This document shows, piece by piece, positions 1 to 64,000 of a DNA stretch of 64,000 nt. A model generated the notes under the pieces. The model was not told the DNA's origin. It was given only the letters and a program-made list of their open reading frames with translations, and ran no database searches. A program made the translations under genes and the position numbers. Location: contig NZ_CP146612.1 in assembly GCF_037094495.1 (NCBI RefSeq), positions 310,001 through 374,000 of the forward strand, in the 5' to 3' direction. This stretch comes from Dehalogenimonas sp. W. Its GTDB lineage: Bacteria; Chloroflexota; Dehalococcoidia; Dehalococcoidales; Dehalococcoidaceae. How positions within the stretch are numbered: the first letter of the stretch is position 1; every line of letters starts with the position of its first letter.

Positions 1-676
1 CACCGATTTCGGTGAATGGCTGAAAATGACTTACCAAAACCCCCGCTGACTGAGATATGGCGTCAGCCGGCGACATGGTGCCGTCCATCCAGATGCGCAT
101 ATGCAGACGCTCGTAGCTCATTTCCTGCCCCATGTGAACCGGTTCAATTTCATAATTGACCTTTTCCACCGGGCTAAAAATGGCGTCCTGAGGAATAGTA
201 CCGATAGCGGCATTGTCAGCGGCAGCAGCTTCAACGAACCCACGGCCGATCTCAACTTCCATCTCAACATATAAATGGGAATCGGCGTTATCCAAAGTAG
301 CCAGATACAGATCCGGATTGGCTACTTCAAAATCGGATGACTTTGCAATATCACCGGCGGTGACCTGACGGGCGCCTTTAACGTCTAGGACCAGTCTCCC
401 CGGATGGCCGGACAACGGCTTCAGTCTCAACCCTTTAAGGTTAAGCAGAAAGTTCATCGTATCTTCTTTGGCTCCGGGTAACGGCGAAAATTCATGCTGT
501 ACGCCTTCAATGCGCACCTGAGTAACGGCAGCGCCGATCAGCGAGCTTAACAAGACCCTTCTCAGGGCATTGCCGATAGTAGTGCCGAAACCCTTTTCCA
601 ACGGTTCTACCGTGAAATGGGCGTAGGCCTCATCAGCTTCTTTTGTTGCAATTAGGGGCTGGGCAATTTCTGTCAC
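1..676 (-). CDS. rpoA: RNA polymerase alpha subunit, partial (C-terminus off the left edge)
   Basis: This is the alpha subunit that nucleates assembly of RNA polymerase. The 225 visible residues cover the N-terminal assembly domain, with typical alpha signatures such as EPLEKGFGTTIGNALRR near the start and a later MGQEMSYERLHM stretch. The C-terminal DNA-binding domain lies beyond the edge. I chose the GTG at 674-676 because an AAGGAGGT ribosome binding site stands just upstream; there is no ATG in a suitable place. It is the last visible gene of the ribosomal operon and follows rpsD, as in many bacteria. Confidence 0.97.
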   Translation of the reverse strand, partial: MTEIAQPLIATKEADEAYAHFTVEPLEKGFGTTIGNALRRVLLSSLIGAAVTQVRIEGVQHEFSPLPGAKEDTMNFLLNLKGLRLKPLSGHPGRLVLDVKGARQVTAGDIAKSSDFEVANPDLYLATLDNADSHLYVEMEVEIGRGFVEAAAADNAAIGTIPQDAIFSPVEKVNYEIEPVHMGQEMSYERLHMRIWMDGTMSPADAISQSAGVLVSHFQPFTEIG

Positions 677-703
677 AGCCTGACCTCCTTAAGAATGAAC
701 CAA

Positions 704-1327
704 CTAGCGTGAATAATATTCCACCGCAGCCTGGGGATCCAGTTTCTGGTCCAGGTCACCACGAGTGGGTAACGATACCACTTTACAGACAAGGGTTTTC
801 CGGTCGACCGACAGCCAATCCGGAACAACCTTGGTGCCTATAACCTCGAGCACACGCTGGTAATAGGCTGTCTTGGTGCTCGTTTCACGGAAACCGATCT
901 CGTCGGATTCGCGTACCACATAGGACGGAATATCCAGTTTACGGCCGTTAATCGTGAGATGACCGTGGCGCACCAATTGTCTGGCCTGGGCGCGGGAATC
1001 CGCCAGTCCCAACCGGTAAACGACATTGTCCAAACGTCTTTCCAGCAAGACGATAAAGTTATCACCGGTGACACCGGGTAGCCGTTCGGCTTCCGCAAAG
1101 AAACGCCGGAACTGACGTTCCAGAACACCGTAAGTGTAACGAATCTTCTGCTTTTCCCGCAGCTGGGTGCCGCGATCAGATAACCGGCGTGGGCGACCGG
1201 CCTGAGGACCGGGCGGCTTGGGCCGTTTATCAAAAGTGCATTTAGACACGCACTTGTTGCCTTTAAGCATAAGTTTTTCACCGCTGCGGCGGCATTGACG
1301 ACAAACTGCTAAATAATATCTGGCCAT
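704..1327 (-). CDS. rpsD: 30S ribosomal protein S4
   Basis: S4 is a primary 16S rRNA-binding protein that starts 30S body assembly and is a translational autoregulator in several bacteria. The 207 residues match the usual length. The N-terminus has the zinc-binding (C+) form, with Cys9, Cys12, Cys26 and Cys30. The S4 RNA-binding fold follows in the middle ([20 protein letters not shown]). It sits between rpsK and rpoA in the alpha-operon order. Confidence 0.98.
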
Positions 1328-1333
1328 AATCCT

Positions 1334-1726
1334 CTATACCCGCCTTCTCTTGGGAGCCCGGCAACCATTGTGGGGAATGGGCGTCACGTCCCGGATACCG
1401 GTCACTACCAGGCCGGAGGCCTGAAGCTGACGAATAGCTGCTTCGCGGCCGGACCCGGGGCCCTTGACGAGCACCTCCACCTGACGCAAACCGCTCTCCA
1501 TCGCCTTTTTAACACAGTTCTGGGCTGCCATCTGAGCCGCATAAGGCGTACTCTTGCGGGAACCCTTGAACCCGGCATTACCGGCGCTGGTGGATGCCAG
1601 GGCGTTACCCTGCATATCGGTCAGCGTGATAATGGTATTGTTGAAGGTCGCCTGAATAAAGGCTTTACCTACCGGTATATTCTTCTTTTCTTTTTTCTTG
1701 ACGCCAGTGCGTTTTTTGGTCGCCAT
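1334..1726 (-). CDS. rpsK: 30S ribosomal protein S11
   Basis: S11 is a platform protein of the small subunit near the mRNA exit. The 130-residue product has the family core with [21 protein letters not shown] and the conserved C-terminal [18 protein letters not shown]. The N-terminus is a Lys-rich tail. It is preceded by rpsM and followed six bases later by rpsD. Confidence 0.98.
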
Positions 1727-1756
1727 TAAAGCCTCCTACTTGGTGTAACTGTCATA

Positions 1757-2146
1757 TTATTTCTTCGCCGCGCCGCGTTTCTGACCGCGTCCGGCAACTG
1801 TCTTGCGCGGGCCGCGCCGGGTACGGGCATTAGTCTTGGTGCGCTGGCCATGCGCCGGCAAACCCCTGCGGTGCCGCATACCCCGATATGAACCGATATC
1901 GGTCAGCCGCTTTACGTTCAGGGTAATTTCCTTGCGCAGATCACCTTCAACACGATATTCCTTGTCAATGACTTCGCGCAAATGATTAAGCTCTTCATCG
2001 GTCAGATCACTCACCTTGGTGGTCTGTTCAATATTCAGCCGATCAAGTATCTTGACGGCCAGGGTGGGTCCGATACCGAAAATATACGGTAAGGAATAAA
2101 CCACCTGTTTGTTACGGGGAATATCAACACCGGCAATACGTGCCAT
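1757..2146 (-). CDS. rpsM: 30S ribosomal protein S13
   Basis: S13 lies in the head of the 30S subunit and contacts the P-site tRNA and the 50S subunit. The 129 residues show the helix-hairpin-helix region ([16 protein letters not shown]) and the basic tail typical of S13 ([20 protein letters not shown]). Its ribosome binding site TTAGGAGG includes the stop codon of rpmJ, so the two genes are probably translationally linked. Confidence 0.98.
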
Positions 2147-2155
2147 TTCTGCCTC

Positions 2156-2272
2156 CTAACCCTGTCTCTGCTTATGTTTGACGTTGGGGCAGATGTTTCT
2201 GACAACGCCCTTGCGCCTGATAATTCTGCATTTTTCACATCTCGGTTTGACCGAAGCTCTGACTTTCACCAT
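2156..2272 (-). CDS. rpmJ: 50S ribosomal protein L36
   Basis: L36 is the smallest large-subunit protein. Translation of this strand gives 38 residues with the full family pattern: [15 protein letters not shown] at the start, a central basic stretch and KHKQRQG at the end. Cys12, Cys15, Cys28 and His33 form the zinc site, so this is the zinc-containing (C+) form. Translation could start at the ATG (2270-2272) or at the next codon, GTG, which would give the more usual register. It lies between infA and rpsM, the standard position. Confidence 0.96.
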
Positions 2273-2288
2273 TATCTCCTTTGACTGT

Positions 2289-2510
2289 TTACGATTTGAA
2301 CCGGTAAGTAACGCGACCCCGGGTCAGGTCATAAGGCGACAGCTCCACCAGGACGCGGTCACCGGGTAATATTCTGATGTAATGAACACGCATTTTGCCC
2401 GATATGTGCGCCAGAACCTCATGGCCGTTGGCCAGTTCCACCCGAAAGGTGGTGTTGGGGAGGGCTTCCAGCACCGTACCCTCAACTTCTATGGCGTCCT
2501 TTTTAGGCAT
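2289..2510 (-). CDS. infA: translation initiation factor IF-1
   Basis: IF-1 binds the A site of the 30S subunit during initiation. The 73-residue product is a single S1-like OB fold of normal length, with the family landmarks [37 protein letters not shown] and [12 protein letters not shown]. It is placed between map and rpmJ, the classical order for Gram-positive-type and Chloroflexota spc/alpha clusters. Confidence 0.98.
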
Positions 2511-2523
2511 AATATCCGGCAGG

Positions 2524-3276
2524 CTAGCCAGCCACCGTCAGCACCTCCGCTTCCCCGTCGTTAATGGCAATGGTATGTTCAAAATGGGCGGATAGCAACC
2601 CGTCACCAGTGGAAACAGTCCAGGCATCTGGTCCGACTTTTGTCCGCCAGGTACCTTGATTCAACATGGGTTCAAGGGCCAGGGTCATCCCCTTTTTCAG
2701 CAACATACCGCTGCCGGAGCGCCCATAGTTGGGCACCGACGGGTCTTCGTGCATCTCACGACCGATGCCGTGTCCGGTATATTCCCTGACTACCCCGTAA
2801 CCGCGGGATTCCGCGTACTGTTGAATAGCGGCTCCGACATCGCCCAGCCGTTGGCCGGCTTTAGCCGCCGCGATACCAGCCGCCAGAGCGGCTTCAGTAG
2901 CCGTAATAAGAGCCGCGGCCTCATCTGAAACTGCCCCAACACCCACCGTAATGGCCGCATCGCCCTGAAAACCGTCTACAACGGCGCCCAGATCCAGCGA
3001 CACGACATCGCCTTCCAGCAAAACCCTTTCACCGGGAATACCATGAACGATCTGTTCATTAACCGAAATACACAAGCTGCCGGGAAAGCCGCGATAGCCC
3101 TTGAACGAGGGCACCCCGCCCAAGGCCCGAATCATCTCTTCAGCCTTTTTATCCAATTCTATGGTTTTCATTCCCGGTTTCAGTTGATGCTTCAATTCCA
3201 TCAGCGCATTCCCGACAATCCGTCCGGCGCGGCGCATGATAATAATCTCTCGTTCAGATTTAATTATAATCCCCAT
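2524..3276 (-). CDS. map: methionine aminopeptidase, type I
   Basis: This enzyme removes the initiator Met from nascent proteins. The 250 residues form one pita-bread fold without an N-terminal zinc finger, so it is type Ia. The metal ligands are visible: the two Asp in [18 protein letters not shown], the His in [19 protein letters not shown], and the Glu in LALEPML and in FEHTIAI. The start overlaps the adk stop by one base (TAATG), which implies translational coupling. Confidence 0.97.
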
Positions 3277-3920
3277 TAACCCTGTTTCAATGCTTCCGTG
3301 ATTCGTGCAGTGATATTTTCAATATCCCCCTGCCCGTTAATCTCGGCCAGAACTCCCCGCTGCCGGTAGTACTCAATCAGCGGTGCGGTTTCCCGGAAAT
3401 ATACCTCCAGGCGGCTTTTTACCGTCTCCGGAGTGTCATCCGGCCGTTGATACAATTCACCGCCGCACTTCCGGCAGGAGGCAGATGCTTCCCGATCAGC
3501 ACCGGAGTAAGTCGCCTGACAACTGCGGCAAACCCAGCGGTCGGACAAACGCCTTTCCAACTCGGCCTGCGGCACAGCGATATAAACCACCCGGTCAACA
3601 CGCTCACCCTGTGCTTCCAAGGCAGTGCTTAACGCTTCCGCCTGAGACAGTGTCCGGGGAAACCCGTCCAGAATAACTCCGGCAACGTTCTCCAACTCAC
3701 TGATTCTATTGAGCACCATGGCAACAGTCACGCTGTCGGGTACCAGTTGCCCATTTTCCAAGTACGTTTTTACCTGTCGCCCGAGTTCATCGTCCCGCTC
3801 AATAGCCTTGCGAAACAAATCACCGGAAGCCAGGTGAGCCAGATTGGCCCGACCGGCGACCAACGCCGCCTGCGTACCCTTGCCGGCGCCCGGGGCGCCC
3901 AGAAAAACTACATTATACAT
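3276..3920 (-). CDS. adk: adenylate kinase with zinc-type lid
   Basis: It interconverts ATP + AMP and 2 ADP in the cytoplasm. The P-loop GAPGAGKGTQ lies at residues 8-17, and the AMP-binding region with DGFPRT follows. The lid is the long form and carries two Cys pairs (CRSC and CRKC), a structural zinc site. At 214 residues it has the standard long-form length. Genes flow secY-adk-map-infA, the usual order in this cluster. Confidence 0.98.
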   Translation of the reverse strand: MYNVVFLGAPGAGKGTQAALVAGRANLAHLASGDLFRKAIERDDELGRQVKTYLENGQLVPDSVTVAMVLNRISELENVAGVILDGFPRTLSQAEALSTALEAQGERVDRVVYIAVPQAELERRLSDRWVCRSCQATYSGADREASASCRKCGGELYQRPDDTPETVKSRLEVYFRETAPLIEYYRQRGVLAEINGQGDIENITARITEALKQG

Positions 3921-3929
3921 TATTCTGCT

Positions 3930-5246
3930 CTACTTGATAAAGCCTTCATACCGGCGCATTACCAACTGGGCTTCCAGTTGCTTCATGGTATCCAATACGA
4001 CACCAACCACGATCAACATCCCGAAACTGGAAAGCTGTAAGGTCTGCACCGATGTTATCTCCCGAGCCAGAAAGGGCATGACGGCCACCGTAGCCAGAAA
4101 CAGCGCGCCCGCCCAGGTGATATTGCGGATAACACCATTCAGGTAGTTGGAAGTCATCTTGCCGGGTCGGATACCCGGAATAAAGCCGCCCTGCTTTTGC
4201 AGTGTGCCCGGCAAATCCTGCTGCTGAAACACAATCATTGTATAGAAAAAGGCGAACGCCATGGTCAGCAGGAAGAACATACCCCAGTAAAACAATCCAA
4301 TCGGCAGTTCGGCACTGGGACTGAACCAGTTGACAATAGTATTGGCAAAATTAGGGTCGGTCCCCGCCGGATTGGCAAAATAACTGGCCACCGTACCGGG
4401 AAAGATTATCAGCGCCGAAGCGAAGATCAACGGAATCATGCCGGCGGTATTAACCCGCAAAGGGATATGAGAGGCCCCGCTCTGCCGGTACATCCGGCCG
4501 CTTTTGATAACGGTCTTAGCATATTGTACCGGTACCCGGCGGTGTGCCTCGGTAAAAATAACAATTAAGATGGTGGTTGCCAGGGCGATTAAGGCGTACA
4601 CCGCCAAACCCAGGAATTGATCCTGAGCCAGGAAACCCTGGCCGATAAGCTGCGGTAGTCCGGCTACGATCCCGGCGAAGATAATGATGGAAACACCGTT
4701 ACCGATACCGTACTGGGTGATTTGTTCGCCCAGCCAGACCAGGAACAACGTTCCGGCCGTCAGTGAAACGATAATCGCCGCGGTTACCAGCGGTTCGGAA
4801 GCGGCAACAACGCCTTCCCGCTGCAGCAGCACCAGTTGTCCCCAGCCGCCCATGGCTGCCAGGGGCACGGTAATCCAATGGGTAAACATATTTATTTTAT
4901 TACGACCAGCCTCGCCTTCCTGGGAAAGTCGCTGTAAAACCGGTACCACCGGTGTCATCAGCGTCATAACGATGCTGGCTGTAATATAAGGATAAACACC
5001 TAAGGCAACCAAACTAAAATTACGCAAGGCGCCGCCGGAGAAGATATCCAGCATCCCCAGGACGGCATTTGAGCCCATCAGGTCATTCAAGGCCTGAGCG
5101 TCAACACCCGGCATCGGGACATGCGCGATAAAGCGGAAAGCTACCAGAATACCGATGGTAATCAGGATGCGCCGGCGTAAATCCGGCAGGCTAAAAGCAT
5201 CCATCATCGCCTGGAGCAGTTTAGGTCGGCTCGATTTCTCGGCCAT
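3930..5246 (-). CDS. secY: protein translocase subunit SecY
   Basis: SecY forms the membrane channel of the general secretion pathway. The 438-residue product has about ten hydrophobic membrane segments, a periplasm-facing plug region (FSGGALRNFSLVALGVYPYI) and the cytoplasmic loops that meet SecA and the ribosome (VQYAKTVIKSGRMYRQSG). Length and motifs are normal. It lies between rplO and adk. yajC is also in the window, but secD and secF are not. Confidence 0.98.
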   Translation of the reverse strand: MAEKSSRPKLLQAMMDAFSLPDLRRRILITIGILVAFRFIAHVPMPGVDAQALNDLMGSNAVLGMLDIFSGGALRNFSLVALGVYPYITASIVMTLMTPVVPVLQRLSQEGEAGRNKINMFTHWITVPLAAMGGWGQLVLLQREGVVAASEPLVTAAIIVSLTAGTLFLVWLGEQITQYGIGNGVSIIIFAGIVAGLPQLIGQGFLAQDQFLGLAVYALIALATTILIVIFTEAHRRVPVQYAKTVIKSGRMYRQSGASHIPLRVNTAGMIPLIFASALIIFPGTVASYFANPAGTDPNFANTIVNWFSPSAELPIGLFYWGMFFLLTMAFAFFYTMIVFQQQDLPGTLQKQGGFIPGIRPGKMTSNYLNGVIRNITWAGALFLATVAVMPFLAREITSVQTLQLSSFGMLIVVGVVLDTMKQLEAQLVMRRYEGFIK

Positions 5247-5247
5247 T

Positions 5248-5691
5248 TTAGATTTCCTCTACCTTGCCGCCGGCGGCTTCTATCTTAGCGCGGGCAGCAG
5301 CGGTAAAGCGATTGGCTTTTACCACCAGCGCCCGGTCAAGCTCGCCATTGGCCAGAATTTTTACCGGAGCCTTGGTATTTTTTATCAGATTACGGGCAAC
5401 CAGCACCTCCGGAGTGATTTCGGTATCAGCCTCAAACACATTAAGCGTGCCGACATTAATAATACTGAATTCCACTCGGAAAGGGTTCACAAAACCACGT
5501 TTCTGCGGTAATTTCTTAATCAGCGGGTTCTGACCGCCTTCAAAACCAGGGCGAACTTTGCCGCCGGCCCGGGCTTTCTGGCCTTTAAGACCTTTTCCGG
5601 AATAGGCGCCGTGCCCGCTGGCATCACCGCGGCCGACCCGTTTGCGGTCTTTACGCGCACCCGGGGAAGGAAACAATTCGTGTTCTTTCAT
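5248..5691 (-). CDS. rplO: 50S ribosomal protein L15
   Basis: L15 is a late-assembling large-subunit protein. The 147 residues begin with a Gly/Lys/Arg-rich extension typical of L15 ([20 protein letters not shown]) that threads into 23S rRNA. The globular C-terminal domain follows ([19 protein letters not shown]). Its start codon overlaps the stop of rpmD by one base (TAATG). Confidence 0.97.
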
Positions 5692-5873
5692 TATTCTGCC
5701 TCCGCCACTTCAACGAGATGCCTGACTTTTTGAATCATACCGCGAATGGCCTGATTGTCTTCATGCACCACCGTCTGGTGCATCCGCTTAAAACCAAGAG
5801 ACTCAATAGTTGCCTTTTGGTCTGCTTTATATCCAATAGTGCTCTTAACCCAGGTGACTGCCAGCTTAGCCAT
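5691..5873 (-). CDS. rpmD: 50S ribosomal protein L30
   Basis: L30 is a small large-subunit protein; this copy has 60 residues and the family features [18 protein letters not shown] and [15 protein letters not shown] take the ATG at 5873, which overlaps the end of rpsE by eight bases (ATGGCTAA). An upstream TTG at 5879 would also be in frame but adds only two residues. The C-terminus ends in an acidic VEVAEAE tail. Confidence 0.95.
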
Positions 5874-6393
5874 TAACAACCTCCCCGGTTGCCGGACCCC
5901 GCCGCCGGGCTATGGCGATCTTGGGATCTTTAATCTGTGACAGTGCTGACACGGTCGCCCGGGCGACATTGGTCTTATTAGCGCTGCCCAGCGACTTGGT
6001 CAAAACGTCTTTGACTCCGGCAGTTTCCATCACCGCCCGCACGCTGCCGCCGGCGATAATCCCGGTACCGGGCGCGGCAGGCTTGAGGAATACCTCGGCG
6101 CCGCCGAAACGCACACGGATTTCGTGATGAATAGTGGTGCCCTTCATATCAACCTTAATCAGGTTCTTTTTAGCCGTAGCGCTGGCCTTGGCTATCGCTA
6201 CCGGCACTTCTTTGGCTTTACCCAAACCGACACCGACATGACCGGCACCGTCACCGGTTACAACCAAAGCTGAAAAGGCCATTCTTTTACCGCCTTTAAC
6301 TACCTTGGTGACCCGGTTGATATAGATGAGTTTGTCATTTAAAGACAACTCTTCCGCATCAATTTTTGAAATTACTTCTCTTTTATTAGCCAC
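5866..6393 (-). CDS. rpsE: 30S ribosomal protein S5
   Basis: S5 lies at the mRNA entry channel and helps decoding fidelity. The 175 residues have the N-terminal dsRNA-binding-like domain ([37 protein letters not shown]) and the C-terminal domain with [19 protein letters not shown]. Length is normal. It overlaps rpmD at its 3' end and follows rplR. Confidence 0.98.
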
Positions 6394-6401
6394 ATAGCCT
6401 C

Positions 6402-6767
6402 CTAGAACGACAATCCGGCCGCGCGGGCCGCATCAGCCAGGGCTTTAACCCTGCCGTGGTATTTAAAGCCGCCTCGGTCAAACACGACTTCCTTTATGCC
6501 GGCTTCCTGGGCTCGCCGGGCGACTGCCTGACCGACCATTTCCGCCTGCGCGACCTTTGGGGCCGCCGCAGATTTCTCTTTCAGCTCGGTATCTAACGTG
6601 GACGCCTGTACCAGCGTTGCGCCCCGGCTGTCATCAATCACCTGAGCATAAATATGCTCCAGCGAACGGAATACGCACAGCCTCGGCCTTTCGGCACTGC
6701 CTTCAACCTTCTTGCGAAGTCTGATATGCCGCACCTTGCGGGCATAACGAGAATCTGTTTTAGTCAT
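6402..6767 (-). CDS. rplR: 50S ribosomal protein L18
   Basis: L18 binds 5S rRNA in the central protuberance. The 121-residue product has the family core [20 protein letters not shown] and the C-terminal [20 protein letters not shown]. Its start overlaps the rplF stop (TAATG). Confidence 0.97.
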
Positions 6768-7315
6768 TATTTACCCGCCTTTCCGACCGCTTTGCCGGGT
6801 TTTAGTTTAATTACCTCACCGGTATAACGGATGCCTTTGCCCTTATAGGAGTCAGGCTTGCGGACACCGCGAATCTCAGCGGCAACCTGCCCGACCTTTT
6901 CCTTGTCAATCCCGGAAACCTTCAATTTGGTAGGTGTTTCCAAAGTAAAATTGACGCCGGCAACCGCCGGAATCTGAACGGTATGAGAATAGCCAACCCG
7001 TAAAATCAGGTTTTCACCGTCTTTCTCAGCCCGGAAACCGACCCCGACAATATCCAATCCTTTGACGTATCCCTCGTTGACGCCCTGAACCATATTGGCC
7101 AGCAGCGAGCGGGTCAGTCCATGCAAGGCCCGATGATCGGGAGCATCGGACGGACGCGCAACAACCAGTTTGCCGTCATCCTGTGTAATAACCATATCCG
7201 GATTAAAGGTGCGTTTCAGCTCTCCTTTTGGTCCCGTTACGGTCACTTCATTTCCTTCAATGGTCACCTTCACCCCCTGGGGAAGGGCCACCGGTAATCT
7301 TCCAATTCGTGACAT
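6767..7315 (-). CDS. rplF: 50S ribosomal protein L6
   Basis: L6 sits near the factor-binding region of the large subunit. The 182 residues contain the two tandem L6 domains. The signature [16 protein letters not shown] near the end is part of the family pattern, preceded by PDSYKGK. It is placed between rpsH and rplR. Confidence 0.98.
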
Positions 7316-7334
7316 CGTATATTCCTCGACTCTT

Positions 7335-7727
7335 TTACCAGACTTTCAAAAGCAGTTCACCACCGACGCCCTGCCGCCAGGCCTGGTAGCCGGTCATTAC
7401 CCCGCGGGAAGTGGACAGAACAGTAATGCCCAACCCGCCGTAAACACGGGGAATCTCCCCGCGCTGAACATAGACCCTCAATCCCGGCTTGGAGATCCGC
7501 TCCAGACCATTGACCATGGGCACGCCTTTTTCATCGTAGCGTAAGGCTACTTTGATATGGCGTTTGGGTTTATCACCAATCAGCTCAAAGCCGGAGATAA
7601 ATCCTTCCTGCTTCAACAACTTGGCAATATTTTGTTTCACCCGCGACTCCGGAACCAGAGTGCTGTCATGTCCTGCCATTGAGGCGTTGCGGATCCGGGT
7701 TAGCATATCGGCAATCGGATCAGTCAT
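7335..7727 (-). CDS. rpsH: 30S ribosomal protein S8
   Basis: S8 binds the central domain of 16S rRNA and, in E. coli, represses its own operon. The 130 residues start with [13 protein letters not shown] and end with the conserved [20 protein letters not shown] region. It follows rpsN after about 40 bases, one of the wider gaps of the operon. Confidence 0.98.
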
Positions 7728-7769
7728 CCCAATCCCCCTGAAATTAAACGATAAATTATTTTTGTCATC

Positions 7770-7955
7770 TTACCAGCTCGACTTCCTGACACCGGGAATA
7801 TTACCCTGAAGCGCCAATTCCCGGAAACATATGCGGCAAATACCGAATTGCCTCATATAAGCCCGCGGCCGTCCGCACTTCAAACAACGATTATGTTGCT
7901 GCACCGGGTACTTCGGCGCCCGGAGCGCCTTAACGATTTTAGATGTTTTTGCCAT
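7770..7955 (-). CDS. rpsN: 30S ribosomal protein S14, zinc type
   Basis: This is the short zinc-binding form of S14 (61 residues). Two Cys pairs are visible, CLKC at 24-27 and CRIC at 40-43, followed by the conserved [18 protein letters not shown]. Its presence with the C+ forms of S4 and L36 shows that this operon encodes zinc-dependent ribosomal proteins; no zinc-free paralogue is in the window. Confidence 0.97.
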
Positions 7956-7963
7956 TGTCTCCC

Positions 7964-8509
7964 CTATTCCTTCGCGAACGGCATGCCGAGACCTTCAAGA
8001 AGGGTCCGGCTTTCCGCGTCCGTTTTAGCCGAGGTCACAATACAGACCTCAAGCCCACGCAGTTTATCAACCTTGGAAAAATCAATTTCCGGAAATACGG
8101 ATTGTTCCTTGAGACCCAGGGCATAACTCCCCCGGCCGTCAAAGGCATCCTTGGGTACTCCCTGAAAATCCCGCAAACGCGGCAGCACAACACTGATCAA
8201 TTTATCCAGAAAATTGTACATATTCCGGCCGCGCAGGGTGACCTTGACCCCTACAGGCATCCCTTCGCGTAACTTAAAATTAGCGATGCTATGCTTGGAC
8301 CGTGTCACTACGGTATGCTGACCAACGATAGCCTCCAGGTCAGCCTGTACGGTTTCAACAACTTTGGGATTTGAGGAAGCTTCCTTACCGACACCAACAT
8401 TTACCACGACCTTGGTCAAATGCGGCACTTCCATGATATTGCGATAGCCATAGGCTTCCCGCAATTTGGGAACGGCTTCCTTCAAGTATTTTTCTTTGAG
8501 TCCGGCCAT
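7964..8509 (-). CDS. rplE: 50S ribosomal protein L5
   Basis: L5 carries 5S rRNA into the large subunit and contacts the P-site tRNA. I chose the ATG at 8509, giving 181 residues beginning [15 protein letters not shown] at 8518 is in frame, but the GAGGT ribosome binding site at the end of rplX is too close to it and well placed for the ATG. Core motifs are [19 protein letters not shown] and [17 protein letters not shown]. Confidence 0.96.
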
Positions 8510-8510
8510 A

Positions 8511-8819
8511 TTAGTCAATTACCTCGCCACAGGATTTACAAAAACGCACTTTCTTCCCATCGGCCAATACACGGCTGCCCAAACGGGCTGGTTTGCTGCA
8601 CTTATTGCAAAGCACCATCACGTTGGAAACATGAAGCGGGGCTTCCCGTTCAATAATACCCGCCTGCCGTGCCTGAGCACGGGGCCGCGCGTGTTTCTTA
8701 ACCATATTCACGCCTTCAACCAGCAACCGATCCTCGGCTGCCACCTGGCGTACTTTACCGCTTTTACCGCGGTCTTTGCCGGCGATAACCAGCACATTGT
8801 CATCTTTTTTAATTTTCAT
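8511..8819 (-). CDS. rplX: 50S ribosomal protein L24
   Basis: L24 is an early assembly protein at the polypeptide exit. The 102 residues begin with the KOW motif ([21 protein letters not shown]). The C-terminal part contains two Cys pairs (CNKC and CKSC), which probably form a zinc ribbon as in several other bacterial L24 proteins. Its stop lies one base from the chosen rplE start. Confidence 0.97.
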
Positions 8820-8825
8820 TATGCC

Positions 8826-9194
8826 TCACAGTACCTCGGGCGCCAGCGATACAATTTTTAAGAATTTTTTGTCCCGCAGTTCCCGGGCCACCGGGCCGAA
8901 AATACGGGTTCCGCGAGGTTCATTCTTGTCATTGATGACCACAGCGGCATTCTCATCAAATTTAATGTAGGACCCATCTTGCCGCCGCAGCGGAGCTACC
9001 TGCCGCACGATGACGGCTTTAACTACACTGCCTTCCTTAATGCCGGAATCCGGCGCAGCGCGTTTCACCGAGCACACAATAACATCTCCGATGCGACCGC
9101 GTAATTTACGGGAGCCGCCTAAAACATTGATGCACATCAGTGATTTGACGCCGGTATTATCAGCAGCCTTTAAACGAGTGTAAGCCTGAATCAT
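8826..9194 (-). CDS. rplN: 50S ribosomal protein L14
   Basis: L14 is an intersubunit-bridge protein and the docking site of ribosome silencing factor, which is also encoded in this window (rsfS). The 122-residue length is exact for the family, and the sequence has [18 protein letters not shown] and the C-terminal [12 protein letters not shown]. It directly abuts rpsQ without a gap. Confidence 0.98.
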
Positions 9195-9485
9195 TTAGGT
9201 TATCTCCTTCAATTCCGCCGACTCGGCTACTTCACCCCTGGTGAGAATCTGACCCAGGCGCCAATGTTTGGTTTTGGACAATGGACGGGTGGGAATAATC
9301 TCCACTTTATCGCCGTAGTGCGCTTCGCCCTTTTCGTCGTGAACTTTATAATTCTTGACGACCTTATAGGACTTTTTATAAATCGGGTGCTGGCGCCGGG
9401 TCTCCACAGCCACCACGATGGTCTTGTCCATTTTGTCGGAGACCACCTGGCCGATGGTCTTTTTAATCTTGCGAATCTCTTCCAT
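9195..9485 (-). CDS. rpsQ: 30S ribosomal protein S17
   Basis: S17 binds helix 11 of 16S rRNA and is an OB-fold protein. The 96 residues include [39 protein letters not shown] and [21 protein letters not shown] short acidic tail extends the C-terminus. It follows rpmC. Confidence 0.97.
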
Positions 9486-9492
9486 AAATATC

Positions 9493-9690
9493 CTACCTTA
9501 TACCCAGGGTACGTTCACGAAGCACCGTTTTGAACCTGGCAATATCCTTTTTAAGATTAGGCAATTCCCGGTTATTCTGTAACTGCTTGGTTGCCAGCTT
9601 AAACCGTACTTCCAGTAACTCACGGTACACACTATCCAATTGTTTCTTAATCTCTTCACCGGACAGCGCTCTTATTTCTTCAATTTTCAT
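9493..9690 (-). CDS. rpmC: 50S ribosomal protein L29
   Basis: L29 is a two-helix protein at the peptide exit. The 65 residues contain [20 protein letters not shown] and the terminal [15 protein letters not shown] typical of the family. The start overlaps the stop of rplP (TAATG). Confidence 0.97.
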
Positions 9691-10127
9691 TAAACATTCT
9701 CCTCGGCCGCAACAGCTTCCGCTTCCTTAACCACAAACTTGGTCTGCAGCGGCAGTTTATGGGAGGCCAGGCGCATCGCCTCGCGAGCGACATCCTCACC
9801 CACACCACCCATTTCAAACATCATGCGACCCCGTTTGACGACAGCCACCCAATGGTCCGGGGACCCCTTACCGGAACCCATCCGGGTTTCAGCCGGCTTT
9901 TTGGTTACCGGATGATCCGGAAAAATCCGAATCCAGACCTTACCACCGCGTTTGATATAGCGGGTCATGGCGCGCCGGGCGGATTCTATCTGCCGGGACG
10001 TGACCCAGGCGGTAGAAGTGGCCTGCATGCCGAAATCGCCAAAATCCAGTTTGTTACCGGACTGAGCCTCGCCGTGACGGTGGCCTTTATGACTTTTACG
10101 AAATTTTACACGTTTTGGTTGCTGCAT
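9690..10127 (-). CDS. rplP: 50S ribosomal protein L16
   Basis: L16 organises the A-site region of the 23S rRNA. The 145 residues start [19 protein letters not shown] and include [37 protein letters not shown] and [11 protein letters not shown] short Glu/Ala tail follows the usual C-terminus. Confidence 0.98.
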
Positions 10128-10155
10128 GGTTTCCCTCTAATTAAAATGTCTGACG

Positions 10156-11055
10156 CTAGGCGTCTTCGGTTTTTTCTTCGGCTGCCTTACGCACGCGGCG
10201 CTTGGGTTTTTCAGCACCGTCTTCCGACTCAGGCTTAGTTTCCCTGGCTTCCTTCTCAGTATCAACAGACTTGCGACGGGTTTTCGGCTGGGCTACAGCT
10301 ACAGTCACGCCTTCACCTTCGCCGGCGGTGGCTTCGTTCGCTTTTTCAAACTCAGCAGCTTCGGCCTCAGCTGCAGCGGCGGCGGCCTGAGCTTCGCTGA
10401 TGAAGTCCTCTTCCACAACTGCCTTGGCTTCGGGCAGAATATCGCCCCGATAGATCCACACCTTAACGCCAATGCGACCCAGCGCCGTGTTGGCTTCCGC
10501 AAAACCGTAGTCAATATCAGCCCGAATGGTGTGCAAAGGCACCCGTCCGTTGTGCATTTCTTCCTGCCGGGCAATTTCAACACCACCCAGGCGCCCAGAA
10601 GTTTTGATCTTGATGCCCTGAGCTCCGGCCTGCCGGGTGCGGAACATCGCCTGTTTCATGGCTCGCCGGTAAGCGATACGCCGTTCCATCTGATCAGCAA
10701 CAGAGCGGGCTACCAGATAAGCGTCAAGTTCCGGCTGACCAATCTCATGGATATTGAGTTGAATCTTTTTTCCGGCCACCTCTTCCAGAAAACGACGCAT
10801 CTCGTCAACACGCTGACCGCCTCGACCGATGACAATACCCGGCCTCGCTGTAGAAACGGTGACGGTCACCTTCGCTGCCTGTCGTTCGATTTCAATGTTG
10901 GAAATCCCGGCGTCAGTGTACTTCTTTTTTATCGCCCGCCGGATTTTCAGATCCTCCAGGAGGTTGTCTGAAAAGTTTTTTTCGGCATACCAGGTGGAAT
11001 TCCAACCCTTGATGGCGCCGATGCGAAAAGCGTACGGATGAACCTTGCGTCCCAT
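10156..11055 (-). CDS. rpsC: 30S ribosomal protein S3 with long charged C-terminal extension
   Basis: S3 lines the mRNA entry tunnel. Residues 1 to about 210 are ordinary S3, with the KH domain ([20 protein letters not shown]) and the C-terminal domain with [20 protein letters not shown]. About 85 extra residues follow, first Ala/Glu-rich and then alternating acidic and Lys/Arg-rich ([25 protein letters not shown]). The family is usually 210-240 residues, so the tail is lineage-specific and probably disordered. Its start overlaps the rplV stop. Confidence 0.97.
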
Positions 11056-11393
11056 TAACCCTCCTGGTCCGCTACGATGACGGTTAGATGACTTGACCGT
11101 TTGAGAATCGGCGATACCCGTCCGCGCGATCGCGGCCGGTGCCGTTTCATCATTGGCGCCCCGTCAGCGTAGATTTGTACTATTTTTAATTCGTTAGGTT
11201 CCATCTGGTAATTGTTCTCGGCACTGGATGCCGCGGACTTCACAGTCTTTGCGACCAGCCCGGCGGTGGGAGACGGCATGAAACGCAGAATGGACAGCGC
11301 CTCAGCCACGCCTTTGCCCCTGACCAGGTCAACGTAGAGCCTGACCTTTCTTGGGGATACCCCTGTGTTTTTAGATATTGCCTTAACTTGCAT
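11055..11393 (-). CDS. rplV: 50S ribosomal protein L22
   Basis: L22 reaches into the nascent peptide tunnel; its beta-hairpin influences macrolide binding. The 112 residues show [20 protein letters not shown], the hairpin region [19 protein letters not shown] and the family C-terminus (SHLTVIVAD). It lies between rpsS and rpsC. Confidence 0.98.
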
Positions 11394-11407
11394 CTTTCAA
11401 AGACCCC

Positions 11408-11695
11408 TTATTTCTTGCCCTTGGCCTTGACCTCGGATTTACCGGCATGACCGCGGTAGGTACGTGTCGGTGCGAATTCGCCCAGCTTATGACCAACCAT
11501 ATTTTCAGTAACGAATACCGTCACATGGCGCCTTCCGTCATGTACCCCGAAGTTGAGCCCTACCATCTCCGGCAAAATAGTTGACCACCTGGCCCAGGTT
11601 TTAATCATCACCTTTTTTCCGGCGCGGTTGGCTTCATCAACCTTCTTCATCAGCTTGGGGTGAACTGCCGGCCCCTTTTTAACAGAACGTGACAT
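11408..11695 (-). CDS. rpsS: 30S ribosomal protein S19
   Basis: S19 is a 30S head protein that pairs with S13. The 95 residues contain [39 protein letters not shown] and [14 protein letters not shown], all classical for S19. It is downstream of rplB with an eight-base gap. Confidence 0.98.
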
Positions 11696-11703
11696 TTAAT
11701 TCA

Positions 11704-12531
11704 TTACCTCCGACGTTTGACGATAAGCTTATTGGAAGCCTTGGTTTTATTCCTTGTCTTGTAACCCAAAGCCGGTTTACCCCAGGGTGTCTTAGGTCCG
11801 GGCATACCGATCGGCGACCGACCTTCACCACCACCGTGCGGATGATCAACGGGATTCATGGCGGAGCCTCTAACCGTTGGTCTCCAACCCATATGACGCT
11901 TGCGACCGGCCTTACCGATAGACAGCGTCTGATGTTCCTCATTGCCGACCTGACCCACGGTGGCATAGGCACCGATCCGGACTCGGCGCATCTCACCGGA
12001 GGGCAAACGGATTAAGGCAAAATCGCCTTCTTTGGCCATCAACTGCGCCCCGGCACCGGCGGAACGAACCATTTTAGCACCCCGGCCTGGTTCCAGTTCA
12101 ATATTATGAATAACGGTACCACTGGGCATGGAACCAAGAGGCAGTGCGTTGCCTACTTTAAGCTCAGCATCGGGGGCGGCGACAATCATGTCATCAACCT
12201 TAAGCCCCTGGGGGGCCAGGATATAACGTTTTTCGCCGTCAACGTAAAATATGAGCGCAATACGGGCCGAGCGATTCGGATCATACTCAATAGCGGCCAC
12301 CCGTCCGGGCACGCCTAGCTTATCACGCTTAAAATCAATGATACGAATAAGCTTCTTGGCACCGCCGCCGCGATGACGCACCGTCATCTTGCCCTGAGCA
12401 TTGCGCCCTGCATTATTCTTAACGCTTAGAATCAGCGCTTTCTCTGGACGACTCTTGGTAATGTCCGAGAAATCAGAGCCGGTCTGATGACGACGGCCTG
12501 CCGATGTTGGTTTATACTGCTTAAGTGCCAT
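11704..12531 (-). CDS. rplB: 50S ribosomal protein L2
   Basis: L2 is required for subunit association and peptidyl transfer. The 275-residue product matches the family length, with [14 protein letters not shown] near the C-terminus and the conserved peptidyl-transferase His region ([19 protein letters not shown]). The order rplW-rplB-rpsS is standard. Confidence 0.99.
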
Positions 12532-12537
12532 AATCTG

Positions 12538-12822
12538 TTAGACCCCTTCGAACAACTCAATCTTATCGCCGGGCTTCAAGGTAACCATCGCCTTCTTCCA
12601 GTCAGGCGTCATGTGGTATCCCCGACCCATGCGCTTCATTTTGCCCTTGACCCGGACAACATTCACCGCAGTCACTTCAACCTTGAAAGCAGCCTGAACG
12701 GCAGCCTTGATCTGGGGTTTGGTTGAACCTTCGGCTACTTCAAAAACATAAACTCCGTTGTCCTGCAACCGGGCACTTTTCTCCGTAATCAACGGGCGGC
12801 GTAAAACTTCAAATATCTGCAT
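12538..12822 (-). CDS. rplW: 50S ribosomal protein L23
   Basis: L23 forms the docking site for trigger factor and SRP at the tunnel exit. With the ATG at 12822 it has 94 residues, starting MQIFEVLRRPLITEKS. The AAGGAG box is spaced correctly for this ATG; the TTG three bases upstream is less likely. The C-terminal part has VVRVKGKMKRMGRGYHMTPD. Confidence 0.97.
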   Translation of the reverse strand: MQIFEVLRRPLITEKSARLQDNGVYVFEVAEGSTKPQIKAAVQAAFKVEVTAVNVVRVKGKMKRMGRGYHMTPDWKKAMVTLKPGDKIELFEGV

Positions 12823-12832
12823 CAATATCTCC

Positions 12833-13465
12833 TTAAGCGGCCTCGGTACCCCAAACCTGCTGGATAACTTCGAGAGCCTGCTCCGTCAACAGGAGCTGGT
12901 CATATTTTAATAAATCAACCACATTAAGTTGGTTGGCCGGAGTGGTCTTTACCTTCGGCAGATTACGGGCGGACATTACAACCGCAGAATCCACCCCCGC
13001 CGTAGCAATAATAGTTGAAGAACCTATCTCCAGCGCCTTAAGTACGGCAACCATATCCCGGGTGCGCGGAGCTTCAAAGCTGAAGCTTTCAACCACTTTC
13101 AAACCACCATTGCTGACTTTGTCCGACAACAGACACCGGATAGCCAGCTGACGCATCTTCTTGGGCAGTCCCTTGGAATAATCCCGGGGCTTGGGTCCAA
13201 AAATCACGCCTCCACCCGGCCTGAGGCCACTGTTCCGTGAGCCGGCCCGGGCTTCGCCGGTGCCCTTCTGACGAAAAATCTTGCGGGTGCTGCCGGCTAC
13301 TTCTGACCGGGTCTTGGTGCTGGAAGTGCCCTGACGGCCATTGGCCGCCTGAGCAACCATCGCCTGATGCACCACGGCGTCGTTCATCGGCACCCCGAAC
13401 AGGGCTTCGCTGATGGTAATGTTCTTGACCACCTGGCCGCTTGTGTTATAGACAGGTATTTCCAT
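12833..13465 (-). CDS. rplD: 50S ribosomal protein L4
   Basis: L4 lines the peptide tunnel and, in E. coli, represses the S10 operon. The 210 residues include the loop GRQGTSSTKTRSEVAGSTRK and QKGTGEARAGSRNSGLRPGG, and the globular part with DYSKGLPKKMRQLAIR. It follows rplC by one base. Confidence 0.98.
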   Translation of the reverse strand: MEIPVYNTSGQVVKNITISEALFGVPMNDAVVHQAMVAQAANGRQGTSSTKTRSEVAGSTRKIFRQKGTGEARAGSRNSGLRPGGGVIFGPKPRDYSKGLPKKMRQLAIRCLLSDKVSNGGLKVVESFSFEAPRTRDMVAVLKALEIGSSTIIATAGVDSAVVMSARNLPKVKTTPANQLNVVDLLKYDQLLLTEQALEVIQQVWGTEAA

Positions 13466-13466
13466 T

Positions 13467-14090
13467 TTATTTGCTCTTCTTCGACTTTTTAATCAGTATC
13501 AAACCATTCTTGGCACCGGGCACAGCGCCCCGCACCAGCAGAAGGTTTTTTTCCACGTCGGTTTTAATAACTTTCAACCCGCTGACAGTGACCTGTTCGT
13601 GTCCCATATGGCCGGCCATCCGGGTGCCTTTAAAAACCCGACCGGGGGTAGTGGTAGCACCAATGGAACCAGGAGCCCGATGCCGGTCACTCTGGCCATG
13701 AGTCTTGGGTCCACCGGCAAAACCATGCCGCTTGACCGTGCCGGCAAAACCCCGGCCTTTGCTCACTCCGGTCACATCAATCAGTTCTCCATCAGCGAAC
13801 AGACTAACATCAACCTGATTGCCGACCTCAACTCCATCAAGATCATCCAGCCGGAATTCGCGCAGGTGGCGAAAATTACCCATATCCTTAACATGACCTT
13901 TTTCGGCTTTAGTCAGATTTTTGGATTCACCAAAACCCAATTGGGCAGCAGTGTATCCATCACGCTCGGGCGTTTTAACCTGAACCACGGTGCAGGGACC
14001 TACCTGCAGGACCGTGACCGGTTCAACTTTACCCCCGGCGCTATAGATCTGGGTCATCCCCAGTTTCTTTCCGATAATCCCGTTTATCAT
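13467..14090 (-). CDS. rplC: 50S ribosomal protein L3
   Basis: L3 initiates assembly of the large subunit near the peptidyl-transferase centre. The 207 residues contain [20 protein letters not shown], the loop [20 protein letters not shown] and GARGS-type region [20 protein letters not shown]. Family length is normal. Confidence 0.98.
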
Positions 14091-14101
14091 CTTCAGTCTT
14101 C

Positions 14102-14410
14102 CTATAGCTTAATATCAATGTCAACACCAGCCGGCATATTCAGGCTGGTAAGCGAGTCAATAGTCTTGGAGGTGGTCTCCACAATATCAATGAGCCGCCG
14201 GTGTGTTCTGACCTCAAACTGCTCCTGAGAGTCCTTATCAATGAAAGAGGCGCGAATCACACTGTACTTCTTGATATGAGTAGGCAACGGTACCGGGCCG
14301 GAAATAACGGCGCCGGTGCGTTCCAAGGCTTCAACGATCTGCATCGCCGACTGGTCCAGAATCTTGTGGTCAAACCCCTTGAGCTTGATCCGAATTTTTT
14401 GTTTTCCCAT
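14102..14410 (-). CDS. rpsJ: 30S ribosomal protein S10 (NusE)
   Basis: S10 is a 30S head protein and also serves as NusE in antitermination. The 102 residues start [20 protein letters not shown] and contain [20 protein letters not shown] with [11 protein letters not shown]. It lies directly after fusA; no tuf gene stands between them, unlike in many bacteria. Confidence 0.98.
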
Positions 14411-14425
14411 CTTTTTACATTTCCC

Positions 14426-16516
14426 CTATTTGTTCGCTGCCTCGGTCTCCATGACCGTCTTGGCAATATTGGCCGGCAGTTCCTGATACTTGTGGAACTC
14501 CATGGATGAAGTAGCCCGCCCCTTGGAAATACCGCGGATAGTAGTAGCATAACCGAATGTCTCGGCCAGAGGCACGAAGGCGTGAACCACCGTAGAATCG
14601 CCCCGGGGCTCAATGGATGAAATATGACCGCGGCGGGAATTAAGATCCCCGATAATGTCCCCCATGTATTCTTCAGGGGTTACTACTTCCATTTTCATCA
14701 CCGGTTCCAGCAGAACCGGTTTGGCCTTGGAAACCACGTCTTTAAGCGCCATGGAACCGGCAGTTTTAAAAGCCATTTCGTTGGAGTCAACGTCATGGTA
14801 ACTACCGTCGTAAATAGTCACTTTAATGCCGACCATAGGATAACCGGCGTAAGCTCCGGTCGCCGCGGCTTCTTTAATACCGTTGGCGGCAGCGTTAACA
14901 AAGTTCTTGGGAACGGTACCACCGCGAATTTCATCAACGACTTCAATGGCGGTAGATTCAGTCAGCGGCTCAATATTAACCTTAACATGACCGTATTGGC
15001 CGCGGCCACCGGACTGTCTGACAAATCGCCCTTCACCGGTAGCGGTACCGGTAATGGTTTCCCGATAGGCCACCCTGGGTTGACCGATTTTGGCCGCTAC
15101 CTTAAATTCTGTCAGCATGCGGCTGACCAAAACGTCCAGGTGAAGCTCACCCATACCGGCGATAATATTCTGACCGGTTTCATCGTTGTAGGAGACCTTA
15201 AAAGTCGGGTCTTCATCGGCCAGTTTCTGCAGCGCATCTACCATTTTATCCTGGTCGGCGCGGGTTTTGGGTTCAATGGAAATAGAAACCACCGGTTCTG
15301 GAAAGGTAATATTCTCCAGTACAACCGGGTGATTAGGATCACAAAGCGTATCGCCGGTAAAAGTACTCTTAAGACCCAGGCTGGCGATGATAGAACCGGT
15401 ATCAGCCTTATCAACTTCTTCGCGGCTATTTGCATGCATTACCAGCAACCGGCCGATGCGTTCGCGTTCCCCGCGAGTACTGTTAAACACACCCGCGCTG
15501 GCATTAATGGAACCGGAGTACACCCGGAAATAAACCAAACGACCGACAAATGGATCGGAGACGACTTTAAAAGCTAAAGCGGAAAACGGAGCCTCGTCGG
15601 TAACCGGGCGGCTGGCCTCTTCCTGATTGCGGGGGTCAACACCGATAACCGGCGGCGTATCAAGCGGCGAGGGCAGATAATTAATTACGGCATCCAGCAA
15701 CACCTTGACGCCTTTCTGACGGAAAGAACTGCCGCATAAAATAGGAATACCCTTATTGGCCAGGGTGACCCGGCGAAGACCAGCCCTGATCTGGTCTTCC
15801 GTTAACTCTGTGCCGTCAAGATAGGCACACATAATTTCATCATCAACCTCAGCCAGACGTTCAATCATCTGATGACGAGCGGCCTCATATTGTGCCCGTT
15901 CGGATTCCGGCAAGGGTATCTCTACCGGTTCCGGAGTAGCGGCATCGCCATCTTCCTTATAAGCTCTTCCGGTGACCAGATCAATAACACCACCAAAAGT
16001 TTCACCGCTGTTGATGGGGATAACCACCGTAATGTGATGCGCCTTAAGCCGGTCTTCAATCATTTTCAGACAGCGCCAGAAATCAGCGCCGGTACGATCC
16101 ATCTTATTAATGAAACAAATACGGGGCACACCATAGCGGTTAGCCTGACGCCAAACCGTTTCTGACTGGGCTTCAACGCCGGCGACGCCGTCAAACACAA
16201 CCACGCCGCCGTCCAGGACGCGCAGAGACCGCTCCACTTCCGCGGTAAAATCAACGTGGCCGGGGGTATCAATAATGTTGATGCGATAGTCGCGCCAATG
16301 AGCAGCCGTTGCTGCTGAAGTAATGGTGATGCCGCGTTCGCGTTCTTGCTGCATCCAGTCCATCACCGTATTGCCATCGTCAATATTACCGATTTTGTGA
16401 GTGCGCCCGGTATAAAACAGTACGCGCTCAGTCGTGGTGGTCTTGCCGGCGTCAATGTGGGCAATGATACCAATGTTGCGTATTTTATCTAGTTGAAAAG
16501 TTCTATCTTGGCTCAT
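14426..16516 (-). CDS. fusA: elongation factor G
   Basis: EF-G is the GTPase that drives ribosomal translocation. The 696 residues contain G1 AHIDAGKT at 19-26, the switch region [18 protein letters not shown] and [10 protein letters not shown], followed by domains II-V with [14 protein letters not shown] and [14 protein letters not shown]. Length is normal for the elongation type. It sits between rpsG and rpsJ. Confidence 0.99.
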
Positions 16517-16543
16517 GAATTCGTCTTATGTTCCTTACCCGTA

Positions 16544-17017
16544 TTACCAGCGATAATGAGCGAAGGCACGGTTTGCTTCGGCCATCTTGTGGGTTTCTTC
16601 GCGCTTCTTGACCGCTGAACCCAGCCCCTTGCTGGCATCGGTCAACTCGGCGGCCAGTTTCGCTGACATGGATTTACCGGCACGGGCCCGAGAATACTTG
16701 GCGAGCCAGCGCAAAGCCAGGGAAAAAGCCCGCTCTGGGCGAACTTCCACCGGCACCTGGTAATTGGCACCGCCGACCCGGCGAGCCTTAACTTCAATCA
16801 GAGGAGTAATATTTTTTATCGCCTGCTCCACCAGGGTCACTGAGTCCTTGCCTTCCTGTTCGGCAATCAGGTCCATGGCATCATACACCACGCGTTCCGA
16901 AGTGCTCTTTTTGCCAGAGTACATCAGCCGATTGATCATTTTAGCAACCATCAGGCTGTTGTATTTTGCATCCGGTGCAACCGGGTGTTTCTTGATGCTA
17001 GAATTTCGTCTTGCCAT
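16544..17017 (-). CDS. rpsG: 30S ribosomal protein S7
   Basis: S7 nucleates assembly of the 30S head and contacts the E site. The 157-residue product has [40 protein letters not shown] and the C-terminal [15 protein letters not shown]. It is the second gene of the operon, 36 bases after rpsL. Confidence 0.98.
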
Positions 17018-17053
17018 TTTCCTCTATTTGCCTCCCTGAATATCAGAGCCTTT

Positions 17054-17491
17054 TTATTTTTTAGCCGCGGTCTTACCGGCTTTGGCCACCTTGGAGCCAT
17101 ACTTGGAGCGTCCCTGCTTGCGATTAGCTACGCCGGCGGTGTCCAGAGTACCACGGACGATATGATAGCGCACACCCGGCAGATCCGGCACGCGACCGCC
17201 ACGGATAAGCACAACCGAGTGCTCCTGCAGGTTGTGACCTTCACCGGGAATATAAGCAGTAACTTCCATATGGTTGGAAAGACGGACGCGGGCTATTTTA
17301 CGCAGCGCCGAATTAGGTTTCTTGGGCGTAGTGGTTTTCACCTGGAGACAAACACCGCGCTTTTGCGGCGAACCGGTACCGTAAACATTACGGTTCTTGA
17401 GGGCATTGAAGTTGTAATGCAACGCCGGAGTCTTGGCTTTCTTCGCCAGCTTATTGCGCCCTTTTCTGACTAACTGATTTACCGTTGGCAT
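17054..17491 (-). CDS. rpsL: 30S ribosomal protein S12 with Lys-to-Pro change at a streptomycin-site position
   Basis: S12 sits at the decoding centre and controls fidelity. The 145 residues begin [20 protein letters not shown] and keep [13 protein letters not shown], which contains the Lys equivalent to E. coli K42. In the second loop the sequence reads [14 protein letters not shown], so the Lys normally found before DLPG (E. coli K87) is Pro. It is the first gene of the ribosomal operon, with a good AAGGAG site and a leader of about 125 bases. Confidence 0.97.
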
Positions 17492-17561
17492 GTGTCTTGC
17501 TCCTTATCATTTTCCGGACAATACAAAAGGATGAGACGAGCCCACCCTTCAACAAGCCCGT

Positions 17562-17615
17562 GGCAGACTGCTTTAATAACGCATCATCTGCCATGTTTGT
17601 AATCAAATCACAAAC
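17562..17615 (-). promoter_or_regulatory. structured 5' leader of the rpsL operon
   Basis: Two inverted repeats lie in the predicted leader RNA. GTTTGT/ACAAAC (17595-17600 with 17610-17615) would fold at the very 5' end. GGCAGA/TCTGCC (17562-17567 with 17587-17592) forms a second hairpin with a large loop. They may stabilise the mRNA or serve as a control site; no known r-protein operator was recognised. Confidence 0.45.
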
Positions 17616-17623
17616 AACGGGCT

Positions 17624-17652
17624 AGTGTATCATGCCGAAATAGCGGTGTCAA
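17624..17652 (-). promoter_or_regulatory. sigma-70-type promoter of the ribosomal operon
   Basis: On the minus strand TTGACA (17652-17647) is followed after exactly 17 bases by TACACT (17629-17624), with a TG one base before the -10 box. The start point would be near 17617. No other equally good promoter was noticed within the operon, so it may drive most of the genes down to rpoA. Confidence 0.8.
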
Positions 17653-17771
17653 CATTTCAATCCTGAGGACACCACATCCCGGGCTTTTCATGGTTCCACC
17701 TATGACCACTGAAAATATCTAATCCGCCAGCCCCGACAGCTATCCCTGCCCCTGCTCTTTCGTTATAATAA

Positions 17772-18392
17772 ATGCACCGGCTAAAACCGGACAGCGCTGG
17801 TGATACATCGGACACCGCCAACCAACCGGCAGGGGGTTTTTCCCAGGTGCAGCAAGACGAACGAGAAATTATAACGCGGGCGCAAGCGCGGGATGCGGAG
17901 GCCTTCGGTCTTATCTATGAAGCCTATTTTGATAAGATTTACCGTTATGTCAGCATTAAAACCGGCAACCGCACGGAGGCTGAAGACTTGACGCAGCAGG
18001 TGTTTGTCAAAGCCCTGAGTTCAATACATTCTTACAAGGTGATGAGCAACATCCCTTTCAGTGCCTGGTTGTACCGTATCGCGCATAACCAGATCGTTGA
18101 CAGCCTGAGAAAGAGGTCGCGCCGGCCAACAGTGGAGCTGGATGAGACGATGCCGCTGGCGGCTGATGATGATCCGGCCGCCGAAACCGAATTAAAAATG
18201 GAGAGCCGGGAACTTATAGCGGCAACCCAAAAACTGACCCCGTCCCAAAGGGAGGTGATTGCCCTGCGTTTCGGGGCCGAGCTGCCCATTGCTGAGGTAG
18301 CCCGCCTGACCGGCCGAACCGAAGGGGCTGTCAAGGCAATGCAGCACGCGGCTATAGCCGCATTGCGGCGGCTGATGATGGAAAAAATATGA
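17772..18392 (+). CDS. ECF-like RNA polymerase sigma factor
   Basis: The product is a two-domain sigma-70-family factor. Sigma region 2 spans roughly residues 40-105 (AEAFGLIYEAYFDKIYRYVS, DLTQQVFVKAL, FSAWLYRIAHNQIVDSLRK) and region 4 roughly 130-200 (LTPSQREVIALRFGAELPIA). The first 25 residues are Gly/Ala/Pro-rich and unlike the family. A TATAAT box ends two bases before this ATG, so the true start may be the in-frame GTG at 17847, preceded by AGGGGG, giving 181 residues. It overlaps the next gene by four bases; that gene is probably its regulator. Confidence 0.85.
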   Translation: MHRLKPDSAGDTSDTANQPAGGFSQVQQDEREIITRAQARDAEAFGLIYEAYFDKIYRYVSIKTGNRTEAEDLTQQVFVKALSSIHSYKVMSNIPFSAWLYRIAHNQIVDSLRKRSRRPTVELDETMPLAADDDPAAETELKMESRELIAATQKLTPSQREVIALRFGAELPIAEVARLTGRTEGAVKAMQHAAIAALRRLMMEKI

Positions 18393-19231
18393 ATACAGCA
18401 GATAAACACAACAACAACATAATAATAGAAGACATCTTTGATGAATGTCTGGATGCCGTGCTTTCCGGCCGCGCTTCAGTAGAAAACTGCATGGAAAAAT
18501 ACCCCGCTCAAGCCGCAGAACTGGCCGACCTGCTGAATATCGCCCTGGGAATCGCCCGGTCACCCGAACTTGTGCCTTCGCCCGGTGCCAGAATGCGCAT
18601 CCGTTATGGGCTGAATGAAAAACTGGCCGAGACGGCACATCGGCAAAACAAACCATTCTGGCGTCTCGGCTGGGCCAACGCCGTAATAACTCTGTTGCTC
18701 AGCCTTAGTCTAGGAGGCGGCGGCCTGGCATTTACCGTCAGCGGCAGTATGCCGGGTGAGGTCTTGTATCCGCTGAAAACTGGTATGGAGCAGACTTTAA
18801 TCAGCCTGACTCCGGGAAATGATGCCAAAGTTAAGCTCTATACGGCATTCAATGATCGCCGGGTAGCTGAAATCATGTACCTGGCCGGCATTGGTGATTC
18901 GCTAGCTATTGCCGAACTCACTTCAAGCATTGCCGCCAACTTCTCCGCGGCCGCGGCTATACAAGGTCTTAATCCTAATAAAACGATAGATATGCTGGCT
19001 CCTCCGTCCGGCACGGAATGGACCGTCAGTATTACCGGTACGCCCGAAAACGACCGAGGTGCGGGAGTTTCATCCGCCGTTGCTGAAATATTGACTGATG
19101 CCGAAGCTTCCCAACTGGCCAGCTTGACTGATATCCCTCCCGGTGCGTCGCCGGCGGTCCAACTGGCGCTGGAACAGGCCGCGGCGGTTATCCGCGACGG
19201 CTATTCCGATCTATTATCCCGCTTTGATTAA
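18389..19231 (+). CDS. membrane-anchored DUF5667-like protein, putative anti-sigma partner
   Basis: The 280 residues have an N-terminal cytoplasmic part with DECLDAVLSGRASVENCMEK and YPAQAAELADLLNIALGIAR, seen in proteins encoded beside ECF sigma factors. One membrane segment follows at about 88-112 (AVITLLLSLSLGGGGLAF). The outer part resembles DUF5667 (MPGEVLYPLKTGMEQ, FNDRRVAEI). Overlap with the sigma gene (ATGA) implies paired synthesis. The family call is from memory of sequence style; the anti-sigma role is inferred from topology and context. Confidence 0.65.
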   Translation: MNTADKHNNNIIIEDIFDECLDAVLSGRASVENCMEKYPAQAAELADLLNIALGIARSPELVPSPGARMRIRYGLNEKLAETAHRQNKPFWRLGWANAVITLLLSLSLGGGGLAFTVSGSMPGEVLYPLKTGMEQTLISLTPGNDAKVKLYTAFNDRRVAEIMYLAGIGDSLAIAELTSSIAANFSAAAAIQGLNPNKTIDMLAPPSGTEWTVSITGTPENDRGAGVSSAVAEILTDAEASQLASLTDIPPGASPAVQLALEQAAAVIRDGYSDLLSRFD

Positions 19232-19272
19232 GGCACAGAGAGCCGGTGTTAACCGGCTCTCTGTGCCTTAAT
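19227..19272. terminator. bidirectional hairpin terminator
   Basis: A perfect inverted repeat of 21 base pairs with a GTTA loop lies between two convergent genes. The stop codon of the upstream plus-strand gene is inside the left arm. The T-tracts are short, so it may act mainly as a stable 3' end on both sides. Confidence 0.8.
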
Positions 19273-19285
19273 ATTATCAGTTCCG

Positions 19286-20917
19286 TCAGACCGCAACTGT
19301 TTCCGCCTCGGTGACCCTGACCTTCCCGGCTGTAGCGCTCAGGAATTCAATGATTTCCGGTGAGGGATTGATATGCGGCGGTGATAAATGAGCCAATTCC
19401 GCCCCGGCTGCCTGCTGCTTCAATTTATAAAGTTTGAAGGCTCCTTGCGGCAGCACCGTGACTTCCAGCGGCATCAACCCGGTAAAATCCTCCAACTCAG
19501 AATACGGTTGATCAAGCTGTTTGAGTTCGGCATGAATCAGACCAGCGGCCTCCTGAGCATTGATTCGCTGTCCCTTTTTGGGCTCCAGATAGTAACGCAA
19601 CACTGGCCGACCCTTGCTGGTTTCTTTACGGGCAGTCCAGTTATCATAGGCCACCCGCGAATGCTCCAGAGCCTGCCACAGAACTTTTTCCGATAACCTG
19701 GTGAAACCGGCGATGTCTATCTGATCATCAACCCGGGTCAGGAAGCGCATCTGGGGAATATCAATATCCAGTTTGTCATTCCGGAGTGAGGTAATCTGGA
19801 CCAGGTGGCCCAGACGGTAACGGACAAAGGCACCGCCGTGGAAATTGGTAATGACCAGTTCGTAGTTCCCTGGCTTGAGTTCGTTCATCAAATAGGTCTG
19901 TGGCTGGTATGACGGATCCTGCCAGCATTTGACGGCTTCTGATTCGGGGATGAACTCAAAGAAGTTCATATGGGGGATAAAGGTCATGCCCTGATGATCC
20001 CAAGTCTGCATGGCGATGATAACAGCTTCAGTACAACCGTGAAAGTCCAAGGGATAACACCCCCACATTTCATTGATCTTATCCCGAAATACTTCGCCGT
20101 CAATTCCGTAGGTAATGAGACCCTTGAGTTTCCACAAATCCTTCGGCAGCATTGGCCGGCCGGCCAGTTTGGCTCTCATTTTACCCTTAAGCAGCCGGGC
20201 CAGCATGGCAGGCTTTTTTACCATTTTTTTTATGTCAACCTTGCCGCCGGAACTCTTAAATTTCTCGCCCATGGCTACGGTGACGCTGGACATGGACAAA
20301 CAGTAATCCATCCCCTTTTCCAATCCCATTTTGAAGCCCTGAGTAACGCGTTCTTCAAATGAGACATTCTCAGCCTCCTCTACCGGCGGCAAAAACTGGA
20401 AGATCTCATGGGGGAAAACCCGGGTCATGGTGCCGGTAGCATAAGGCGGCGGCGCCATGCCGTAAAGCACCCGGTCATTGGGACGAATGGTAACGTCATG
20501 GCGCTTTTTGGCGCCGGAAAAGAAGGAGAGGGCAAAAACCAGCGCCTCAGTCTCATCCATCATCCGGGCGGTCACCGGGGCCCAGCGGTAAGAATACTCT
20601 GCGCTTTTACCGGAAGTATATTGCCACATAATCGGCTTGCGCGGCAGCACATCCCACCGCCGCTTCAAAAGATAGGGCGCGTAGTCTTCATAGCTGGTCA
20701 ACGGCACCATACGGCGGAATTCTTCCACCGTGGTAGGATTGGCACCATTGAAGATACCCTTGCCCAGCGGGCAGTTCTTCAGCATCTCAATTTGTTCCAA
20801 AAGCAAACGCTTTTGGATATCCATAAATTGATTTATGCTCAGATCAATAAACCCGCAACAGCGATCCCACATCTCATCATATTGTCCCTGTTCCAACATG
20901 TCACCTAACTGGCTCAT
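19286..20917 (-). CDS. GH3-family acyl-adenylating enzyme (putative acyl-acid amido synthetase)
   Basis: The 543 residues resemble the GH3 family, best known from plants, where it adenylates carboxylic acids and conjugates them to amino acids. Recognisable parts are FRRMVPLTSYEDYAPYL, the nucleotide-binding stretch WQYTSGKSAEYSYRW, and late in the protein GAFVRYRLGHLVQI and DIAGFTRLSEKVL. The substrate cannot be told. It is the last gene of a minus-strand pair; its ATG overlaps the stop of the membrane methyltransferase-like gene, and a GGAGGT site precedes it. Confidence 0.8.
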   Translation of the reverse strand: MSQLGDMLEQGQYDEMWDRCCGFIDLSINQFMDIQKRLLLEQIEMLKNCPLGKGIFNGANPTTVEEFRRMVPLTSYEDYAPYLLKRRWDVLPRKPIMWQYTSGKSAEYSYRWAPVTARMMDETEALVFALSFFSGAKKRHDVTIRPNDRVLYGMAPPPYATGTMTRVFPHEIFQFLPPVEEAENVSFEERVTQGFKMGLEKGMDYCLSMSSVTVAMGEKFKSSGGKVDIKKMVKKPAMLARLLKGKMRAKLAGRPMLPKDLWKLKGLITYGIDGEVFRDKINEMWGCYPLDFHGCTEAVIIAMQTWDHQGMTFIPHMNFFEFIPESEAVKCWQDPSYQPQTYLMNELKPGNYELVITNFHGGAFVRYRLGHLVQITSLRNDKLDIDIPQMRFLTRVDDQIDIAGFTRLSEKVLWQALEHSRVAYDNWTARKETSKGRPVLRYYLEPKKGQRINAQEAAGLIHAELKQLDQPYSELEDFTGLMPLEVTVLPQGAFKLYKLKQQAAGAELAHLSPPHINPSPEIIEFLSATAGKVRVTEAETVAV

Positions 20918-21504
20918 TTTGACTGGACCTCCAATTTGTTATTTTTTTTCAAGCCTTTGAAGAAGGCGGTTAGACTTTGTTTGCTAGGAATAAGCATGGG
21001 AGTAGTTTCCTGGTACCGGTGATAACCCGGAAACATACGAGGAAAAACGTAGCGATCCTGGAGGTAGACGAGTATAGTGGAGAAAAGAACCCAGACGATC
21101 CCAGCCCAAAGAGCCAGCAGGGACCCTGACAACAATACCAGCCCTGCCATGGCGAACCCGAAAAACAGCAACCAGGGATGGCGAACCAATTCATAGATGC
21201 CATTAGTGACCAATTGCCCGCTGGTACCGCTGGATATATAGGTTTTACCGATTGGGAGCGCTACATATAGTGAATAGGCCATACCAAACAAGGCAGCCGA
21301 AAATACGCCCCAACCGAAAATGTTAATCCACACGGGAAATCCAAAATGGTTTCCCGTCACGGCAACATTGAACATGGCGTAGACGACAAGCCCGGTCCCA
21401 ACGAGCCACAAAAGCGGCTTTAACCCGGTGATCTTCTTCATTGAGGCAAAATCAAGGAAATGCATCAGCATGAAACCGGCAGCCCCTAATAAAATGTAGT
21501 TCAT
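20914..21504 (-). CDS. integral membrane methyltransferase-like protein (ICMT/PEMT/NnrU type)
   Basis: The 196 residues have about five hydrophobic segments. The C-terminal half carries the pattern of membrane-bound isoprenylcysteine and phospholipid methyltransferases: LVTNGIYELVRHPWLL, then after two helices DRYVFPRMFPGYHRYQETTP with the E-x(n)-YxxY-type end. The family would use S-adenosylmethionine; the acceptor is unknown. Translational overlap with the GH3-like gene suggests both act on the same lipid or acid. No ribosome binding site is seen at the start. Confidence 0.7.
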   Translation of the reverse strand: MNYILLGAAGFMLMHFLDFASMKKITGLKPLLWLVGTGLVVYAMFNVAVTGNHFGFPVWINIFGWGVFSAALFGMAYSLYVALPIGKTYISSGTSGQLVTNGIYELVRHPWLLFFGFAMAGLVLLSGSLLALWAGIVWVLFSTILVYLQDRYVFPRMFPGYHRYQETTPMLIPSKQSLTAFFKGLKKNNKLEVQSK

Positions 21505-21514
21505 AATATTTAAT

Positions 21515-21522
21515 TAGTACTA
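21515..21522. promoter_or_regulatory. TAGTACTA palindrome, start-proximal box
   Basis: The perfect 8-base palindrome TAGTACTA lies 11 bases before the start of the methyltransferase-like gene, where a promoter -10 region is expected. Two identical copies occur at 21554 and 22411. Confidence 0.45.
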
Positions 21523-21553
21523 TGCCAGTCATTCGGGGCTATTGGAAGGTATA

Positions 21554-21576
21554 TAGTACTAGAACAATGTTCTAGT
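21554..21576. promoter_or_regulatory. composite operator: TAGTACTA fused to a 19-base palindrome
   Basis: TAGTACTA (21554-21561) overlaps the left arm of a second palindrome, ACTAGAAC-AAT-GTTCTAGT (21558-21576). It is centred about 60 bases upstream of the methyltransferase-like gene. Perfect 8-base arms strongly suggest a dimeric DNA-binding protein; the winged-helix or ribbon-helix-helix protein next door is the natural candidate. Confidence 0.6.
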
Positions 21577-21594
21577 CATAGCTGAGGTACGATT

Positions 21595-21627
21595 AAAAAA
21601 AATTCTCCCCCGATTTGGGGGAGAATT
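21595..21627 (-). terminator. rho-independent terminator
   Basis: On the minus strand an 11-base-pair stem (AATTCTCCCCC with GGGGGAGAATT, 5-base loop) is followed by a run of T. It ends the regulator operon above it and separates it from the methyltransferase-GH3 pair. Confidence 0.9.
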
Positions 21628-21664
21628 AACATTTCCTTTGAAAACTCTCAGACTTGAGCGACGG

Positions 21665-22078
21665 CTATTTCCATTTGATCTTGACTTCCCGTCCTTCTTC
21701 TTCCGGAGCGTTCTGATCAACCCCGGTAAACTTGGAAGTCATTTCCTTCAAATCCAGCGGACCTTCTTTGCCAAGTTCCAAGCCGTAGCCGATAAAGAAA
21801 TCCACAAAGCTCTTCATTAATTTCTTGGTATCTTCCTGAAACCCGGCCATCTCTTCCTTCAGAGCATACTTGTAACTTTCCTTGTTAAGCATCCTGGCAA
21901 ACTCAGCCTTAAGCTGCTCCAGGTCCTCACGGGAAATTCCAGTTGCAGACGGGACGGGTTCTTTCAGTTGGTTGTCAATGAGAAAATTAAGGAATTCAGC
22001 CTGAGAAAGGTCACCGCGGTTTTCATCAATCTTCTTGAGCAACTCCGCTGGCACGATCAACATTCGCTTTTCAGTCAT
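21665..22078 (-). CDS. small regulator-like protein with N-terminal ribbon-helix-helix-like segment
   Basis: I do not recognise this 137-residue protein as a named family. The first 40 residues (RMLIVPAELLKKIDENRGD, SQAEFLNFLIDNQL) look like a MetJ/Arc-type ribbon-helix-helix: a beta strand, then two helices. The rest is amphipathic and charged, probably helical, ending in a Lys-rich KIKWK. It starts inside the stop of the winged-helix gene (ATGA overlap), so the two are co-translated. A role as co-regulator is inferred. Confidence 0.55.
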   Translation of the reverse strand: MTEKRMLIVPAELLKKIDENRGDLSQAEFLNFLIDNQLKEPVPSATGISREDLEQLKAEFARMLNKESYKYALKEEMAGFQEDTKKLMKSFVDFFIGYGLELGKEGPLDLKEMTSKFTGVDQNAPEEEGREVKIKWK

Positions 22079-22371
22079 AGTACTCCTGTCGGGGACGCAT
22101 CTTCATCGTCATCTTTGAGATTAAGAGTATCAAGTATTTCGTCTATATGGCGCAAAAGCGTCAAACCTTTTTTGGTGACCCGGTAAGTAACCGAAGGGTT
22201 GCCCAGCTTGACCCGGTCCACTAACTCCCGGTCAATCATGAAATTAAGATATTTCTGTAGCTGAAAATAGCTCATATTGACGGAATACATGATTTCCGTC
22301 TTGCCGGCTTCACCCAGCCGCAACATATCTGCGATAATTTCAATGCTGGACCTTCTGCGGTCTAATCTCAT
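22075..22371 (-). CDS. archaeal-type winged helix-turn-helix regulator
   Basis: From the ATG at 22371 the product has 98 residues and one winged-helix domain: SSIEIIADMLRLGEAGKTEI, MYSVNMSYFQLQKYLNFMID (recognition helix region) and VTYRVTKKGLTLLRHIDEI. This is the HTH_45-like type common in archaea and Dehalococcoidia. Longer in-frame starts reach back to 22431 but would cover the promoter. It is divergent from pilT and co-translated with the ribbon-helix-helix-like gene. Its own start region carries a TAGTACTA box, suggesting autoregulation. Confidence 0.75.
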   Translation of the reverse strand: MRLDRRRSSIEIIADMLRLGEAGKTEIMYSVNMSYFQLQKYLNFMIDRELVDRVKLGNPSVTYRVTKKGLTLLRHIDEILDTLNLKDDDEDASPTGVL

Positions 22372-22410
22372 CGGTACCCTACTAAAGTCCTTTTTATTGC
22401 GAATTACGAC

Positions 22411-22423
22411 TAGTACTATTATA
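22411..22423 (-). promoter_or_regulatory. -10 box and TAGTACTA operator of the winged-helix gene
   Basis: Minus-strand TATAAT (22423-22418) is followed immediately by the palindrome TAGTACTA (22418-22411), which would cover the transcription start. A protein bound there should block the promoter. The -35 region is weak. Confidence 0.55.
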
Positions 22424-22465
22424 CTACCCACGTCAAGTGTTATCAGGTGTATTATTATCCATACA

Positions 22466-22480
22466 CGGAATAATATTCCG
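22466..22480. promoter_or_regulatory. inverted repeat CGGAATA-A-TATTCCG upstream of pilT
   Basis: A palindrome with 7-base arms lies 20 bases before the pilT start codon, in the region shared with the divergent winged-helix gene. Its position between promoter and ribosome binding site fits a repressor site; its sequence differs from the TAGTACTA boxes. Confidence 0.45.
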
Positions 22481-22500
22481 GAAACATCAGGGGAGGCATC

Positions 22501-23592
22501 ATGAAAGCTGAGGAACTGCTACGGGCAATGGTCAAAGCCGGGGCTTCAGACCTGCACTTGAAGGTCCCCAATCCGCCGGTTTTCCGCATTGATGGAATGC
22601 TCAAACGCCAAACCAATTACGGCCCGATCAATGCCGGCGACATGGAGCGCTTGTTCCGAGAAATGACTACCCCTGAACAGCAGGAACATTTTATTCATGA
22701 CAAAGAACTTGATTTTGCGATGTCAGTTCCCGATGTCTCACGCTTCCGGGTCAATATCATGTACCAGCGGGGCACCATTTCCATCGCTGTCCGCCAGGTC
22801 CCCTTCCATATAATGACCATTGATATGTTGAACCTGCCGGGCATCCTGAAAAGCCTGATCATGAAACCCCGGGGCCTTATTCTGGTCACCGGCCCGACGG
22901 GTTCCGGTAAATCCACCACTCTGGCCGCCATGCTGCAGCATCTTAATGAAAACCGCCACTCCAGTGTCATCACCATTGAAGATCCCATTGAATACGTATT
23001 TCAGGACAATAAATGCATTATCGCCCAGCGGGAATTGGGCGGCGACACCTCTTCCTATCCTACTGCTCTGCGCCATGCCCTGCGCCATGACCCGGATGTG
23101 ATCGTCGTGGGTGAAATCAGGGATATTGATACCATCACTACCGCGGTGGCTGCCGCCGAGACCGGCCATTTGGTTTTGGGAACCCTGCATACCATTAATG
23201 CCGTACAGACTGTGGACAGAGTGATTGATATGTACCCGCCAAACCAGCAACATCAGATTCGGATGCAATTATCACAGGCATTGGAGGCAGTGGTTTCCCA
23301 AACGCTTATCAAAAGGGCCAACGGCAGCGGACGGGTGGGCTGCTTTGAAATACTGCTGACGACCACCGCGGTTAGAAATCTGGTTCGCGAAGGTAAAACC
23401 TTTGAACTGCACTCCATCATGCAGCTGAACCGGCAGGCCGGCATGCAGACTCTGGATCAGAATCTAGCCGAACTGGCGGCGAATGGGATTGTAACTAAAG
23501 AAGAAGCGCTTATGAAGAGCGATAATCCCGACCGTCTGGAACGGTTGATTGAGGATACCAAACGGCACGTCAGAGCCCCAAATCCATTTTAG
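22501..23592 (+). CDS. pilT: PilT-like twitching motility ATPase
   Basis: PilT is the hexameric ATPase that retracts type IV pili at the inner membrane. The 363 residues have the N-terminal PAS-like domain (AGASDLHLKVPNPPVFRIDG), Walker A GPTGSGKST from residue 131, the Asp box TIEDPIEYVF, Walker B VIVVGEIRD and the His box AAAETGHLVLGTLHT. AIRNLIRE-type retraction signature is present as AVRNLVREGK. The GGGGAGG site confirms the ATG. No pilB, pilC or pilin gene is adjacent. Confidence 0.93.
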   Translation: MKAEELLRAMVKAGASDLHLKVPNPPVFRIDGMLKRQTNYGPINAGDMERLFREMTTPEQQEHFIHDKELDFAMSVPDVSRFRVNIMYQRGTISIAVRQVPFHIMTIDMLNLPGILKSLIMKPRGLILVTGPTGSGKSTTLAAMLQHLNENRHSSVITIEDPIEYVFQDNKCIIAQRELGGDTSSYPTALRHALRHDPDVIVVGEIRDIDTITTAVAAAETGHLVLGTLHTINAVQTVDRVIDMYPPNQQHQIRMQLSQALEAVVSQTLIKRANGSGRVGCFEILLTTTAVRNLVREGKTFELHSIMQLNRQAGMQTLDQNLAELAANGIVTKEEALMKSDNPDRLERLIEDTKRHVRAPNPF

Positions 23593-23640
23593 ACGTCCAA
23601 AGACAATAGTACTGGTCAAGTTGTTTACGAACGATTTTCG

Positions 23641-23669
23641 TTGACATCCATGGCCCGCTCGGACATAAT
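23641..23669 (+). promoter_or_regulatory. sigma-70-type promoter of the c-di-GMP protein gene
   Basis: TTGACA at 23641-23646 and CATAAT at 23664-23669 are 17 bases apart. The start would be near 23676, about 35 bases before the TTG start codon. The gene can thus be expressed independently of pilT. Confidence 0.75.
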
Positions 23670-23710
23670 GAGCCGAATATCAAATCAACTGACCGGGGGA
23701 CCGATATAGC

Positions 23711-26700
23711 TTGACCGTCTGGGCTGCCATACCGCTGGTTACATCCATAGCATACTTAGTACTGCTGTTGTTAATGTTGCCTAGTTTGGACCGCAAAATC
23801 AGTCGGGCGATGGCATATTTTGCCGGCATTGCCGCGCTTTGGGGTTTTAGTTCCTTCATGTTGCATCTGGATGCACCGGCTTCACAAACCCTGTTATGGA
23901 ACAAAATTCTGATTATTACTTTAGTATGGACACTTGTGGCCTATTACCATTTTGTTCGCGTGTATGTATTCAATAAAGCTGGAATTGGTGTACTAGCAGG
24001 ATATCTCGGACTGGCCATAGTGGCGATTCTTTCATTGAATGGACATATCGTTACCAGCGCCTCTGTCCTTGAAGGTGTCGTCCATCAGACAATGACCGCT
24101 AACGTGTACCTTGTAACGCTCATAGTGCTGACCATCACATTACTGAGTGCGTCGGCCCTGTGGCATAAATTTCGGAGCACCCAAAACGTTGATGAACGCC
24201 TCACTCCAATAGTCCTGTTGACCGGTATGTTGATTGCCGTTACCGCCGGCTTCACCAATCTAAGTGACAACCCGATGATATACGGTCTGCCGATTGACCA
24301 GTTAGCCAGTTTCATTAATCTTTCATTAATCGTCTTTGTAATTTTCCGGCACCGCCTCGTCCCGTTAAGAAACATCAATACCCAAAGAGGCTTCACCTAC
24401 GCTTTATTGACACCACTTGCCTTGTTCTCCTTTGGAGGGTTGGCCTCAATTACCATGGGACTCAGCGGCAACACACCGCAAATATTAGGCTTAAATGCCT
24501 GGGCAATTATTCCATTGGTGGCCAGTATTGTGTATGTGGTATTACTCTTACTGGTACTTCAGGATACAGAACGAAAAGCTAATAGATTCTTCGCCTATTT
24601 TCTGAGTGTTGCGGCATTTTGGAGTTTCACCTCCTTTATGCTGGTTTTCAACCCGGCTGCAGCCCCCGAACAACTTCAGTTCTGGAATGAAATGGTTGTC
24701 GTAGCCATCACCTGGATCGGCGTAGCTTATTACCATTTTGTCAGAGTGTATGTTAACAAGCCCGGGGGCATCTGGGTCTACATCGGTTATGCGTTTACCT
24801 TCACCATTTTAATTCTTGCCCTGAACGGAATGGTCGTCTCAAATGTCAGCCTCGTGAATGGATATATTCTCCATGATATCCGGCCTTGGGATATTGTTAT
24901 CGGTTCAATCATTGCCCCGTTTGTTATTGCCGGCGTATACATGCTCCTCAGGCGCTATAGACAATCCATTGACCCGGTTGATCGCAACCGGACGGTCTAC
25001 CTTTTACTTGGTTCAGCTGCTTTGATCATTCTTAGCTATATAACTCCCTTCACACCGGCACTGGCCGGTTTGACGACCGACCATATCGGCAACATTATCA
25101 ATACTGCGTTAATTGCCTATGCAATATCCCGCTTTCATTTACTTGATATCAAACTGGTCGCACGCCGCGGTCTGACTTTCCTGATACTGGTCACCGCTTT
25201 GGCCGCTACCTATGCCGGCATGTTATTCCTGACCCTTCAATTATTCCCGGGAATACCCCAAACCACCGTCATGATTATTACCGGCATAATCGTCACTCTG
25301 CTCGCGTTGACAGCTCGGCCGCTGACTCATTTTATCGCCGTTACCGTAGACCGGATTTTCTATCGGGAAAACTATGTCCACCGTCAGGAACTGCTGAACT
25401 TTTCCAACAAGATGAGTTACATCCTGAATCTGGAAGAACTCTCACAGGCGATCCTGCCGCCCCTGGCCCAGGCGCTGAATATCAGCCATGCGGCGCTGTT
25501 ATTCCAAAATAACCCGGCGGCGGATTTTACCGTTCAATATATATATCCTGAGAATCACGAATTAAGGAACAGTTTCCGTATGCCGGCGGATAACCCGATT
25601 GTGGAGTGGATGGATCGCAAGGGTAGAGCCATATCACCCGCACAGGTACATTCTATGGCGGAATTCAAGGGGTTGTGGCAATCAGAGAAAGAGCAACTGG
25701 CCAATGCGGACCTGGCCCTGATCCACCCAATCAAGAGCCGGGATAAACTGGTCGGCATCATCGCTACCGGCAATAAAAACAACGGCGGCGTATATTCCAC
25801 TGAAGACTTGGAACTGATTAACCGTATTTCTTCCCAAGCCGGCGTCATCATTGAAAATGCGCAACTGTTTATTCAAGCGAATACCCGCGCCAATACCGAC
25901 GAACTCACCGGCCTTTATAACCACCGCCATTTCCACGAACGTGTAGAACAGGAAATCAGCCGCGGCGGCCGGTTCGGCATCACCTTCTCCCTGATACTGC
26001 TGGACCTTGACCTGTTTAAGGTTTATAACGATATCTACGGCCATCTGGCCGGAGATCAGCTTCTGCGCAAGGTAGGGCAGATGATTCATACTTCAGTACG
26101 CAATATTGATCTGCCTTTCCGCTACGGCGGTGAGGAATTCGCCATAATCCTCCCGGAAACCCGCATTGATGATGCTTATCGGGTAGCTGAACGCTTGAGA
26201 AAGACCATTGAAGCCCGTTCCAGTTTCCGGGAAATGCCGGTTACTGCAAGCCTCGGTGTATCCAACTGGCCGGGTGACGGGCTGATGAAGGAAGAAGTGA
26301 TTCATCGCGCGGATTTAGCGCTGTACCGCGCCAAACGGTTAGGGCGCAACCGGACCTGTCTGGCCTCCGAAACCGCCGGACCGGAGGCTCCCGACCTTAA
26401 CGCTGAGCCGGAGGCGCAACCGCAGGCTTTGTCCATCATCTACGCCCTGGCGGCTACCGTGGACGCCAAAGACCACTATACCTACGGCCACTCCCGCAAG
26501 GTGAGTGAATATGCGGTAGCCCTGGCGGAAGCCGTCAAACTGCCGGAAGAAACGGTCCATTTCATCCGGGCGGCCGGTTTACTTCATGATATCGGTAAAA
26601 TCGGCGTTCCAGATTCTATCCTGACCAAACCATCGGCACTTGACCTCAAGGAATGGGAACCCATCCGTACGCATCCGGAACTGGGAGTGGAAATACTGAA

Positions 26701-27037
26701 GCATGTGGTTGACCTTTCCAAATGTCTGCCGGCGATTCTCCATCACCACGAACACTGGGACGGCAGCGGCTACCCGCACAAACTCAAAGGGGAATCCATA
26801 CCGCTGGAAGCGAGGATACTGACGGTAGCCGATGCTTATGACGCCATCACTTCCCCGCGGCCTTACCGCGACCAATTATCACTTGATGAAGCGCTGACGG
26901 AACTCAGACGATGTTCCGGCAGTCAGTTTGACCCGCAACTGGTTGAGGTGTTCTGCCGCATCATGCAACCTTCGGAAGAAGAGCGCGCCGGCGCCGAACG
27001 CCGCGCGGAAACGAAAACCACAACCACCGAAGATTAA
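23711..27037 (+). CDS. membrane c-di-GMP enzyme: tandem 7TM, GAF, GGDEF, HD-GYP
   Basis: The 1108 residues open with two homologous 7TM-type sensor modules; residues 5-51 and 265-311 are clearly alike, and both have VAYYHFVRVYV. A GAF domain follows at about 555-715. The GGDEF domain (about 720-885) has GGEEF at 806-810 and the inhibitory-site pattern R797-x-x-D800. The HD-GYP domain (about 905-1080) has HD at 959-960 and HHE-x-x-DGSGYP at 1012-1022. Both synthesis and breakdown motifs are intact. The TTG start is supported by an upstream GGGGGA. No ATG precedes the first helix. Confidence 0.88.
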   Translation: MTVWAAIPLVTSIAYLVLLLLMLPSLDRKISRAMAYFAGIAALWGFSSFMLHLDAPASQTLLWNKILIITLVWTLVAYYHFVRVYVFNKAGIGVLAGYLGLAIVAILSLNGHIVTSASVLEGVVHQTMTANVYLVTLIVLTITLLSASALWHKFRSTQNVDERLTPIVLLTGMLIAVTAGFTNLSDNPMIYGLPIDQLASFINLSLIVFVIFRHRLVPLRNINTQRGFTYALLTPLALFSFGGLASITMGLSGNTPQILGLNAWAIIPLVASIVYVVLLLLVLQDTERKANRFFAYFLSVAAFWSFTSFMLVFNPAAAPEQLQFWNEMVVVAITWIGVAYYHFVRVYVNKPGGIWVYIGYAFTFTILILALNGMVVSNVSLVNGYILHDIRPWDIVIGSIIAPFVIAGVYMLLRRYRQSIDPVDRNRTVYLLLGSAALIILSYITPFTPALAGLTTDHIGNIINTALIAYAISRFHLLDIKLVARRGLTFLILVTALAATYAGMLFLTLQLFPGIPQTTVMIITGIIVTLLALTARPLTHFIAVTVDRIFYRENYVHRQELLNFSNKMSYILNLEELSQAILPPLAQALNISHAALLFQNNPAADFTVQYIYPENHELRNSFRMPADNPIVEWMDRKGRAISPAQVHSMAEFKGLWQSEKEQLANADLALIHPIKSRDKLVGIIATGNKNNGGVYSTEDLELINRISSQAGVIIENAQLFIQANTRANTDELTGLYNHRHFHERVEQEISRGGRFGITFSLILLDLDLFKVYNDIYGHLAGDQLLRKVGQMIHTSVRNIDLPFRYGGEEFAIILPETRIDDAYRVAERLRKTIEARSSFREMPVTASLGVSNWPGDGLMKEEVIHRADLALYRAKRLGRNRTCLASETAGPEAPDLNAEPEAQPQALSIIYALAATVDAKDHYTYGHSRKVSEYAVALAEAVKLPEETVHFIRAAGLLHDIGKIGVPDSILTKPSALDLKEWEPIRTHPELGVEILKHVVDLSKCLPAILHHHEHWDGSGYPHKLKGESIPLEARILTVADAYDAITSPRPYRDQLSLDEALTELRRCSGSQFDPQLVEVFCRIMQPSEEERAGAERRAETKTTTTED

Positions 27038-27074
27038 GCAGAGCCCTGGTTTATCTCTTTACTGGAAAGGCAAA

Positions 27075-27941
27075 TTATTCCTGAGCAGCGGGCCTGCCGG
27101 TAACAAAATCCAGACTGAAATTCACCCCTCGTGCCGAATGAGTAATCGCCCCGACCGAAATCAAATCAACACCGGCCTCGGCGACCTCTCTGACATTCTC
27201 CAGAGTGATACCGCCCGATGCCTCAAGACTGATGGTCGTCGGCACTGTTTTCACGGCCTCCCGGATGTCATCCAGACTCATATTGTCCAGCATGATGATA
27301 TCGGGTTTACCGTCAACTGCCTGTTTTAATTGTTCCAAATTCTGGACTTCTATTTCTACTTTCATCCCGTTAGCACCGGCCTTGGCCTTGGCGATGCCTT
27401 CAGAGATGCTGATGCCCTTGGCAGCCATGGCCACCAGGTGATTGTCTTTGATAAGGATACCGCTGGCCAGGTCCGGGCGGTTATTTTGTCCGCCGGCGGC
27501 ATAAACAGCGTATTTCTCCAACAGACGCAGTCCGGGCAGGGTTTTGCGAGTATCGCCGATCTTTACCCCCAGGTCCTTGACCTTTTCAACATACCGAGCG
27601 GTCAGCGTAGCCACACCGGAGAGATGGCTGAGGAAGTTCAAAATTACTCTCTCGGCTTTAAGAATACTGGTTACCCTGCCGGTTATCACCATGACCACCT
27701 CGCCGGCCTTGGCCGGATTACCGTCCTGAATTTCCATCTTGACTTCAAGGCTCTGGTCAACTTTAAGTAAAGCGATCCGGGCAATTTCGCCGCCGGCTAC
27801 AACGGCGTCCTCCCGGGCAATTATGGCTGCACTGCCACCCATGTTTGCCGGAATAATCAGTTCAGTGGTGCGGTCACCGCGGGCGACATCCTCTTCCAGT
27901 GCGATATCAATAATGCGTTCAATTTGATTGTGAGTTCCCAT
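27075..27941 (-). CDS. nadC: nicotinate-nucleotide pyrophosphorylase (carboxylating)
   Basis: It converts quinolinate and PRPP into nicotinate mononucleotide in NAD synthesis. The 288 residues include ALEEDVARGDRTTELIIPA, the active-site stretch IGDTRKTLPGLRLLEKYAV and the Asp/Glu-rich barrel parts VEIEVQNLEQLKQAVD and LEASGGITLENVREVAEAGV. It follows nadB with a one-base gap and uses an AGGA site inside the nadB end. nadA is not in the window. Confidence 0.97.
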   Translation of the reverse strand: MGTHNQIERIIDIALEEDVARGDRTTELIIPANMGGSAAIIAREDAVVAGGEIARIALLKVDQSLEVKMEIQDGNPAKAGEVVMVITGRVTSILKAERVILNFLSHLSGVATLTARYVEKVKDLGVKIGDTRKTLPGLRLLEKYAVYAAGGQNNRPDLASGILIKDNHLVAMAAKGISISEGIAKAKAGANGMKVEIEVQNLEQLKQAVDGKPDIIMLDNMSLDDIREAVKTVPTTISLEASGGITLENVREVAEAGVDLISVGAITHSARGVNFSLDFVTGRPAAQE

Positions 27942-27942
27942 G

Positions 27943-29517
27943 TCAGATATTTCCTTCCTGTTTATGTGTGTTAAAGATTATATGCCGTCGCCAGCGCCCG
28001 TCCGGTTCTGGATAATCCGTCCGGTAATGAGCGCCCCGGCTTTCAGTCCGGTATAACGCGGCTTCCACCAACAGGCGTCCGGTAATAATCAGGTTAGCCA
28101 GTTCGTAGTCATCGCGACTATTAAAAGTTGATCTTTGAACCAACGCATCCCAACCACCCAGCTTTTCAGCCGCCTCGGCCAGCCCGATGCAATCCCGCAG
28201 GATACCGGCTGACTGCCATAATAATTCCTGAATGTCTACCCTGTTGGGTAAAGATAGTACCCTATGAGGCACGATATCGGCAAGTCGGCGGCTGTCTGAT
28301 GCCGGCGGCAGGGGTTCTGAATCAGCTTCAGTACTATGCTTTACAATCCGCCGGGCAAATACCAGCACCTCCAGCAACGAGTTTGAGGCCAACCGGTTGG
28401 CCCCGTGGACTCCAGTGCAGGCGACCTCTCCGGCAGCATAGAGCCCGGCCAGGGAACTGGCGCCCCAGGTATTCACCCTGATGCCGCCGATCATATAGTG
28501 GGCCGCCGGAGCAACGGGAATTAAATCCCGGGTGATATCCAGTTTGTTCGCCAGGCAATGCCGGTATATTTGCGGAAAGCGCGTAAGAACCAGCGTTGCA
28601 GGCAGATGAGTCACATCCAGATAAACGTGGTCAGCGCCGGTGCGGCTCATTTCAGACACAATCGCCCGCGACACGATATCCCGGGGCGCAAGTTCTGCCT
28701 GAGGGGTATAATCCGCCATAAAACGCCGGCCATCTGCCGACCTCAGCAGACCGCCCTCGCCCCGGACGGATTCGGAGATTAAAAAAGGCGGCGCACCCGG
28801 TATTTTTAAGGCGGTGGGGTGAAATTGAAAGAATTCCATATCCTTGATGTCCGCGCCGGCCTGGTAGGCCAGCGCCACCCCGTCTCCAGTGGCGATATCC
28901 GGATTGGTGGTCAAACTGAACAGCTGCCCGGCACCACCGGTAGCCATTATGAGGAAGCGGCAGGAATAAGCTTGGCGTTCACTCCCGCCATTTAAGCTTG
29001 ACAATGTCTCAACGCCGCAGACACGGCCGCCGATCTGCTTGATGGAGGTTACCAGGCAGTGTTCCAAAATCGGGATTCCCGCCGCCCTAACTCCGGCTGA
29101 CAGCGTCTCTTCAATATGCCGCCCCGTTGCGTCACCACCGGCATGAAGAATGCGAGGCATAGAATGGGCGGCTTCCAGCGTGAGGGCGACCTCACCTTCA
29201 ACGGTATCAAAGGGAACGCCGAGTTCAATCAAATCCTTGATTCCCAGCGCAGCCTCACGAACCAGAATCCTGACTGCCGCCTCTTCACTGAGGCCGGCGC
29301 CAGCATTCATTGTGTCTTTGAAATGAAGTTCGGCGGAGTCTCCGGCGCCTATGGCCGCGGCGATACCGCCCTGTGCATAGCGGGTGTTACATTCTTCAAT
29401 GGTGCCTTTGGTAACAATGAGTACTGAGCCATGACGGGAAGCGAGCAGGGAACTGTATAGACCGGCAATGCCGGAACCGACAATAATATAGTCGTACACC
29501 GCCAATTCGGCCTCCAT
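27943..29517 (-). CDS. nadB: L-aspartate oxidase
   Basis: It oxidises aspartate to iminoaspartate for quinolinate synthesis. The FAD-binding loop IVGSGIAGLYSSLLA is at the N-terminus. Family motifs DVTHLP, FQFHPTAL, SESVRGEGG and GANRLASNSLLE follow. At 524 residues it has the usual length. It can use acceptors other than oxygen, which suits an anaerobe. nadB-nadC form an operon. Confidence 0.96.
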   Translation of the reverse strand: MEAELAVYDYIIVGSGIAGLYSSLLASRHGSVLIVTKGTIEECNTRYAQGGIAAAIGAGDSAELHFKDTMNAGAGLSEEAAVRILVREAALGIKDLIELGVPFDTVEGEVALTLEAAHSMPRILHAGGDATGRHIEETLSAGVRAAGIPILEHCLVTSIKQIGGRVCGVETLSSLNGGSERQAYSCRFLIMATGGAGQLFSLTTNPDIATGDGVALAYQAGADIKDMEFFQFHPTALKIPGAPPFLISESVRGEGGLLRSADGRRFMADYTPQAELAPRDIVSRAIVSEMSRTGADHVYLDVTHLPATLVLTRFPQIYRHCLANKLDITRDLIPVAPAAHYMIGGIRVNTWGASSLAGLYAAGEVACTGVHGANRLASNSLLEVLVFARRIVKHSTEADSEPLPPASDSRRLADIVPHRVLSLPNRVDIQELLWQSAGILRDCIGLAEAAEKLGGWDALVQRSTFNSRDDYELANLIITGRLLVEAALYRTESRGAHYRTDYPEPDGRWRRHIIFNTHKQEGNI

Positions 29518-29635
29518 TTAATACCCGGCATCAGTTGCCGCCAACCTGGGGGAACGTTAGCTGAACTCAACACGGAACTCTGTTGCTTGGGATTTTCTCA
29601 CCCGGCGCAAACCGAACCCGTAACAATGATTATGT

Positions 29636-29917
29636 CTAAGCAGCCGGTTCTTCCTGTTCCTGTTTCATGGCGACACCAGCCCGGACCAGGCGCAACAACG
29701 CACCGGACTCGGTTTTGATGACTAGTGTTTTTTCATCAAGGGCTTCAATAGTGCCGTATATGCCGCCGATAGTGACAATCCGATCGCCCCTTTTCAGATC
29801 CGCCAGCATATCCTGCTGTTGTTTCTGCCGTTTTTGCTGCGGCCGAATAATCAACAGATAAAAACCGGCGAACATCAGCAGCATGAAGCCTAAAAGCGTC
29901 AAAGTTTCATTATTCAT
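29636..29917 (-). CDS. yajC: preprotein translocase accessory subunit YajC
   Basis: YajC is a small partner of SecDF. I chose the ATG at 29917 because GGAG precedes it; it yields 93 residues. The single membrane helix near the N-terminus (LLGFMLLMFAGFYLLIIRP) is followed by QQKRQKQQQDMLADLKRGD and the SH3-like part RIVTIGGIYGTIEAL. It lies just after miaB, and secD/secF are not nearby. Confidence 0.93.
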   Translation of the reverse strand: MNNETLTLLGFMLLMFAGFYLLIIRPQQKRQKQQQDMLADLKRGDRIVTIGGIYGTIEALDEKTLVIKTESGALLRLVRAGVAMKQEQEEPAA

Positions 29918-29928
29918 ATCAAGTCTCC

Positions 29929-31182
29929 TTAAGTGCCGTCGGTCACCAATTCCCCTCGCAACGACCACGGACCGGCGGCGTTAATTCTAATATTGACCAA
30001 TTGACCTTTAAGTGCCAACCGGCTTTCAAAGAACACCAGTTTACCATGTCTCTCACGGCCCCGCCACTTGCCCTTAGCTTCGTTCTCCACCAGCACCTCG
30101 GTAACGGTACCCACCATGGATTGATTATTGGCCTCAGCAATACCCGTCTGCAGAACCTCTAAATCCGCCAGGCGGCGGGATTTTTCCGCCGCTGGCACAT
30201 CATCGTCATATTTCTCGGCGGCCTCTGTCCCGGGTCGGGGCGAATATACAGCGGAATGGACGGCGTCAAAACGTAAATCCTCAATCAGTCTGCGGGTGTT
30301 GAGATACTGTGCCTCAGACTCGCCGGGGAACCCCACAATAACGTCCGTAGTCAGTGAAATATCAGGTACTGATCGGCGGATACAGGCCACCAGCGCCCGG
30401 TATTCAGCCGAGGTATAACCCCGCCGCATCCGCCTTAAAACCTCATCATCGCCAGCCTGAACCGGCAGATTTATGGCAGGACAGACTTTGCTCAAGGTGC
30501 CGATAGCCGTAATTAAACGGTCGCTCATGTCTTTGGGGTGGTTGGTCAGAAAGCGCAACCGCCGTAATCCCTCAATGCCATTAAGCGCTGCCAGCAGGTC
30601 AGCCAGGTCAGGCTCACCCGGCAAGCCCTGGCCATACGCGTTGACATTCTGTCCCAGCAGCGTCACTTCCCGGGCGCCACGCGCCACGAGTTCCCTGACT
30701 TCAGCCGTCAGTTCATCCAAAAGCCGTGAGGTTTCCCGGCCGCGACGGTAAGGCACGATGCAGTAGGAACAAAAGTTATCGCAACCCTGGACGATGGGTA
30801 CCAAAACTGAAACGTCGGGTTTCTCGGGTAAAGTATCCTGAGGTATTTCATCCAGAAAATCAGGCAGCGCTCCCGCGTTGAAAAAATAGTCCACCATGGG
30901 ATACTGTTTTTTCATTGCCGCAATGTCTTCACCGACCATGCAGCCGGTAAGAGCCACTTTCAATGCCGGACGCTGAGCCTTTAATTTTTTCAATATCGCC
31001 AGCCGGTTGGTTATACGCTCCTCCGCACTTTGCCGCACGGCACAACTGATAAGTAGCACCAAATCCGCCTGATCAGGCTCGTCCACTGGAAAGTAACCCT
31101 TGCGCCCCAAAATTGTTTCCAGTCTTTCGGCTTCTGACTGGTTCATCTGGCAGCCGATGGTAAATATATGATATTCGGGCAT
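29929..31182 (-). CDS. miaB: tRNA-2-methylthio-N6-dimethylallyladenosine synthase
   Basis: This radical-SAM methylthiotransferase modifies A37 of tRNAs reading U-initial codons. The 417 residues have the N-terminal UPF0004 domain with TIGCQMNQSEAE and TGCMVG, the radical-SAM cluster CDNFCSYC, and a C-terminal TRAM domain (KGKWRGRERHGKLVFFES). MiaB is more likely than MtaB because of the CQMN motif, although the protein is a little shorter than E. coli MiaB. Confidence 0.93.
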   Translation of the reverse strand: MPEYHIFTIGCQMNQSEAERLETILGRKGYFPVDEPDQADLVLLISCAVRQSAEERITNRLAILKKLKAQRPALKVALTGCMVGEDIAAMKKQYPMVDYFFNAGALPDFLDEIPQDTLPEKPDVSVLVPIVQGCDNFCSYCIVPYRRGRETSRLLDELTAEVRELVARGAREVTLLGQNVNAYGQGLPGEPDLADLLAALNGIEGLRRLRFLTNHPKDMSDRLITAIGTLSKVCPAINLPVQAGDDEVLRRMRRGYTSAEYRALVACIRRSVPDISLTTDVIVGFPGESEAQYLNTRRLIEDLRFDAVHSAVYSPRPGTEAAEKYDDDVPAAEKSRRLADLEVLQTGIAEANNQSMVGTVTEVLVENEAKGKWRGRERHGKLVFFESRLALKGQLVNIRINAAGPWSLRGELVTDGT

Positions 31183-31324
31183 TGGATGTCCTTTTAAAAT
31201 GTCCTATAACGGATTTATTATTCAAGCTGGGGCGGTATTGCGGGCAAATCCGTTAACCGCCGCCGCAGAATAATCAATACGGAATATAATCTAACATAAA
31301 CCGGTGTAACACGTCAGCCAAAAC

Positions 31325-31361
31325 AAAAAAACCTGCCGCCCCTAAACAGAGGCGGCAGGTA
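31325..31361 (-). terminator. rho-independent terminator
   Basis: On the minus strand a 10-base-pair stem (ACCTGCCGCC with GGCGGCAGGT) is followed by seven T. It ends the helical unknown gene. Confidence 0.9.
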
Positions 31362-31391
31362 GAGGCACAACCAGTGTGGTTAACTGGATTA

Positions 31392-31934
31392 CTACTGAGG
31401 TTTGGAAATGAAGCTGGCGAAATCAAACGCGCCTTTGGGAGCGGCTTCAGTTTCTGAAAACTCCCCGGTGGACGGCCCATCATTAGCCCTGGTTTCGGCT
31501 GTCACCAGATCACTCTCATCCTGAGCGACCGGAAATTCGTTCACCGGTACCGGCGCCGGGGCTGCCTCCAGCTCCAGAGGCTCATTATCCAATTGTTCAT
31601 CCGGCAATAGTAAGTTACGAGCCAGGCTTTCGGCTTCGGCCTGACGGCCGTGAATAAAGTCATCCACCAGATCCAGCGCTTTTTCCTCAGCCTGCAACAG
31701 CACCGCCTGGCGGATTTGTTCAGCCAGTTTGGCGCCTTCATCCCGAACATTATCCTGCATATCCAGAACGATGCCCTGAAGTTTGCGACGGTATTCGTGC
31801 ATCGCCAGCGAACTGGCGCGCTGAGCCTGAACGCGGGCCTGTGAAGCTATCTGATCAATCATAGGGAAGGTATTTTGTACCGCCAGTTCAATATCCCCGG
31901 CGGGCTTTTTTTCACTTTTCTCACTGTTTTCCAC
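31392..31934 (-). CDS. unknown helical protein with acidic tail
   Basis: I do not recognise this 180-residue protein. Residues 15-110 look like long helices with many Gln, Ala, Arg and Glu (QAQRASSLAMHEYRRKLQGI), perhaps coiled coil. Residues 115-165 are Pro/Glu-rich and probably disordered. The end, FDFASFISKPQ, may be a short interaction motif. It starts at GTG after a GGAGG site, has its own terminator and seems monocistronic. Confidence 0.7.
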   Translation of the reverse strand: MENSEKSEKKPAGDIELAVQNTFPMIDQIASQARVQAQRASSLAMHEYRRKLQGIVLDMQDNVRDEGAKLAEQIRQAVLLQAEEKALDLVDDFIHGRQAEAESLARNLLLPDEQLDNEPLELEAAPAPVPVNEFPVAQDESDLVTAETRANDGPSTGEFSETEAAPKGAFDFASFISKPQ

Positions 31935-32030
31935 GGGTACGCCTCCAGATTTTTGTTCCCGTATATATCCTAACTCCGTTCAAGGGAAGGCGCAATTACC
32001 CATTAGTACCGATTTGCGCAGAAAATAGTA

Positions 32031-32061
32031 CCAAAAAAACAAAAAACCGCTGACGCGGTTT
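32031..32061 (-). terminator. rho-independent terminator of the tRNA gene
   Basis: On the minus strand a 7-base-pair stem (AAACCGC with GCGGTTT) and GTCA loop precede T-rich sequence, 28 bases after the end of the tRNA. Confidence 0.8.
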
Positions 32062-32088
32062 GATTTTGTAACATATCCAGATAAACGG

Positions 32089-32177
32089 CGGAGGGAGGGA
32101 GATTCGAACTCCCGACCCCGGTTACCCGAGGTAAGCACTTAGCAGGCGCCCGCACTAGACCACTATGCGATCCCTCC
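32089..32177 (-). tRNA. tRNA-Ser(GCT)
   Basis: The minus strand folds as a type II tRNA of 89 bases. The acceptor stem is GGAGGGA with TCCCTCC and discriminator G. The D-arm, a 5-bp anticodon stem, loop CTGCTAA (anticodon GCT for AGC/AGU), a long variable arm and the T-arm GGGAG-TTCGAAT-CTCCC are all present. CCA is not encoded; the next bases are CCG. Confidence 0.95.
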
Positions 32178-32284
32178 ACGAGACGTTTCGGAGAATAAAT
32201 ATAGCACAGAAACCGCCTGACTCTCAAACTGCCGGACGGCATCGGCACAAGCCGGCAACTTACCGACGCCGGACATGAGTTGAG

Positions 32285-32455
32285 TTAACGGCGCTGGTTG
32301 ATCTGCCGGTTACCGAACCAGTTAAGAATGTTACCCACCAGTCCCAGTAGCACACCGGTGATATACAGGGTGATGCCTTCGCCGATAAGGATACCGGCTA
32401 ATATGGAGGCTACGGAGGCTATAATAAGGCCAAGCCCAATACTTCTTAATACCAT
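32285..32455 (-). CDS. small two-helix membrane protein
   Basis: This 56-residue reading frame has GGAG ten bases before its ATG. Two hydrophobic segments are visible (LGLIIASVASILAGILIG and LYITGVLLGLVGNILNW), with a basic tail NRQINQRR. I know no named family; its size and shape resemble small membrane proteins of unknown role. It is divergent from rsfS. Confidence 0.6.
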   Translation of the reverse strand: MVLRSIGLGLIIASVASILAGILIGEGITLYITGVLLGLVGNILNWFGNRQINQRR

Positions 32456-32501
32456 AACTTTTTGTCTCCTTTCACTGCGGATACGCGCAGGCCAGTTAAT
32501 A

Positions 32502-32510
32502 TGATATACT
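32502..32510 (+). promoter_or_regulatory. extended -10 promoter of rsfS
   Basis: TGATATACT is an extended -10 element. It would start RNA near 32517, placing the GGAG site and a CTG codon of rsfS in a short leader. The -35 is weak. Confidence 0.55.
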
Positions 32511-32523
32511 AAACTCCAATCTA

Positions 32524-32889
32524 TTGGTAGGAGAAAACACTCTGGAAGCTATTGATCTGGCCCGGCGTATCGCTGACATCGCAATGGAAAAACAAGCGGA
32601 GGATATCATCATTACCGATGTCCGCGGTTTGTCCAGTATAACCGACTATCAGGTGACCCTGTCAGCCGACAACCAGCGTCTGGCTCGGGCGATACTTGAT
32701 GACGTCGTTGACAAACTCAAGAAGGAAAACATCAGACCGCTTTTCTCCGAAATAAGCGGACAGGACGCTGACTGGCTGATTCTGGACTACGGTGCTGTAA
32801 TGTTGCACATCTTCACACCTCAAAAACGGGTCTTTTTTGACTTTGACCGCCTGTGGCCTGAAGCCAAGACGGTACTGGCGCTTCAATAA
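32524..32889 (+). CDS. rsfS: ribosome silencing factor (Iojap family)
   Basis: RsfS binds L14 and blocks subunit joining in slow growth. The family core is seen: ARRIADIAMEKQAEDIIITD, VRGLSSITDYQVTLSADN and GQDADWLILDYGAVMLHIF. The frame opens with TTG at 32524, but GTAGGAG lies just inside it and is ideally spaced for the CTG at 32542, which would give 115 residues. The start is therefore uncertain, and no ATG or GTG fits. Confidence 0.92.
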   Translation: MVGENTLEAIDLARRIADIAMEKQAEDIIITDVRGLSSITDYQVTLSADNQRLARAILDDVVDKLKKENIRPLFSEISGQDADWLILDYGAVMLHIFTPQKRVFFDFDRLWPEAKTVLALQ

Positions 32890-32924
32890 AGTTTCATTCA
32901 AAGACGCCTTTTTAAACGACTTCC

Positions 32925-33692
32925 CTATTCCATCACCCTTCGCCGCATCACCATTGAGGCCAGCAGAAACAAAGCCACCGTCGTGCCTGCAATTATCAGA
33001 AACGATGTTGCTGTTGTTGAGTTAAAATCCCCGGTCACCAAAGACCGCATCAGGTTAACCGACGGCGTTAACGGCAGAAACGGGCTGATGTCAGACACAA
33101 CCGCCGGCAACCGGTCAAGCGGGAAAAAGGCGCCGGAGAAAAAACTCATCGGGGCAATAAACAGCGTGAAATAGTAGTTAAAGCTGTAAACCGACGAGGC
33201 GAACGATACAAATACGATCGCCATACTGGAAAACAACAACCCCACTATGAATGCCACTGCTGGAATCAATAAGGCCCACCAAGAATCCAGCAGACCGAAT
33301 ATTAGGGCTACCGAAAGAATAATGGTGGCAGTAATGATGGAGCGCGTAGCCCCCCAGAGCACTTCGCCGCTGACGATATCTTCAAGGGTCAGCGGAGTCG
33401 CCATGATGGCATCGTAAGTCCGACGATATTCCATACGAAAATAAGCCCCGTAAGTACATTCAAAAGTTGCCGTCGTCATCGCATAAGCCGCCAACACCCC
33501 GGGCACAATATAATTGATGTATTCAGTACCATCAATGACACCCATATAAGCCCCAAAACCCAATCCCACCGCCAGCAATAACAGCACCGGTTCAATCATA
33601 AAGGCCGGCGCCAATGACCACCATAACCGCAAGAATACGTCACGATTACGCCGCCACATATGAATGGCCCGGAAGGTCGGCAGGCGAATCAT
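32925..33692 (-). CDS. ABC-2 type transporter permease
   Basis: This 255-residue membrane protein has six hydrophobic segments and resembles NodJ/DrrB-type permeases (YIVPGVLAAYAMTTATFECT, YRRTYDAIMATPLTLEDIV, PMSFFSGAFFPLDRLP). It pairs with the ATPase encoded upstream, with a four-base overlap. The exported substrate, perhaps a lipid, drug or glycan, cannot be told. Confidence 0.9.
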   Translation of the reverse strand: MIRLPTFRAIHMWRRNRDVFLRLWWSLAPAFMIEPVLLLLAVGLGFGAYMGVIDGTEYINYIVPGVLAAYAMTTATFECTYGAYFRMEYRRTYDAIMATPLTLEDIVSGEVLWGATRSIITATIILSVALIFGLLDSWWALLIPAVAFIVGLLFSSMAIVFVSFASSVYSFNYYFTLFIAPMSFFSGAFFPLDRLPAVVSDISPFLPLTPSVNLMRSLVTGDFNSTTATSFLIIAGTTVALFLLASMVMRRRVME

Positions 33693-34603
33693 TCTACCAA
33701 TGCCCTTCCGGTGAGCCGCATGAATACATCTTCCAGCGTCCCCAGGCGTTGCCAGGCCCGGTAACCCCGGGTGGTAAGGTCAGTGCATAGATTGCCGGCA
33801 TCGGCATGAAAGACCTGAATCAGGCTTTCCGCCGGTTCTGCATCAAGACCACGTTTCTTCAGGTCTGCCAGCATCTGTTCCGCCTCGGCGGCTTCAGGCA
33901 GTATTTCCACCACTTCCTGGCCCACATGCTGTAAAACCATTGCTTTGGGAGTATCCAACGCCAGAATCCGGCCCTGGTACATTACCGCGACCCGGTCGGA
34001 TAATACCGCGGCTTCGTCCATATTCTGTGTAGTCAGCAGCAGTGTCACGCCCCGTTCCTGGAGTTCTCTGAGCTTCTGCCAGACCAGGTTGCGTGACTGA
34101 GGGTCCAACCCCACGGACGGCTCATCCAGAATAATGATTTTGGGATTATTGAGCAGACTGCGGGCCAAAAGCAACCGGCGCTTCATCCCGCCGGATAAGG
34201 TTTTGATCTGGCCGTTGGCTTTGTGTTCCAGTTTAAAAAGGCTCAGTACATCATGACTGCGCCGTAACGCTTCCGCCCGCGGAATCTCAAAATAGCGGGC
34301 AAAAGAAGTCAGGTTTTCAATGACCGAAAGTTCCGGGTCAAGATTGTCGCCCTGAGGTACGACGCCGAAAGAAGCTTTGATTCGCCGCGGTTCTTTGGCC
34401 AAATCCAGACCCATGACCTTAATGGAGCCGCTGGTTATCGGAGAAATAGTGGTCAGCATTTTGACCAGAGTGGTCTTGCCGGCGCCATTAGGCCCCAGCA
34501 ATCCGAAACACTCCCCTTCCATGATGTCCAAGGAAAGGCCGTCAACCGCCGTAAAATCCTTGAACCGTTTGGTCAGATTAGAAATTTCAATAATGGCGGA
34601 CAT
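33689..34603 (-). CDS. ABC transporter ATP-binding protein (NodI/DrrA-like)
   Basis: The 304 residues contain Walker A GPNGAGKTT, the Q-loop VVPQGD, the signature LSGGMKRRLLLARSL, Walker B IIILDEPSVGLD and the H-loop region LLLTTQNMDEA, followed by a C-terminal domain typical of DrrA-type exporters. There is no ribosome binding site; a TGATATTAT element ends six bases before the ATG, suggesting a leaderless mRNA. Confidence 0.94.
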   Translation of the reverse strand: MSAIIEISNLTKRFKDFTAVDGLSLDIMEGECFGLLGPNGAGKTTLVKMLTTISPITSGSIKVMGLDLAKEPRRIKASFGVVPQGDNLDPELSVIENLTSFARYFEIPRAEALRRSHDVLSLFKLEHKANGQIKTLSGGMKRRLLLARSLLNNPKIIILDEPSVGLDPQSRNLVWQKLRELQERGVTLLLTTQNMDEAAVLSDRVAVMYQGRILALDTPKAMVLQHVGQEVVEILPEAAEAEQMLADLKKRGLDAEPAESLIQVFHADAGNLCTDLTTRGYRAWQRLGTLEDVFMRLTGRALVE

Positions 34604-34609
34604 TTGTTA

Positions 34610-34618
34610 ATAATATCA
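34610..34618 (-). promoter_or_regulatory. extended -10 promoter, leaderless ABC transporter operon
   Basis: Minus-strand TGA-TATTAT (34618-34610) is followed by six bases and then the ATG at 34603. RNA would begin at or beside the start codon. Confidence 0.55.
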
Positions 34619-34653
34619 CCGGCACCTGCCCGGCACAAAACCAGACCCGATTT

Positions 34654-36351
34654 TTAGCTCATCGTGCCCTGACGCAGGCTGTTGAGCAGGTACTGGATTT
34701 CAGTGGCGGAAACACCGTAGCGGTGCAAAGCATGGCGGGTGATTTCCAAACTGGCTTCAAACTGGGGTCTGACCAATTCATTAACCCCGATGTCCTTGAG
34801 TATTTCCGCGTCCCGATCACGTTCTACCCGGGCCACGATATCCAGCCGGGGATTAAGTTTACGAGCGTTCTTAACGGTAAGCTCCACATCCATGAAACCG
34901 GGGTAGGTGCACACCAGCAATTTCGCTTTTTCCAACTGGGCGTGGGCCAGTATTTCCGGATTTGAAGCATCGCCGTAAATACAGGGGACGCCTTCGCGCC
35001 GCAATTCGGCAATCTTTTTGGGGTCAAGTTCAATGACCAGATAAGTCAGGTTTCGTCGCTTGAGCACTTTCGTCAGGGCGGCCGCCGACCGGCCGTGTCC
35101 GCAAATTACGGCATGCCCGGATAATTCCTTGATGGAACGGACGCTGGTGACTTCACCCCTCTGATTGAAAAATCGCCGGCCTAATGAGGTGTTTTCCAGC
35201 CGATGGTACAGGTTATTGCCTAACCCGATCAGAAACGGCGTTAAAATCATGGTGGTGATAGCGGCACCCAGTGTCAGTGAATAAGTTGAATCTCTCAGCA
35301 CCCCTGAAGCCACCCCGACCCCGGCCAGCACAAAGCTGAACTCTCCAATCTGACTTAAACCAAAACCGGTGGCCATGGAAGTCCGTGCACTATAACCAAA
35401 AACCCAGGGCACGGCTGCACTGATAAAGAATTTCGTTACTAAAATAAACAACACCACTCCGGCAATCAACATGGGATTATCAAAGATAAACGACAAATCA
35501 GCCAGCGTACCCAGCGAAACGAAAAACAGAGCGCCGAAGGCGTCCCGGAACGGGACGATATCAGCCAGAGCCTGCCGGGCAAAACTGGACTGGCCGATCA
35601 AAAGGCCGGCGATAAACGCTCCGACCGCGGCTGAAACACCGAAAAACTCCGCGGCAATAGCAGCAGCCAACGACAGCGAAACGACAGTAATCAGAAATAA
35701 TTCCCGGGAACGAACCCGCGCTACTCTTTCCAGTATCCGGGGCAGCAGCCAGAACCCCAGCGCCGCCATCGCGGCGATAAAAGCCAGCGCCTTGCCACCG
35801 GCGGTGATAAGCGCCGGGCCGATGTCGGCATCTTCAATACCCAGGGTCGGCAGAATAATCATCATGGGCACCAGCGAAAGGTCCTGTACCAGCAGAATAC
35901 CGGTCATAATCCTACCGTGAGTGGTATCCAGTTCGCCGCGCTCCATCAGTAATTTCAAAACAATCAGAGTTGAACTGAGAGATACCAAAAACCCGAAAAA
36001 TACGGATTCGGCGGCACCCCAGCCTAATAACTGACCCAGACCGAAGCCAGCAGCAGCTGTGAGCAGTATCTGGCCTGCCCCGCCGAGAATGGCCACAGGG
36101 CCGATGCGCCGCAGTTCTTCCAGAGAAAATTCCAGTCCCAGGGTAAATAAAAGGAGAATAACCCCGATACCGGCCATAGCCTCAATAGCTGCTGTATCCT
36201 GTACCAGGCCAAGCCCGTGTGGACTGACCAGCATCCCGGCAAACAGGTACCCAAGAAGAACCGGCAGTTTTAACCGATGCGCCAGCACACCGCCAAGCAC
36301 TGCGGCTACCAGCACAATGATTATCTCTACTCCAAAATCAAGATGGCCCAA
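34654..36351 (-). CDS. CPA2-family cation/proton antiporter with TrkA-N domain
   Basis: The 565 residues have about 12 membrane segments up to residue 385 (KefB/C-like, with GVILLLFTLGLEFSLEELRR and FFGVSAAVGAFIAGLLIGQS). A cytoplasmic RCK/TrkA-N domain follows (HAVICGHGRSAAALTKVLK, EGVPCIYGDASNPEILAHA), which binds a nucleotide. It probably exchanges K+ or Na+ for protons. Translation starts at TTG after CGGAG. Confidence 0.92.
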   Translation of the reverse strand: MGHLDFGVEIIIVLVAAVLGGVLAHRLKLPVLLGYLFAGMLVSPHGLGLVQDTAAIEAMAGIGVILLLFTLGLEFSLEELRRIGPVAILGGAGQILLTAAAGFGLGQLLGWGAAESVFFGFLVSLSSTLIVLKLLMERGELDTTHGRIMTGILLVQDLSLVPMMIILPTLGIEDADIGPALITAGGKALAFIAAMAALGFWLLPRILERVARVRSRELFLITVVSLSLAAAIAAEFFGVSAAVGAFIAGLLIGQSSFARQALADIVPFRDAFGALFFVSLGTLADLSFIFDNPMLIAGVVLFILVTKFFISAAVPWVFGYSARTSMATGFGLSQIGEFSFVLAGVGVASGVLRDSTYSLTLGAAITTMILTPFLIGLGNNLYHRLENTSLGRRFFNQRGEVTSVRSIKELSGHAVICGHGRSAAALTKVLKRRNLTYLVIELDPKKIAELRREGVPCIYGDASNPEILAHAQLEKAKLLVCTYPGFMDVELTVKNARKLNPRLDIVARVERDRDAEILKDIGVNELVRPQFEASLEITRHALHRYGVSATEIQYLLNSLRQGTMS

Positions 36352-36441
36352 GAGCGGCTCCGATTACCTCAAGATGGTCAATTTTAACATAATCATGTCT
36401 AAGACGGTTAGATTACAGCTTTAACCACCGCCCGGCGGGTG

Positions 36442-36450
36442 TGATATACT
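36442..36450 (+). promoter_or_regulatory. extended -10 promoter of argC
   Basis: TGATATACT ends eight bases before the argC ATG. If RNA starts about seven bases after the box, the leader is only one to three bases and the AGGG sequence before the ATG would mostly be lost. Confidence 0.55.
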
Positions 36451-36458
36451 AGGGAATC

Positions 36459-37478
36459 ATGTCTAAAACCAGAGTCGGCATCCTCAACGTCACCGGTTAC
36501 GCCGGGGTAGAGCTGGCGCGGTTATTGGCCGCCCACCCCGATGTTGAACTGACTTCGGTTACCGGACGAAGCACCGCCGGACAACCGCTGGGACAGGTAT
36601 TCCCGCATCTGTCGGCCTTGGGGTTGACCGTGGCCGCAGAAATCGGTGAAGTTGATCTGGTGTTTTCCGCCCTGCCGCACCGGGAGAGCGCCGAACAGAT
36701 ACTGCCGTTGCTGGAACGAGGCCTTAAGGTCATTGACGTCAGCGCTGATTTCCGGCTTAAAGACAGCGCTCTGTATGAGGAATGGTACGGCTTCCGACAT
36801 CCAGCTCCGGAACTTTTACCAAAAGCAATATATGGATTGCCGGAGCTTAATCGGGAATCTATAAAAACAACCAATCTTACGGCTAATCCCGGTTGTTACC
36901 CGACGGCCTCAATTTTAGCACTGGCACCAGCGCTTAAAGCCGGCCTGATTGACGGCAACATCATCATTGATGCCAAGAGCGGAGTATCCGGTGCCGGACG
37001 CAGTTTAAGTTTGAAAAGTCATTACTGTGAAGCAAATGAAGACATCTCAGCCTATGCCCTGACCGCGCACCGGCACCAGCCGGAGATTTTTCAGGAACTG
37101 ACAGCATTGGACGCAAAGGTACAAGCCGTAGCCTTTACACCACACCTGATACCGATGAAGCGCGGCATCCTGGCGACTTGTTACGCGCCATTGAAAACCG
37201 CAGTGTCCGACACCGAAATCAGGGGTATTTACCACCAGTTTTACGAGCAGGAACAGTTCGTAGAAGTAACACCGGCACCACCGCACACCCGGGATGTCAG
37301 CGGCACCAACATGTGCCTGATTCACCCGGTAATTGACCGCCGCAGCGGTTTGTTGATTGTGTTGTCCGCTATTGATAACCTGATCAAGGGCGCCGCCGGT
37401 CAGGCCATCCAAAACATGAATTTGATGCTGGGTCTGCCTGAGGAAGCTGCTTTACCGAAGCTGGCGCAATACCCTTAG
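36459..37478 (+). CDS. argC: N-acetyl-gamma-glutamyl-phosphate reductase
   Basis: ArgC reduces N-acetylglutamyl phosphate with NADPH in arginine synthesis. The 339 residues have the Rossmann start RVGILNVTGYAGVELARLLA and the active-site NPGCYPTA with Cys146. HRHQPEIFQEL and FTPHLIPMKRGILATCYA are also typical. It is alone here, without argJ, argB or argD beside it. Confidence 0.97.
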   Translation: MSKTRVGILNVTGYAGVELARLLAAHPDVELTSVTGRSTAGQPLGQVFPHLSALGLTVAAEIGEVDLVFSALPHRESAEQILPLLERGLKVIDVSADFRLKDSALYEEWYGFRHPAPELLPKAIYGLPELNRESIKTTNLTANPGCYPTASILALAPALKAGLIDGNIIIDAKSGVSGAGRSLSLKSHYCEANEDISAYALTAHRHQPEIFQELTALDAKVQAVAFTPHLIPMKRGILATCYAPLKTAVSDTEIRGIYHQFYEQEQFVEVTPAPPHTRDVSGTNMCLIHPVIDRRSGLLIVLSAIDNLIKGAAGQAIQNMNLMLGLPEEAALPKLAQYP

Positions 37479-37498
37479 ACCTATTTTCACCATATAAT

Positions 37499-37531
37499 AA
37501 AAAGGCGCTGATTAATAATCAGCGCCTTTTT
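37499..37531. terminator. bidirectional terminator between argC and ftsH
   Basis: A 15-base-pair inverted repeat (AAAAAGGCGCTGATT, AAT loop) has A on one side and T on the other, so it serves both convergent genes. Confidence 0.92.
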
Positions 37532-37552
37532 ATCTTAGATTGGTTTTCCGTG

Positions 37553-39511
37553 CTAGGTTGCCGGTGCCGGAGCAGCGGCTGTACCCGGGTCAGGGTCAGC
37601 CGGCCGGTTTTTAGCCCTGGCTTTCGCCTTTGTCTTGGCCGGTTCAGCGACCTTTTCAGGTTTTTCTACGCTGGCAACAGCCGAAGTATCTTTTTCTGCC
37701 GGTGGCGGCACCGGTTCAGTGAAGAGTTTTTCCAATTCTTCCCCTTCCAGGGTTTCCACTGCCACGAGGCGTTCCGCAATATAACGCAAACGGTCTCGGT
37801 TATCGGTCAGTATGGTTTTTGCCAGCTGATATCCAGCTTGAATCAACGCCTCAACCTCCTGGTCAATAAGATCAGCCGTTTTTTCACCGTAATCCCGCTG
37901 CTCATGAATTTCCTTGCCCAGGAAAACCATTTCTTCCTTACTGCCGAAGGTCCGCGGGCCCAGTTTTTCACTCATACCATATGACGTGACCATTTTCTTA
38001 GCCAGGTTGGTAGCTTCCTTGAAGTCCTGAGAAGCCCCGGTGGACATCTCGTCAAATACTATCTCCTCAGCTAACCGCCCCCCCATGAAGATGGCAATCT
38101 TGGCAGCGAATTGAGATCTGGTAGCGATATAGCGGTCCTCGGACGGCAGTTGTTTGGTATAACCGCCGGCCATGCCGCGGGCTACAATAGTAATTTTGTG
38201 TACCGGGTCAGCAGAAGGCAACATCCGAGCTACCAGGGCATGCCCTGCTTCGTGATAAGCGGTAATCTCTTTTTCGTGCTGGTTGACCTTCCGGTTTTTA
38301 CGTTCCGGCCCGGCAATAACCCGATCAATAGATTCTTCCAGGTCACTCATTTCAATGACTTTTTTACTAGCCCGCGCCGCCAGAATGGCACCTTCATTCA
38401 TCAGATTAGACAGGTCAGCGCCAGAAAAGCCGATAGTTTGCTTGGCCAAGGTTTCCAGATTGACGTTGTCGGCAAGTGGTTTACCCTTGGCATGAATCTG
38501 TAATATCTGATGCCGTCCGTTTAAATCAGGCATATCCAGAACGACCCGCCGATCAAATCTACCGGGGCGTAATAGAGCCGGATCCAAAACATCAGGGCGG
38601 TTGGTGGCCGCAATGACAATAATCGTGGTGTTGGATTCAAAACCGTCCATCTCCACTAATATCTGGTTAAGGGTCTGTTCACGTTCATCATGACTGCCGC
38701 CGAGTCCGGCACCGCGCTGACGTCCCACCGCATCTATTTCGTCAATAAAAATAATGCAGGGAGCATTTAGTTTAGCCTGCTTAAACAAATCCCTGACGCG
38801 GGAAGCGCCAACGCCGACAAACATTTCCACGAACTCTGATCCTGAGATGGAGAAAAAAGGCACCCCGGCTTCACCTGCGATAGCGCGGGCCAAAAGAGTT
38901 TTACCAGTACCGGGATAACCGATCAGCAGGACACCCTTGGGTATACGAGCCCCCAGCGCCTGAAATTTCTCGCGTGACTTTAGAAATTCAACGACTTCTT
39001 CAACTTCTTGCTTGGCTTCATCCACACCGGCCACATCACTAAAGGTGTTAGTCGGCTTATCTACATTAAACATCTTAGCCCGGGAACGACCGAACTGCAT
39101 GGCTTGAGAATTAGCACCGCGCGCCTGCGAAAACAAGAAAATGATGATACCGCCGATAATCAGAATGGGGATAAAATTAATAAATACCGCACCCCAGTCA
39201 ATTCCGGTATTGCCCACCGGTGATATTTCTATTCCAGTGGGATCAAATCCAGGAATATCATAGATAGAAGTCAGACTTTCCTTGTAGGTGAACAGTTCCC
39301 GCGGGATTGCTTCATTGGTAGTGATGTTAATCTGGTCACCGTCAATAGAGATTTTCTCTATCTGATGTTGCTGTGAAAGTTCAACCAATTGGGTCTGGCT
39401 GATTTCTACCGGCTGTTCGCTGGCAGACGGCAGGAAAAACGTAAACACAGCGATACTCACAATAAGCATCACGATATAGGCAATGGTGGTTCTGCGCCAA
39501 TTAAATTTCAT
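37553..39511 (-). CDS. ftsH: ATP-dependent zinc metalloprotease FtsH
   Basis: FtsH degrades misfolded membrane and some soluble proteins. The 652 residues have two membrane segments (about 9-27 and 107-127), Walker A GYPGTGKT at 198-205, Walker B IIFIDEID near 253-260, the second region of homology and the zinc motif HEAGH at 420-424. After the usual end, about 45 residues rich in Pro, Ala and Lys form a disordered tail. GAGG precedes the ATG. Confidence 0.98.
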
Positions 39512-39561
39512 TTTTACCTCAAAATAGATTTGGGTGCAAAGGTGGTTGGAATGTTATGTCC

Positions 39562-39570
39562 ATTATACCA
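39562..39570 (-). promoter_or_regulatory. extended -10 promoter of ftsH
   Basis: Minus-strand TGG-TATAAT (39570-39562) lies about 50 bases before the ATG, leaving a normal leader with a GAGG site. Confidence 0.55.
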
Positions 39571-39604
39571 GAATAAGCGGTTTCCCAAAAGAATCAGCCC
39601 CCGA

Positions 39605-40441
39605 TCAATCCAACGGCACAAGCTCCCGCCAGGTGCGGTACAGCAACAAGGCATCTTCTTCAATATTAGGACTTTCGCAGATAAGCATGCCGCCGGCTCT
39701 AAAGTCAGCCAACGCCTGGAGCAGTTCTTCGTACCGGTAATCCGTTTCCGGCAGGTTCAGGTGCCGCCGTTCGCCGCTCTTGCCGGCTTCAATGCCGGAA
39801 ACATGTAGGTGCAGATCATTGACAGCTTCGTTGCCGAGTGCTTCGCCGACCCGGGCAAGAACTTCAGCGAATTCCGGATAACTGTTATAACGGCCGGTGA
39901 CGGCGTGAAGATGGGCAAAATCAATGGCCGGGGCAGTCCCCGGCAGCTCTTTACACAGCCGCAATAGTTCCGAAAGCGTTCCGAACTGGCTGGTTTTACC
40001 GGCAATTTCCGGACGGAGCGTAATTTGTATGTCTTCTTCCCGTAATTTGGAAAGCACCAGTTCCAGTTGGTTCTTGATATTCTGATACACCGTTTCCGAT
40101 TCGCCTTTGAGATAATAGCCGGCATGAAAGACCAGACTGCCGGCACCAGCCAGCGCCGCAATCCGGGCGGCGTTGAATACCATGGCAGAGGATTTACGCA
40201 GTTTGACCTCATCAGCGGCATTGAGATTCAAATAGTAAGGGGCATGGCAGGATAGCTTAAGACCAAGTTTTTGACCAATATAAGCCACCGGCGGCGCGGT
40301 ATTGTCCCGGAGGTAGATACTGCGGACAAACTCAATCTCCATGCCGGACAGCCCCAATTCCTTGACCTGTCTGAGTCCGGCAATGGTATCACCGGTACCC
40401 TTGGTGCTGGCCGGAATACCGGCGGTACCAAAATAAAGCAT
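39605..40441 (-). CDS. endonuclease IV-like TIM-barrel protein (AP endonuclease family 2)
   Basis: The 278 residues form a TIM barrel like endonuclease IV, which cuts DNA at abasic sites. Likely zinc ligands are in CHAPYYLN, VFHAGYY, RPEIAGK, DFAHLHA and HLHVSGIE, with the last Glu in CESPNIEED. The sequence is closer to the short archaeal-type members than to E. coli Nfo, so a sugar isomerase-like role cannot be excluded. A TATACT box seven bases before the ATG suggests a leaderless mRNA. Confidence 0.8.
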   Translation of the reverse strand: MLYFGTAGIPASTKGTGDTIAGLRQVKELGLSGMEIEFVRSIYLRDNTAPPVAYIGQKLGLKLSCHAPYYLNLNAADEVKLRKSSAMVFNAARIAALAGAGSLVFHAGYYLKGESETVYQNIKNQLELVLSKLREEDIQITLRPEIAGKTSQFGTLSELLRLCKELPGTAPAIDFAHLHAVTGRYNSYPEFAEVLARVGEALGNEAVNDLHLHVSGIEAGKSGERRHLNLPETDYRYEELLQALADFRAGGMLICESPNIEEDALLLYRTWRELVPLD

Positions 40442-40448
40442 GGCTGCA

Positions 40449-40454
40449 AGTATA
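40449..40454 (-). promoter_or_regulatory. -10 box close to the endonuclease IV-like start
   Basis: Minus-strand TATACT (40454-40449) is followed after seven bases by the ATG at 40441. No ribosome binding site is present between them. Confidence 0.4.
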
Positions 40455-40501
40455 GGTTACCCGGCAAAATGGGGCAAACAGTCCCGTTAAAAAATCTAGA
40501 A

Positions 40502-41395
40502 TCAGGGTAACATGAAGTTGACTGCCTGAGGGGCTATCCGGATGGTTACCGGCGTGGTACCGATGATATCGCCGTCACCTTGAACCGGCATCAGCTGGGA
40601 GCAATCAATTGTGATACTGACGCCGGCGGTGCCAATGAACCGAAGTGCTCGGCGCCTACGGCGTAGTACAATGTCCAGTGCGGTGTTTGCGATATTGCGG
40701 GGTGTCCAGTGAGTGATACCCAGCACTTCCACCTGCCCATCGGCAAGAATGGATTTATCATAAAGGTGAAACTGGGGAACACCGATAACTCCGACGTTGG
40801 TGACATGCATTTCTACACCCCGAATGGTGGATGATTGACCATCAATGGTCAGTTGATAATCACAGGGAGCAACTTTAAGGGTCGCTTTGGCTGCCCCGAT
40901 AACATAGGAAAACATGCCCGCTGCCGCCTTCTGGGCCGCATCCAGACCGTCAAGGGACATAGAGGATATACCGGCAGACACATTGAGTAAACATAGCTGC
41001 TCACCGACGATCAAACCGTCAACAGCGGTGACAGTGCGTCTGGCTACGGCGATACGAGCTGCCCGGGTCGAATTCAGAGAAATACCCAATACCCGGGCCA
41101 GAGTGTTAGCCGTACCCACCGGTATAATACCCACTGCGTGAGGTTTGCCGTACAAACAGCTGGCGAGGCGGCTGACCGTTCCGTCGCCACCAACCGCCAG
41201 AAAATCCCGACATCCGCTTTCTATGGCCCGATCAACGGCCATCTGCAAGCCGGGCAAAGTCTCCAAAAAGTGAAATTCCAACCGGTGTCCAACCCGCCGG
41301 AATTCTGTTTCCAGCAAGCGGCAAACTGCCGGCCGGAACTCCCCGGCCCGCGGCGAGACTACCGCCAGATAACGCCGGGAGGTGTCAAGCATCAT
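40502..41395 (-). CDS. diacylglycerol kinase family lipid kinase
   Basis: The 297 residues carry the catalytic motif VGGDGTVSRLA and GIIPVGTANTLARVLGI of the DagK/YegS/BmrU family, which phosphorylates lipids or sphingosine-like molecules. The N-terminus is VSPRAGEFRPAVCRLLE rather than the more usual NPxSG. The substrate is not determined by sequence. Two adjacent ATG codons are possible starts. Confidence 0.88.
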   Translation of the reverse strand: MMLDTSRRYLAVVSPRAGEFRPAVCRLLETEFRRVGHRLEFHFLETLPGLQMAVDRAIESGCRDFLAVGGDGTVSRLASCLYGKPHAVGIIPVGTANTLARVLGISLNSTRAARIAVARRTVTAVDGLIVGEQLCLLNVSAGISSMSLDGLDAAQKAAAGMFSYVIGAAKATLKVAPCDYQLTIDGQSSTIRGVEMHVTNVGVIGVPQFHLYDKSILADGQVEVLGITHWTPRNIANTALDIVLRRRRRALRFIGTAGVSITIDCSQLMPVQGDGDIIGTTPVTIRIAPQAVNFMLP

Positions 41396-41457
41396 ATTCC
41401 CACATCAGATCATCTCGCTCTGTTGTCCAGAACACCTTGCTCCCTTTTAGAAACAGT

Positions 41458-41483
41458 CGGGAGGGGCCGGATGACCCCTCCCG
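41458..41483 (-). terminator. hairpin downstream of ndk
   Basis: A 9-base-pair G+C-rich stem (CGGGAGGGG with CCCCTCCCG, 8-base loop) lies just after the ndk stop. The T-tract after it on the minus strand is poor, so termination may be partial. Confidence 0.55.
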
Positions 41484-41499
41484 AATATCGGCAATTGGG

Positions 41500-41919
41500 T
41501 TAATACGACAGGATATCTTCCGGCTTGAAGTAAAGAGAGATTTCATATTCAGCGGTCTCGGGTGAATCAGAACCATGAACAGCATTGCGTTCAATGCTTT
41601 CGGCAAAATCTTTGCGAATGGTACCAGGTTCTGCCTTGGCCGGATCGGTGGCCCCCATCGCCCTACGAATAACCGAGATTACATCTTTTCCTTCAAATAC
41701 TGCCGCCACCACCGGACCGGACGTGATGTATTCAACAACACTGTTAAAGAAGGGGCGTTCCCGATGCACGGCGTAATGCTTCTCTGCGGTTTCGCGGGAT
41801 ATTTTCAACATCCGGGCCGCCACAAGGCGGGTGCCGGTGGCTTCCAGCCGGGCCAGAATGGCACCGGTATTGCCTTTCTCCACGCCATCGGGTTTAACCA
41901 GAACCAGAATTTTTTCCAT
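41500..41919 (-). CDS. ndk: nucleoside diphosphate kinase
   Basis: Ndk balances NTP pools through a phospho-His intermediate. The 139 residues have LVLVKPDGVEKGNTG at the start and the active-site His115 in RNAVHGSDSPE. Length is normal. The gene directly abuts the TsaB-HAD gene, and its AGGAG site lies in the end of that gene. Confidence 0.98.
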   Translation of the reverse strand: MEKILVLVKPDGVEKGNTGAILARLEATGTRLVAARMLKISRETAEKHYAVHRERPFFNSVVEYITSGPVVAAVFEGKDVISVIRRAMGATDPAKAEPGTIRKDFAESIERNAVHGSDSPETAEYEISLYFKPEDILSY

Positions 41920-43284
41920 TTATGCTCCTAATTTTATTTTTCGATCAATGATTCCCAACACTGTGGCGGCGTCAACCGTTTCCAATGAAGCCGTAACCAT
42001 ATCCGCTTCATTCAAAGCAGCCGCCGGATGGGTATTACTGACGGCAATAACCGCCATCCCGGCTCGGTGGGCGGCGATTACTCCGGCTACCGCATCCTCA
42101 ATGACCAAACAGTCCTGAGGTTTCAATTCCAGCTTTTCGGCCGCTTTCAGAAACACCGCAGGGTCAGGTTTACCCCGGTCAACCTGCGAGGCATCCACTG
42201 TCGCTTCAATAAATGCTGCTAGGCCCAGTTCCTGAAGAACCAGTGCGATGTTCGCCGCTGGCGCCGAAGAAGCAACGGCCTGTTTAAATCCGCTTTCTTT
42301 TAATTCCCGAACAAGTTCCATGACGCCCGAAAATGACCGGGCGTGTCCCGCCACCATCTGGCGGTAAGAGACTTCCTTGTCATCACCGATAAGGCGGATC
42401 TTTTCAGCTGGCACCGCAAACCCGGCGATGTAATTAATAATATCGTCATTGCGCCGGCCAAAAGTCGCCTCAAACTGTTCCCGGTTCATCCTGAAACCGT
42501 GTTGCCCCAGGGCATCCCGCCAGGACTCAAAATGCAAATCGGCGGAGTCAATTATAACACCATCCATATCCCAGATTACACCACGCTCCGGCAAACCGGT
42601 GGTATCTCGCGGCTTTTTTGAAGGCGTGATTTGCGGTCGTCGCAGATACAATGGTTGTAGCGAGGCGGCTGATATGCCGTTGCCGGCGCGTAATTGTTCC
42701 AGTCCCAGCAGTCCCAAGGCCGCCGCCCGGCTGAGGCCGGTTTCATACATTATCTGAATATCCTGACGGGAGATACTGAATAACTCCACCAGCCGGTCAG
42801 GTAATTCACCGGCGACCAGCGCTCCCTGTGGTAAAGTCTGCAACAGCGTCTCCGCCGTGACGGCCTGCTCTTCCAGTGTTTTAATCCATACGCCTTCCAG
42901 ACTGCCGGCCGCAGCCACAGCATAATCATGACCCAACGGCAGAATAGCCCATACCGGATGCCCCGTTTCCTGAAAGCGCCGGGCTTCGGCTTCCAGAGTA
43001 CTGACGCCTAAAACCGGTTTATTCAGAACGAAGGCCAGTCCTTTAGCGGTTGCAATGCCAACTCTGACCCCATTGTAACTACCCGGACCCCGACTGACAG
43101 CGATAGCATCAAGGTCATTCAGGGTCAAGCCGGCCTGTTGCAACAGGCCGGTCAAACACGGTAACAGTTCCACCGTCTGATTATGCTGCGTCAGCCAGCC
43201 GGCCTCAGCAACCATTGCCTTGTCCCGCAGCAACGCCAAACCGGCACTGGAGGTGGCAGCATCAATAGCCAGAATAATCGTCAT
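41920..43284 (-). CDS. tsaB: TsaB fused to a HAD-family phosphatase/phosphomutase
   Basis: Residues 1 to about 217 are TsaB, the partner of TsaD in making threonylcarbamoyl-A37 of tRNA (LAIDAATSSAGLAL, AIAVSRGPGSYNGVRVGIAT, end LQPLYLRRPQ). After a short linker, a complete HAD domain of the beta-phosphoglucomutase type begins near 235: WDMDGVIIDSADLHFESW, ASSAPAANI, DRGKPDPAVF and VIEDAVAGVIAA. All four HAD motifs are intact. I see no stop or frameshift between the two parts. It overlaps tsaE by four bases. Confidence 0.9.
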   Translation of the reverse strand: MTIILAIDAATSSAGLALLRDKAMVAEAGWLTQHNQTVELLPCLTGLLQQAGLTLNDLDAIAVSRGPGSYNGVRVGIATAKGLAFVLNKPVLGVSTLEAEARRFQETGHPVWAILPLGHDYAVAAAGSLEGVWIKTLEEQAVTAETLLQTLPQGALVAGELPDRLVELFSISRQDIQIMYETGLSRAAALGLLGLEQLRAGNGISAASLQPLYLRRPQITPSKKPRDTTGLPERGVIWDMDGVIIDSADLHFESWRDALGQHGFRMNREQFEATFGRRNDDIINYIAGFAVPAEKIRLIGDDKEVSYRQMVAGHARSFSGVMELVRELKESGFKQAVASSAPAANIALVLQELGLAAFIEATVDASQVDRGKPDPAVFLKAAEKLELKPQDCLVIEDAVAGVIAAHRAGMAVIAVSNTHPAAALNEADMVTASLETVDAATVLGIIDRKIKLGA

Positions 43285-43760
43285 CCATCACCTTTCCGCA
43301 GCGCCTCAAGTTCCGTCAACAGCACCTGATAGCGTTCGCCGCAGGCCGTCAGCCGCACAGTGCGGGTGTTGTCATTAACATATTCAATCTCAACCCGCAG
43401 GTGATCGGGTGGCAAAATGTCTGCGGCCCGGTCAGCCCATTCCACAATGGTCACACCGTCGCCGTAAAAATAGTCATCCAATCCCAGGTCAGCAACCTCC
43501 GACAGATTATCCAACCGGTAAAGGTCCAGATGATACAGATTCAGCCGCCCCTGCAGCTCCCGCATGAGGACAAATGTAGGGCTCATGACACTGGATTTAA
43601 TGCCCAGTCCTTTGGCAATCCCCTGAGTTAGAGTTGTCTTTCCGGCGCCCAGTGGGCCGGACATCAGCAGGACATCGCCGGGTGCCAGCACCCGGCCGAT
43701 ACAGCGGCCAAACTTTCTGGTATCAGCCGGTTTGGCTAAATTAATAATCAGTGATTCCAT
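43281..43760 (-). CDS. tsaE: tRNA threonylcarbamoyladenosine biosynthesis ATPase TsaE
   Basis: TsaE is the ATPase that resets the TsaBD complex. The product has Walker A GPLGAGKTTLTQGIA, then SPTFVLMRELQGRLNLYHLD and VTIVEWADRA, all family landmarks. The ATG at 43760 gives 159 residues; a TTG lies immediately before it. It is co-translated with the TsaB-HAD gene. Confidence 0.96.
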   Translation of the reverse strand: MESLIINLAKPADTRKFGRCIGRVLAPGDVLLMSGPLGAGKTTLTQGIAKGLGIKSSVMSPTFVLMRELQGRLNLYHLDLYRLDNLSEVADLGLDDYFYGDGVTIVEWADRAADILPPDHLRVEIEYVNDNTRTVRLTACGERYQVLLTELEALRKGDG

Positions 43761-43823
43761 CAAGCCAATACAAAGGGTTAAAAATTTCCGATAAATTGTG
43801 CGTCAAAGCCACCACGCCGTCAA

Positions 43824-44813
43824 TCAAAAATGCCGCCAGCCGCGGTTATTTAATGCCGCAGCCCGGCCGTCAGCCTCAAGAAAATCAAGACATCCCGCAT
43901 CACGGGTTACCACCCCAATCACTGTTACCTTACACTCCGCTGCTGCGACCACTCGACCCATGACCGCCGGATGAGCGGTAAAGAGCAGTTCATAATCCTC
44001 GCCGCCGCTTATTGCCAGCTCCAGTGCTTTGTCTCCACCGACAGCTGCAACGGCAGGATGAACCGGGATCCGGGCCGCCTCAAGCCTGGCTCCGACGTTA
44101 CCGGCCTGCAGCAGATGTCCCAGATCCGCCAACAAACCATCGCTGATATCGATAGCGCACTTGACGCCGTGGGCCACCAGCTGCCGCCCGATCGTCAGCC
44201 GCGGCTCTGGCCGCCAGAAAGCGGCTATAAGTTCATCGGCCTCCTTTACGTCCGCTTTCAAAGTGCCTTCAAGCAATTTCAGACCCGCGGCCGCGGCACC
44301 CAAAGAGCCGGTAACGGCAATCAAATCACCGGTTCGGGCTTTAGAACGTAACAGCACTCTGGATTTTGACTGTACCGTGCCGGTAACGGCGACGTGAACC
44401 GAAAGTTCCCCGGCGCGACTGATGTTACCGCCGGCAATGACCGTGCCGTTTTGGGCCGCCAAATCTGCCATTCCACGGTACATCGTGACAACATCTTCCA
44501 CGGCGACATCACCGGGCAGGCCCAGGGACACCAGAGCATAAACCGGCGCACCGCCCATAGCGGCGATATCAGACAGGTTAACCGCAAGGGCCTTCCAGCC
44601 CAGGCAGGTCCAATCCAAATATTGTTTCTTAAAATGAACGCCTTCCACCAGCGCGTCCATGGTGGCCAGTTGATAACCGCGAAGACTTTTAAAAACTGCG
44701 GTGTCGTCGCCGATACCAATAAACGGCAGCTCCGAACCCACCGGCGGTATCCGGTTAATCTCGGTAGTGATGCGGTCAATGAGTTCAAATTCGGTCAAGC
44801 CGCTGATTTCCAC
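43824..44813 (-). CDS. thiL: thiamine-monophosphate kinase
   Basis: ThiL makes thiamine diphosphate from the monophosphate. The 329 residues have GIGDDTAVFKS, ALAVNLSDIAAMGGAPVYAL, AGGNISRAGELSVHVAVTG, DISDGLLADLGHLL and ISGGEDYELLFTA, typical of the AIR-synthase-like fold. The start is a GTG with no ribosome binding site. A TGATATAAT box ends six bases before it, so the GTG is probably at the first base of the RNA. Confidence 0.96.
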   Translation of the reverse strand: MEISGLTEFELIDRITTEINRIPPVGSELPFIGIGDDTAVFKSLRGYQLATMDALVEGVHFKKQYLDWTCLGWKALAVNLSDIAAMGGAPVYALVSLGLPGDVAVEDVVTMYRGMADLAAQNGTVIAGGNISRAGELSVHVAVTGTVQSKSRVLLRSKARTGDLIAVTGSLGAAAAGLKLLEGTLKADVKEADELIAAFWRPEPRLTIGRQLVAHGVKCAIDISDGLLADLGHLLQAGNVGARLEAARIPVHPAVAAVGGDKALELAISGGEDYELLFTAHPAVMGRVVAAAECKVTVIGVVTRDAGCLDFLEADGRAAALNNRGWRHF

Positions 44814-44819
44814 CTGCGG

Positions 44820-44828
44820 ATTATATCA
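44820..44828 (-). promoter_or_regulatory. extended -10 promoter, leaderless thiL
   Basis: Minus-strand TGA-TATAAT (44828-44820) is followed by exactly six bases and then GTG at 44813. This matches a leaderless start with RNA position +1 at the start codon. Confidence 0.6.
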
Positions 44829-44925
44829 TATTTGTTCTCATCCGCCCGATTGACGGCGACTATTTGCCCGGCGGTCACTTTTCAGGTAAGCTAAAATCAA
44901 TACTTGTATTTCGGAGGACGGTCCC

Positions 44926-45132
44926 ATGCTGGAAGGTTTATTCGGCTTTTTCTTCGCCAGTATATTCGGCCTCATATCGTTCTTTCTGAGCCTGGTTATC
45001 TATTTTCTGCCCAGTTTCATCGCCTTTGCGAGTAAACGCCGCAACGCCCTGGCGATTTTCCTGTTGAACTTCCTGCTGGGCTGGACCTTTATCGGCTGGG
45101 TAGTCGCACTGGTCTGGTCGGTCAAAAAGTAA
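44926..45132 (+). CDS. superinfection immunity (Imm)-like small membrane protein
   Basis: The 68 residues have two membrane segments and the pattern YFLPSFIAFASKRRNALAIF then LNFLLGWTFIGWVVALVWS. This is the hallmark of the family named after the phage T4 immunity protein, which blocks DNA entry of related phages. Many bacteria have chromosomal copies with unknown function. GGAGG precedes the ATG. It is convergent with a Cas4-like nuclease gene. Confidence 0.8.
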   Translation: MLEGLFGFFFASIFGLISFFLSLVIYFLPSFIAFASKRRNALAIFLLNFLLGWTFIGWVVALVWSVKK

Positions 45133-45165
45133 AATCCTGCCGATGATTAGAGGCACTGCCTCCCC

Positions 45166-45822
45166 TCAGAAAGGCAATTCAGTATCGGGTAGATCAGGGA
45201 CATCATCCGCCAGCCGTTCCGGGCAATCGGCTGAGGTTAATTCGCAATAACGGCACTCGGAATGGCTGGGAGACCGCCTCGGCGGCTTTTCAGCCGACAA
45301 CAAATCCAGAAAATAAGTCACCCGTTGCTGAAATTCCGTATCAACCGCCGCAGCGGGAATGTCGCTTGATTCGGCGTTCCGGTAAACCACACACCCCTTC
45401 AGGGATTTTCCCCGGTATAACGGCGAACCATAAGGCAACAGCAACATATATAGCATCACCTGGATAAGGTCTGAATGCCGCGGCGCGCCGGTCTTGACGT
45501 CGTAAACTGTTGTCAGCCCGCCCTCTTCCAGAGTAATCAGGTCAGGCTTGCCGGAAATAGTCAGCCCACCCTTACGGGATACTTTGAATTGGTTCTGCTC
45601 TTCTTTAAACATGGCCGTTATCCCGGCCTGACGCCGGCATAATTCATCCAGGCCCTGATTATGGGCCACCATCCAGGCGGCCTGTTTAAAATCCGAAGGT
45701 GCCTTTTCATACTCAGTGCAGTGCGCCCGAAACCAGGCGGACCAATGACATTGGACTTCACCGGCCATTAATTTGGCCAGCCAGCTTATCCATACATATG
45801 GACTTTTACGTTTCCGGGTCAT
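45166..45822 (-). CDS. Cas4/RecB-like PD-(D/E)XK nuclease with putative Fe-S cysteines
   Basis: The 218 residues carry the nuclease core: SGKPDLITL with the Asp, VYDVKTG (Asp-x-Lys), and the QVMLYMLL stretch resembling the QxxxY motif. C-terminal cysteines CRYCELTSADC, with an early Cys in EVQCHWSAWF, could bind an Fe-S cluster as in Cas4 and AddB. No CRISPR array or cas gene is near, so it is an isolated RecB-type nuclease. The start has a -10 box six bases before the ATG and no ribosome binding site. Confidence 0.78.
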   Translation of the reverse strand: MTRKRKSPYVWISWLAKLMAGEVQCHWSAWFRAHCTEYEKAPSDFKQAAWMVAHNQGLDELCRRQAGITAMFKEEQNQFKVSRKGGLTISGKPDLITLEEGGLTTVYDVKTGAPRHSDLIQVMLYMLLLPYGSPLYRGKSLKGCVVYRNAESSDIPAAAVDTEFQQRVTYFLDLLSAEKPPRRSPSHSECRYCELTSADCPERLADDVPDLPDTELPF

Positions 45823-45828
45823 GGCCAG

Positions 45829-45837
45829 ATTATATCA
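45829..45837 (-). promoter_or_regulatory. extended -10 promoter, leaderless nuclease gene
   Basis: Minus-strand TGA-TATAAT (45837-45829) is followed by six bases and then the ATG at 45822, the same layout as thiL. Confidence 0.6.
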
Positions 45838-45892
45838 GTCTTCGGTATCTCCCTACGACCCGCCATCGATTCACTTGTCCGGCAACCACAGT

Positions 45893-45922
45893 TTGTCATT
45901 TAGGATTTACAGCGCCTATAAT
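45893..45922 (+). promoter_or_regulatory. promoter of prepilin peptidase, leaderless candidate
   Basis: TTGTCA (45893-45898) and TATAAT (45917-45922) are separated by 18 bases. The ATG at 45931 follows eight bases later without a ribosome binding site, so the RNA should start at or within two bases of it. Confidence 0.6.
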
Positions 45923-45930
45923 TACCGCCA

Positions 45931-46701
45931 ATGGAATCCGCTTACGCAATCGTCTTTTTCATATTCGGCACCGTCATCGGCAGTTTCCTCAATGTCATGG
46001 CCGACCGGATGCCCGGGGAACAATCCATCGTCACCCCGCCGTCACGCTGTCCCGGTTGCAGCCGCCGGCTTTCAGTCACCGATATGATACCTGTAATATC
46101 CTGGCTGGCGCTTAAAGGGCGTTGCCGGACCTGCGGCGAAAAAATACCCGCCCGCGTCTTTTGGGTGGAAACCGTGACCGGTTTGGCCTTCGCCTTTCTT
46201 TACCTGTATTTCGGCCTCACGCCGGAGTTATGGGTCGGCTTATTTTACGCCGCAGTAACCATCGTTATTTTTGTGATTGACCTGGAACACCAACTCATTC
46301 TCAATAACATCCTGATGCCGGCTATGGGCATAGCACTGCTGATCAGCCTTTTTGCCGGACAGATTGACCTCGCCCCCACGTTTCTGAACGCTGTTATCGG
46401 CGCCGTCGCCGGTTTCGGTATCTTTTTGGTGGTTTATATCGTCTCCCGCGGCGGTATGGGCGAAGGCGACGTCAAGCTGGGTGCTCTGGCGGGTCTGATT
46501 ACCGGCTGGCCTAACGTTATCGTGGCCGTTATTCTCTCCTGGATTGCCAGCGGACTGGTGGCCATTGGATTACTGGCTTTCCGGCGCAAAGGCCGCCGCG
46601 AGGCCATCGCCTTCGGGCCGTTCCTCGCCCTGGCCATGTTCATCACCTTTCTCTGGGGCAGTCAGTTGATAGACTGGTATTTGGGGCTGTTCCTGAACTA
46701 A
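45931..46701 (+). CDS. prepilin peptidase (type IV leader peptidase, A24 family)
   Basis: This 256-residue membrane enzyme cleaves and possibly N-methylates type IV prepilins. Visible are FGTVIGSFLNVMADRMPGEQ, two Cys pairs of the N-terminal zinc part (CPGC and CRTC), the catalytic Asp in FVIDLEHQL, and GEGDVKLGALAGL with the second Asp. It fits the PilT gene elsewhere in the window. The gene is monocistronic. Confidence 0.93.
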   Translation: MESAYAIVFFIFGTVIGSFLNVMADRMPGEQSIVTPPSRCPGCSRRLSVTDMIPVISWLALKGRCRTCGEKIPARVFWVETVTGLAFAFLYLYFGLTPELWVGLFYAAVTIVIFVIDLEHQLILNNILMPAMGIALLISLFAGQIDLAPTFLNAVIGAVAGFGIFLVVYIVSRGGMGEGDVKLGALAGLITGWPNVIVAVILSWIASGLVAIGLLAFRRKGRREAIAFGPFLALAMFITFLWGSQLIDWYLGLFLN

Positions 46702-46756
46702 TTCAACGGTTGATAGTTGAAGGACACTACAACCACTATCCCCGACCCTTCTGATT

Positions 46757-46765
46757 TGTTATAAT
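46757..46765 (+). promoter_or_regulatory. extended -10 promoter of glyA
   Basis: TG-T-TATAAT (46757-46765) lies 55 bases before the glyA ATG. The -35 region is weak, as expected for extended -10 promoters. Confidence 0.55.
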
Positions 46766-46820
46766 ACCGGTATTCCTAGGCCGTGCCGTTGCGCGGCTTG
46801 AGTTGTGAGGAAATGAACAG

Positions 46821-48068
46821 ATGACCAGACTCCGTTTTGACGACCCTATTATTTATAATGCCATCGCCGCCGAGGACACCCGGCAACAGGAAACCATCAA
46901 TCTTATCGCTTCAGAAAACTACGCTTCCCGGGCGATTCTGCAAGCGCAGGGTTCCTCACTGACTAACAAATACGCCGAAGGGTACCCCGGCAAACGCTAT
47001 TACGGCGGTTGCCATAACATGGACGATATTGAAGCCCTGGCCATTGACCGCGCCAAAGAACTTTTCCGCGCCGAACACGCCAATGTTCAGCCGCACTCCG
47101 GCGCTCAGGCTAACATGGCAGCGTACTTCGCCTTGATTAAACCCGGCGACACCATAATGGGCATGAGTCTGTCTCACGGCGGACACCTGACCCACGGCGC
47201 CAAACCTAATTTCACCGGAAAAATGTACAACGTGGTTGCTTACGGCCTGGATCAGGAAACCGAGCGCATCAATTACGCCGAGATGGAACGACTGGCTGAT
47301 GAGAGCCAGCCCAAGGTCATCATGTCCGGGGCGTCAGCTTACCCCCGCATTATTGACTTTGAACGCATCCGCCATATCTGCGACCGGGTCGGCGCTAAAA
47401 TGATTGTAGACATCGCCCACATCGCCGGACTGGTTGCCGCCGGGGTGCACCCGTCTCCGGTACCCTATGCCGATATCGTTACCTCGACCACCCACAAAAC
47501 CCTCCGCGGTCCCCGCGGCGGCTTTGTGCTGTGTAAAGAGGAATACGCCCACGCCATTGATTCGGCAGTCTTCCCCGGCATTCAGGGCGGCCCTTTGATG
47601 CATGTCATCGCCGGCAAAGCCGTGGCTTTCAGAGAAGCCGGCACTCAGGAATTCGGCCAATACGCCGCCCAGATTCTTAAAAATACCAAAACGCTGGCGC
47701 AGGAACTGGAGAAGTCCGGCTTCCGGCTGGTTTCCGGCGGCACAGACAATCATCTGGTGCTACTGGACCTGACCGCGACCGGCGTCAACGGCAAGGATGC
47801 CGAAGAAGCCCTGGGCCGCTGTAATATTGTGGTAAACCGCAACACCGTACCGTTTATCGTCGGCCAGAAACCCACGGCTCCCAACGGCATACGGCTGGGG
47901 ACCGCAGCAGTAACGACCCGTGGTTTTGGTGAAACCGAAATGGTTAAAATCGCCGCCTGGATCAACGAGATTATCAAAAACTTCGGTAATACCGACACTG
48001 AGTCCCGCATCGCCTCGGAGGTGAAAGAGTTGACCGCTAATTTTGCGGTGCCTGGAATAACCGATTAA
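46821..48068 (+). CDS. glyA: serine hydroxymethyltransferase
   Basis: GlyA interconverts serine and glycine with tetrahydrofolate. The 415 residues have [29 protein letters not shown], and the PLP Lys226 in [12 protein letters not shown]. Length and motifs are normal. GAGG stands about 12 bases before the ATG. Confidence 0.98.
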
Positions 48069-48126
48069 TCTGAACATAAGCCGGTTGTGTATTCTTAGAG
48101 ACTAGAAATTGTGAGGCGCCTGACTA

Positions 48127-49074
48127 ATGGATGAACTGAAAGTATTTTCCGGAAACGCCAATCCTGATCTGGCTCATGCCGTGGTAGATTATCTGGGCAT
48201 CCCATTGGGCAATTGTCAGGTTTTTGAATTCTCCAATGAGAATACTTTCGTCCGCATCATGGATAACGTACGCAACCGCGATACCTTCGTGATTCAGCCT
48301 TTCTCCTCGCCGGTCAATCAGAGCATCATGGAAACGATGATTATGATTGATGCGCTGAAGCGCGCTTCCGCCGGCCGTATTACCGCCGTCATCCCCTACT
48401 ATGGTTACGGCCGCACGGATAAAAAGGACCAGCCGCGGGTGCCCATCACCGCCCGCCTGATCGCCGACCTGCTGACCACCTCCGGGGCGAACCGGGTGTT
48501 GACCGTTGACCTCCATGCAGCCCAGATTCAGGGCTTTTTCAATATCCCGGTTGACGAACTGTCCGCCATCAACCTGATTACCAATCACGTCAAGAAAAAG
48601 AATCTGGAAAATCTGGTGGTGGTGGCTACGGACATCGGCATTACCAAACGGGCAAGGGACTTTGCGGAAAGGCTCAACGCCCCGCTGGCCATCATTGAGA
48701 AACGGCGATTAGGCAACGATGACCGCACCGAAACCCTGAACATCATCGGTGACGTCAAGGGCCGCATTGCTTTAACCATTGACGATGAGATAGATACCGC
48801 CGGTTCGCTGATCAATTCAGTGCAGACTCTGCTTAAAGCCGGGGCGTCCGAGGTTTATTCCTGCTGTACTCACCCCATCTTTTCCGGCCCGGCCATTGAA
48901 CGCATCGCCGCCTCTCCGGTCAAAGAGGTCATCGTCACCGACACCGTGCCGGTGCGTCCCGAGAAGAAACTGGATAAAATTACCGTGCTGTCCATCGCCC
49001 CGCTTCTGGGTGAAGCCATCCACCGTATCCATACCGGATTATCGGTCGGCGCTATGTTCCAACAGGATTCCTGA
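48127..49074 (+). CDS. prs: ribose-phosphate pyrophosphokinase
   Basis: Prs makes PRPP for purine, pyrimidine, His and NAD synthesis. The 315 residues contain IPYYGYGRTDKKDQPRVPIT, VLTVDLHAAQIQGFF and the PRPP loop ALTIDDEIDTAGSLIN. Length matches the class I enzyme. It follows glyA with a 58-base gap and may be co-transcribed. Confidence 0.97.
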   Translation: MDELKVFSGNANPDLAHAVVDYLGIPLGNCQVFEFSNENTFVRIMDNVRNRDTFVIQPFSSPVNQSIMETMIMIDALKRASAGRITAVIPYYGYGRTDKKDQPRVPITARLIADLLTTSGANRVLTVDLHAAQIQGFFNIPVDELSAINLITNHVKKKNLENLVVVATDIGITKRARDFAERLNAPLAIIEKRRLGNDDRTETLNIIGDVKGRIALTIDDEIDTAGSLINSVQTLLKAGASEVYSCCTHPIFSGPAIERIAASPVKEVIVTDTVPVRPEKKLDKITVLSIAPLLGEAIHRIHTGLSVGAMFQQDS

Positions 49075-49139
49075 GTTCCTTGATTTGGTGCCTCAGAAGA
49101 TTCATTGACAATTAGCTTCACCTAACACCATGTGCCTGT

Positions 49140-50042
49140 TTAATCCCCGGTACAGCGGTTTTTCCCCGCTTTTTTACTGGCATACATCAGGTCATCCGCT
49201 CGCCGCATAATGGTATCCGGGTCGTCGCCAGGCCTGGCAACCGTCACCCCCGCAGAGACAGTCACGCATATTTCCCGGTCTTGTCTCGTCAACATGGAAC
49301 CGGCGACAAGATTGCGCATCCGTTCAGCGATTTCATAAAGCTGTATACCATCAACGTTAGTGCCCACAATCACGAACTCCTCCCCCCCCCAACGAAAGAA
49401 TAATGACTGAGGACTGCGGATATTGGCCATAATAGTCCGGGCTATCATCTTCAACACGTCATCTCCGGTATCATGACCATAGACATCATTGACTGACTTG
49501 AAATTATCAATATCAAACATGATGACACCGAAAGGCCAATCATAACGGTTGAACTCATTGAACTTGGTTTCAAGGGTAATATTGGCATAACGCCGGTTAC
49601 CGGCCCGGGTCAGTTCATCAATAAGCGATAGCTTTTCCAGTTCAGCGACTTGTTCTTGAAGCTGAAAGTTTTGTGAATTATCGGTGAAGGTTTCAATAGC
49701 ACCGATAATGACGCCTGATTCATCACGCATGGGCATCACTTTGATGTTCACCGGCACCCTGTGGCCGTCCCGGTGCAGCATAAAAGCCGAGGATTCATGA
49801 GGCCGACCATCCGCCATGGTAGCCGTCAGCGGACAACCATTTAAACACAAACTTGTGCCTTTGTCATCAGTATGAACCAGGATATTATCAGCACACCGAA
49901 ATCCCAAAACCTCAGCAGCGGTCCTTCCGGTCAGGGCTTCAGCGGCTTTATTCCAATAGGAAATCCGTCTTTCGCAATCAACAAAGTAAACGCCTTCGCT
50001 CAGATTGTCCAGCAGCGTTTCAACTAATTCGGCTTGTATCAT
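49140..50042 (-). CDS. PAS-GGDEF diguanylate cyclase
   Basis: The 300 residues have one PAS domain (about 10-125) and a GGDEF domain (about 140-300) with the active motif RWGGEEFVIVG. The inhibitory RxxD site is missing, since the residues five before GGEEF are SPQS. The PAS has three Cys in a CLNGCPL-type cluster, which may hold a cofactor or sense redox state. Its ATG overlaps the stop of the large hybrid kinase, so it is probably the kinase's output partner. Confidence 0.9.
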   Translation of the reverse strand: MIQAELVETLLDNLSEGVYFVDCERRISYWNKAAEALTGRTAAEVLGFRCADNILVHTDDKGTSLCLNGCPLTATMADGRPHESSAFMLHRDGHRVPVNIKVMPMRDESGVIIGAIETFTDNSQNFQLQEQVAELEKLSLIDELTRAGNRRYANITLETKFNEFNRYDWPFGVIMFDIDNFKSVNDVYGHDTGDDVLKMIARTIMANIRSPQSLFFRWGGEEFVIVGTNVDGIQLYEIAERMRNLVAGSMLTRQDREICVTVSAGVTVARPGDDPDTIMRRADDLMYASKKAGKNRCTGD

Positions 50043-53000
50043 AACAACGCATTAACCTTATCTTCCAGTTCTTTTTTTTCAAACGGTTTGGTGATAAAGG
50101 GAATCTGATGAGTGTTTAAATATTCTCTGGTCGTCAGGTCAGAAGTGTCCCCGGTAATAAATAAAATACGGCTCAGCAATTCCGGCCAACGGTGCCGAAG
50201 CTCTTCAACAAACTCAATACCGCTCATCCCCGGCATCCGGATGTCTAAAATCAGCAAATCATAGCCGCCTTGCCGCAGCTTTTCCAGAGCTTCCGCCGGG
50301 ACCAGGCAATTGGTTACCTCATACCCACAGCCGGTCAAAATAGTCTTGACCAACATCCCTACCGTCGGCTCGTCATCCAACACCAAAACTCTGCCTTTTT
50401 TAGCCGGTGCAGGCGACGGAGCAACCGGTACCGGTACTGCAGACGGGGCTGTTTCCGCCGTCGCAACTGGTAACTCAATGATAAATGTGGAGCCCGAACC
50501 TTCCACGCTCTCCACGGTGATGCTGCCGCCGTGCTCCTTGATAATGCCGAACGACAATGCCAAGCCCATCCCAGTGCCCTCGCCAGGCTCTTTGGTGGTA
50601 AAAAACGGCTGGAAAAGCTTGGCCTTAACCTCAGCGGACATGCCGGGGCCGTCGTCCGTAATTGAAATCCGGATATGCCCGTCAATCCTCTCAGTCTTTA
50701 TGACTAAAATACCCTTATCGTGCGCCTGCTTCATGGCAAATTCAGCGTTAACAATAAGATTAAGAAACACCTGTTGCAACTGGCCGGCATCCGCAGTTAC
50801 CCGGGGCAACCGGGATTCAAAGTCCCTGACCACCTCAATATTACTGGTCTTGAGGACATAGCCCCGGAGTTCCAGGGTATTTTCAATAAGTTCATTGATA
50901 TCAACGGAACTCTTTTCCGGCTTGGACTGGCGGGCAAAAGTGAGCATGCGCCTGACAATGCCTTTAACCCGCTGGCTGCCTTCGTTGATGATGGTCAGCT
51001 CTTGTTTCATATCCTCAGGCACATCAGGCCTGGTCAGTAATAATTCAGAGAAACCGATAACACCGGTCAGCGGGTTGTTGATTTCGTGGGCGATACCGGC
51101 GGCCATTTCACCTACCGCTGCCAACCGGCTGGACATCTCCGCTTTATCCCGCAACTGGTGCTGCTCTTCTTCAGCCCGCTTGCGATCACTGATATCCTTA
51201 ATGATATGTACTGAACCGGTTATTTGGCCTTGGTCGCCCAGAATGGGCGAAGAAGTTGACTCCACCCAAAAGTTCAATTTTTCGTCAAAATATACACTGT
51301 ATTCCACTTTGTTGTTTTCAAAAGTTCGGCTGTGAGGACATGAAGGATGAGGCGTATTCCTGCCGTGAATTACTTCGTAACAATGCCGGCCAATCACTTC
51401 ATGCGGTCTGGTATTAAGAACCCTGGTAAAGGCGGCGTTGACCCGTGCTATCTTATAGTCGGCATCCACAATCGCCACCATGTCAGTTATGGAGTCAAAG
51501 GTAACCCGCCATTCCTGGACAGCGTCAACGGCAAGCTGTTCTGCCTGGCGTCGGGCAGTGATGTCAATTGAAGAAGCCACCACCCGCTCCACACCGCCAA
51601 TAACCATGGTAGTCAAATTAACATATTCCCAGAACCCCGTCCCATCTGCCCGACGGCTAAACCATTCAAATTCCTGATGGCCTTCCTCGGCAGATTTGCG
51701 GATTAAGGCCAAGGCCTCGGCAGATGAAAAGGGCGCCTTAGTGAAGATATCATGGGTTATTAATTCCTCCAGCGAGGTCAAACCGTAACTCTCCCAGGCT
51801 TTGGTGTTAGCATCAACGATTTCCCCGGTGCCCTTGTCATGGACCATTATTGAAACCGGCGAATCCATAAACAGAATCTCAAATTGCCGCCGACTTTGAG
51901 AAAGCTCTGCCTCTTTTTGCTTCTGCGAAGTGATGTCCAGCATAAAACCGCGAAGTTTAACCGGAATGCCGTCACGCATTTCTACACTGACTACATCACG
52001 CAGCCAGATTAAATCGCCGTTCTTCTTAATAAACCGATATTCAAAGGTGTGCGGCTTGCCGGCTTTGGAGCATTCGTCGCAATATAAAGGCGCCCACTCG
52101 CGGTCCTCCTCGTAGATACGGTCAGTCCAGAATTTTATATCAGTCCATTCTTCCGGTTCGTAGCCGATAATCCTTTTCACCTGCGGGGCGACATAGGCCC
52201 ATTGGTCAAGGACGACATCATACACCCAGGGAATAGCTTCGGTGTTTTCGGCCAGGAGCCTGAACTTCTCCTCCGATTCTCTCAACGCTTTTTCAGCGTT
52301 TACCCTTGCCGTAATATCACGGACAGTGGACACCATGATGCCCTGCTCCACCACCGGAATATTAACCGCATTGATGATTCTCGTTTCACCGGATTTGGTG
52401 GTTGTTTCTATGCCGTCCCAAACCATCCGCCCCGGGTCGCCGCTGGCAATATCCGCCATTATTTGAGAAGTAATAGTCTGCCGGTATGCCGGGTCCGGAT
52501 AGACCTTTTCAAAAAAGGAACTGATATCAACAATGTCTTCTTTGGGCCAGCCGTATATTTCCTCAAAGCTGCGGTTCATATAGGTGGCCTTGCCGTCACC
52601 AATATTGTTCACCGCCAGCCCGATGGGCAAATTATCAATGATGGCTTGAATAAACACATTTTGACGCGCCAGCTCTTCCGAAGACCGCTTCAGTTTTTCC
52701 TCAGCTTGTTTTCGCTCTGTAATATCAACACTGACGCCGACAATCCCGCCAATTTCAGACATTGTATTAAACAACGGCTGCATATATACCAGAAAGGTCC
52801 GTTTATTCAGCACCGAAGTCTGTTCAAAAACCTGGGATTGACCGCTTAAGGCTTGTCTGAGGGCGATAACAAAGGGACTAGACTCAGTAAACTTGGGGGA
52901 ATATTCAAAAATAGTCTTACCGACTAGGTCACCAGGGGTGCGGCCTGAAGTCTGTAATCCAAGACCTGAGGCAGTGGTGTATCTCAAGTCCTTATCCATT

Positions 53001-53956
53001 GACCATAAGATACAAGGTATCTGCCCTAACATCAGTTCAAGCTGGGCCTGGGCCTGAAGCAGCGCATCTTGGGCTTTCTTACGCTCTGTGATATCGCGGG
53101 CAAGCGTTAAGACCGCGGGTTTGCCCTGTAAATCAAACCTATGGATACTCACCTCAATAGGAATCTCATGCCCATCCTTGTGTCGGTATGTGGACTCCAT
53201 GGTTACTTTCTTGTCAGTCTCCAGTCTTTTCGTGATGTTCGGAGGAGTTACCCCGGCTTTTTCCCAAACTACAATGTCCCTTGGACCGAGGGTCAACAAT
53301 TCTGCTTTGGAATAACCCAATAACTCACAAGCGGCCTCATTGACCTCCTGAAATACACCCGGCAAACCTTCCGGAGAAGGCCGGTGCATGAAGGCAGCCT
53401 CACCGCTATCCTCGAATAGTGACTGATATTTTGACTCACTAGCCTGAAGTTTTTCTTCCGCCGCCTTGCGTTCAGTGATATCTGTGATGGTTATCTGAAC
53501 CCTTTCCCACGTTGCCTGATACTCCGGCAAGATATGCACCCTCACCTGCGCATGTCCCGTTTCACCGTTGAACAGCCGTCCGTAAATCTCCGTTGCGTAG
53601 GATTCACCACGCATCAGTGCCGCCAATCTTTGGGCAAATAATGCGACTGACTGGTCAGCGAAAAGCCGTCTCAAGGAAGCGGTTAATGATTGCTTATCAG
53701 ACGCCCGGAAAAGCCGAACCGCCATATCATTGGCGTCAATTATTTTCACCAGGTTGATGCAGTGGCCTAATTCATCTGGATGCTTTTCCAAATACGAACC
53801 GATATCACTGACGCCGGAAACGACCAGATTATCCAGATACGGCTTAACGGCTGAGTAATCCTGGACCATCAATCCCATCGGAAGACTGTTAAACAACCGT
53901 TGGTAGTAACTGTCGGTCTCTTCCCCGCCGGTTTGCCTGATATCTTTATCCTTCAT
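50039..53956 (-). CDS. hybrid sensor histidine kinase with seven PAS domains and C-terminal receiver
   Basis: The 1305-residue protein has no clear membrane segment, so it is probably cytoplasmic. Seven PAS domains can be counted by the DITERKxAEE-type linkers (the last is DISDRKRAEEE). PAS7 has a Cys/His-rich loop (HCYEVIHGRNTPHPSCPH). The kinase core follows with H-box GIAHEINNPLTGV, N-box NLIVNAEFAMKQA, ITDDGPGM and GTGMGLALSFGIIKEHGG. A receiver with LDDEP, LILDIRMPGMSG and TKPF ends it. GGGAGG precedes the ATG. Confidence 0.93.
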   Translation of the reverse strand: MKDKDIRQTGGEETDSYYQRLFNSLPMGLMVQDYSAVKPYLDNLVVSGVSDIGSYLEKHPDELGHCINLVKIIDANDMAVRLFRASDKQSLTASLRRLFADQSVALFAQRLAALMRGESYATEIYGRLFNGETGHAQVRVHILPEYQATWERVQITITDITERKAAEEKLQASESKYQSLFEDSGEAAFMHRPSPEGLPGVFQEVNEAACELLGYSKAELLTLGPRDIVVWEKAGVTPPNITKRLETDKKVTMESTYRHKDGHEIPIEVSIHRFDLQGKPAVLTLARDITERKKAQDALLQAQAQLELMLGQIPCILWSMDKDLRYTTASGLGLQTSGRTPGDLVGKTIFEYSPKFTESSPFVIALRQALSGQSQVFEQTSVLNKRTFLVYMQPLFNTMSEIGGIVGVSVDITERKQAEEKLKRSSEELARQNVFIQAIIDNLPIGLAVNNIGDGKATYMNRSFEEIYGWPKEDIVDISSFFEKVYPDPAYRQTITSQIMADIASGDPGRMVWDGIETTTKSGETRIINAVNIPVVEQGIMVSTVRDITARVNAEKALRESEEKFRLLAENTEAIPWVYDVVLDQWAYVAPQVKRIIGYEPEEWTDIKFWTDRIYEEDREWAPLYCDECSKAGKPHTFEYRFIKKNGDLIWLRDVVSVEMRDGIPVKLRGFMLDITSQKQKEAELSQSRRQFEILFMDSPVSIMVHDKGTGEIVDANTKAWESYGLTSLEELITHDIFTKAPFSSAEALALIRKSAEEGHQEFEWFSRRADGTGFWEYVNLTTMVIGGVERVVASSIDITARRQAEQLAVDAVQEWRVTFDSITDMVAIVDADYKIARVNAAFTRVLNTRPHEVIGRHCYEVIHGRNTPHPSCPHSRTFENNKVEYSVYFDEKLNFWVESTSSPILGDQGQITGSVHIIKDISDRKRAEEEQHQLRDKAEMSSRLAAVGEMAAGIAHEINNPLTGVIGFSELLLTRPDVPEDMKQELTIINEGSQRVKGIVRRMLTFARQSKPEKSSVDINELIENTLELRGYVLKTSNIEVVRDFESRLPRVTADAGQLQQVFLNLIVNAEFAMKQAHDKGILVIKTERIDGHIRISITDDGPGMSAEVKAKLFQPFFTTKEPGEGTGMGLALSFGIIKEHGGSITVESVEGSGSTFIIELPVATAETAPSAVPVPVAPSPAPAKKGRVLVLDDEPTVGMLVKTILTGCGYEVTNCLVPAEALEKLRQGGYDLLILDIRMPGMSGIEFVEELRHRWPELLSRILFITGDTSDLTTREYLNTHQIPFITKPFEKKELEDKVNALL

Positions 53957-54174
53957 GGTGCCTCCCGATGAATCCTGTAATCATCAGTTAAGGTGCATTC
54001 AATGTTCAACTGCCACGTTAAATCTACGGCAATAACCGTTGATTGTCCAATATTTTAATTCCATGTGACCGTTTATTATTAACTACCGTACGTTTTTCAA
54101 ACAGAATGACAAAGAGGCCGGTTGTCCCCGACCCGGTCGCCTCGGTTACCATATTGGCCGCGTTCAACGTAAAA
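53957..54174. other. divergent intergenic region
   Basis: This gap between the hybrid kinase and hisA contains no reading frame I can support. The kinase side has only a weak -35/-10 pair; the hisA side leads to a good extended -10. Confidence 0.4.
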
Positions 54175-54183
54175 TGTTATAAT
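54175..54183 (+). promoter_or_regulatory. extended -10 promoter of hisA
   Basis: TG-T-TATAAT (54175-54183) would start RNA near 54190, about 35 bases before the AUA start of hisA, leaving GGAG in the leader. Confidence 0.6.
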
Positions 54184-54224
54184 ATGCCCCGTTTCAACAA
54201 AGCAGAGTAGAACGGAGATACCTC

Positions 54225-54932
54225 ATAGAAATCATTCCGGCCATAGACATTCGCGGCGGCCGTTGCGTGCGCCTGTTCCAGGGTGATTATGCCCAGGAAA
54301 CAGTATACTCCGACAACCCGCTGGCGGTGGCCCTGAAGTGGCAATCTTTAGGAGCCCCAAGGCTTCATATAGTTGACCTGGATGGCGCCAGAGACGGTGA
54401 AATGGTCAACTTCAGCATCATCTCCGAGATTGCCCAATCCGCCGTAGTTCCGGTGCAACTGGGCGGCGGCGTCCGTGACGTGGAAAGCATCAGAAAACTG
54501 CTCAATGCCGGAGTAGACCGGGTGGTGCTGGGGACCGCGGCAGTAGAAAATCCGGAACTGGTACGCGAAGCCTGCCGGAATTTCGGTGAATCCATCATCG
54601 TGTCCCTTGACTGCCGCGACGGCAAGATGGCCGTCAAAGGCTGGCAGGAGGCGACCGACCTGCCGACGATAGTATTCGCCCGCCAAATGATGGAGCTGGG
54701 TGTAAAAAGGTTTGTCTTCACCGACATCGCCCGAGACGGCACGCTGACCGAACCCAACTTCACCGCGCTGTACGAGTTGATCCACGCCATAAAAGCACCG
54801 GTCATCGCTTCCGGCGGCATCGCCAACCTGAGCCACCTGAAAATCCTCAAGCTCCTGGGGGCTTCCGCTGCCATTCTGGGCAAATCCATTTATACCGGAG
54901 CTATTGACCTCAGGGAAGCGCTGAGTCAGTAA
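54225..54932 (+). CDS. hisA: phosphoribosylformimino-AICAR ribotide isomerase, apparent AUA start
   Basis: HisA performs the Amadori rearrangement in histidine synthesis. With the codon ATA at 54225 as start the protein reads (M)EIIPAIDIRGGRCVRLFQG, including the catalytic Asp8, and has 235 residues. GGAG lies seven bases before this ATA. The first conventional in-frame start, GTG at 54267, would delete Asp8. Upstream the frame is stopped by TAA at 54180 with no ATG, GTG or TTG. The second catalytic Asp is in FVFTDIARDGTL. Confidence 0.9.
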   Translation: MEIIPAIDIRGGRCVRLFQGDYAQETVYSDNPLAVALKWQSLGAPRLHIVDLDGARDGEMVNFSIISEIAQSAVVPVQLGGGVRDVESIRKLLNAGVDRVVLGTAAVENPELVREACRNFGESIIVSLDCRDGKMAVKGWQEATDLPTIVFARQMMELGVKRFVFTDIARDGTLTEPNFTALYELIHAIKAPVIASGGIANLSHLKILKLLGASAAILGKSIYTGAIDLREALSQ

Positions 54933-54981
54933 TCATTAACCGAATCTATAAACCTGAGTAAAAATCGGAGGAGAAAATATT

Positions 54982-55332
54982 TTGGCAGTCAAAGGCAAGG
55001 GTCTCAAACTGGATGACAAAGGGCTGGTCGCCGCTATCGTGCAGGACGCTAACACCAACCAGGTCCTGATGCTGGGGTACATGAACAAGGAATCCGCGGA
55101 ACTGACACTCAAGACCGGCACCGTCTGGTTCTATTCCCGTTCCCGTCAGGAACTCTGGAACAAGGGCGCCACTTCCGGCAACATGCTGAAAGTCAAAGAA
55201 CTGTGGCTGGATTGTGACAACGATGCCGTTCTGGTCAAAGCTGAACCAGCCGGCCCCACCTGCCACACCGGCGAGGTAAGCTGTTTCTTTGAACCGCTGA
55301 CCGCGGAACACGTCGCCGCTACCGAAGGCTAG
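54982..55332 (+). CDS. hisI: phosphoribosyl-AMP cyclohydrolase
   Basis: HisI opens the purine ring of PR-AMP in histidine synthesis. The 116 residues have LMLGYMNKESAELTLKTG, FYSRSRQELWNKGATSGN, DCDNDAVLVKA and the zinc-binding CHTGEVSCF. The TTG start is well supported by GGAGGAG. There is no fused HisE domain. It lies 49 bases after hisA. Confidence 0.97.
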   Translation: MAVKGKGLKLDDKGLVAAIVQDANTNQVLMLGYMNKESAELTLKTGTVWFYSRSRQELWNKGATSGNMLKVKELWLDCDNDAVLVKAEPAGPTCHTGEVSCFFEPLTAEHVAATEG

Positions 55333-55355
55333 TATAATTTCCGGATAATTCAGTT

Positions 55356-55389
55356 AAAAAGACTGTGAGTTGCTCACAGTCTTTTTTTT
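55356..55389. terminator. bidirectional rho-independent terminator after hisI
   Basis: The stem AAGACTGTGAG / CTCACAGTCTT with a TTG loop is followed by eight T on the plus strand and by a T run on the minus strand. Confidence 0.93.
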
Positions 55390-55423
55390 GTGGCTTTAAA
55401 ATGCCCGCCGCCATCGGGGCGCG

Positions 55424-56536
55424 CTAGGCTTTCAGCCGGGCTTCAAGCCCATTCTTCCGGGCATGTAGATCACACATATTGCCCTGGTTGGGGACCTCCA
55501 CTGAGACCACCGTGCCATGTCCTGGTTGGCTATGGACGCAAAAATAACCGCCGATTAGCTGCGCCCGCTCCCTCATGCCGGCCAGACCGAGTTTACCGAT
55601 GGCGGCCAGGTCGCCGACGCGTTCCGGAATGGAAAAACCGCGGCCGTTATCGGAGATGGCCACCACGGTTTTCTGTTCGCCGTAAGTTACGGTGATTTCC
55701 ACATTGGAGGCCTCAGAATGTTTGCGGATGTTGTTGAGCGCTTCCTGGGCAATGCGGAATAAGAGCAACTGCACTTCACTGGGCAACTGACACTCGGTGC
55801 CGCCGATGACCACTTTAGCTTCAATACCATGCTTTTTAATCAGGTTATCCGCCATCCACTCCAGTGCCGGTATCAGTCCCAAATCGTCCAGAATGCGGGG
55901 ACGCAAGTCCTGGGCGATACGCCGGGTGCTTTCCAAGGCTTCCACGGTCTGCACCCGCAGGTCTTCCATTTTTTCCTTCATCACATCGGTCAGCTTCAGG
56001 CGGCTGCTGCTCACAATAGCGTCAATGCGCTGAATAAGTAGTAACAAAGAGGGGGAAACTTCATCGTGCAGCTCCCGGGCTACCCGCTTGCGCTCGTCTT
56101 CCTGGGCGCGAATGACCTCCTGAACATAGAAGCGCATGTTGTCCTGGGTCTGTCGCTCAGTAGTAACATCGCGGGCGATGTGCTGAAAGCCTTTGACCTC
56201 GCCGCAGATGTTGAGCAGACTGGTGGCCACCCGCCAGATGGCGGCGGAACCGTCCCGCCGAATAATCCGCTGTTCATACGGCTGCTGGCAGTCCTCTCCG
56301 GCCAATAACCGCTGCTTGATACCAGCGACAGTGTCACCGTCATCGGGTTGAAAACGAAGCACCCCGTCATCAATAAGCTGACCAACAGAGAATCCGGTCA
56401 GCCGTTCCGCGGCGCGGTTGGCATAGATGACTTCCCCATCCAGATCTTCCACCCAGACGGCGTCAGAGGCATTTTCAAAAAGGTAGCGGTAATCCTGATC
56501 CGGCAGGTTAGATTTTTTCTTTTTCATAGGCTTCAA
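55424..56536 (-). CDS. PAS sensor histidine kinase, NarL-pair type
   Basis: The 370 residues have one PAS domain (about 15-130), then a HisKA_3 domain with the phospho-His in KRVARELHDEVSPSLLLLI, and a HATPase domain with NNIRKHSEASNVEITV, SDNGRGFS and LGLAGMRERA. It lacks membrane segments. Its start lies inside the end of the response regulator gene (29-base overlap; a second ATG nine bases later is possible). The two surely form a pair. Confidence 0.95.
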   Translation of the reverse strand: MKPMKKKKSNLPDQDYRYLFENASDAVWVEDLDGEVIYANRAAERLTGFSVGQLIDDGVLRFQPDDGDTVAGIKQRLLAGEDCQQPYEQRIIRRDGSAAIWRVATSLLNICGEVKGFQHIARDVTTERQTQDNMRFYVQEVIRAQEDERKRVARELHDEVSPSLLLLIQRIDAIVSSSRLKLTDVMKEKMEDLRVQTVEALESTRRIAQDLRPRILDDLGLIPALEWMADNLIKKHGIEAKVVIGGTECQLPSEVQLLLFRIAQEALNNIRKHSEASNVEITVTYGEQKTVVAISDNGRGFSIPERVGDLAAIGKLGLAGMRERAQLIGGYFCVHSQPGHGTVVSVEVPNQGNMCDLHARKNGLEARLKA

Positions 56537-57206
56537 TGCCCTGCGGCACGTCTTCCAGGGTTACATAGCCTTCACGGAAACCCTTGACGATAGCCTCAGT
56601 ACGGCAGGAGCAACGCATTTTATTGAAGATATTGGACAGATGCGCCTTAACGGTGCGCATGGAAAGCCCCAGTTTCTCGGCAATGTCCCGGTTGCTCATA
56701 CCCCGGGCTGCCAAACGCAGGATTTCAATCTCACGGGGCGATAGCTGACCCCGGCCTTTTTCATCCGGTACTTCCTTGGACAGGTTGACTACCCGCTCCA
56801 ACAATTTCCGGGTGGCCATGGAATCCAGAACGGATTCACCCGATCGGACAGCCCGGATGGCACCGACGATTTCATCAGCCCGGGCACTTTTCAGCAGATA
56901 ACCGGAAGCGCCGGCCTCCAGCAACCCCAGAATATAACGAATATCAGAATAAGCCGTCAGAATCAGAATACAGGTGGACGGATTAACCTTCTTGATCAGT
57001 TTGGTGGCTTCTACACCGGTCAGCTTGGGCATGACGATGTCCATCAGCACTACATCCGGTTTAAGCTCATCCACCAAGCTGACCGCTTCCTCGCCGTCGG
57101 AAGCCTCTCCCACCACATCCATATCTTTTTCCTGCTCCAGCAGGCGACGCATGCCCTCGCGAAGAACCGCGTGGTCATCGGCGATAAGTATTTTTATTTT
57201 TGCCAT
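56508..57206 (-). CDS. LuxR/NarL-type response regulator
   Basis: The 232 residues have a receiver with IADDH near the start, VVLMDIVMPKLTGVEATKLI and LKSARADEIVGAI. The C-terminal LuxR-type helix-turn-helix reads LSPREIEILRLAARGMSNRD, IAEKLGLSMRTVKAHLSNIF. It is the first gene of the operon with the kinase. GAGG precedes the ATG. Confidence 0.96.
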   Translation of the reverse strand: MAKIKILIADDHAVLREGMRRLLEQEKDMDVVGEASDGEEAVSLVDELKPDVVLMDIVMPKLTGVEATKLIKKVNPSTCILILTAYSDIRYILGLLEAGASGYLLKSARADEIVGAIRAVRSGESVLDSMATRKLLERVVNLSKEVPDEKGRGQLSPREIEILRLAARGMSNRDIAEKLGLSMRTVKAHLSNIFNKMRCSCRTEAIVKGFREGYVTLEDVPQGIEAYEKEKI

Positions 57207-57247
57207 TTAATTCCTCACTCCGGAGTCTTAGTACAAGCTCCGGTTGA

Positions 57248-57276
57248 ATTGTAGTATATATCAGGCTTTAAATCAA
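57248..57276 (-). promoter_or_regulatory. promoter of the NarL-type two-component operon
   Basis: Minus-strand TTGATT (57276-57271) and TACAAT (57253-57248) are 17 bases apart. The start would be near 57241, about 35 bases before the ATG. Confidence 0.6.
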
Positions 57277-57452
57277 TTAGTTATTAGCCCTAAGGATATA
57301 GAACTTTAGGTGTGGTTACACGATTTTTGATAACCTGAGTCTTTCTGTAAGAACCCTTGAAGGGGCTATATATATCCGGAGGCCCAGACCCTTAAACACA
57401 AATATAAGAGGACCAGATTACAGGTTCCGGCATCACAGACTGACAAATCCGG

Positions 57453-57644
57453 TTAATCATCCAGCTTGACGGTGCCACTGCCGCTGCAGGCGTGGCAGGT
57501 GTCCTTGCCGGTGCCGCCGCATTCCGGACAGGGAATTTCGCTGCCGTAACTGCCCGGCTGAACCATCCTGCCCGTACCGTGGCACAGATTGCACGAGATT
57601 TGCCCGCTGCCGCCGCACCTGCCGCAAGTTTCATGATGTGACAT
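57453..57644 (-). CDS. small stand-alone DnaJ-type zinc-finger protein
   Basis: This 63-residue protein is almost only a DnaJ-like Cys-rich domain: CGRCGGSG, CNLCHGTG, CPECGGTG and CHACSGSG, four CxxCxGxG repeats that would bind two zinc ions. There is no J domain. GGAGGGG six bases before the ATG at 57644 decides the start. It follows ruvA. Proteins of this kind may act in folding or redox control; the role here is unknown. Confidence 0.8.
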   Translation of the reverse strand: MSHHETCGRCGGSGQISCNLCHGTGRMVQPGSYGSEIPCPECGGTGKDTCHACSGSGTVKLDD

Positions 57645-57676
57645 GTCAATCCCCTCCACCAGCTTTTATATATGAG

Positions 57677-58264
57677 TTATTTCCCGCTGTCGCTCAAGCC
57701 CGACAAGGCCAGCTTTATCTTATCTTCCAGTGATAATTCCGCGTTCTTCGGCAGGTTGACGACCGCCCGGGCGGCCTCAGCACCGCTGTAACCCAGGGCG
57801 GTCAGAGCCGCCAGAACGTCATTGTCTATGGTGCCGTTACCGCCGGCCGGCGCTGCCGCCCAACTGCGGGCTACCTTGTCCTTTAATTCCAACACAATTC
57901 GGGAAGCGGTTTTCTTGCCTACTCCCGGCACGGTACACAGCATATCGGCGTTACCGGTGGCGATGATGGTGGCCAGTTCATCAGCCTTGAAAGCCGACAG
58001 CAAAGCCAGGGCCAGCCGGGCACCGATGCCGGACACATCCAGCATGGTTTCAAATATGCCCAGTTCCTCAAAGGCGGTGAAGCCGAACAGGGTCAGCGCG
58101 TCCTCCCGCACCTGCAGGTGAGTGAAAAGGCTGACCTCGGCGGCATTTTGGATTTGCGACAAAGTAGCCGTGGACATGAAAACCTTATAGCCGATGCCGT
58201 TGACCTGGATGACCGCCCAGTCAACGCCCAGCAGTTCCACTTTGCCCTTGAGAGTTGTGATCAT
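57677..58264 (-). CDS. ruvA: Holliday junction branch migration protein RuvA
   Basis: RuvA binds Holliday junctions and loads RuvB. The 195 residues have the OB fold (MITTLKGKVELLGVDWAVIQ), two helix-hairpin-helix motifs (LDVSGIGARLALALLSAF and LCTVPGVGKKTASRIVLEL) and the C-terminal domain that meets RuvB (ALTALGYSGAEAARAV). AAGGA precedes the ATG. ruvB and ruvC are not in the window. Confidence 0.97.
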   Translation of the reverse strand: MITTLKGKVELLGVDWAVIQVNGIGYKVFMSTATLSQIQNAAEVSLFTHLQVREDALTLFGFTAFEELGIFETMLDVSGIGARLALALLSAFKADELATIIATGNADMLCTVPGVGKKTASRIVLELKDKVARSWAAAPAGGNGTIDNDVLAALTALGYSGAEAARAVVNLPKNAELSLEDKIKLALSGLSDSGK

Positions 58265-58412
58265 GCGTTGTCCTTACTGATTATAAGTATCCGCCCTAAT
58301 TTACGCCAGGGTCATCAAAAAGGCAAGAATAGACCGTTTATCTCTGGAATTCAAGCTATTGGCTGCCGCAGACAACTTGAACGCGCTCCCCTTACACGTT
58401 AAGATTACAGGA

Positions 58413-58418
58413 TATACT
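58413..58418 (+). promoter_or_regulatory. -10 box of leuS
   Basis: TATACT lies 22 bases before the leuS ATG. The short leader would hold GGAG and a six-codon frame starting at 58424 that ends in the leuS start (ATGA overlap). Confidence 0.45.
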
Positions 58419-58440
58419 CACCGATGGAGCGACACCCCGC

Positions 58441-60885
58441 ATGACCGAAAAATATGAGCCTCAGGAAATAGAACAGAAATGGCAGGCCAAATGGGCGGCC
58501 GACGGCCTTTACAAGGTCAACGAAGACTCTCCCAAACCCAAATGGTACGCCCTGACCATGTTTCCCTACACCTCCGGCGACCTGCACATCGGGCACTGGT
58601 ACGCCATGGCTCCATCGGACACCTATGCCCGTTACAAGCGGATGATGGGCTACAACGTGATGCACCCCATCGGCTTTGACGCCTTCGGCCTACCGGCGGA
58701 AAACGCCGCCATCAAGCGGGGGATTCACCCCAACGAATGGACCTTGAAAAACGTGGTCAATATGCGCCAGCAGCTCAAGTCCATGGGCTCAATTTATGAT
58801 TGGGAACGCGAGGTCATCACCTGCCTGCCGGAATATTATAAATGGACGGAATGGTTCTTCCTCAAGCTGTATGAAGCCGGTCTGGCTTACCGCTCCAAGG
58901 CGCCGGTCAACTGGTGCCCTTCCTGCCAGACGGTGCTGGCCAACGAACAGGTGGTCGGCAACGGCGAATGCGACCGCTGTGAAGGCCCGGTGGTCAAGCG
59001 CGATCTGGAGCAATGGTTCTTCCGCATCACCAACTACGCCGATGAACTGATGGACCACGAGGGTCTGGACTGGCCGGAGCGCATCAAGACCATGCAGCGC
59101 AACTGGGTGGGCCGTTCCACCGGCGCGGAAATAGAGTTTGGGCTGGATGTCCCCGGCGTAGCCGAAAAACGCCTCAAGGTTTTCACCACCCGACCGGACA
59201 CCGTCTACGGCGTCACCTTCATGGTGCTGGCTCCGGAGCATCCGCTGGTGGCCAGACTGACCACGATGGAACAGAAGGATGCGGTGGAGGCTTACGCCGC
59301 CAAGACCCGCCGGTTGACCGAAATTGACCGGCTGTCCACCGAAAAGGAAAAGGACGGCGTCTTTACCGGCGCCTATGTAGAAAACCTCCTCAACGGCGAA
59401 AAAGTGCCGGTGTGGATCGCCGATTACGTCATCGCCAGCTACGGCTCCGGGGCGGTTATGGCCGTCCCCGCGCACGACGAGCGTGATTTCGCCTTCGCTC
59501 AAAAATATAAATTGCCTGTCCGGGTGGTCGTCAGCCCGGAAGATTATGACGGCGGCCCTATTGAGTCCGCCTATACCGGTGAAGGGCTGATGCGAAATTC
59601 CGCCCAGTTCAACGGCCAGCCGAATACCGCGGCCTTTGACGGCATCTGTGACTGGATGGAAGCCCAGGGTTTCGGGCGGCGCACCGTCAATTACAAGCTC
59701 CGGGACTGGCTGATTTCCCGGCAGCGCTACTGGGGTGCCCCGATCCCGATGATATATTGCGATAACTGCGGTATCGTGCCGGTACCGGAAAAGGACCTGC
59801 CGGTGCTGCTGCCGGAAAATGCCGAATTCAAGCCGACCGGCGAATCTCCCCTTAAATACGCCGAGGATTTTGTGAACACCACCTGCCCCAAATGCGGCGG
59901 GCCGGGCAAACGGGAAACCGACACCATGGATACCTTCATGTGTTCCTCCTGGTACTACCTGAGATACTGCTCGCCGCATGATACCGAGTTTGCCTTCAAC
60001 CCGGCTAAAACCCGATACTGGATGCCGGTGGATATCTACACCGGCGGGGCGGAACACGCGGTCATGCATCTCTTTTACTCCCGCTTCTTTACCAAGGCTT
60101 TGCGGGACATGGGGCTGCTGGAGTTCGGCGAACCATTCACCCGGCTGTTTAACCAGGGCATTATTACCTCCCAGCACGCCAAGATGAGTAAATCCCGCGG
60201 CAACGTGGTGAACCCGGACAAATACGTGGCCGATATCGGCGCCGACGCAGTGCGGGCTTACCTGATGTTTGTCGGGCCGTGGGAACTCGGCGGCGACTGG
60301 AATGATTCCGGTATCGGCGGTATCTCCCGCTGGTTTAACCGCGTGTGGAAGCTGGTGACTGAGACTTATCAGCCGGGCGCACCGGACGCTGAAGCCGAGG
60401 CCGAGCTTATCCGTAAAACCCATCAGACCATCCGCAAGGTCAATACTGATATTGACAAGCTCCAGTTCAATACCATGCTGGCGGCGCTGATGGAGTACAC
60501 TAACTACCTGGCGCCGGCCAAAGAGGCGGCTAAAGTCTCCGCCGAAGCCTGGCGTCAGGCCGTTGACGGCCTGGTGCTGATGCTGGCGCCGACCGCGCCG
60601 CACCTAGCCGAAGAGCTGTGGCAGCAAATGGGGCAGGAGTATTCGGTACATAATCAGTCTTTCCCCTCCTGGGACGAGGCCCTGACCGCTGAGCCAGAAA
60701 TTACCCTGATAGTTCAGGTCAACGGCAAACTGCGGGCTCGTATCCCCGCCCCGGCCGATATCAACGAATGCCGGGCCACCGACCTGGCGATGAACCATGA
60801 GCGGGTCCAGGAATACACCGCCGGCAAAGAGGTTAAGACGGTCATTTATGTCCCCGGTAAGCTGCTGAATATCGTGGTAAAATAA
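58441..60885 (+). CDS. leuS: leucyl-tRNA synthetase
   Basis: LeuS charges tRNA-Leu. The 814 residues have HIGH at 49-52 (GDLHIGHWYAM), the CP1 editing domain in the middle (FTTRPDTVYGVTFMVLAPEH, HDERDFAFA), two Cys4-type zinc elements (CPSC with CDRC; CDNC with CPKC), and KMSKS at 581-585. Length is normal. It is monocistronic or shared with proC downstream. Confidence 0.98.
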   Translation: MTEKYEPQEIEQKWQAKWAADGLYKVNEDSPKPKWYALTMFPYTSGDLHIGHWYAMAPSDTYARYKRMMGYNVMHPIGFDAFGLPAENAAIKRGIHPNEWTLKNVVNMRQQLKSMGSIYDWEREVITCLPEYYKWTEWFFLKLYEAGLAYRSKAPVNWCPSCQTVLANEQVVGNGECDRCEGPVVKRDLEQWFFRITNYADELMDHEGLDWPERIKTMQRNWVGRSTGAEIEFGLDVPGVAEKRLKVFTTRPDTVYGVTFMVLAPEHPLVARLTTMEQKDAVEAYAAKTRRLTEIDRLSTEKEKDGVFTGAYVENLLNGEKVPVWIADYVIASYGSGAVMAVPAHDERDFAFAQKYKLPVRVVVSPEDYDGGPIESAYTGEGLMRNSAQFNGQPNTAAFDGICDWMEAQGFGRRTVNYKLRDWLISRQRYWGAPIPMIYCDNCGIVPVPEKDLPVLLPENAEFKPTGESPLKYAEDFVNTTCPKCGGPGKRETDTMDTFMCSSWYYLRYCSPHDTEFAFNPAKTRYWMPVDIYTGGAEHAVMHLFYSRFFTKALRDMGLLEFGEPFTRLFNQGIITSQHAKMSKSRGNVVNPDKYVADIGADAVRAYLMFVGPWELGGDWNDSGIGGISRWFNRVWKLVTETYQPGAPDAEAEAELIRKTHQTIRKVNTDIDKLQFNTMLAALMEYTNYLAPAKEAAKVSAEAWRQAVDGLVLMLAPTAPHLAEELWQQMGQEYSVHNQSFPSWDEALTAEPEITLIVQVNGKLRARIPAPADINECRATDLAMNHERVQEYTAGKEVKTVIYVPGKLLNIVVK

Positions 60886-60936
60886 ATACAGGTCAGTCTC
60901 CCCGCGCGGAGCATCTTAAGGTGAGAGGGACTAACA

Positions 60937-61737
60937 ATGAAAATCGCTTTTATCGGCGGCGGCAACATGGGCCGCGCCATGATCAATGCTATTATCCACC
61001 AGGAACTGGCGGTACCTGAAGACATTACCGTCGCCGATGTCCGGGCTGACAGCCGCGAGGCACTGGCAGTGGAACTGGGTGTCACCACCACCGATTCCAA
61101 CATCGCCGCCGCGCTAAGTTCCGAGGTTATTGTGCTGGCAGTCAAACCGCAGAACCTGGACGAGGTCATGGCTGACCTTAACGGTCAGTTATGCGCCGAT
61201 CACCTGGTCATCTCCATCATCGCCGGCAAGAAACTGGCGGCCATAACCAACGGCCTGAATCACGCCGCGGCTATCCGGGTCATGCCCAACACCCCCGCCC
61301 AGATCGGCCTGGGCATGAGTGTCTGGACCGCCACCGAAGCTGTGGACGCAGCGCAGAAAGAGACCGCCCGGCGCATCCTAACCGCCATGGGTGAAGAATA
61401 TTTCACCCCCGCCGAAGCCGACCTGGACCTGGCTACCGCCATCAGCGGCAGCGGGCCGGCCTATTTTTTCCTGTTCATGGAAGCCATGGTAACGGCTGCC
61501 GAGAAGATGGGGCTGACGCCGGAAGCGGCGCGGCAACTGGTAATCCAGACCGCAGTCGGCGCGGCAGAGTACGCCCACCAGTCAGAGCACGATTTACCGG
61601 AACTGCGGCGGATGGTAACTTCCCCCGGCGGCACCACCGCCGAGGCGTTGCAGGTATTTGAAGAGTATAAACTGCGGGAAATCGTGGAAAAGGCGGCCGG
61701 CGCCGCCCTCAGAAGAGCCCAGGAACTGGGCGGCTGA
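60937..61737 (+). CDS. proC: pyrroline-5-carboxylate reductase
   Basis: ProC makes proline from pyrroline-5-carboxylate with NAD(P)H. The 266 residues start KIAFIGGGNMGRAMI (Rossmann loop) and include VLAVKPQNLDEVM, RVMPNTPAQIGLGM and SGSGPAYFFLFMEAM with TSPGGTTAEAL. AGGTGAGAGGG precedes the ATG. It follows leuS by 51 bases. Confidence 0.97.
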   Translation: MKIAFIGGGNMGRAMINAIIHQELAVPEDITVADVRADSREALAVELGVTTTDSNIAAALSSEVIVLAVKPQNLDEVMADLNGQLCADHLVISIIAGKKLAAITNGLNHAAAIRVMPNTPAQIGLGMSVWTATEAVDAAQKETARRILTAMGEEYFTPAEADLDLATAISGSGPAYFFLFMEAMVTAAEKMGLTPEAARQLVIQTAVGAAEYAHQSEHDLPELRRMVTSPGGTTAEALQVFEEYKLREIVEKAAGAALRRAQELGG

Positions 61738-61742
61738 GAACT

Positions 61743-62378
61743 TTACGCCGGTAGTTCGTTGTTACCGGCTGAAACAGCCTTGACCGCCTCGACCACCCGG
61801 TAAGCCAGCACGGATACAGAATACCGGCACTCCGGCATCTCTTGAAGACCGTAGCAGCCTTTTGAGTCCGTCGTCTGGGGCCAGACGCGGCAGGTAAAGG
61901 GACGAATCTTGTAGATAGCACAACGGCCGTTGTCCGGATTCCACCACTGACAAGGATGACCCTGTTTGATGGTCCAGTCCTTACCGTCAAAATTGAACAG
62001 CTTTTCCCGTTTCTGCTTCAATTCCCGGCTGATACGTTCAACATCTTCCAGGATTACCACGATCCGGCTGGTTTGCGAACAACACCAGCCGCAACCATCA
62101 CAGTACTCTTGAAGCCGCTTCATCTGCCCGCGTGAAGGCCCGCCGGAAATATCTACCACGGCGATGAAATTCATCAGGTTTTCTTCAGTCATATCCTGAA
62201 AAACACGAGGAAAGTTCTGCCGTAGCAGTTCTCCCGTCCGCTTCAGAAAGACACCGTAGCGCGGCCCGATAGCCTTGCACTTGGTGGCTATAATTTCCTG
62301 CGCCCGGGAGACATCCGGCATTATAATGGCATCAGCCTGATTTACCTCGGAATGCCCGGCTACAACATCATCTTTCAT
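61743..62378 (-). CDS. YkgJ-like putative zinc/iron-chelating protein
   Basis: The 211 residues carry a CxxCxxCC cluster (CDGCGWCC) followed by CQWWN, CAIYKIRPFTCRVWP and two further Cys, the pattern of the YkgJ/CxxCxxCC family thought to bind metal or an Fe-S cluster. An unusual N-terminal part of 90 residues precedes it (IIMPDVSRAQEIIATKCKA). Function is unknown. No ribosome binding site is visible at the ATG. Confidence 0.75.
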   Translation of the reverse strand: MKDDVVAGHSEVNQADAIIMPDVSRAQEIIATKCKAIGPRYGVFLKRTGELLRQNFPRVFQDMTEENLMNFIAVVDISGGPSRGQMKRLQEYCDGCGWCCSQTSRIVVILEDVERISRELKQKREKLFNFDGKDWTIKQGHPCQWWNPDNGRCAIYKIRPFTCRVWPQTTDSKGCYGLQEMPECRYSVSVLAYRVVEAVKAVSAGNNELPA

Positions 62379-62411
62379 TTCAGCGTGCAGTTGTGGTAAC
62401 TAAGTGCGGGT

Positions 62412-62897
62412 TCAGCCGGAGCCGGCGACTTTGGCTTTCACGGCGTCCGCCACGAATCCCGGGACCAGACCCGTCACATCCCCGCCGAGGCGGGCGACCT
62501 CTTTCAAAATGCTGGAAGACAGGAACTGGTAATCCGGGGACGCCAGCAGGCAGACGAGTTCAATATCCGGCGCCAGCCGCCGGTTAATCATGGCCATATC
62601 AAATTCCAGCTCAAAGTCATTGTTGACCCGCAGCCCGCGCACCACCGTGGTCACGTTCTGCTGCCGGGCAAACTCCACCATCAGGCCAGAAAAGGGCTTG
62701 ACCACCACGTTGGGCAGATCAGCAATCGCCCTGGCCGCCAGAGTGACCCGTTCGGCGGTATTAAACATCAGCTTCTTGTCCGGAGTGTCATAGACGCCGA
62801 CGATGACCTGGTCAAACAACCGCGCCGAGCGACTGATTATGTCAATATGTCCGGCGGTAATCGGGTCAAAGGAGCCGGGGTATAAGGCGATTTTCAT
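62412..62897 (-). CDS. coaD: phosphopantetheine adenylyltransferase
   Basis: CoaD performs the fourth step of coenzyme A synthesis. The 161 residues have the nucleotidyl-transferase start YPGSFDPITAGHIDI, RGLRVNNDFELEFDMAMIN and the SSSILKEVARLGGDV segment. It overlaps the rsmD stop (ATGA), the common rsmD-coaD arrangement. Confidence 0.98.
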   Translation of the reverse strand: MKIALYPGSFDPITAGHIDIISRSARLFDQVIVGVYDTPDKKLMFNTAERVTLAARAIADLPNVVVKPFSGLMVEFARQQNVTTVVRGLRVNNDFELEFDMAMINRRLAPDIELVCLLASPDYQFLSSSILKEVARLGGDVTGLVPGFVADAVKAKVAGSG

Positions 62898-63457
62898 TGT
62901 ATTGTCTCCTTGTGGAAGATGGCGATGACGGAATCACCGTGCCGCCGTTCCTTGTACATTTTTAAATTGCCGTAGACTTCGTCCAGAGTCACCCGCGGCG
63001 AGTGTGTGATGACCAGCCAGGTATGTTCGTCAATGAGCGTGGTGCCGGCCATCTTGTCCAGCAGCTCACCGATATCTTCTCGCCGGTACGGAGGATCCAT
63101 CAGGATGACATCATAGGTTTTACCGAGGAAATTAACCGCCCGCTCCACGGGAGCGCAATGCACATGAGCCCGGTCAGCGACATCACACCGGGTAAGATTA
63201 GCTTTAATTATATCACAGCAGTCTCGACCCTGCTCCACAAAATCAACGTGCCCGGCCCCCCGCGAGAGCGCTTCAATGCCCAATGAGCCGGAGCCGGAAA
63301 ATAGGTCCAGCACCTCATCCCAGTCATCGGTGACGTTGGCCAGCATGGAGAAGATGGCCCCGCGCACCAGTTCGGTAGCCGGACGGGTGGCCTTGCGGTC
63401 CGGCACTTTGATGGGGCGGCCCTTGCACTCCCCGGCGATGATTCTCATATATCCCAT
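62894..63457 (-). CDS. rsmD: 16S rRNA (guanine(966)-N(2))-methyltransferase RsmD
   Basis: RsmD methylates G966 of 16S rRNA. The product has MRIIAGECKGRPIKVPDRKA, the SAM loop LDLFSGSGSLGIEALSRGA, and the catalytic DPPY in VILMDPPYRRED. Length with the first ATG is 187; the second ATG at 63448, where the family usually starts, would give 184. No strong ribosome binding site helps to decide. Confidence 0.95.
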   Translation of the reverse strand: MGYMRIIAGECKGRPIKVPDRKATRPATELVRGAIFSMLANVTDDWDEVLDLFSGSGSLGIEALSRGAGHVDFVEQGRDCCDIIKANLTRCDVADRAHVHCAPVERAVNFLGKTYDVILMDPPYRREDIGELLDKMAGTTLIDEHTWLVITHSPRVTLDEVYGNLKMYKERRHGDSVIAIFHKETIQ

Positions 63458-63508
63458 GGTTAAATTGTGACCGATGGCGGGAACATAATCAAGCGCTCTG
63501 TACCAAGC

Positions 63509-63536
63509 CTTCAGCTATCAGCTTTCAGCTTTCAGC
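63509..63536. repeat. four tandem 7-base repeats
   Basis: The units read CTTCAGC, TATCAGC, TTTCAGC and TTTCAGC in direct order, about 50 bases before the rsmD gene. Confidence 0.7.
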
Positions 63537-63734
63537 GACCAAATACCGCCGGGAATTGTTTTTTGATTTTTTTGCCCGATGTCAATTGAAGGCGACGAAT
63601 CCATTTTTTTAGCTTTAACGTCGGACCAGCATAAACGTGAGCCGTTTTTTTCAATCAATTGAAACAATCGCCGGGATTTCACAAAATTTGCCGCCATGCT
63701 TCATAGCGCACTAGTGTTCTTTTATGGATGTGCT

Positions 63735-63780
63735 ATTATAGCGCTCTTATTAAGTATTGTCAATGGGTATTTGTCCCATT
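63735..63780 (-). promoter_or_regulatory. consensus sigma-70 promoter with overlapping palindrome
   Basis: Minus-strand TTGACA (63763-63758), a 17-base spacer and TATAAT (63740-63735) form a perfect consensus promoter. AATGGG/CCCATT arms (63762-63767 with 63775-63780) overlap the -35 box and may be a repressor site. It points toward rsmD-coaD, about 270 bases away. Confidence 0.75.
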
Positions 63781-64000
63781 TGGGGGCAGAATTTTTCCAA
63801 CAGGAGAGGATTACCGTTATAACAAGACCAGAACGACGCAGTAGCAGTTCAGCACCTTCCCAGTTTTGTCGCTGATGAGCCGGTTCAAGCTGACCTTTGA
63901 CTCGGAATCTCAAGCTCACTTCGCGACCAGTGGTTCAGGGCCATATTGTTCTACTCTTCCAGAACGCTATGCTCTATTTGCGCTGTCGTTCCAAGTCTAG

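Follow-up and report, generated by a model that had tools for sequence, protein, structure and literature searches.

A GH3-family enzyme and a membrane methyltransferase encoded side by side in Dehalogenimonas sp. W are part of a conserved gene module that recurs across much of the class Dehalococcoidia. A seven-helix (7TM) receptor nearly always belongs to this module, and a DNA switch of its own often does, which suggests an undescribed lipid-like chemical signal together with its sensor. In the mechanism that we propose, GH3 would adenylate a hydrophobic carboxylic acid and couple this to an amine (most probably an amino acid) to give an N-acyl amino acid. This product would often be methylated by the neighbouring methyltransferase and detected by a 7TM-GAF membrane receptor, which would answer through c-di-GMP turnover (GGDEF and HD-GYP domains, as in the window, i.e. 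the whole 64,000-nt stretch of DNA analysed here) or, in other lineages, through a histidine kinase and a response regulator. Where winged-helix (WH) and ribbon-helix-helix-like (RHH-like) proteins are present, a palindromic operator of its own may put the enzyme unit under their control. We give about an even chance to a conserved chemical-signalling module of this kind, in which the GH3 product, often methylated, is sensed by the 7TM-GAF receptor. More tentatively, the module might represent a new class of cell-cell signalling in Chloroflexota, with GH3 as autoinducer synthase, a methyltransferase that often tailors the N-acyl amino acid, and a 7TM-GAF receptor of its own, in which c-di-GMP turnover and phosphorelay interchange freely as outputs.

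Apart from one lipid pathway, hardly any role is known for GH3 enzymes in bacteria. Here, GH3 is tied across the class, and in phylum genomes outside it, to a single receptor clade, and a private operator accompanies it in half of the examined loci. The literature searched contained no description of cell-cell signalling in Dehalococcoidia, which are degraders of chlorinated solvents; for these bacteria the module offers a concrete candidate signal and receptor, with enzyme, receptor and DNA site all named as testable candidates. If true, it would be, as far as we found, the first signalling system of this kind among organohalide-respiring bacteria, and would parallel the conjugation of hormones in plants.

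Gene organization

The original prediction described a self-contained module of four genes, two enzymes and two regulators. All four open reading frames are confirmed on the minus strand, but the module is not self-contained in these genes, because a 7TM-GAF sensor accompanies it more constantly than any other partner, while the methyltransferase is often missing or replaced. Both this sensor and the palindromic operator had been missed. The features are as follows.

19286..20917, minus strand: predicted GH3-family acyl-adenylating amide synthetase, 543 aa (Pfam GH3_M and GH3; profile; class-wide alignment)
20914..21504, minus strand: ICMT/PEMT-type membrane methyltransferase, 196 aa (PEMT; 4a2n profile match; RHP and TPM..P motifs; 4-nt overlap with GH3)
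21515..21522, no strand assigned: TAGTACTA box in the promoter region of the methyltransferase-GH3 unit (repeat count)
21544..21550, minus strand: ACCTTCC element at fixed spacing to the palindrome (conserved promoter/operator block aligned in 29 loci)
21554..21561, no strand assigned: TAGTACTA box abutting the palindrome (repeat count)
21559..21575, minus strand: predicted palindromic operator CTAGAACATTGTTCTAG of the methyltransferase-GH3 unit (co-distributed with the WH/RHH-like genes)
21601..21627, minus strand: intrinsic terminator 3' of the RHH-like gene
21665..22078, minus strand: conserved RHH-like protein of 137 aa and candidate regulator binding the operator (no database family)
22075..22371, minus strand: HTH_45/Sso10a-like winged-helix regulator, 98 aa when counted from ATG 22371 (the longest reading frame reaches 22431)
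22411..22418, no strand assigned: TAGTACTA box beside TATAAT in the WH-RHH promoter (repeat count, promoter conservation)
22501..23592, plus strand: PilT-like type IV pilus ATPase, between module and sensor in the window's genus (T2SSE 2.5e-51)
23711..27037, plus strand: partner sensor with two HisKA_7TM copies, GAF, GGDEF and HD-GYP (orthologues directly downstream of GH3 elsewhere)

The methyltransferase and GH3 reading frames share 4 nt, as do those of the WH and RHH-like proteins. Each pair forms a transcription unit of its own, as the intrinsic terminator and the conserved operator lie between the two. The WH protein likely starts at ATG 22371 and not at GTG 22431, since its relatives are 93-98 aa long and a conserved promoter lies at 22411-22418. 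The neighbourhood recurs in other genomes of the class, which rules out the four genes being an isolated oddity, adjacent in one genome only. A horizontally mobile module was likewise rejected, as no GH3 homologue was found among 72,556 plasmids.

The GH3 enzyme

As predicted, the 543-residue protein belongs to the GH3 family, and its amide-bond-forming activity is predicted from this membership. In the HMM searches proposed as a check it matches Pfam GH3_M (3.5e-12) and the GH3 N-terminal domain (4.4e-9), profiles that also match 30/30 and 29/30 relatives, respectively; the C-terminal domain GH3_C stays below cut-off in the window protein (0.019) and is matched by 20 of the 30 relatives. Moreover, a profile built from 30 relatives matches solved plant GH3 structures at 2e-21.

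The window protein carries the motifs TSGK (101-104), HGCTE (293-297) and RYRLGH (366-371). Motif I, (S/T)SG, is present as T101-S102-G103; its Ser is replaced in some relatives and is essential in OlsH (PMC12493201). Motif II, (S/T)E, is present as T296-E297, with E297 invariant in the 30 aligned sequences. The ribose-binding Asp of motif III (YRLGD) is absent from the window protein and its closest groups, which have RYRLGH; the class-wide alignment has it in most other lineages. In the window's order-level group this Asp is changed to His and the Lys of the C-terminal KPPH to Ser, and GH3 catalysis therefore needs proof. AlphaFold models of GH3 and of the RHH-like protein, built on 3-sequence alignments, reached a pLDDT of about 41 and were set aside.

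The methyltransferase

The neighbouring enzyme had been described as an ICMT-like membrane methyltransferase, and both this identity and its pairing with GH3 are upheld. The window protein matches Pfam PEMT above cut-off (9.7e-6) and combines the family profile with multiple transmembrane segments and the RHP motif; the family profile matches the solved Methanosarcina ICMT (Ma-ICMT, 4a2n) at 3.5e-7, and the RHP and TPM..P motifs are invariant in the family. Against the protein-S-isoprenylcysteine O-methyltransferase equivalog NF040696 it scores 23.2 bits, with a curated cut-off of 160. An adjacent methyltransferase is absent from about half of the GH3 loci, and at one locus (L056) it carries an internal deletion. 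At six loci the usual enzyme is replaced by a class I methyltransferase, unrelated to it and encoded immediately upstream of GH3. For the 'c19' proteins, whose genes precede the deep-branch GH3s, a methyltransferase identity was suspected and dropped; they resemble secreted, beta-rich proteins and match no family.

Bacterial GH3 enzymes with a methyltransferase are known from Singulisphaera acidiphila, where OlsH makes N-acyl ornithine and shares an operon with the lipid N-methyltransferase OlsG, yielding trimethyl-ornithine lipid (PMC12493201). The earlier statement that no system of such composition had been described thus does not hold for the enzyme pair of the OlsH-OlsG-OlsI system; it stands for the receptor, since neither a receptor nor dedicated regulators are described there and the literature searched contained no GH3-methyltransferase system with a dedicated receptor. 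Both operons have a proposed N-acyl amino acid product, and they differ in the methyltransferase, which in the window is a membrane protein of ICMT/PEMT type, and in motif III of GH3, where the window protein has His for Asp. By analogy, GH3 and the methyltransferase could make a bulk methylated amino lipid, with the 7TM-GAF sensor monitoring the membrane and adjusting synthesis. The resemblance of the window-type methyltransferase to PEMT, and of the replacement enzyme to PmtA-type phospholipid N-methyltransferases, would agree with this, but both stay under the NCBIfam cut-offs. In addition, the annotated neighbours in the window include neither a gene for the alpha/beta-hydrolase OlsI nor an OlsI-like O-acyltransferase, and therefore no two-chain lipid is apparent. 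With the methyltransferase so often absent and the sensor nearly constant, we regard such a membrane-lipid pathway as rather unlikely.

The 7TM-GAF sensor

In related genomes, GH3 is followed by a sensor with 7TM and GAF domain(s) that ends in GGDEF and HD-GYP or in a histidine kinase. Outside the window's genus about 50 loci could be assessed, and in 46 of them a 7TM sensor lies at most three genes downstream of GH3, although genomes have only 0-4 HisKA_7TM matches each. This linkage is kept down to a GH3 identity of ~35% and is also present in phylum genomes outside the class (L074, L075). In the sensor tree, GH3-linked sensors and unlinked 7TM sensors are fully split by a branch with values of 100/100, and the window sensor falls inside the GH3-linked clade; at the level of linkage, a candidate synthase gene is thus joined to one membrane receptor clade. 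Outputs are exchanged (25 GGDEF+HD versus 23 histidine kinase), but the 7TM part remains with GH3. The window sensor itself scores 44.1 bits for HisKA_7TM (cut-off 28.6) and matches GAF, GGDEF and HD_5, with GGEEF, I-site and HD-GYP motifs intact.

Among 197 genomes of the class, 48 contain both GH3 and sensor, 5 GH3 only, 7 the sensor only and 137 neither (p=2e-32, Fisher test, which ignores kinship). Genus g18 (G012, G145) has lost GH3 and keeps the RHH-like gene next to the sensor, which retains GAF-GGDEF-HD and has lost its 7TM domain; this co-loss concerns a single genus. Sensors of the same 7TM clade occur without GH3 in G007, G026, G084, G106 and G143 and as paralogues, G010 has GH3 without the sensor, and downstream of GH3 at L085 and L087 stand soluble GAF kinases that lack 7TM.

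Sensors without GH3 are compatible with signal attenuation, in which GH3 would conjugate and inactivate (or activate) an acid ligand from elsewhere, thereby tuning the input of the 7TM sensor, in the way that plant GH3s act on auxin and jasmonate. The enzyme-receptor linkage fits this equally well, and plant GH3s conjugate hormones (PMC12493201). The plant acyl acid amido synthetases (JAR1, GH3.8, GH3.12) belong to the same family by profile and adjoin hormone perception, but their identity to the window protein is low, the N-terminal acyl-binding part has diverged and they have no receptor operon. As attenuation leaves the recurrent co-translated methyltransferase unexplained, we consider it improbable.

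The signalling module that we favour shares features with two known systems. DSF signalling (RpfF/RpfC/RpfG) likewise combines a fatty-acid-type signal, a multi-transmembrane sensor and an HD-GYP output, which resides in RpfG; the module, however, has no crotonase-type synthase, and its receptor and output form a single polypeptide. RpfC binds DSF (PMC5391125). Similarly, Phc quorum sensing in Ralstonia (PhcB/PhcS/PhcR) relies on a signal-making methyltransferase, a small lipid-like signal and a membrane sensor histidine kinase (PMC8578825, PMC11960443), but has no GH3. The module's enzymes and sensors were not identified with Phc proteins, and its receptor is of HisKA_7TM-GAF type, often with GGDEF/HD-GYP output.

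Regulators and operator

Profiles identify the WH protein, as anticipated, as HTH_45/Sso10a-like (HTH_45 5.7e-22, 78 bits versus a cut-off of 25.5; Sso10a_fam 62.7 versus 60). The ribbon-helix-helix assignment of its partner was a sequence impression that profile searches do not support, with no family match in Pfam, NCBIfam or PDB; the family is present in 32 of the 197 class genomes. Control by local regulators is supported by the palindrome, which precedes the methyltransferase-GH3 unit at all loci that have the WH/RHH-like genes (29/29) and at none that lack them (0/29), and whose sequence CTAGAACATTGTTCTAG has its sole exact copy in the 1.77-Mb genome at 21559..21575. TAGTACTA occurs three times in the window (0.18 expected), always within intergenic DNA of the module. 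A LexA box was rejected for the palindrome, its spacing being one base off that of the Gram-positive box, and an Rfam scan for riboswitches returned a tRNA only.

That the genes are functionally unlinked old neighbours, inherited together, gains from vertical inheritance, which inflates all counts given here, but is very improbable, given a linkage that persists at such low GH3 identity, outside the class and through rearrangement in the window's genus, partner domains that are lost together and an operator that is perfectly co-distributed.

No PilZ domain was found in the window's genome. The PilT-like ATPase is a neighbour and a possible candidate output of the module; pilT has the same position in relatives of the genus, and in the window the sensor is displaced beyond it.

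Identity and organization of the four genes

The original prediction described a self-contained GH3 and membrane methyltransferase module with two regulators of its own, and all four open reading frames are present in this complete genome (1,772,240 bases):

19286-20917 (-), GH3
20914-21504 (-), ICMT/PEMT-type membrane methyltransferase (MT)
21601-21627, intrinsic terminator between the two gene pairs
21665-22078 (-), RHH-like protein
22075-22371 (-), winged-helix protein (WH)
22501-23592 (+), PilT-like ATPase (pilT)
23711-27037 (+), 7TM-GAF sensor (two HisKA_7TM copies, GAF, GGDEF, HD-GYP)

Two domains of the GH3 protein exceed Pfam cut-offs, and a profile of 30 relatives matches solved plant GH3s at 2e-21; MT passes the PEMT cut-off and its family profile matches Ma-ICMT, while WH proved to be an HTH_45/Sso10a protein. 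The proposed ribbon-helix-helix assignment gained no support: family searches with the RHH-like protein gave no recognisable family, and it forms a conserved family of its own, present in 32 of 197 genomes of the class Dehalococcoidia (26 of them also with GH3).

The genes of each pair (WH/RHH-like and MT/GH3) overlap by 4 nt, and between the pairs the terminator is followed by a conserved promoter/operator block. ATG 22371 is the better placed WH start, because the relatives measure 93-98 aa and the longer reading frame would cross a conserved TATAAT/TAGTACTA promoter. All three copies of TAGTACTA in the window (0.18 expected) lie in intergenic DNA of the module. At 17772-19231 an ECF-type sigma factor overlaps a DUF5667 anti-sigma-like protein; this pair is convergent with GH3 in several members of the genus and not at that place in others.

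Conservation of the neighbourhood and a candidate operator

GH3 homologues occur in 53 of the 197 class genomes and, elsewhere in the phylum, in at least two (G353 and G359). Gene neighbourhoods read at about 60 GH3 loci (L-numbers) revealed that the four genes do stay together, the order WH-RHH-MT-GH3 being constant in the window's genus and its sister genus and recurring in other families. A large group (families f47, f48 in part, f5, f61, f76 and f77) has WH-RHH-GH3 without MT, and deep branches possess no WH/RHH. At those loci the gene upstream of GH3 encodes a soluble class I methyltransferase (L066, L067, L069, L071, L075, L088), a secreted-type protein or a response regulator. Proteins of about 200 aa upstream of deep-branch GH3s (L070:8544-9203, L072:656-1243, L073:5828-6457, L080:6144-6725), with a signal peptide, a beta-rich appearance and no Pfam match, form one family and are possible ligand carriers. 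In families f23/f49, response regulators with N-terminal HTH_17 and C-terminal receiver lie directly upstream of MT/GH3 (L050:1052-1585, L052:6105-6638). At L056:6182-6448 an internal deletion has removed the RHP region of MT, with GH3 and sensor intact.

The sequence TAGAACa.T.TTCTAG.Ac..aAt..CTTCC.A precedes the MT-GH3 unit, or GH3 itself at loci lacking MT. In a pattern search its palindromic core TAGAAC-N3-5-TTCTA occurred at 29/29 loci with WH/RHH-like genes and 0/29 loci without them, counts that disregard kinship and come from the same loci in which the motif was originally spotted. The exact palindrome has a single copy in the whole genome and precedes a weak promoter-like pair, CTTCC...CATAGTAT, a position that would suit activator binding at a putative operator, with WH and the RHH-like protein as candidate binders. 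At L046:2-776 the RHH-like gene is duplicated with the operator between the copies, the first being cut by the contig end.

A 7TM-GAF sensor as partner of GH3

Beyond the four genes, a further partner had been overlooked. At related loci the gene that follows GH3, in the same orientation, encodes a sensor in which an N-terminal 7TM region is combined with one or two GAF domains; it is at most three genes away in 46 of about 50 assessable loci, a set from which the window's genus, L076 (a distant GH3 outgroup) and four loci lying at contig ends are excluded. Members of the window's genus have this sensor in divergent orientation on the far side of pilT (23711-27037 in the window). In a tree, a 100/100 branch divides 50 linked sensors, that of the window included, from 12 unlinked 7TM proteins. 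HisKA_7TM matches are few (0-4 per genome in 24 genomes searched), and the window's genome has only two such proteins. The 7TM region is tandem in the window's sensor and in L037/L038, and single in other genus members.

The outputs of the sensors vary (25 GGDEF+HD, 1 GGDEF, 16 HK, 7 HK+REC, 3 unassigned), and therefore it is the input domain, not the output, that stays with GH3. In the window's sensor the GGEEF, I-site and HD-GYP motifs are all intact. The genome encodes just one other GGDEF domain, which likewise lies in the window (49155-49625, -); no PilZ receptor was found in the genome.

Across the 197 genomes, 48 have both GH3 and sensor, 5 GH3 only, 7 sensor only and 137 neither, where only strong sensor matches above a cut chosen by eye are counted and kinship is ignored. 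Two genomes of one genus (G012 and G145) retain the RHH-like gene and have lost GH3; here the RHH-like gene adjoins a GAF-GAF-GGDEF-HD protein whose start falls just after the missing 7TM part, while G177, of the same family, keeps both GH3 and 7TM sensor. Although a single event, this is what one would expect to see were the 7TM part to receive the GH3 product. There are, however, counter-cases: two deep GH3s (L085, L087) are followed by soluble GAF kinases, G010 has GH3 but lacks a sensor, and no GH3 lies near several of the 7TM sensors in the linked clade.

Proposed product and signalling

Since it is the established chemistry of GH3 enzymes, those of plants and OlsH included, an N-acyl amino acid would be the likely product. 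OlsH, the GH3 of the Singulisphaera acidiphila ornithine-lipid pathway, converts free fatty acid, ATP and ornithine to N-acyl ornithine (PMC12493201). Caution comes from the motifs themselves: the motif III Asp is replaced by His in the window's GH3 lineage, and the window's protein, like two of its close relatives, has Ser for the Lys of the C-terminal KPPH motif, which may cast doubt on catalysis here. The replacement class I methyltransferase resembles PmtA and UbiE, with all matches below cut-offs; as judged from family resemblance, it and the ICMT/PEMT-type enzyme would both allow N-methylation or carboxyl methylation. No acyltransferase like OlsI of the ornithine-lipid pathway was found near these genes in the window, which favours a single-chain, signal-like product over a bulk membrane lipid.

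The original prediction knew no described system of this composition. A GH3 with a methyltransferase is in fact already known from OlsH/OlsG, and PhcB/PhcS provides an example of a signal made by a methyltransferase and paired with a sensor kinase. The open-access literature on GH3 together with histidine kinases or with autoinducers, and on signalling in Dehalococcoidia, yielded no description of the combination seen here, and the restriction to open access makes this weak evidence of absence. We infer a pathway in which GH3 would form an N-acyl amino acid, the methyltransferase would modify it by N- or carboxyl methylation, and the receptor would in the last steps turn over c-di-GMP, here next to pilT.
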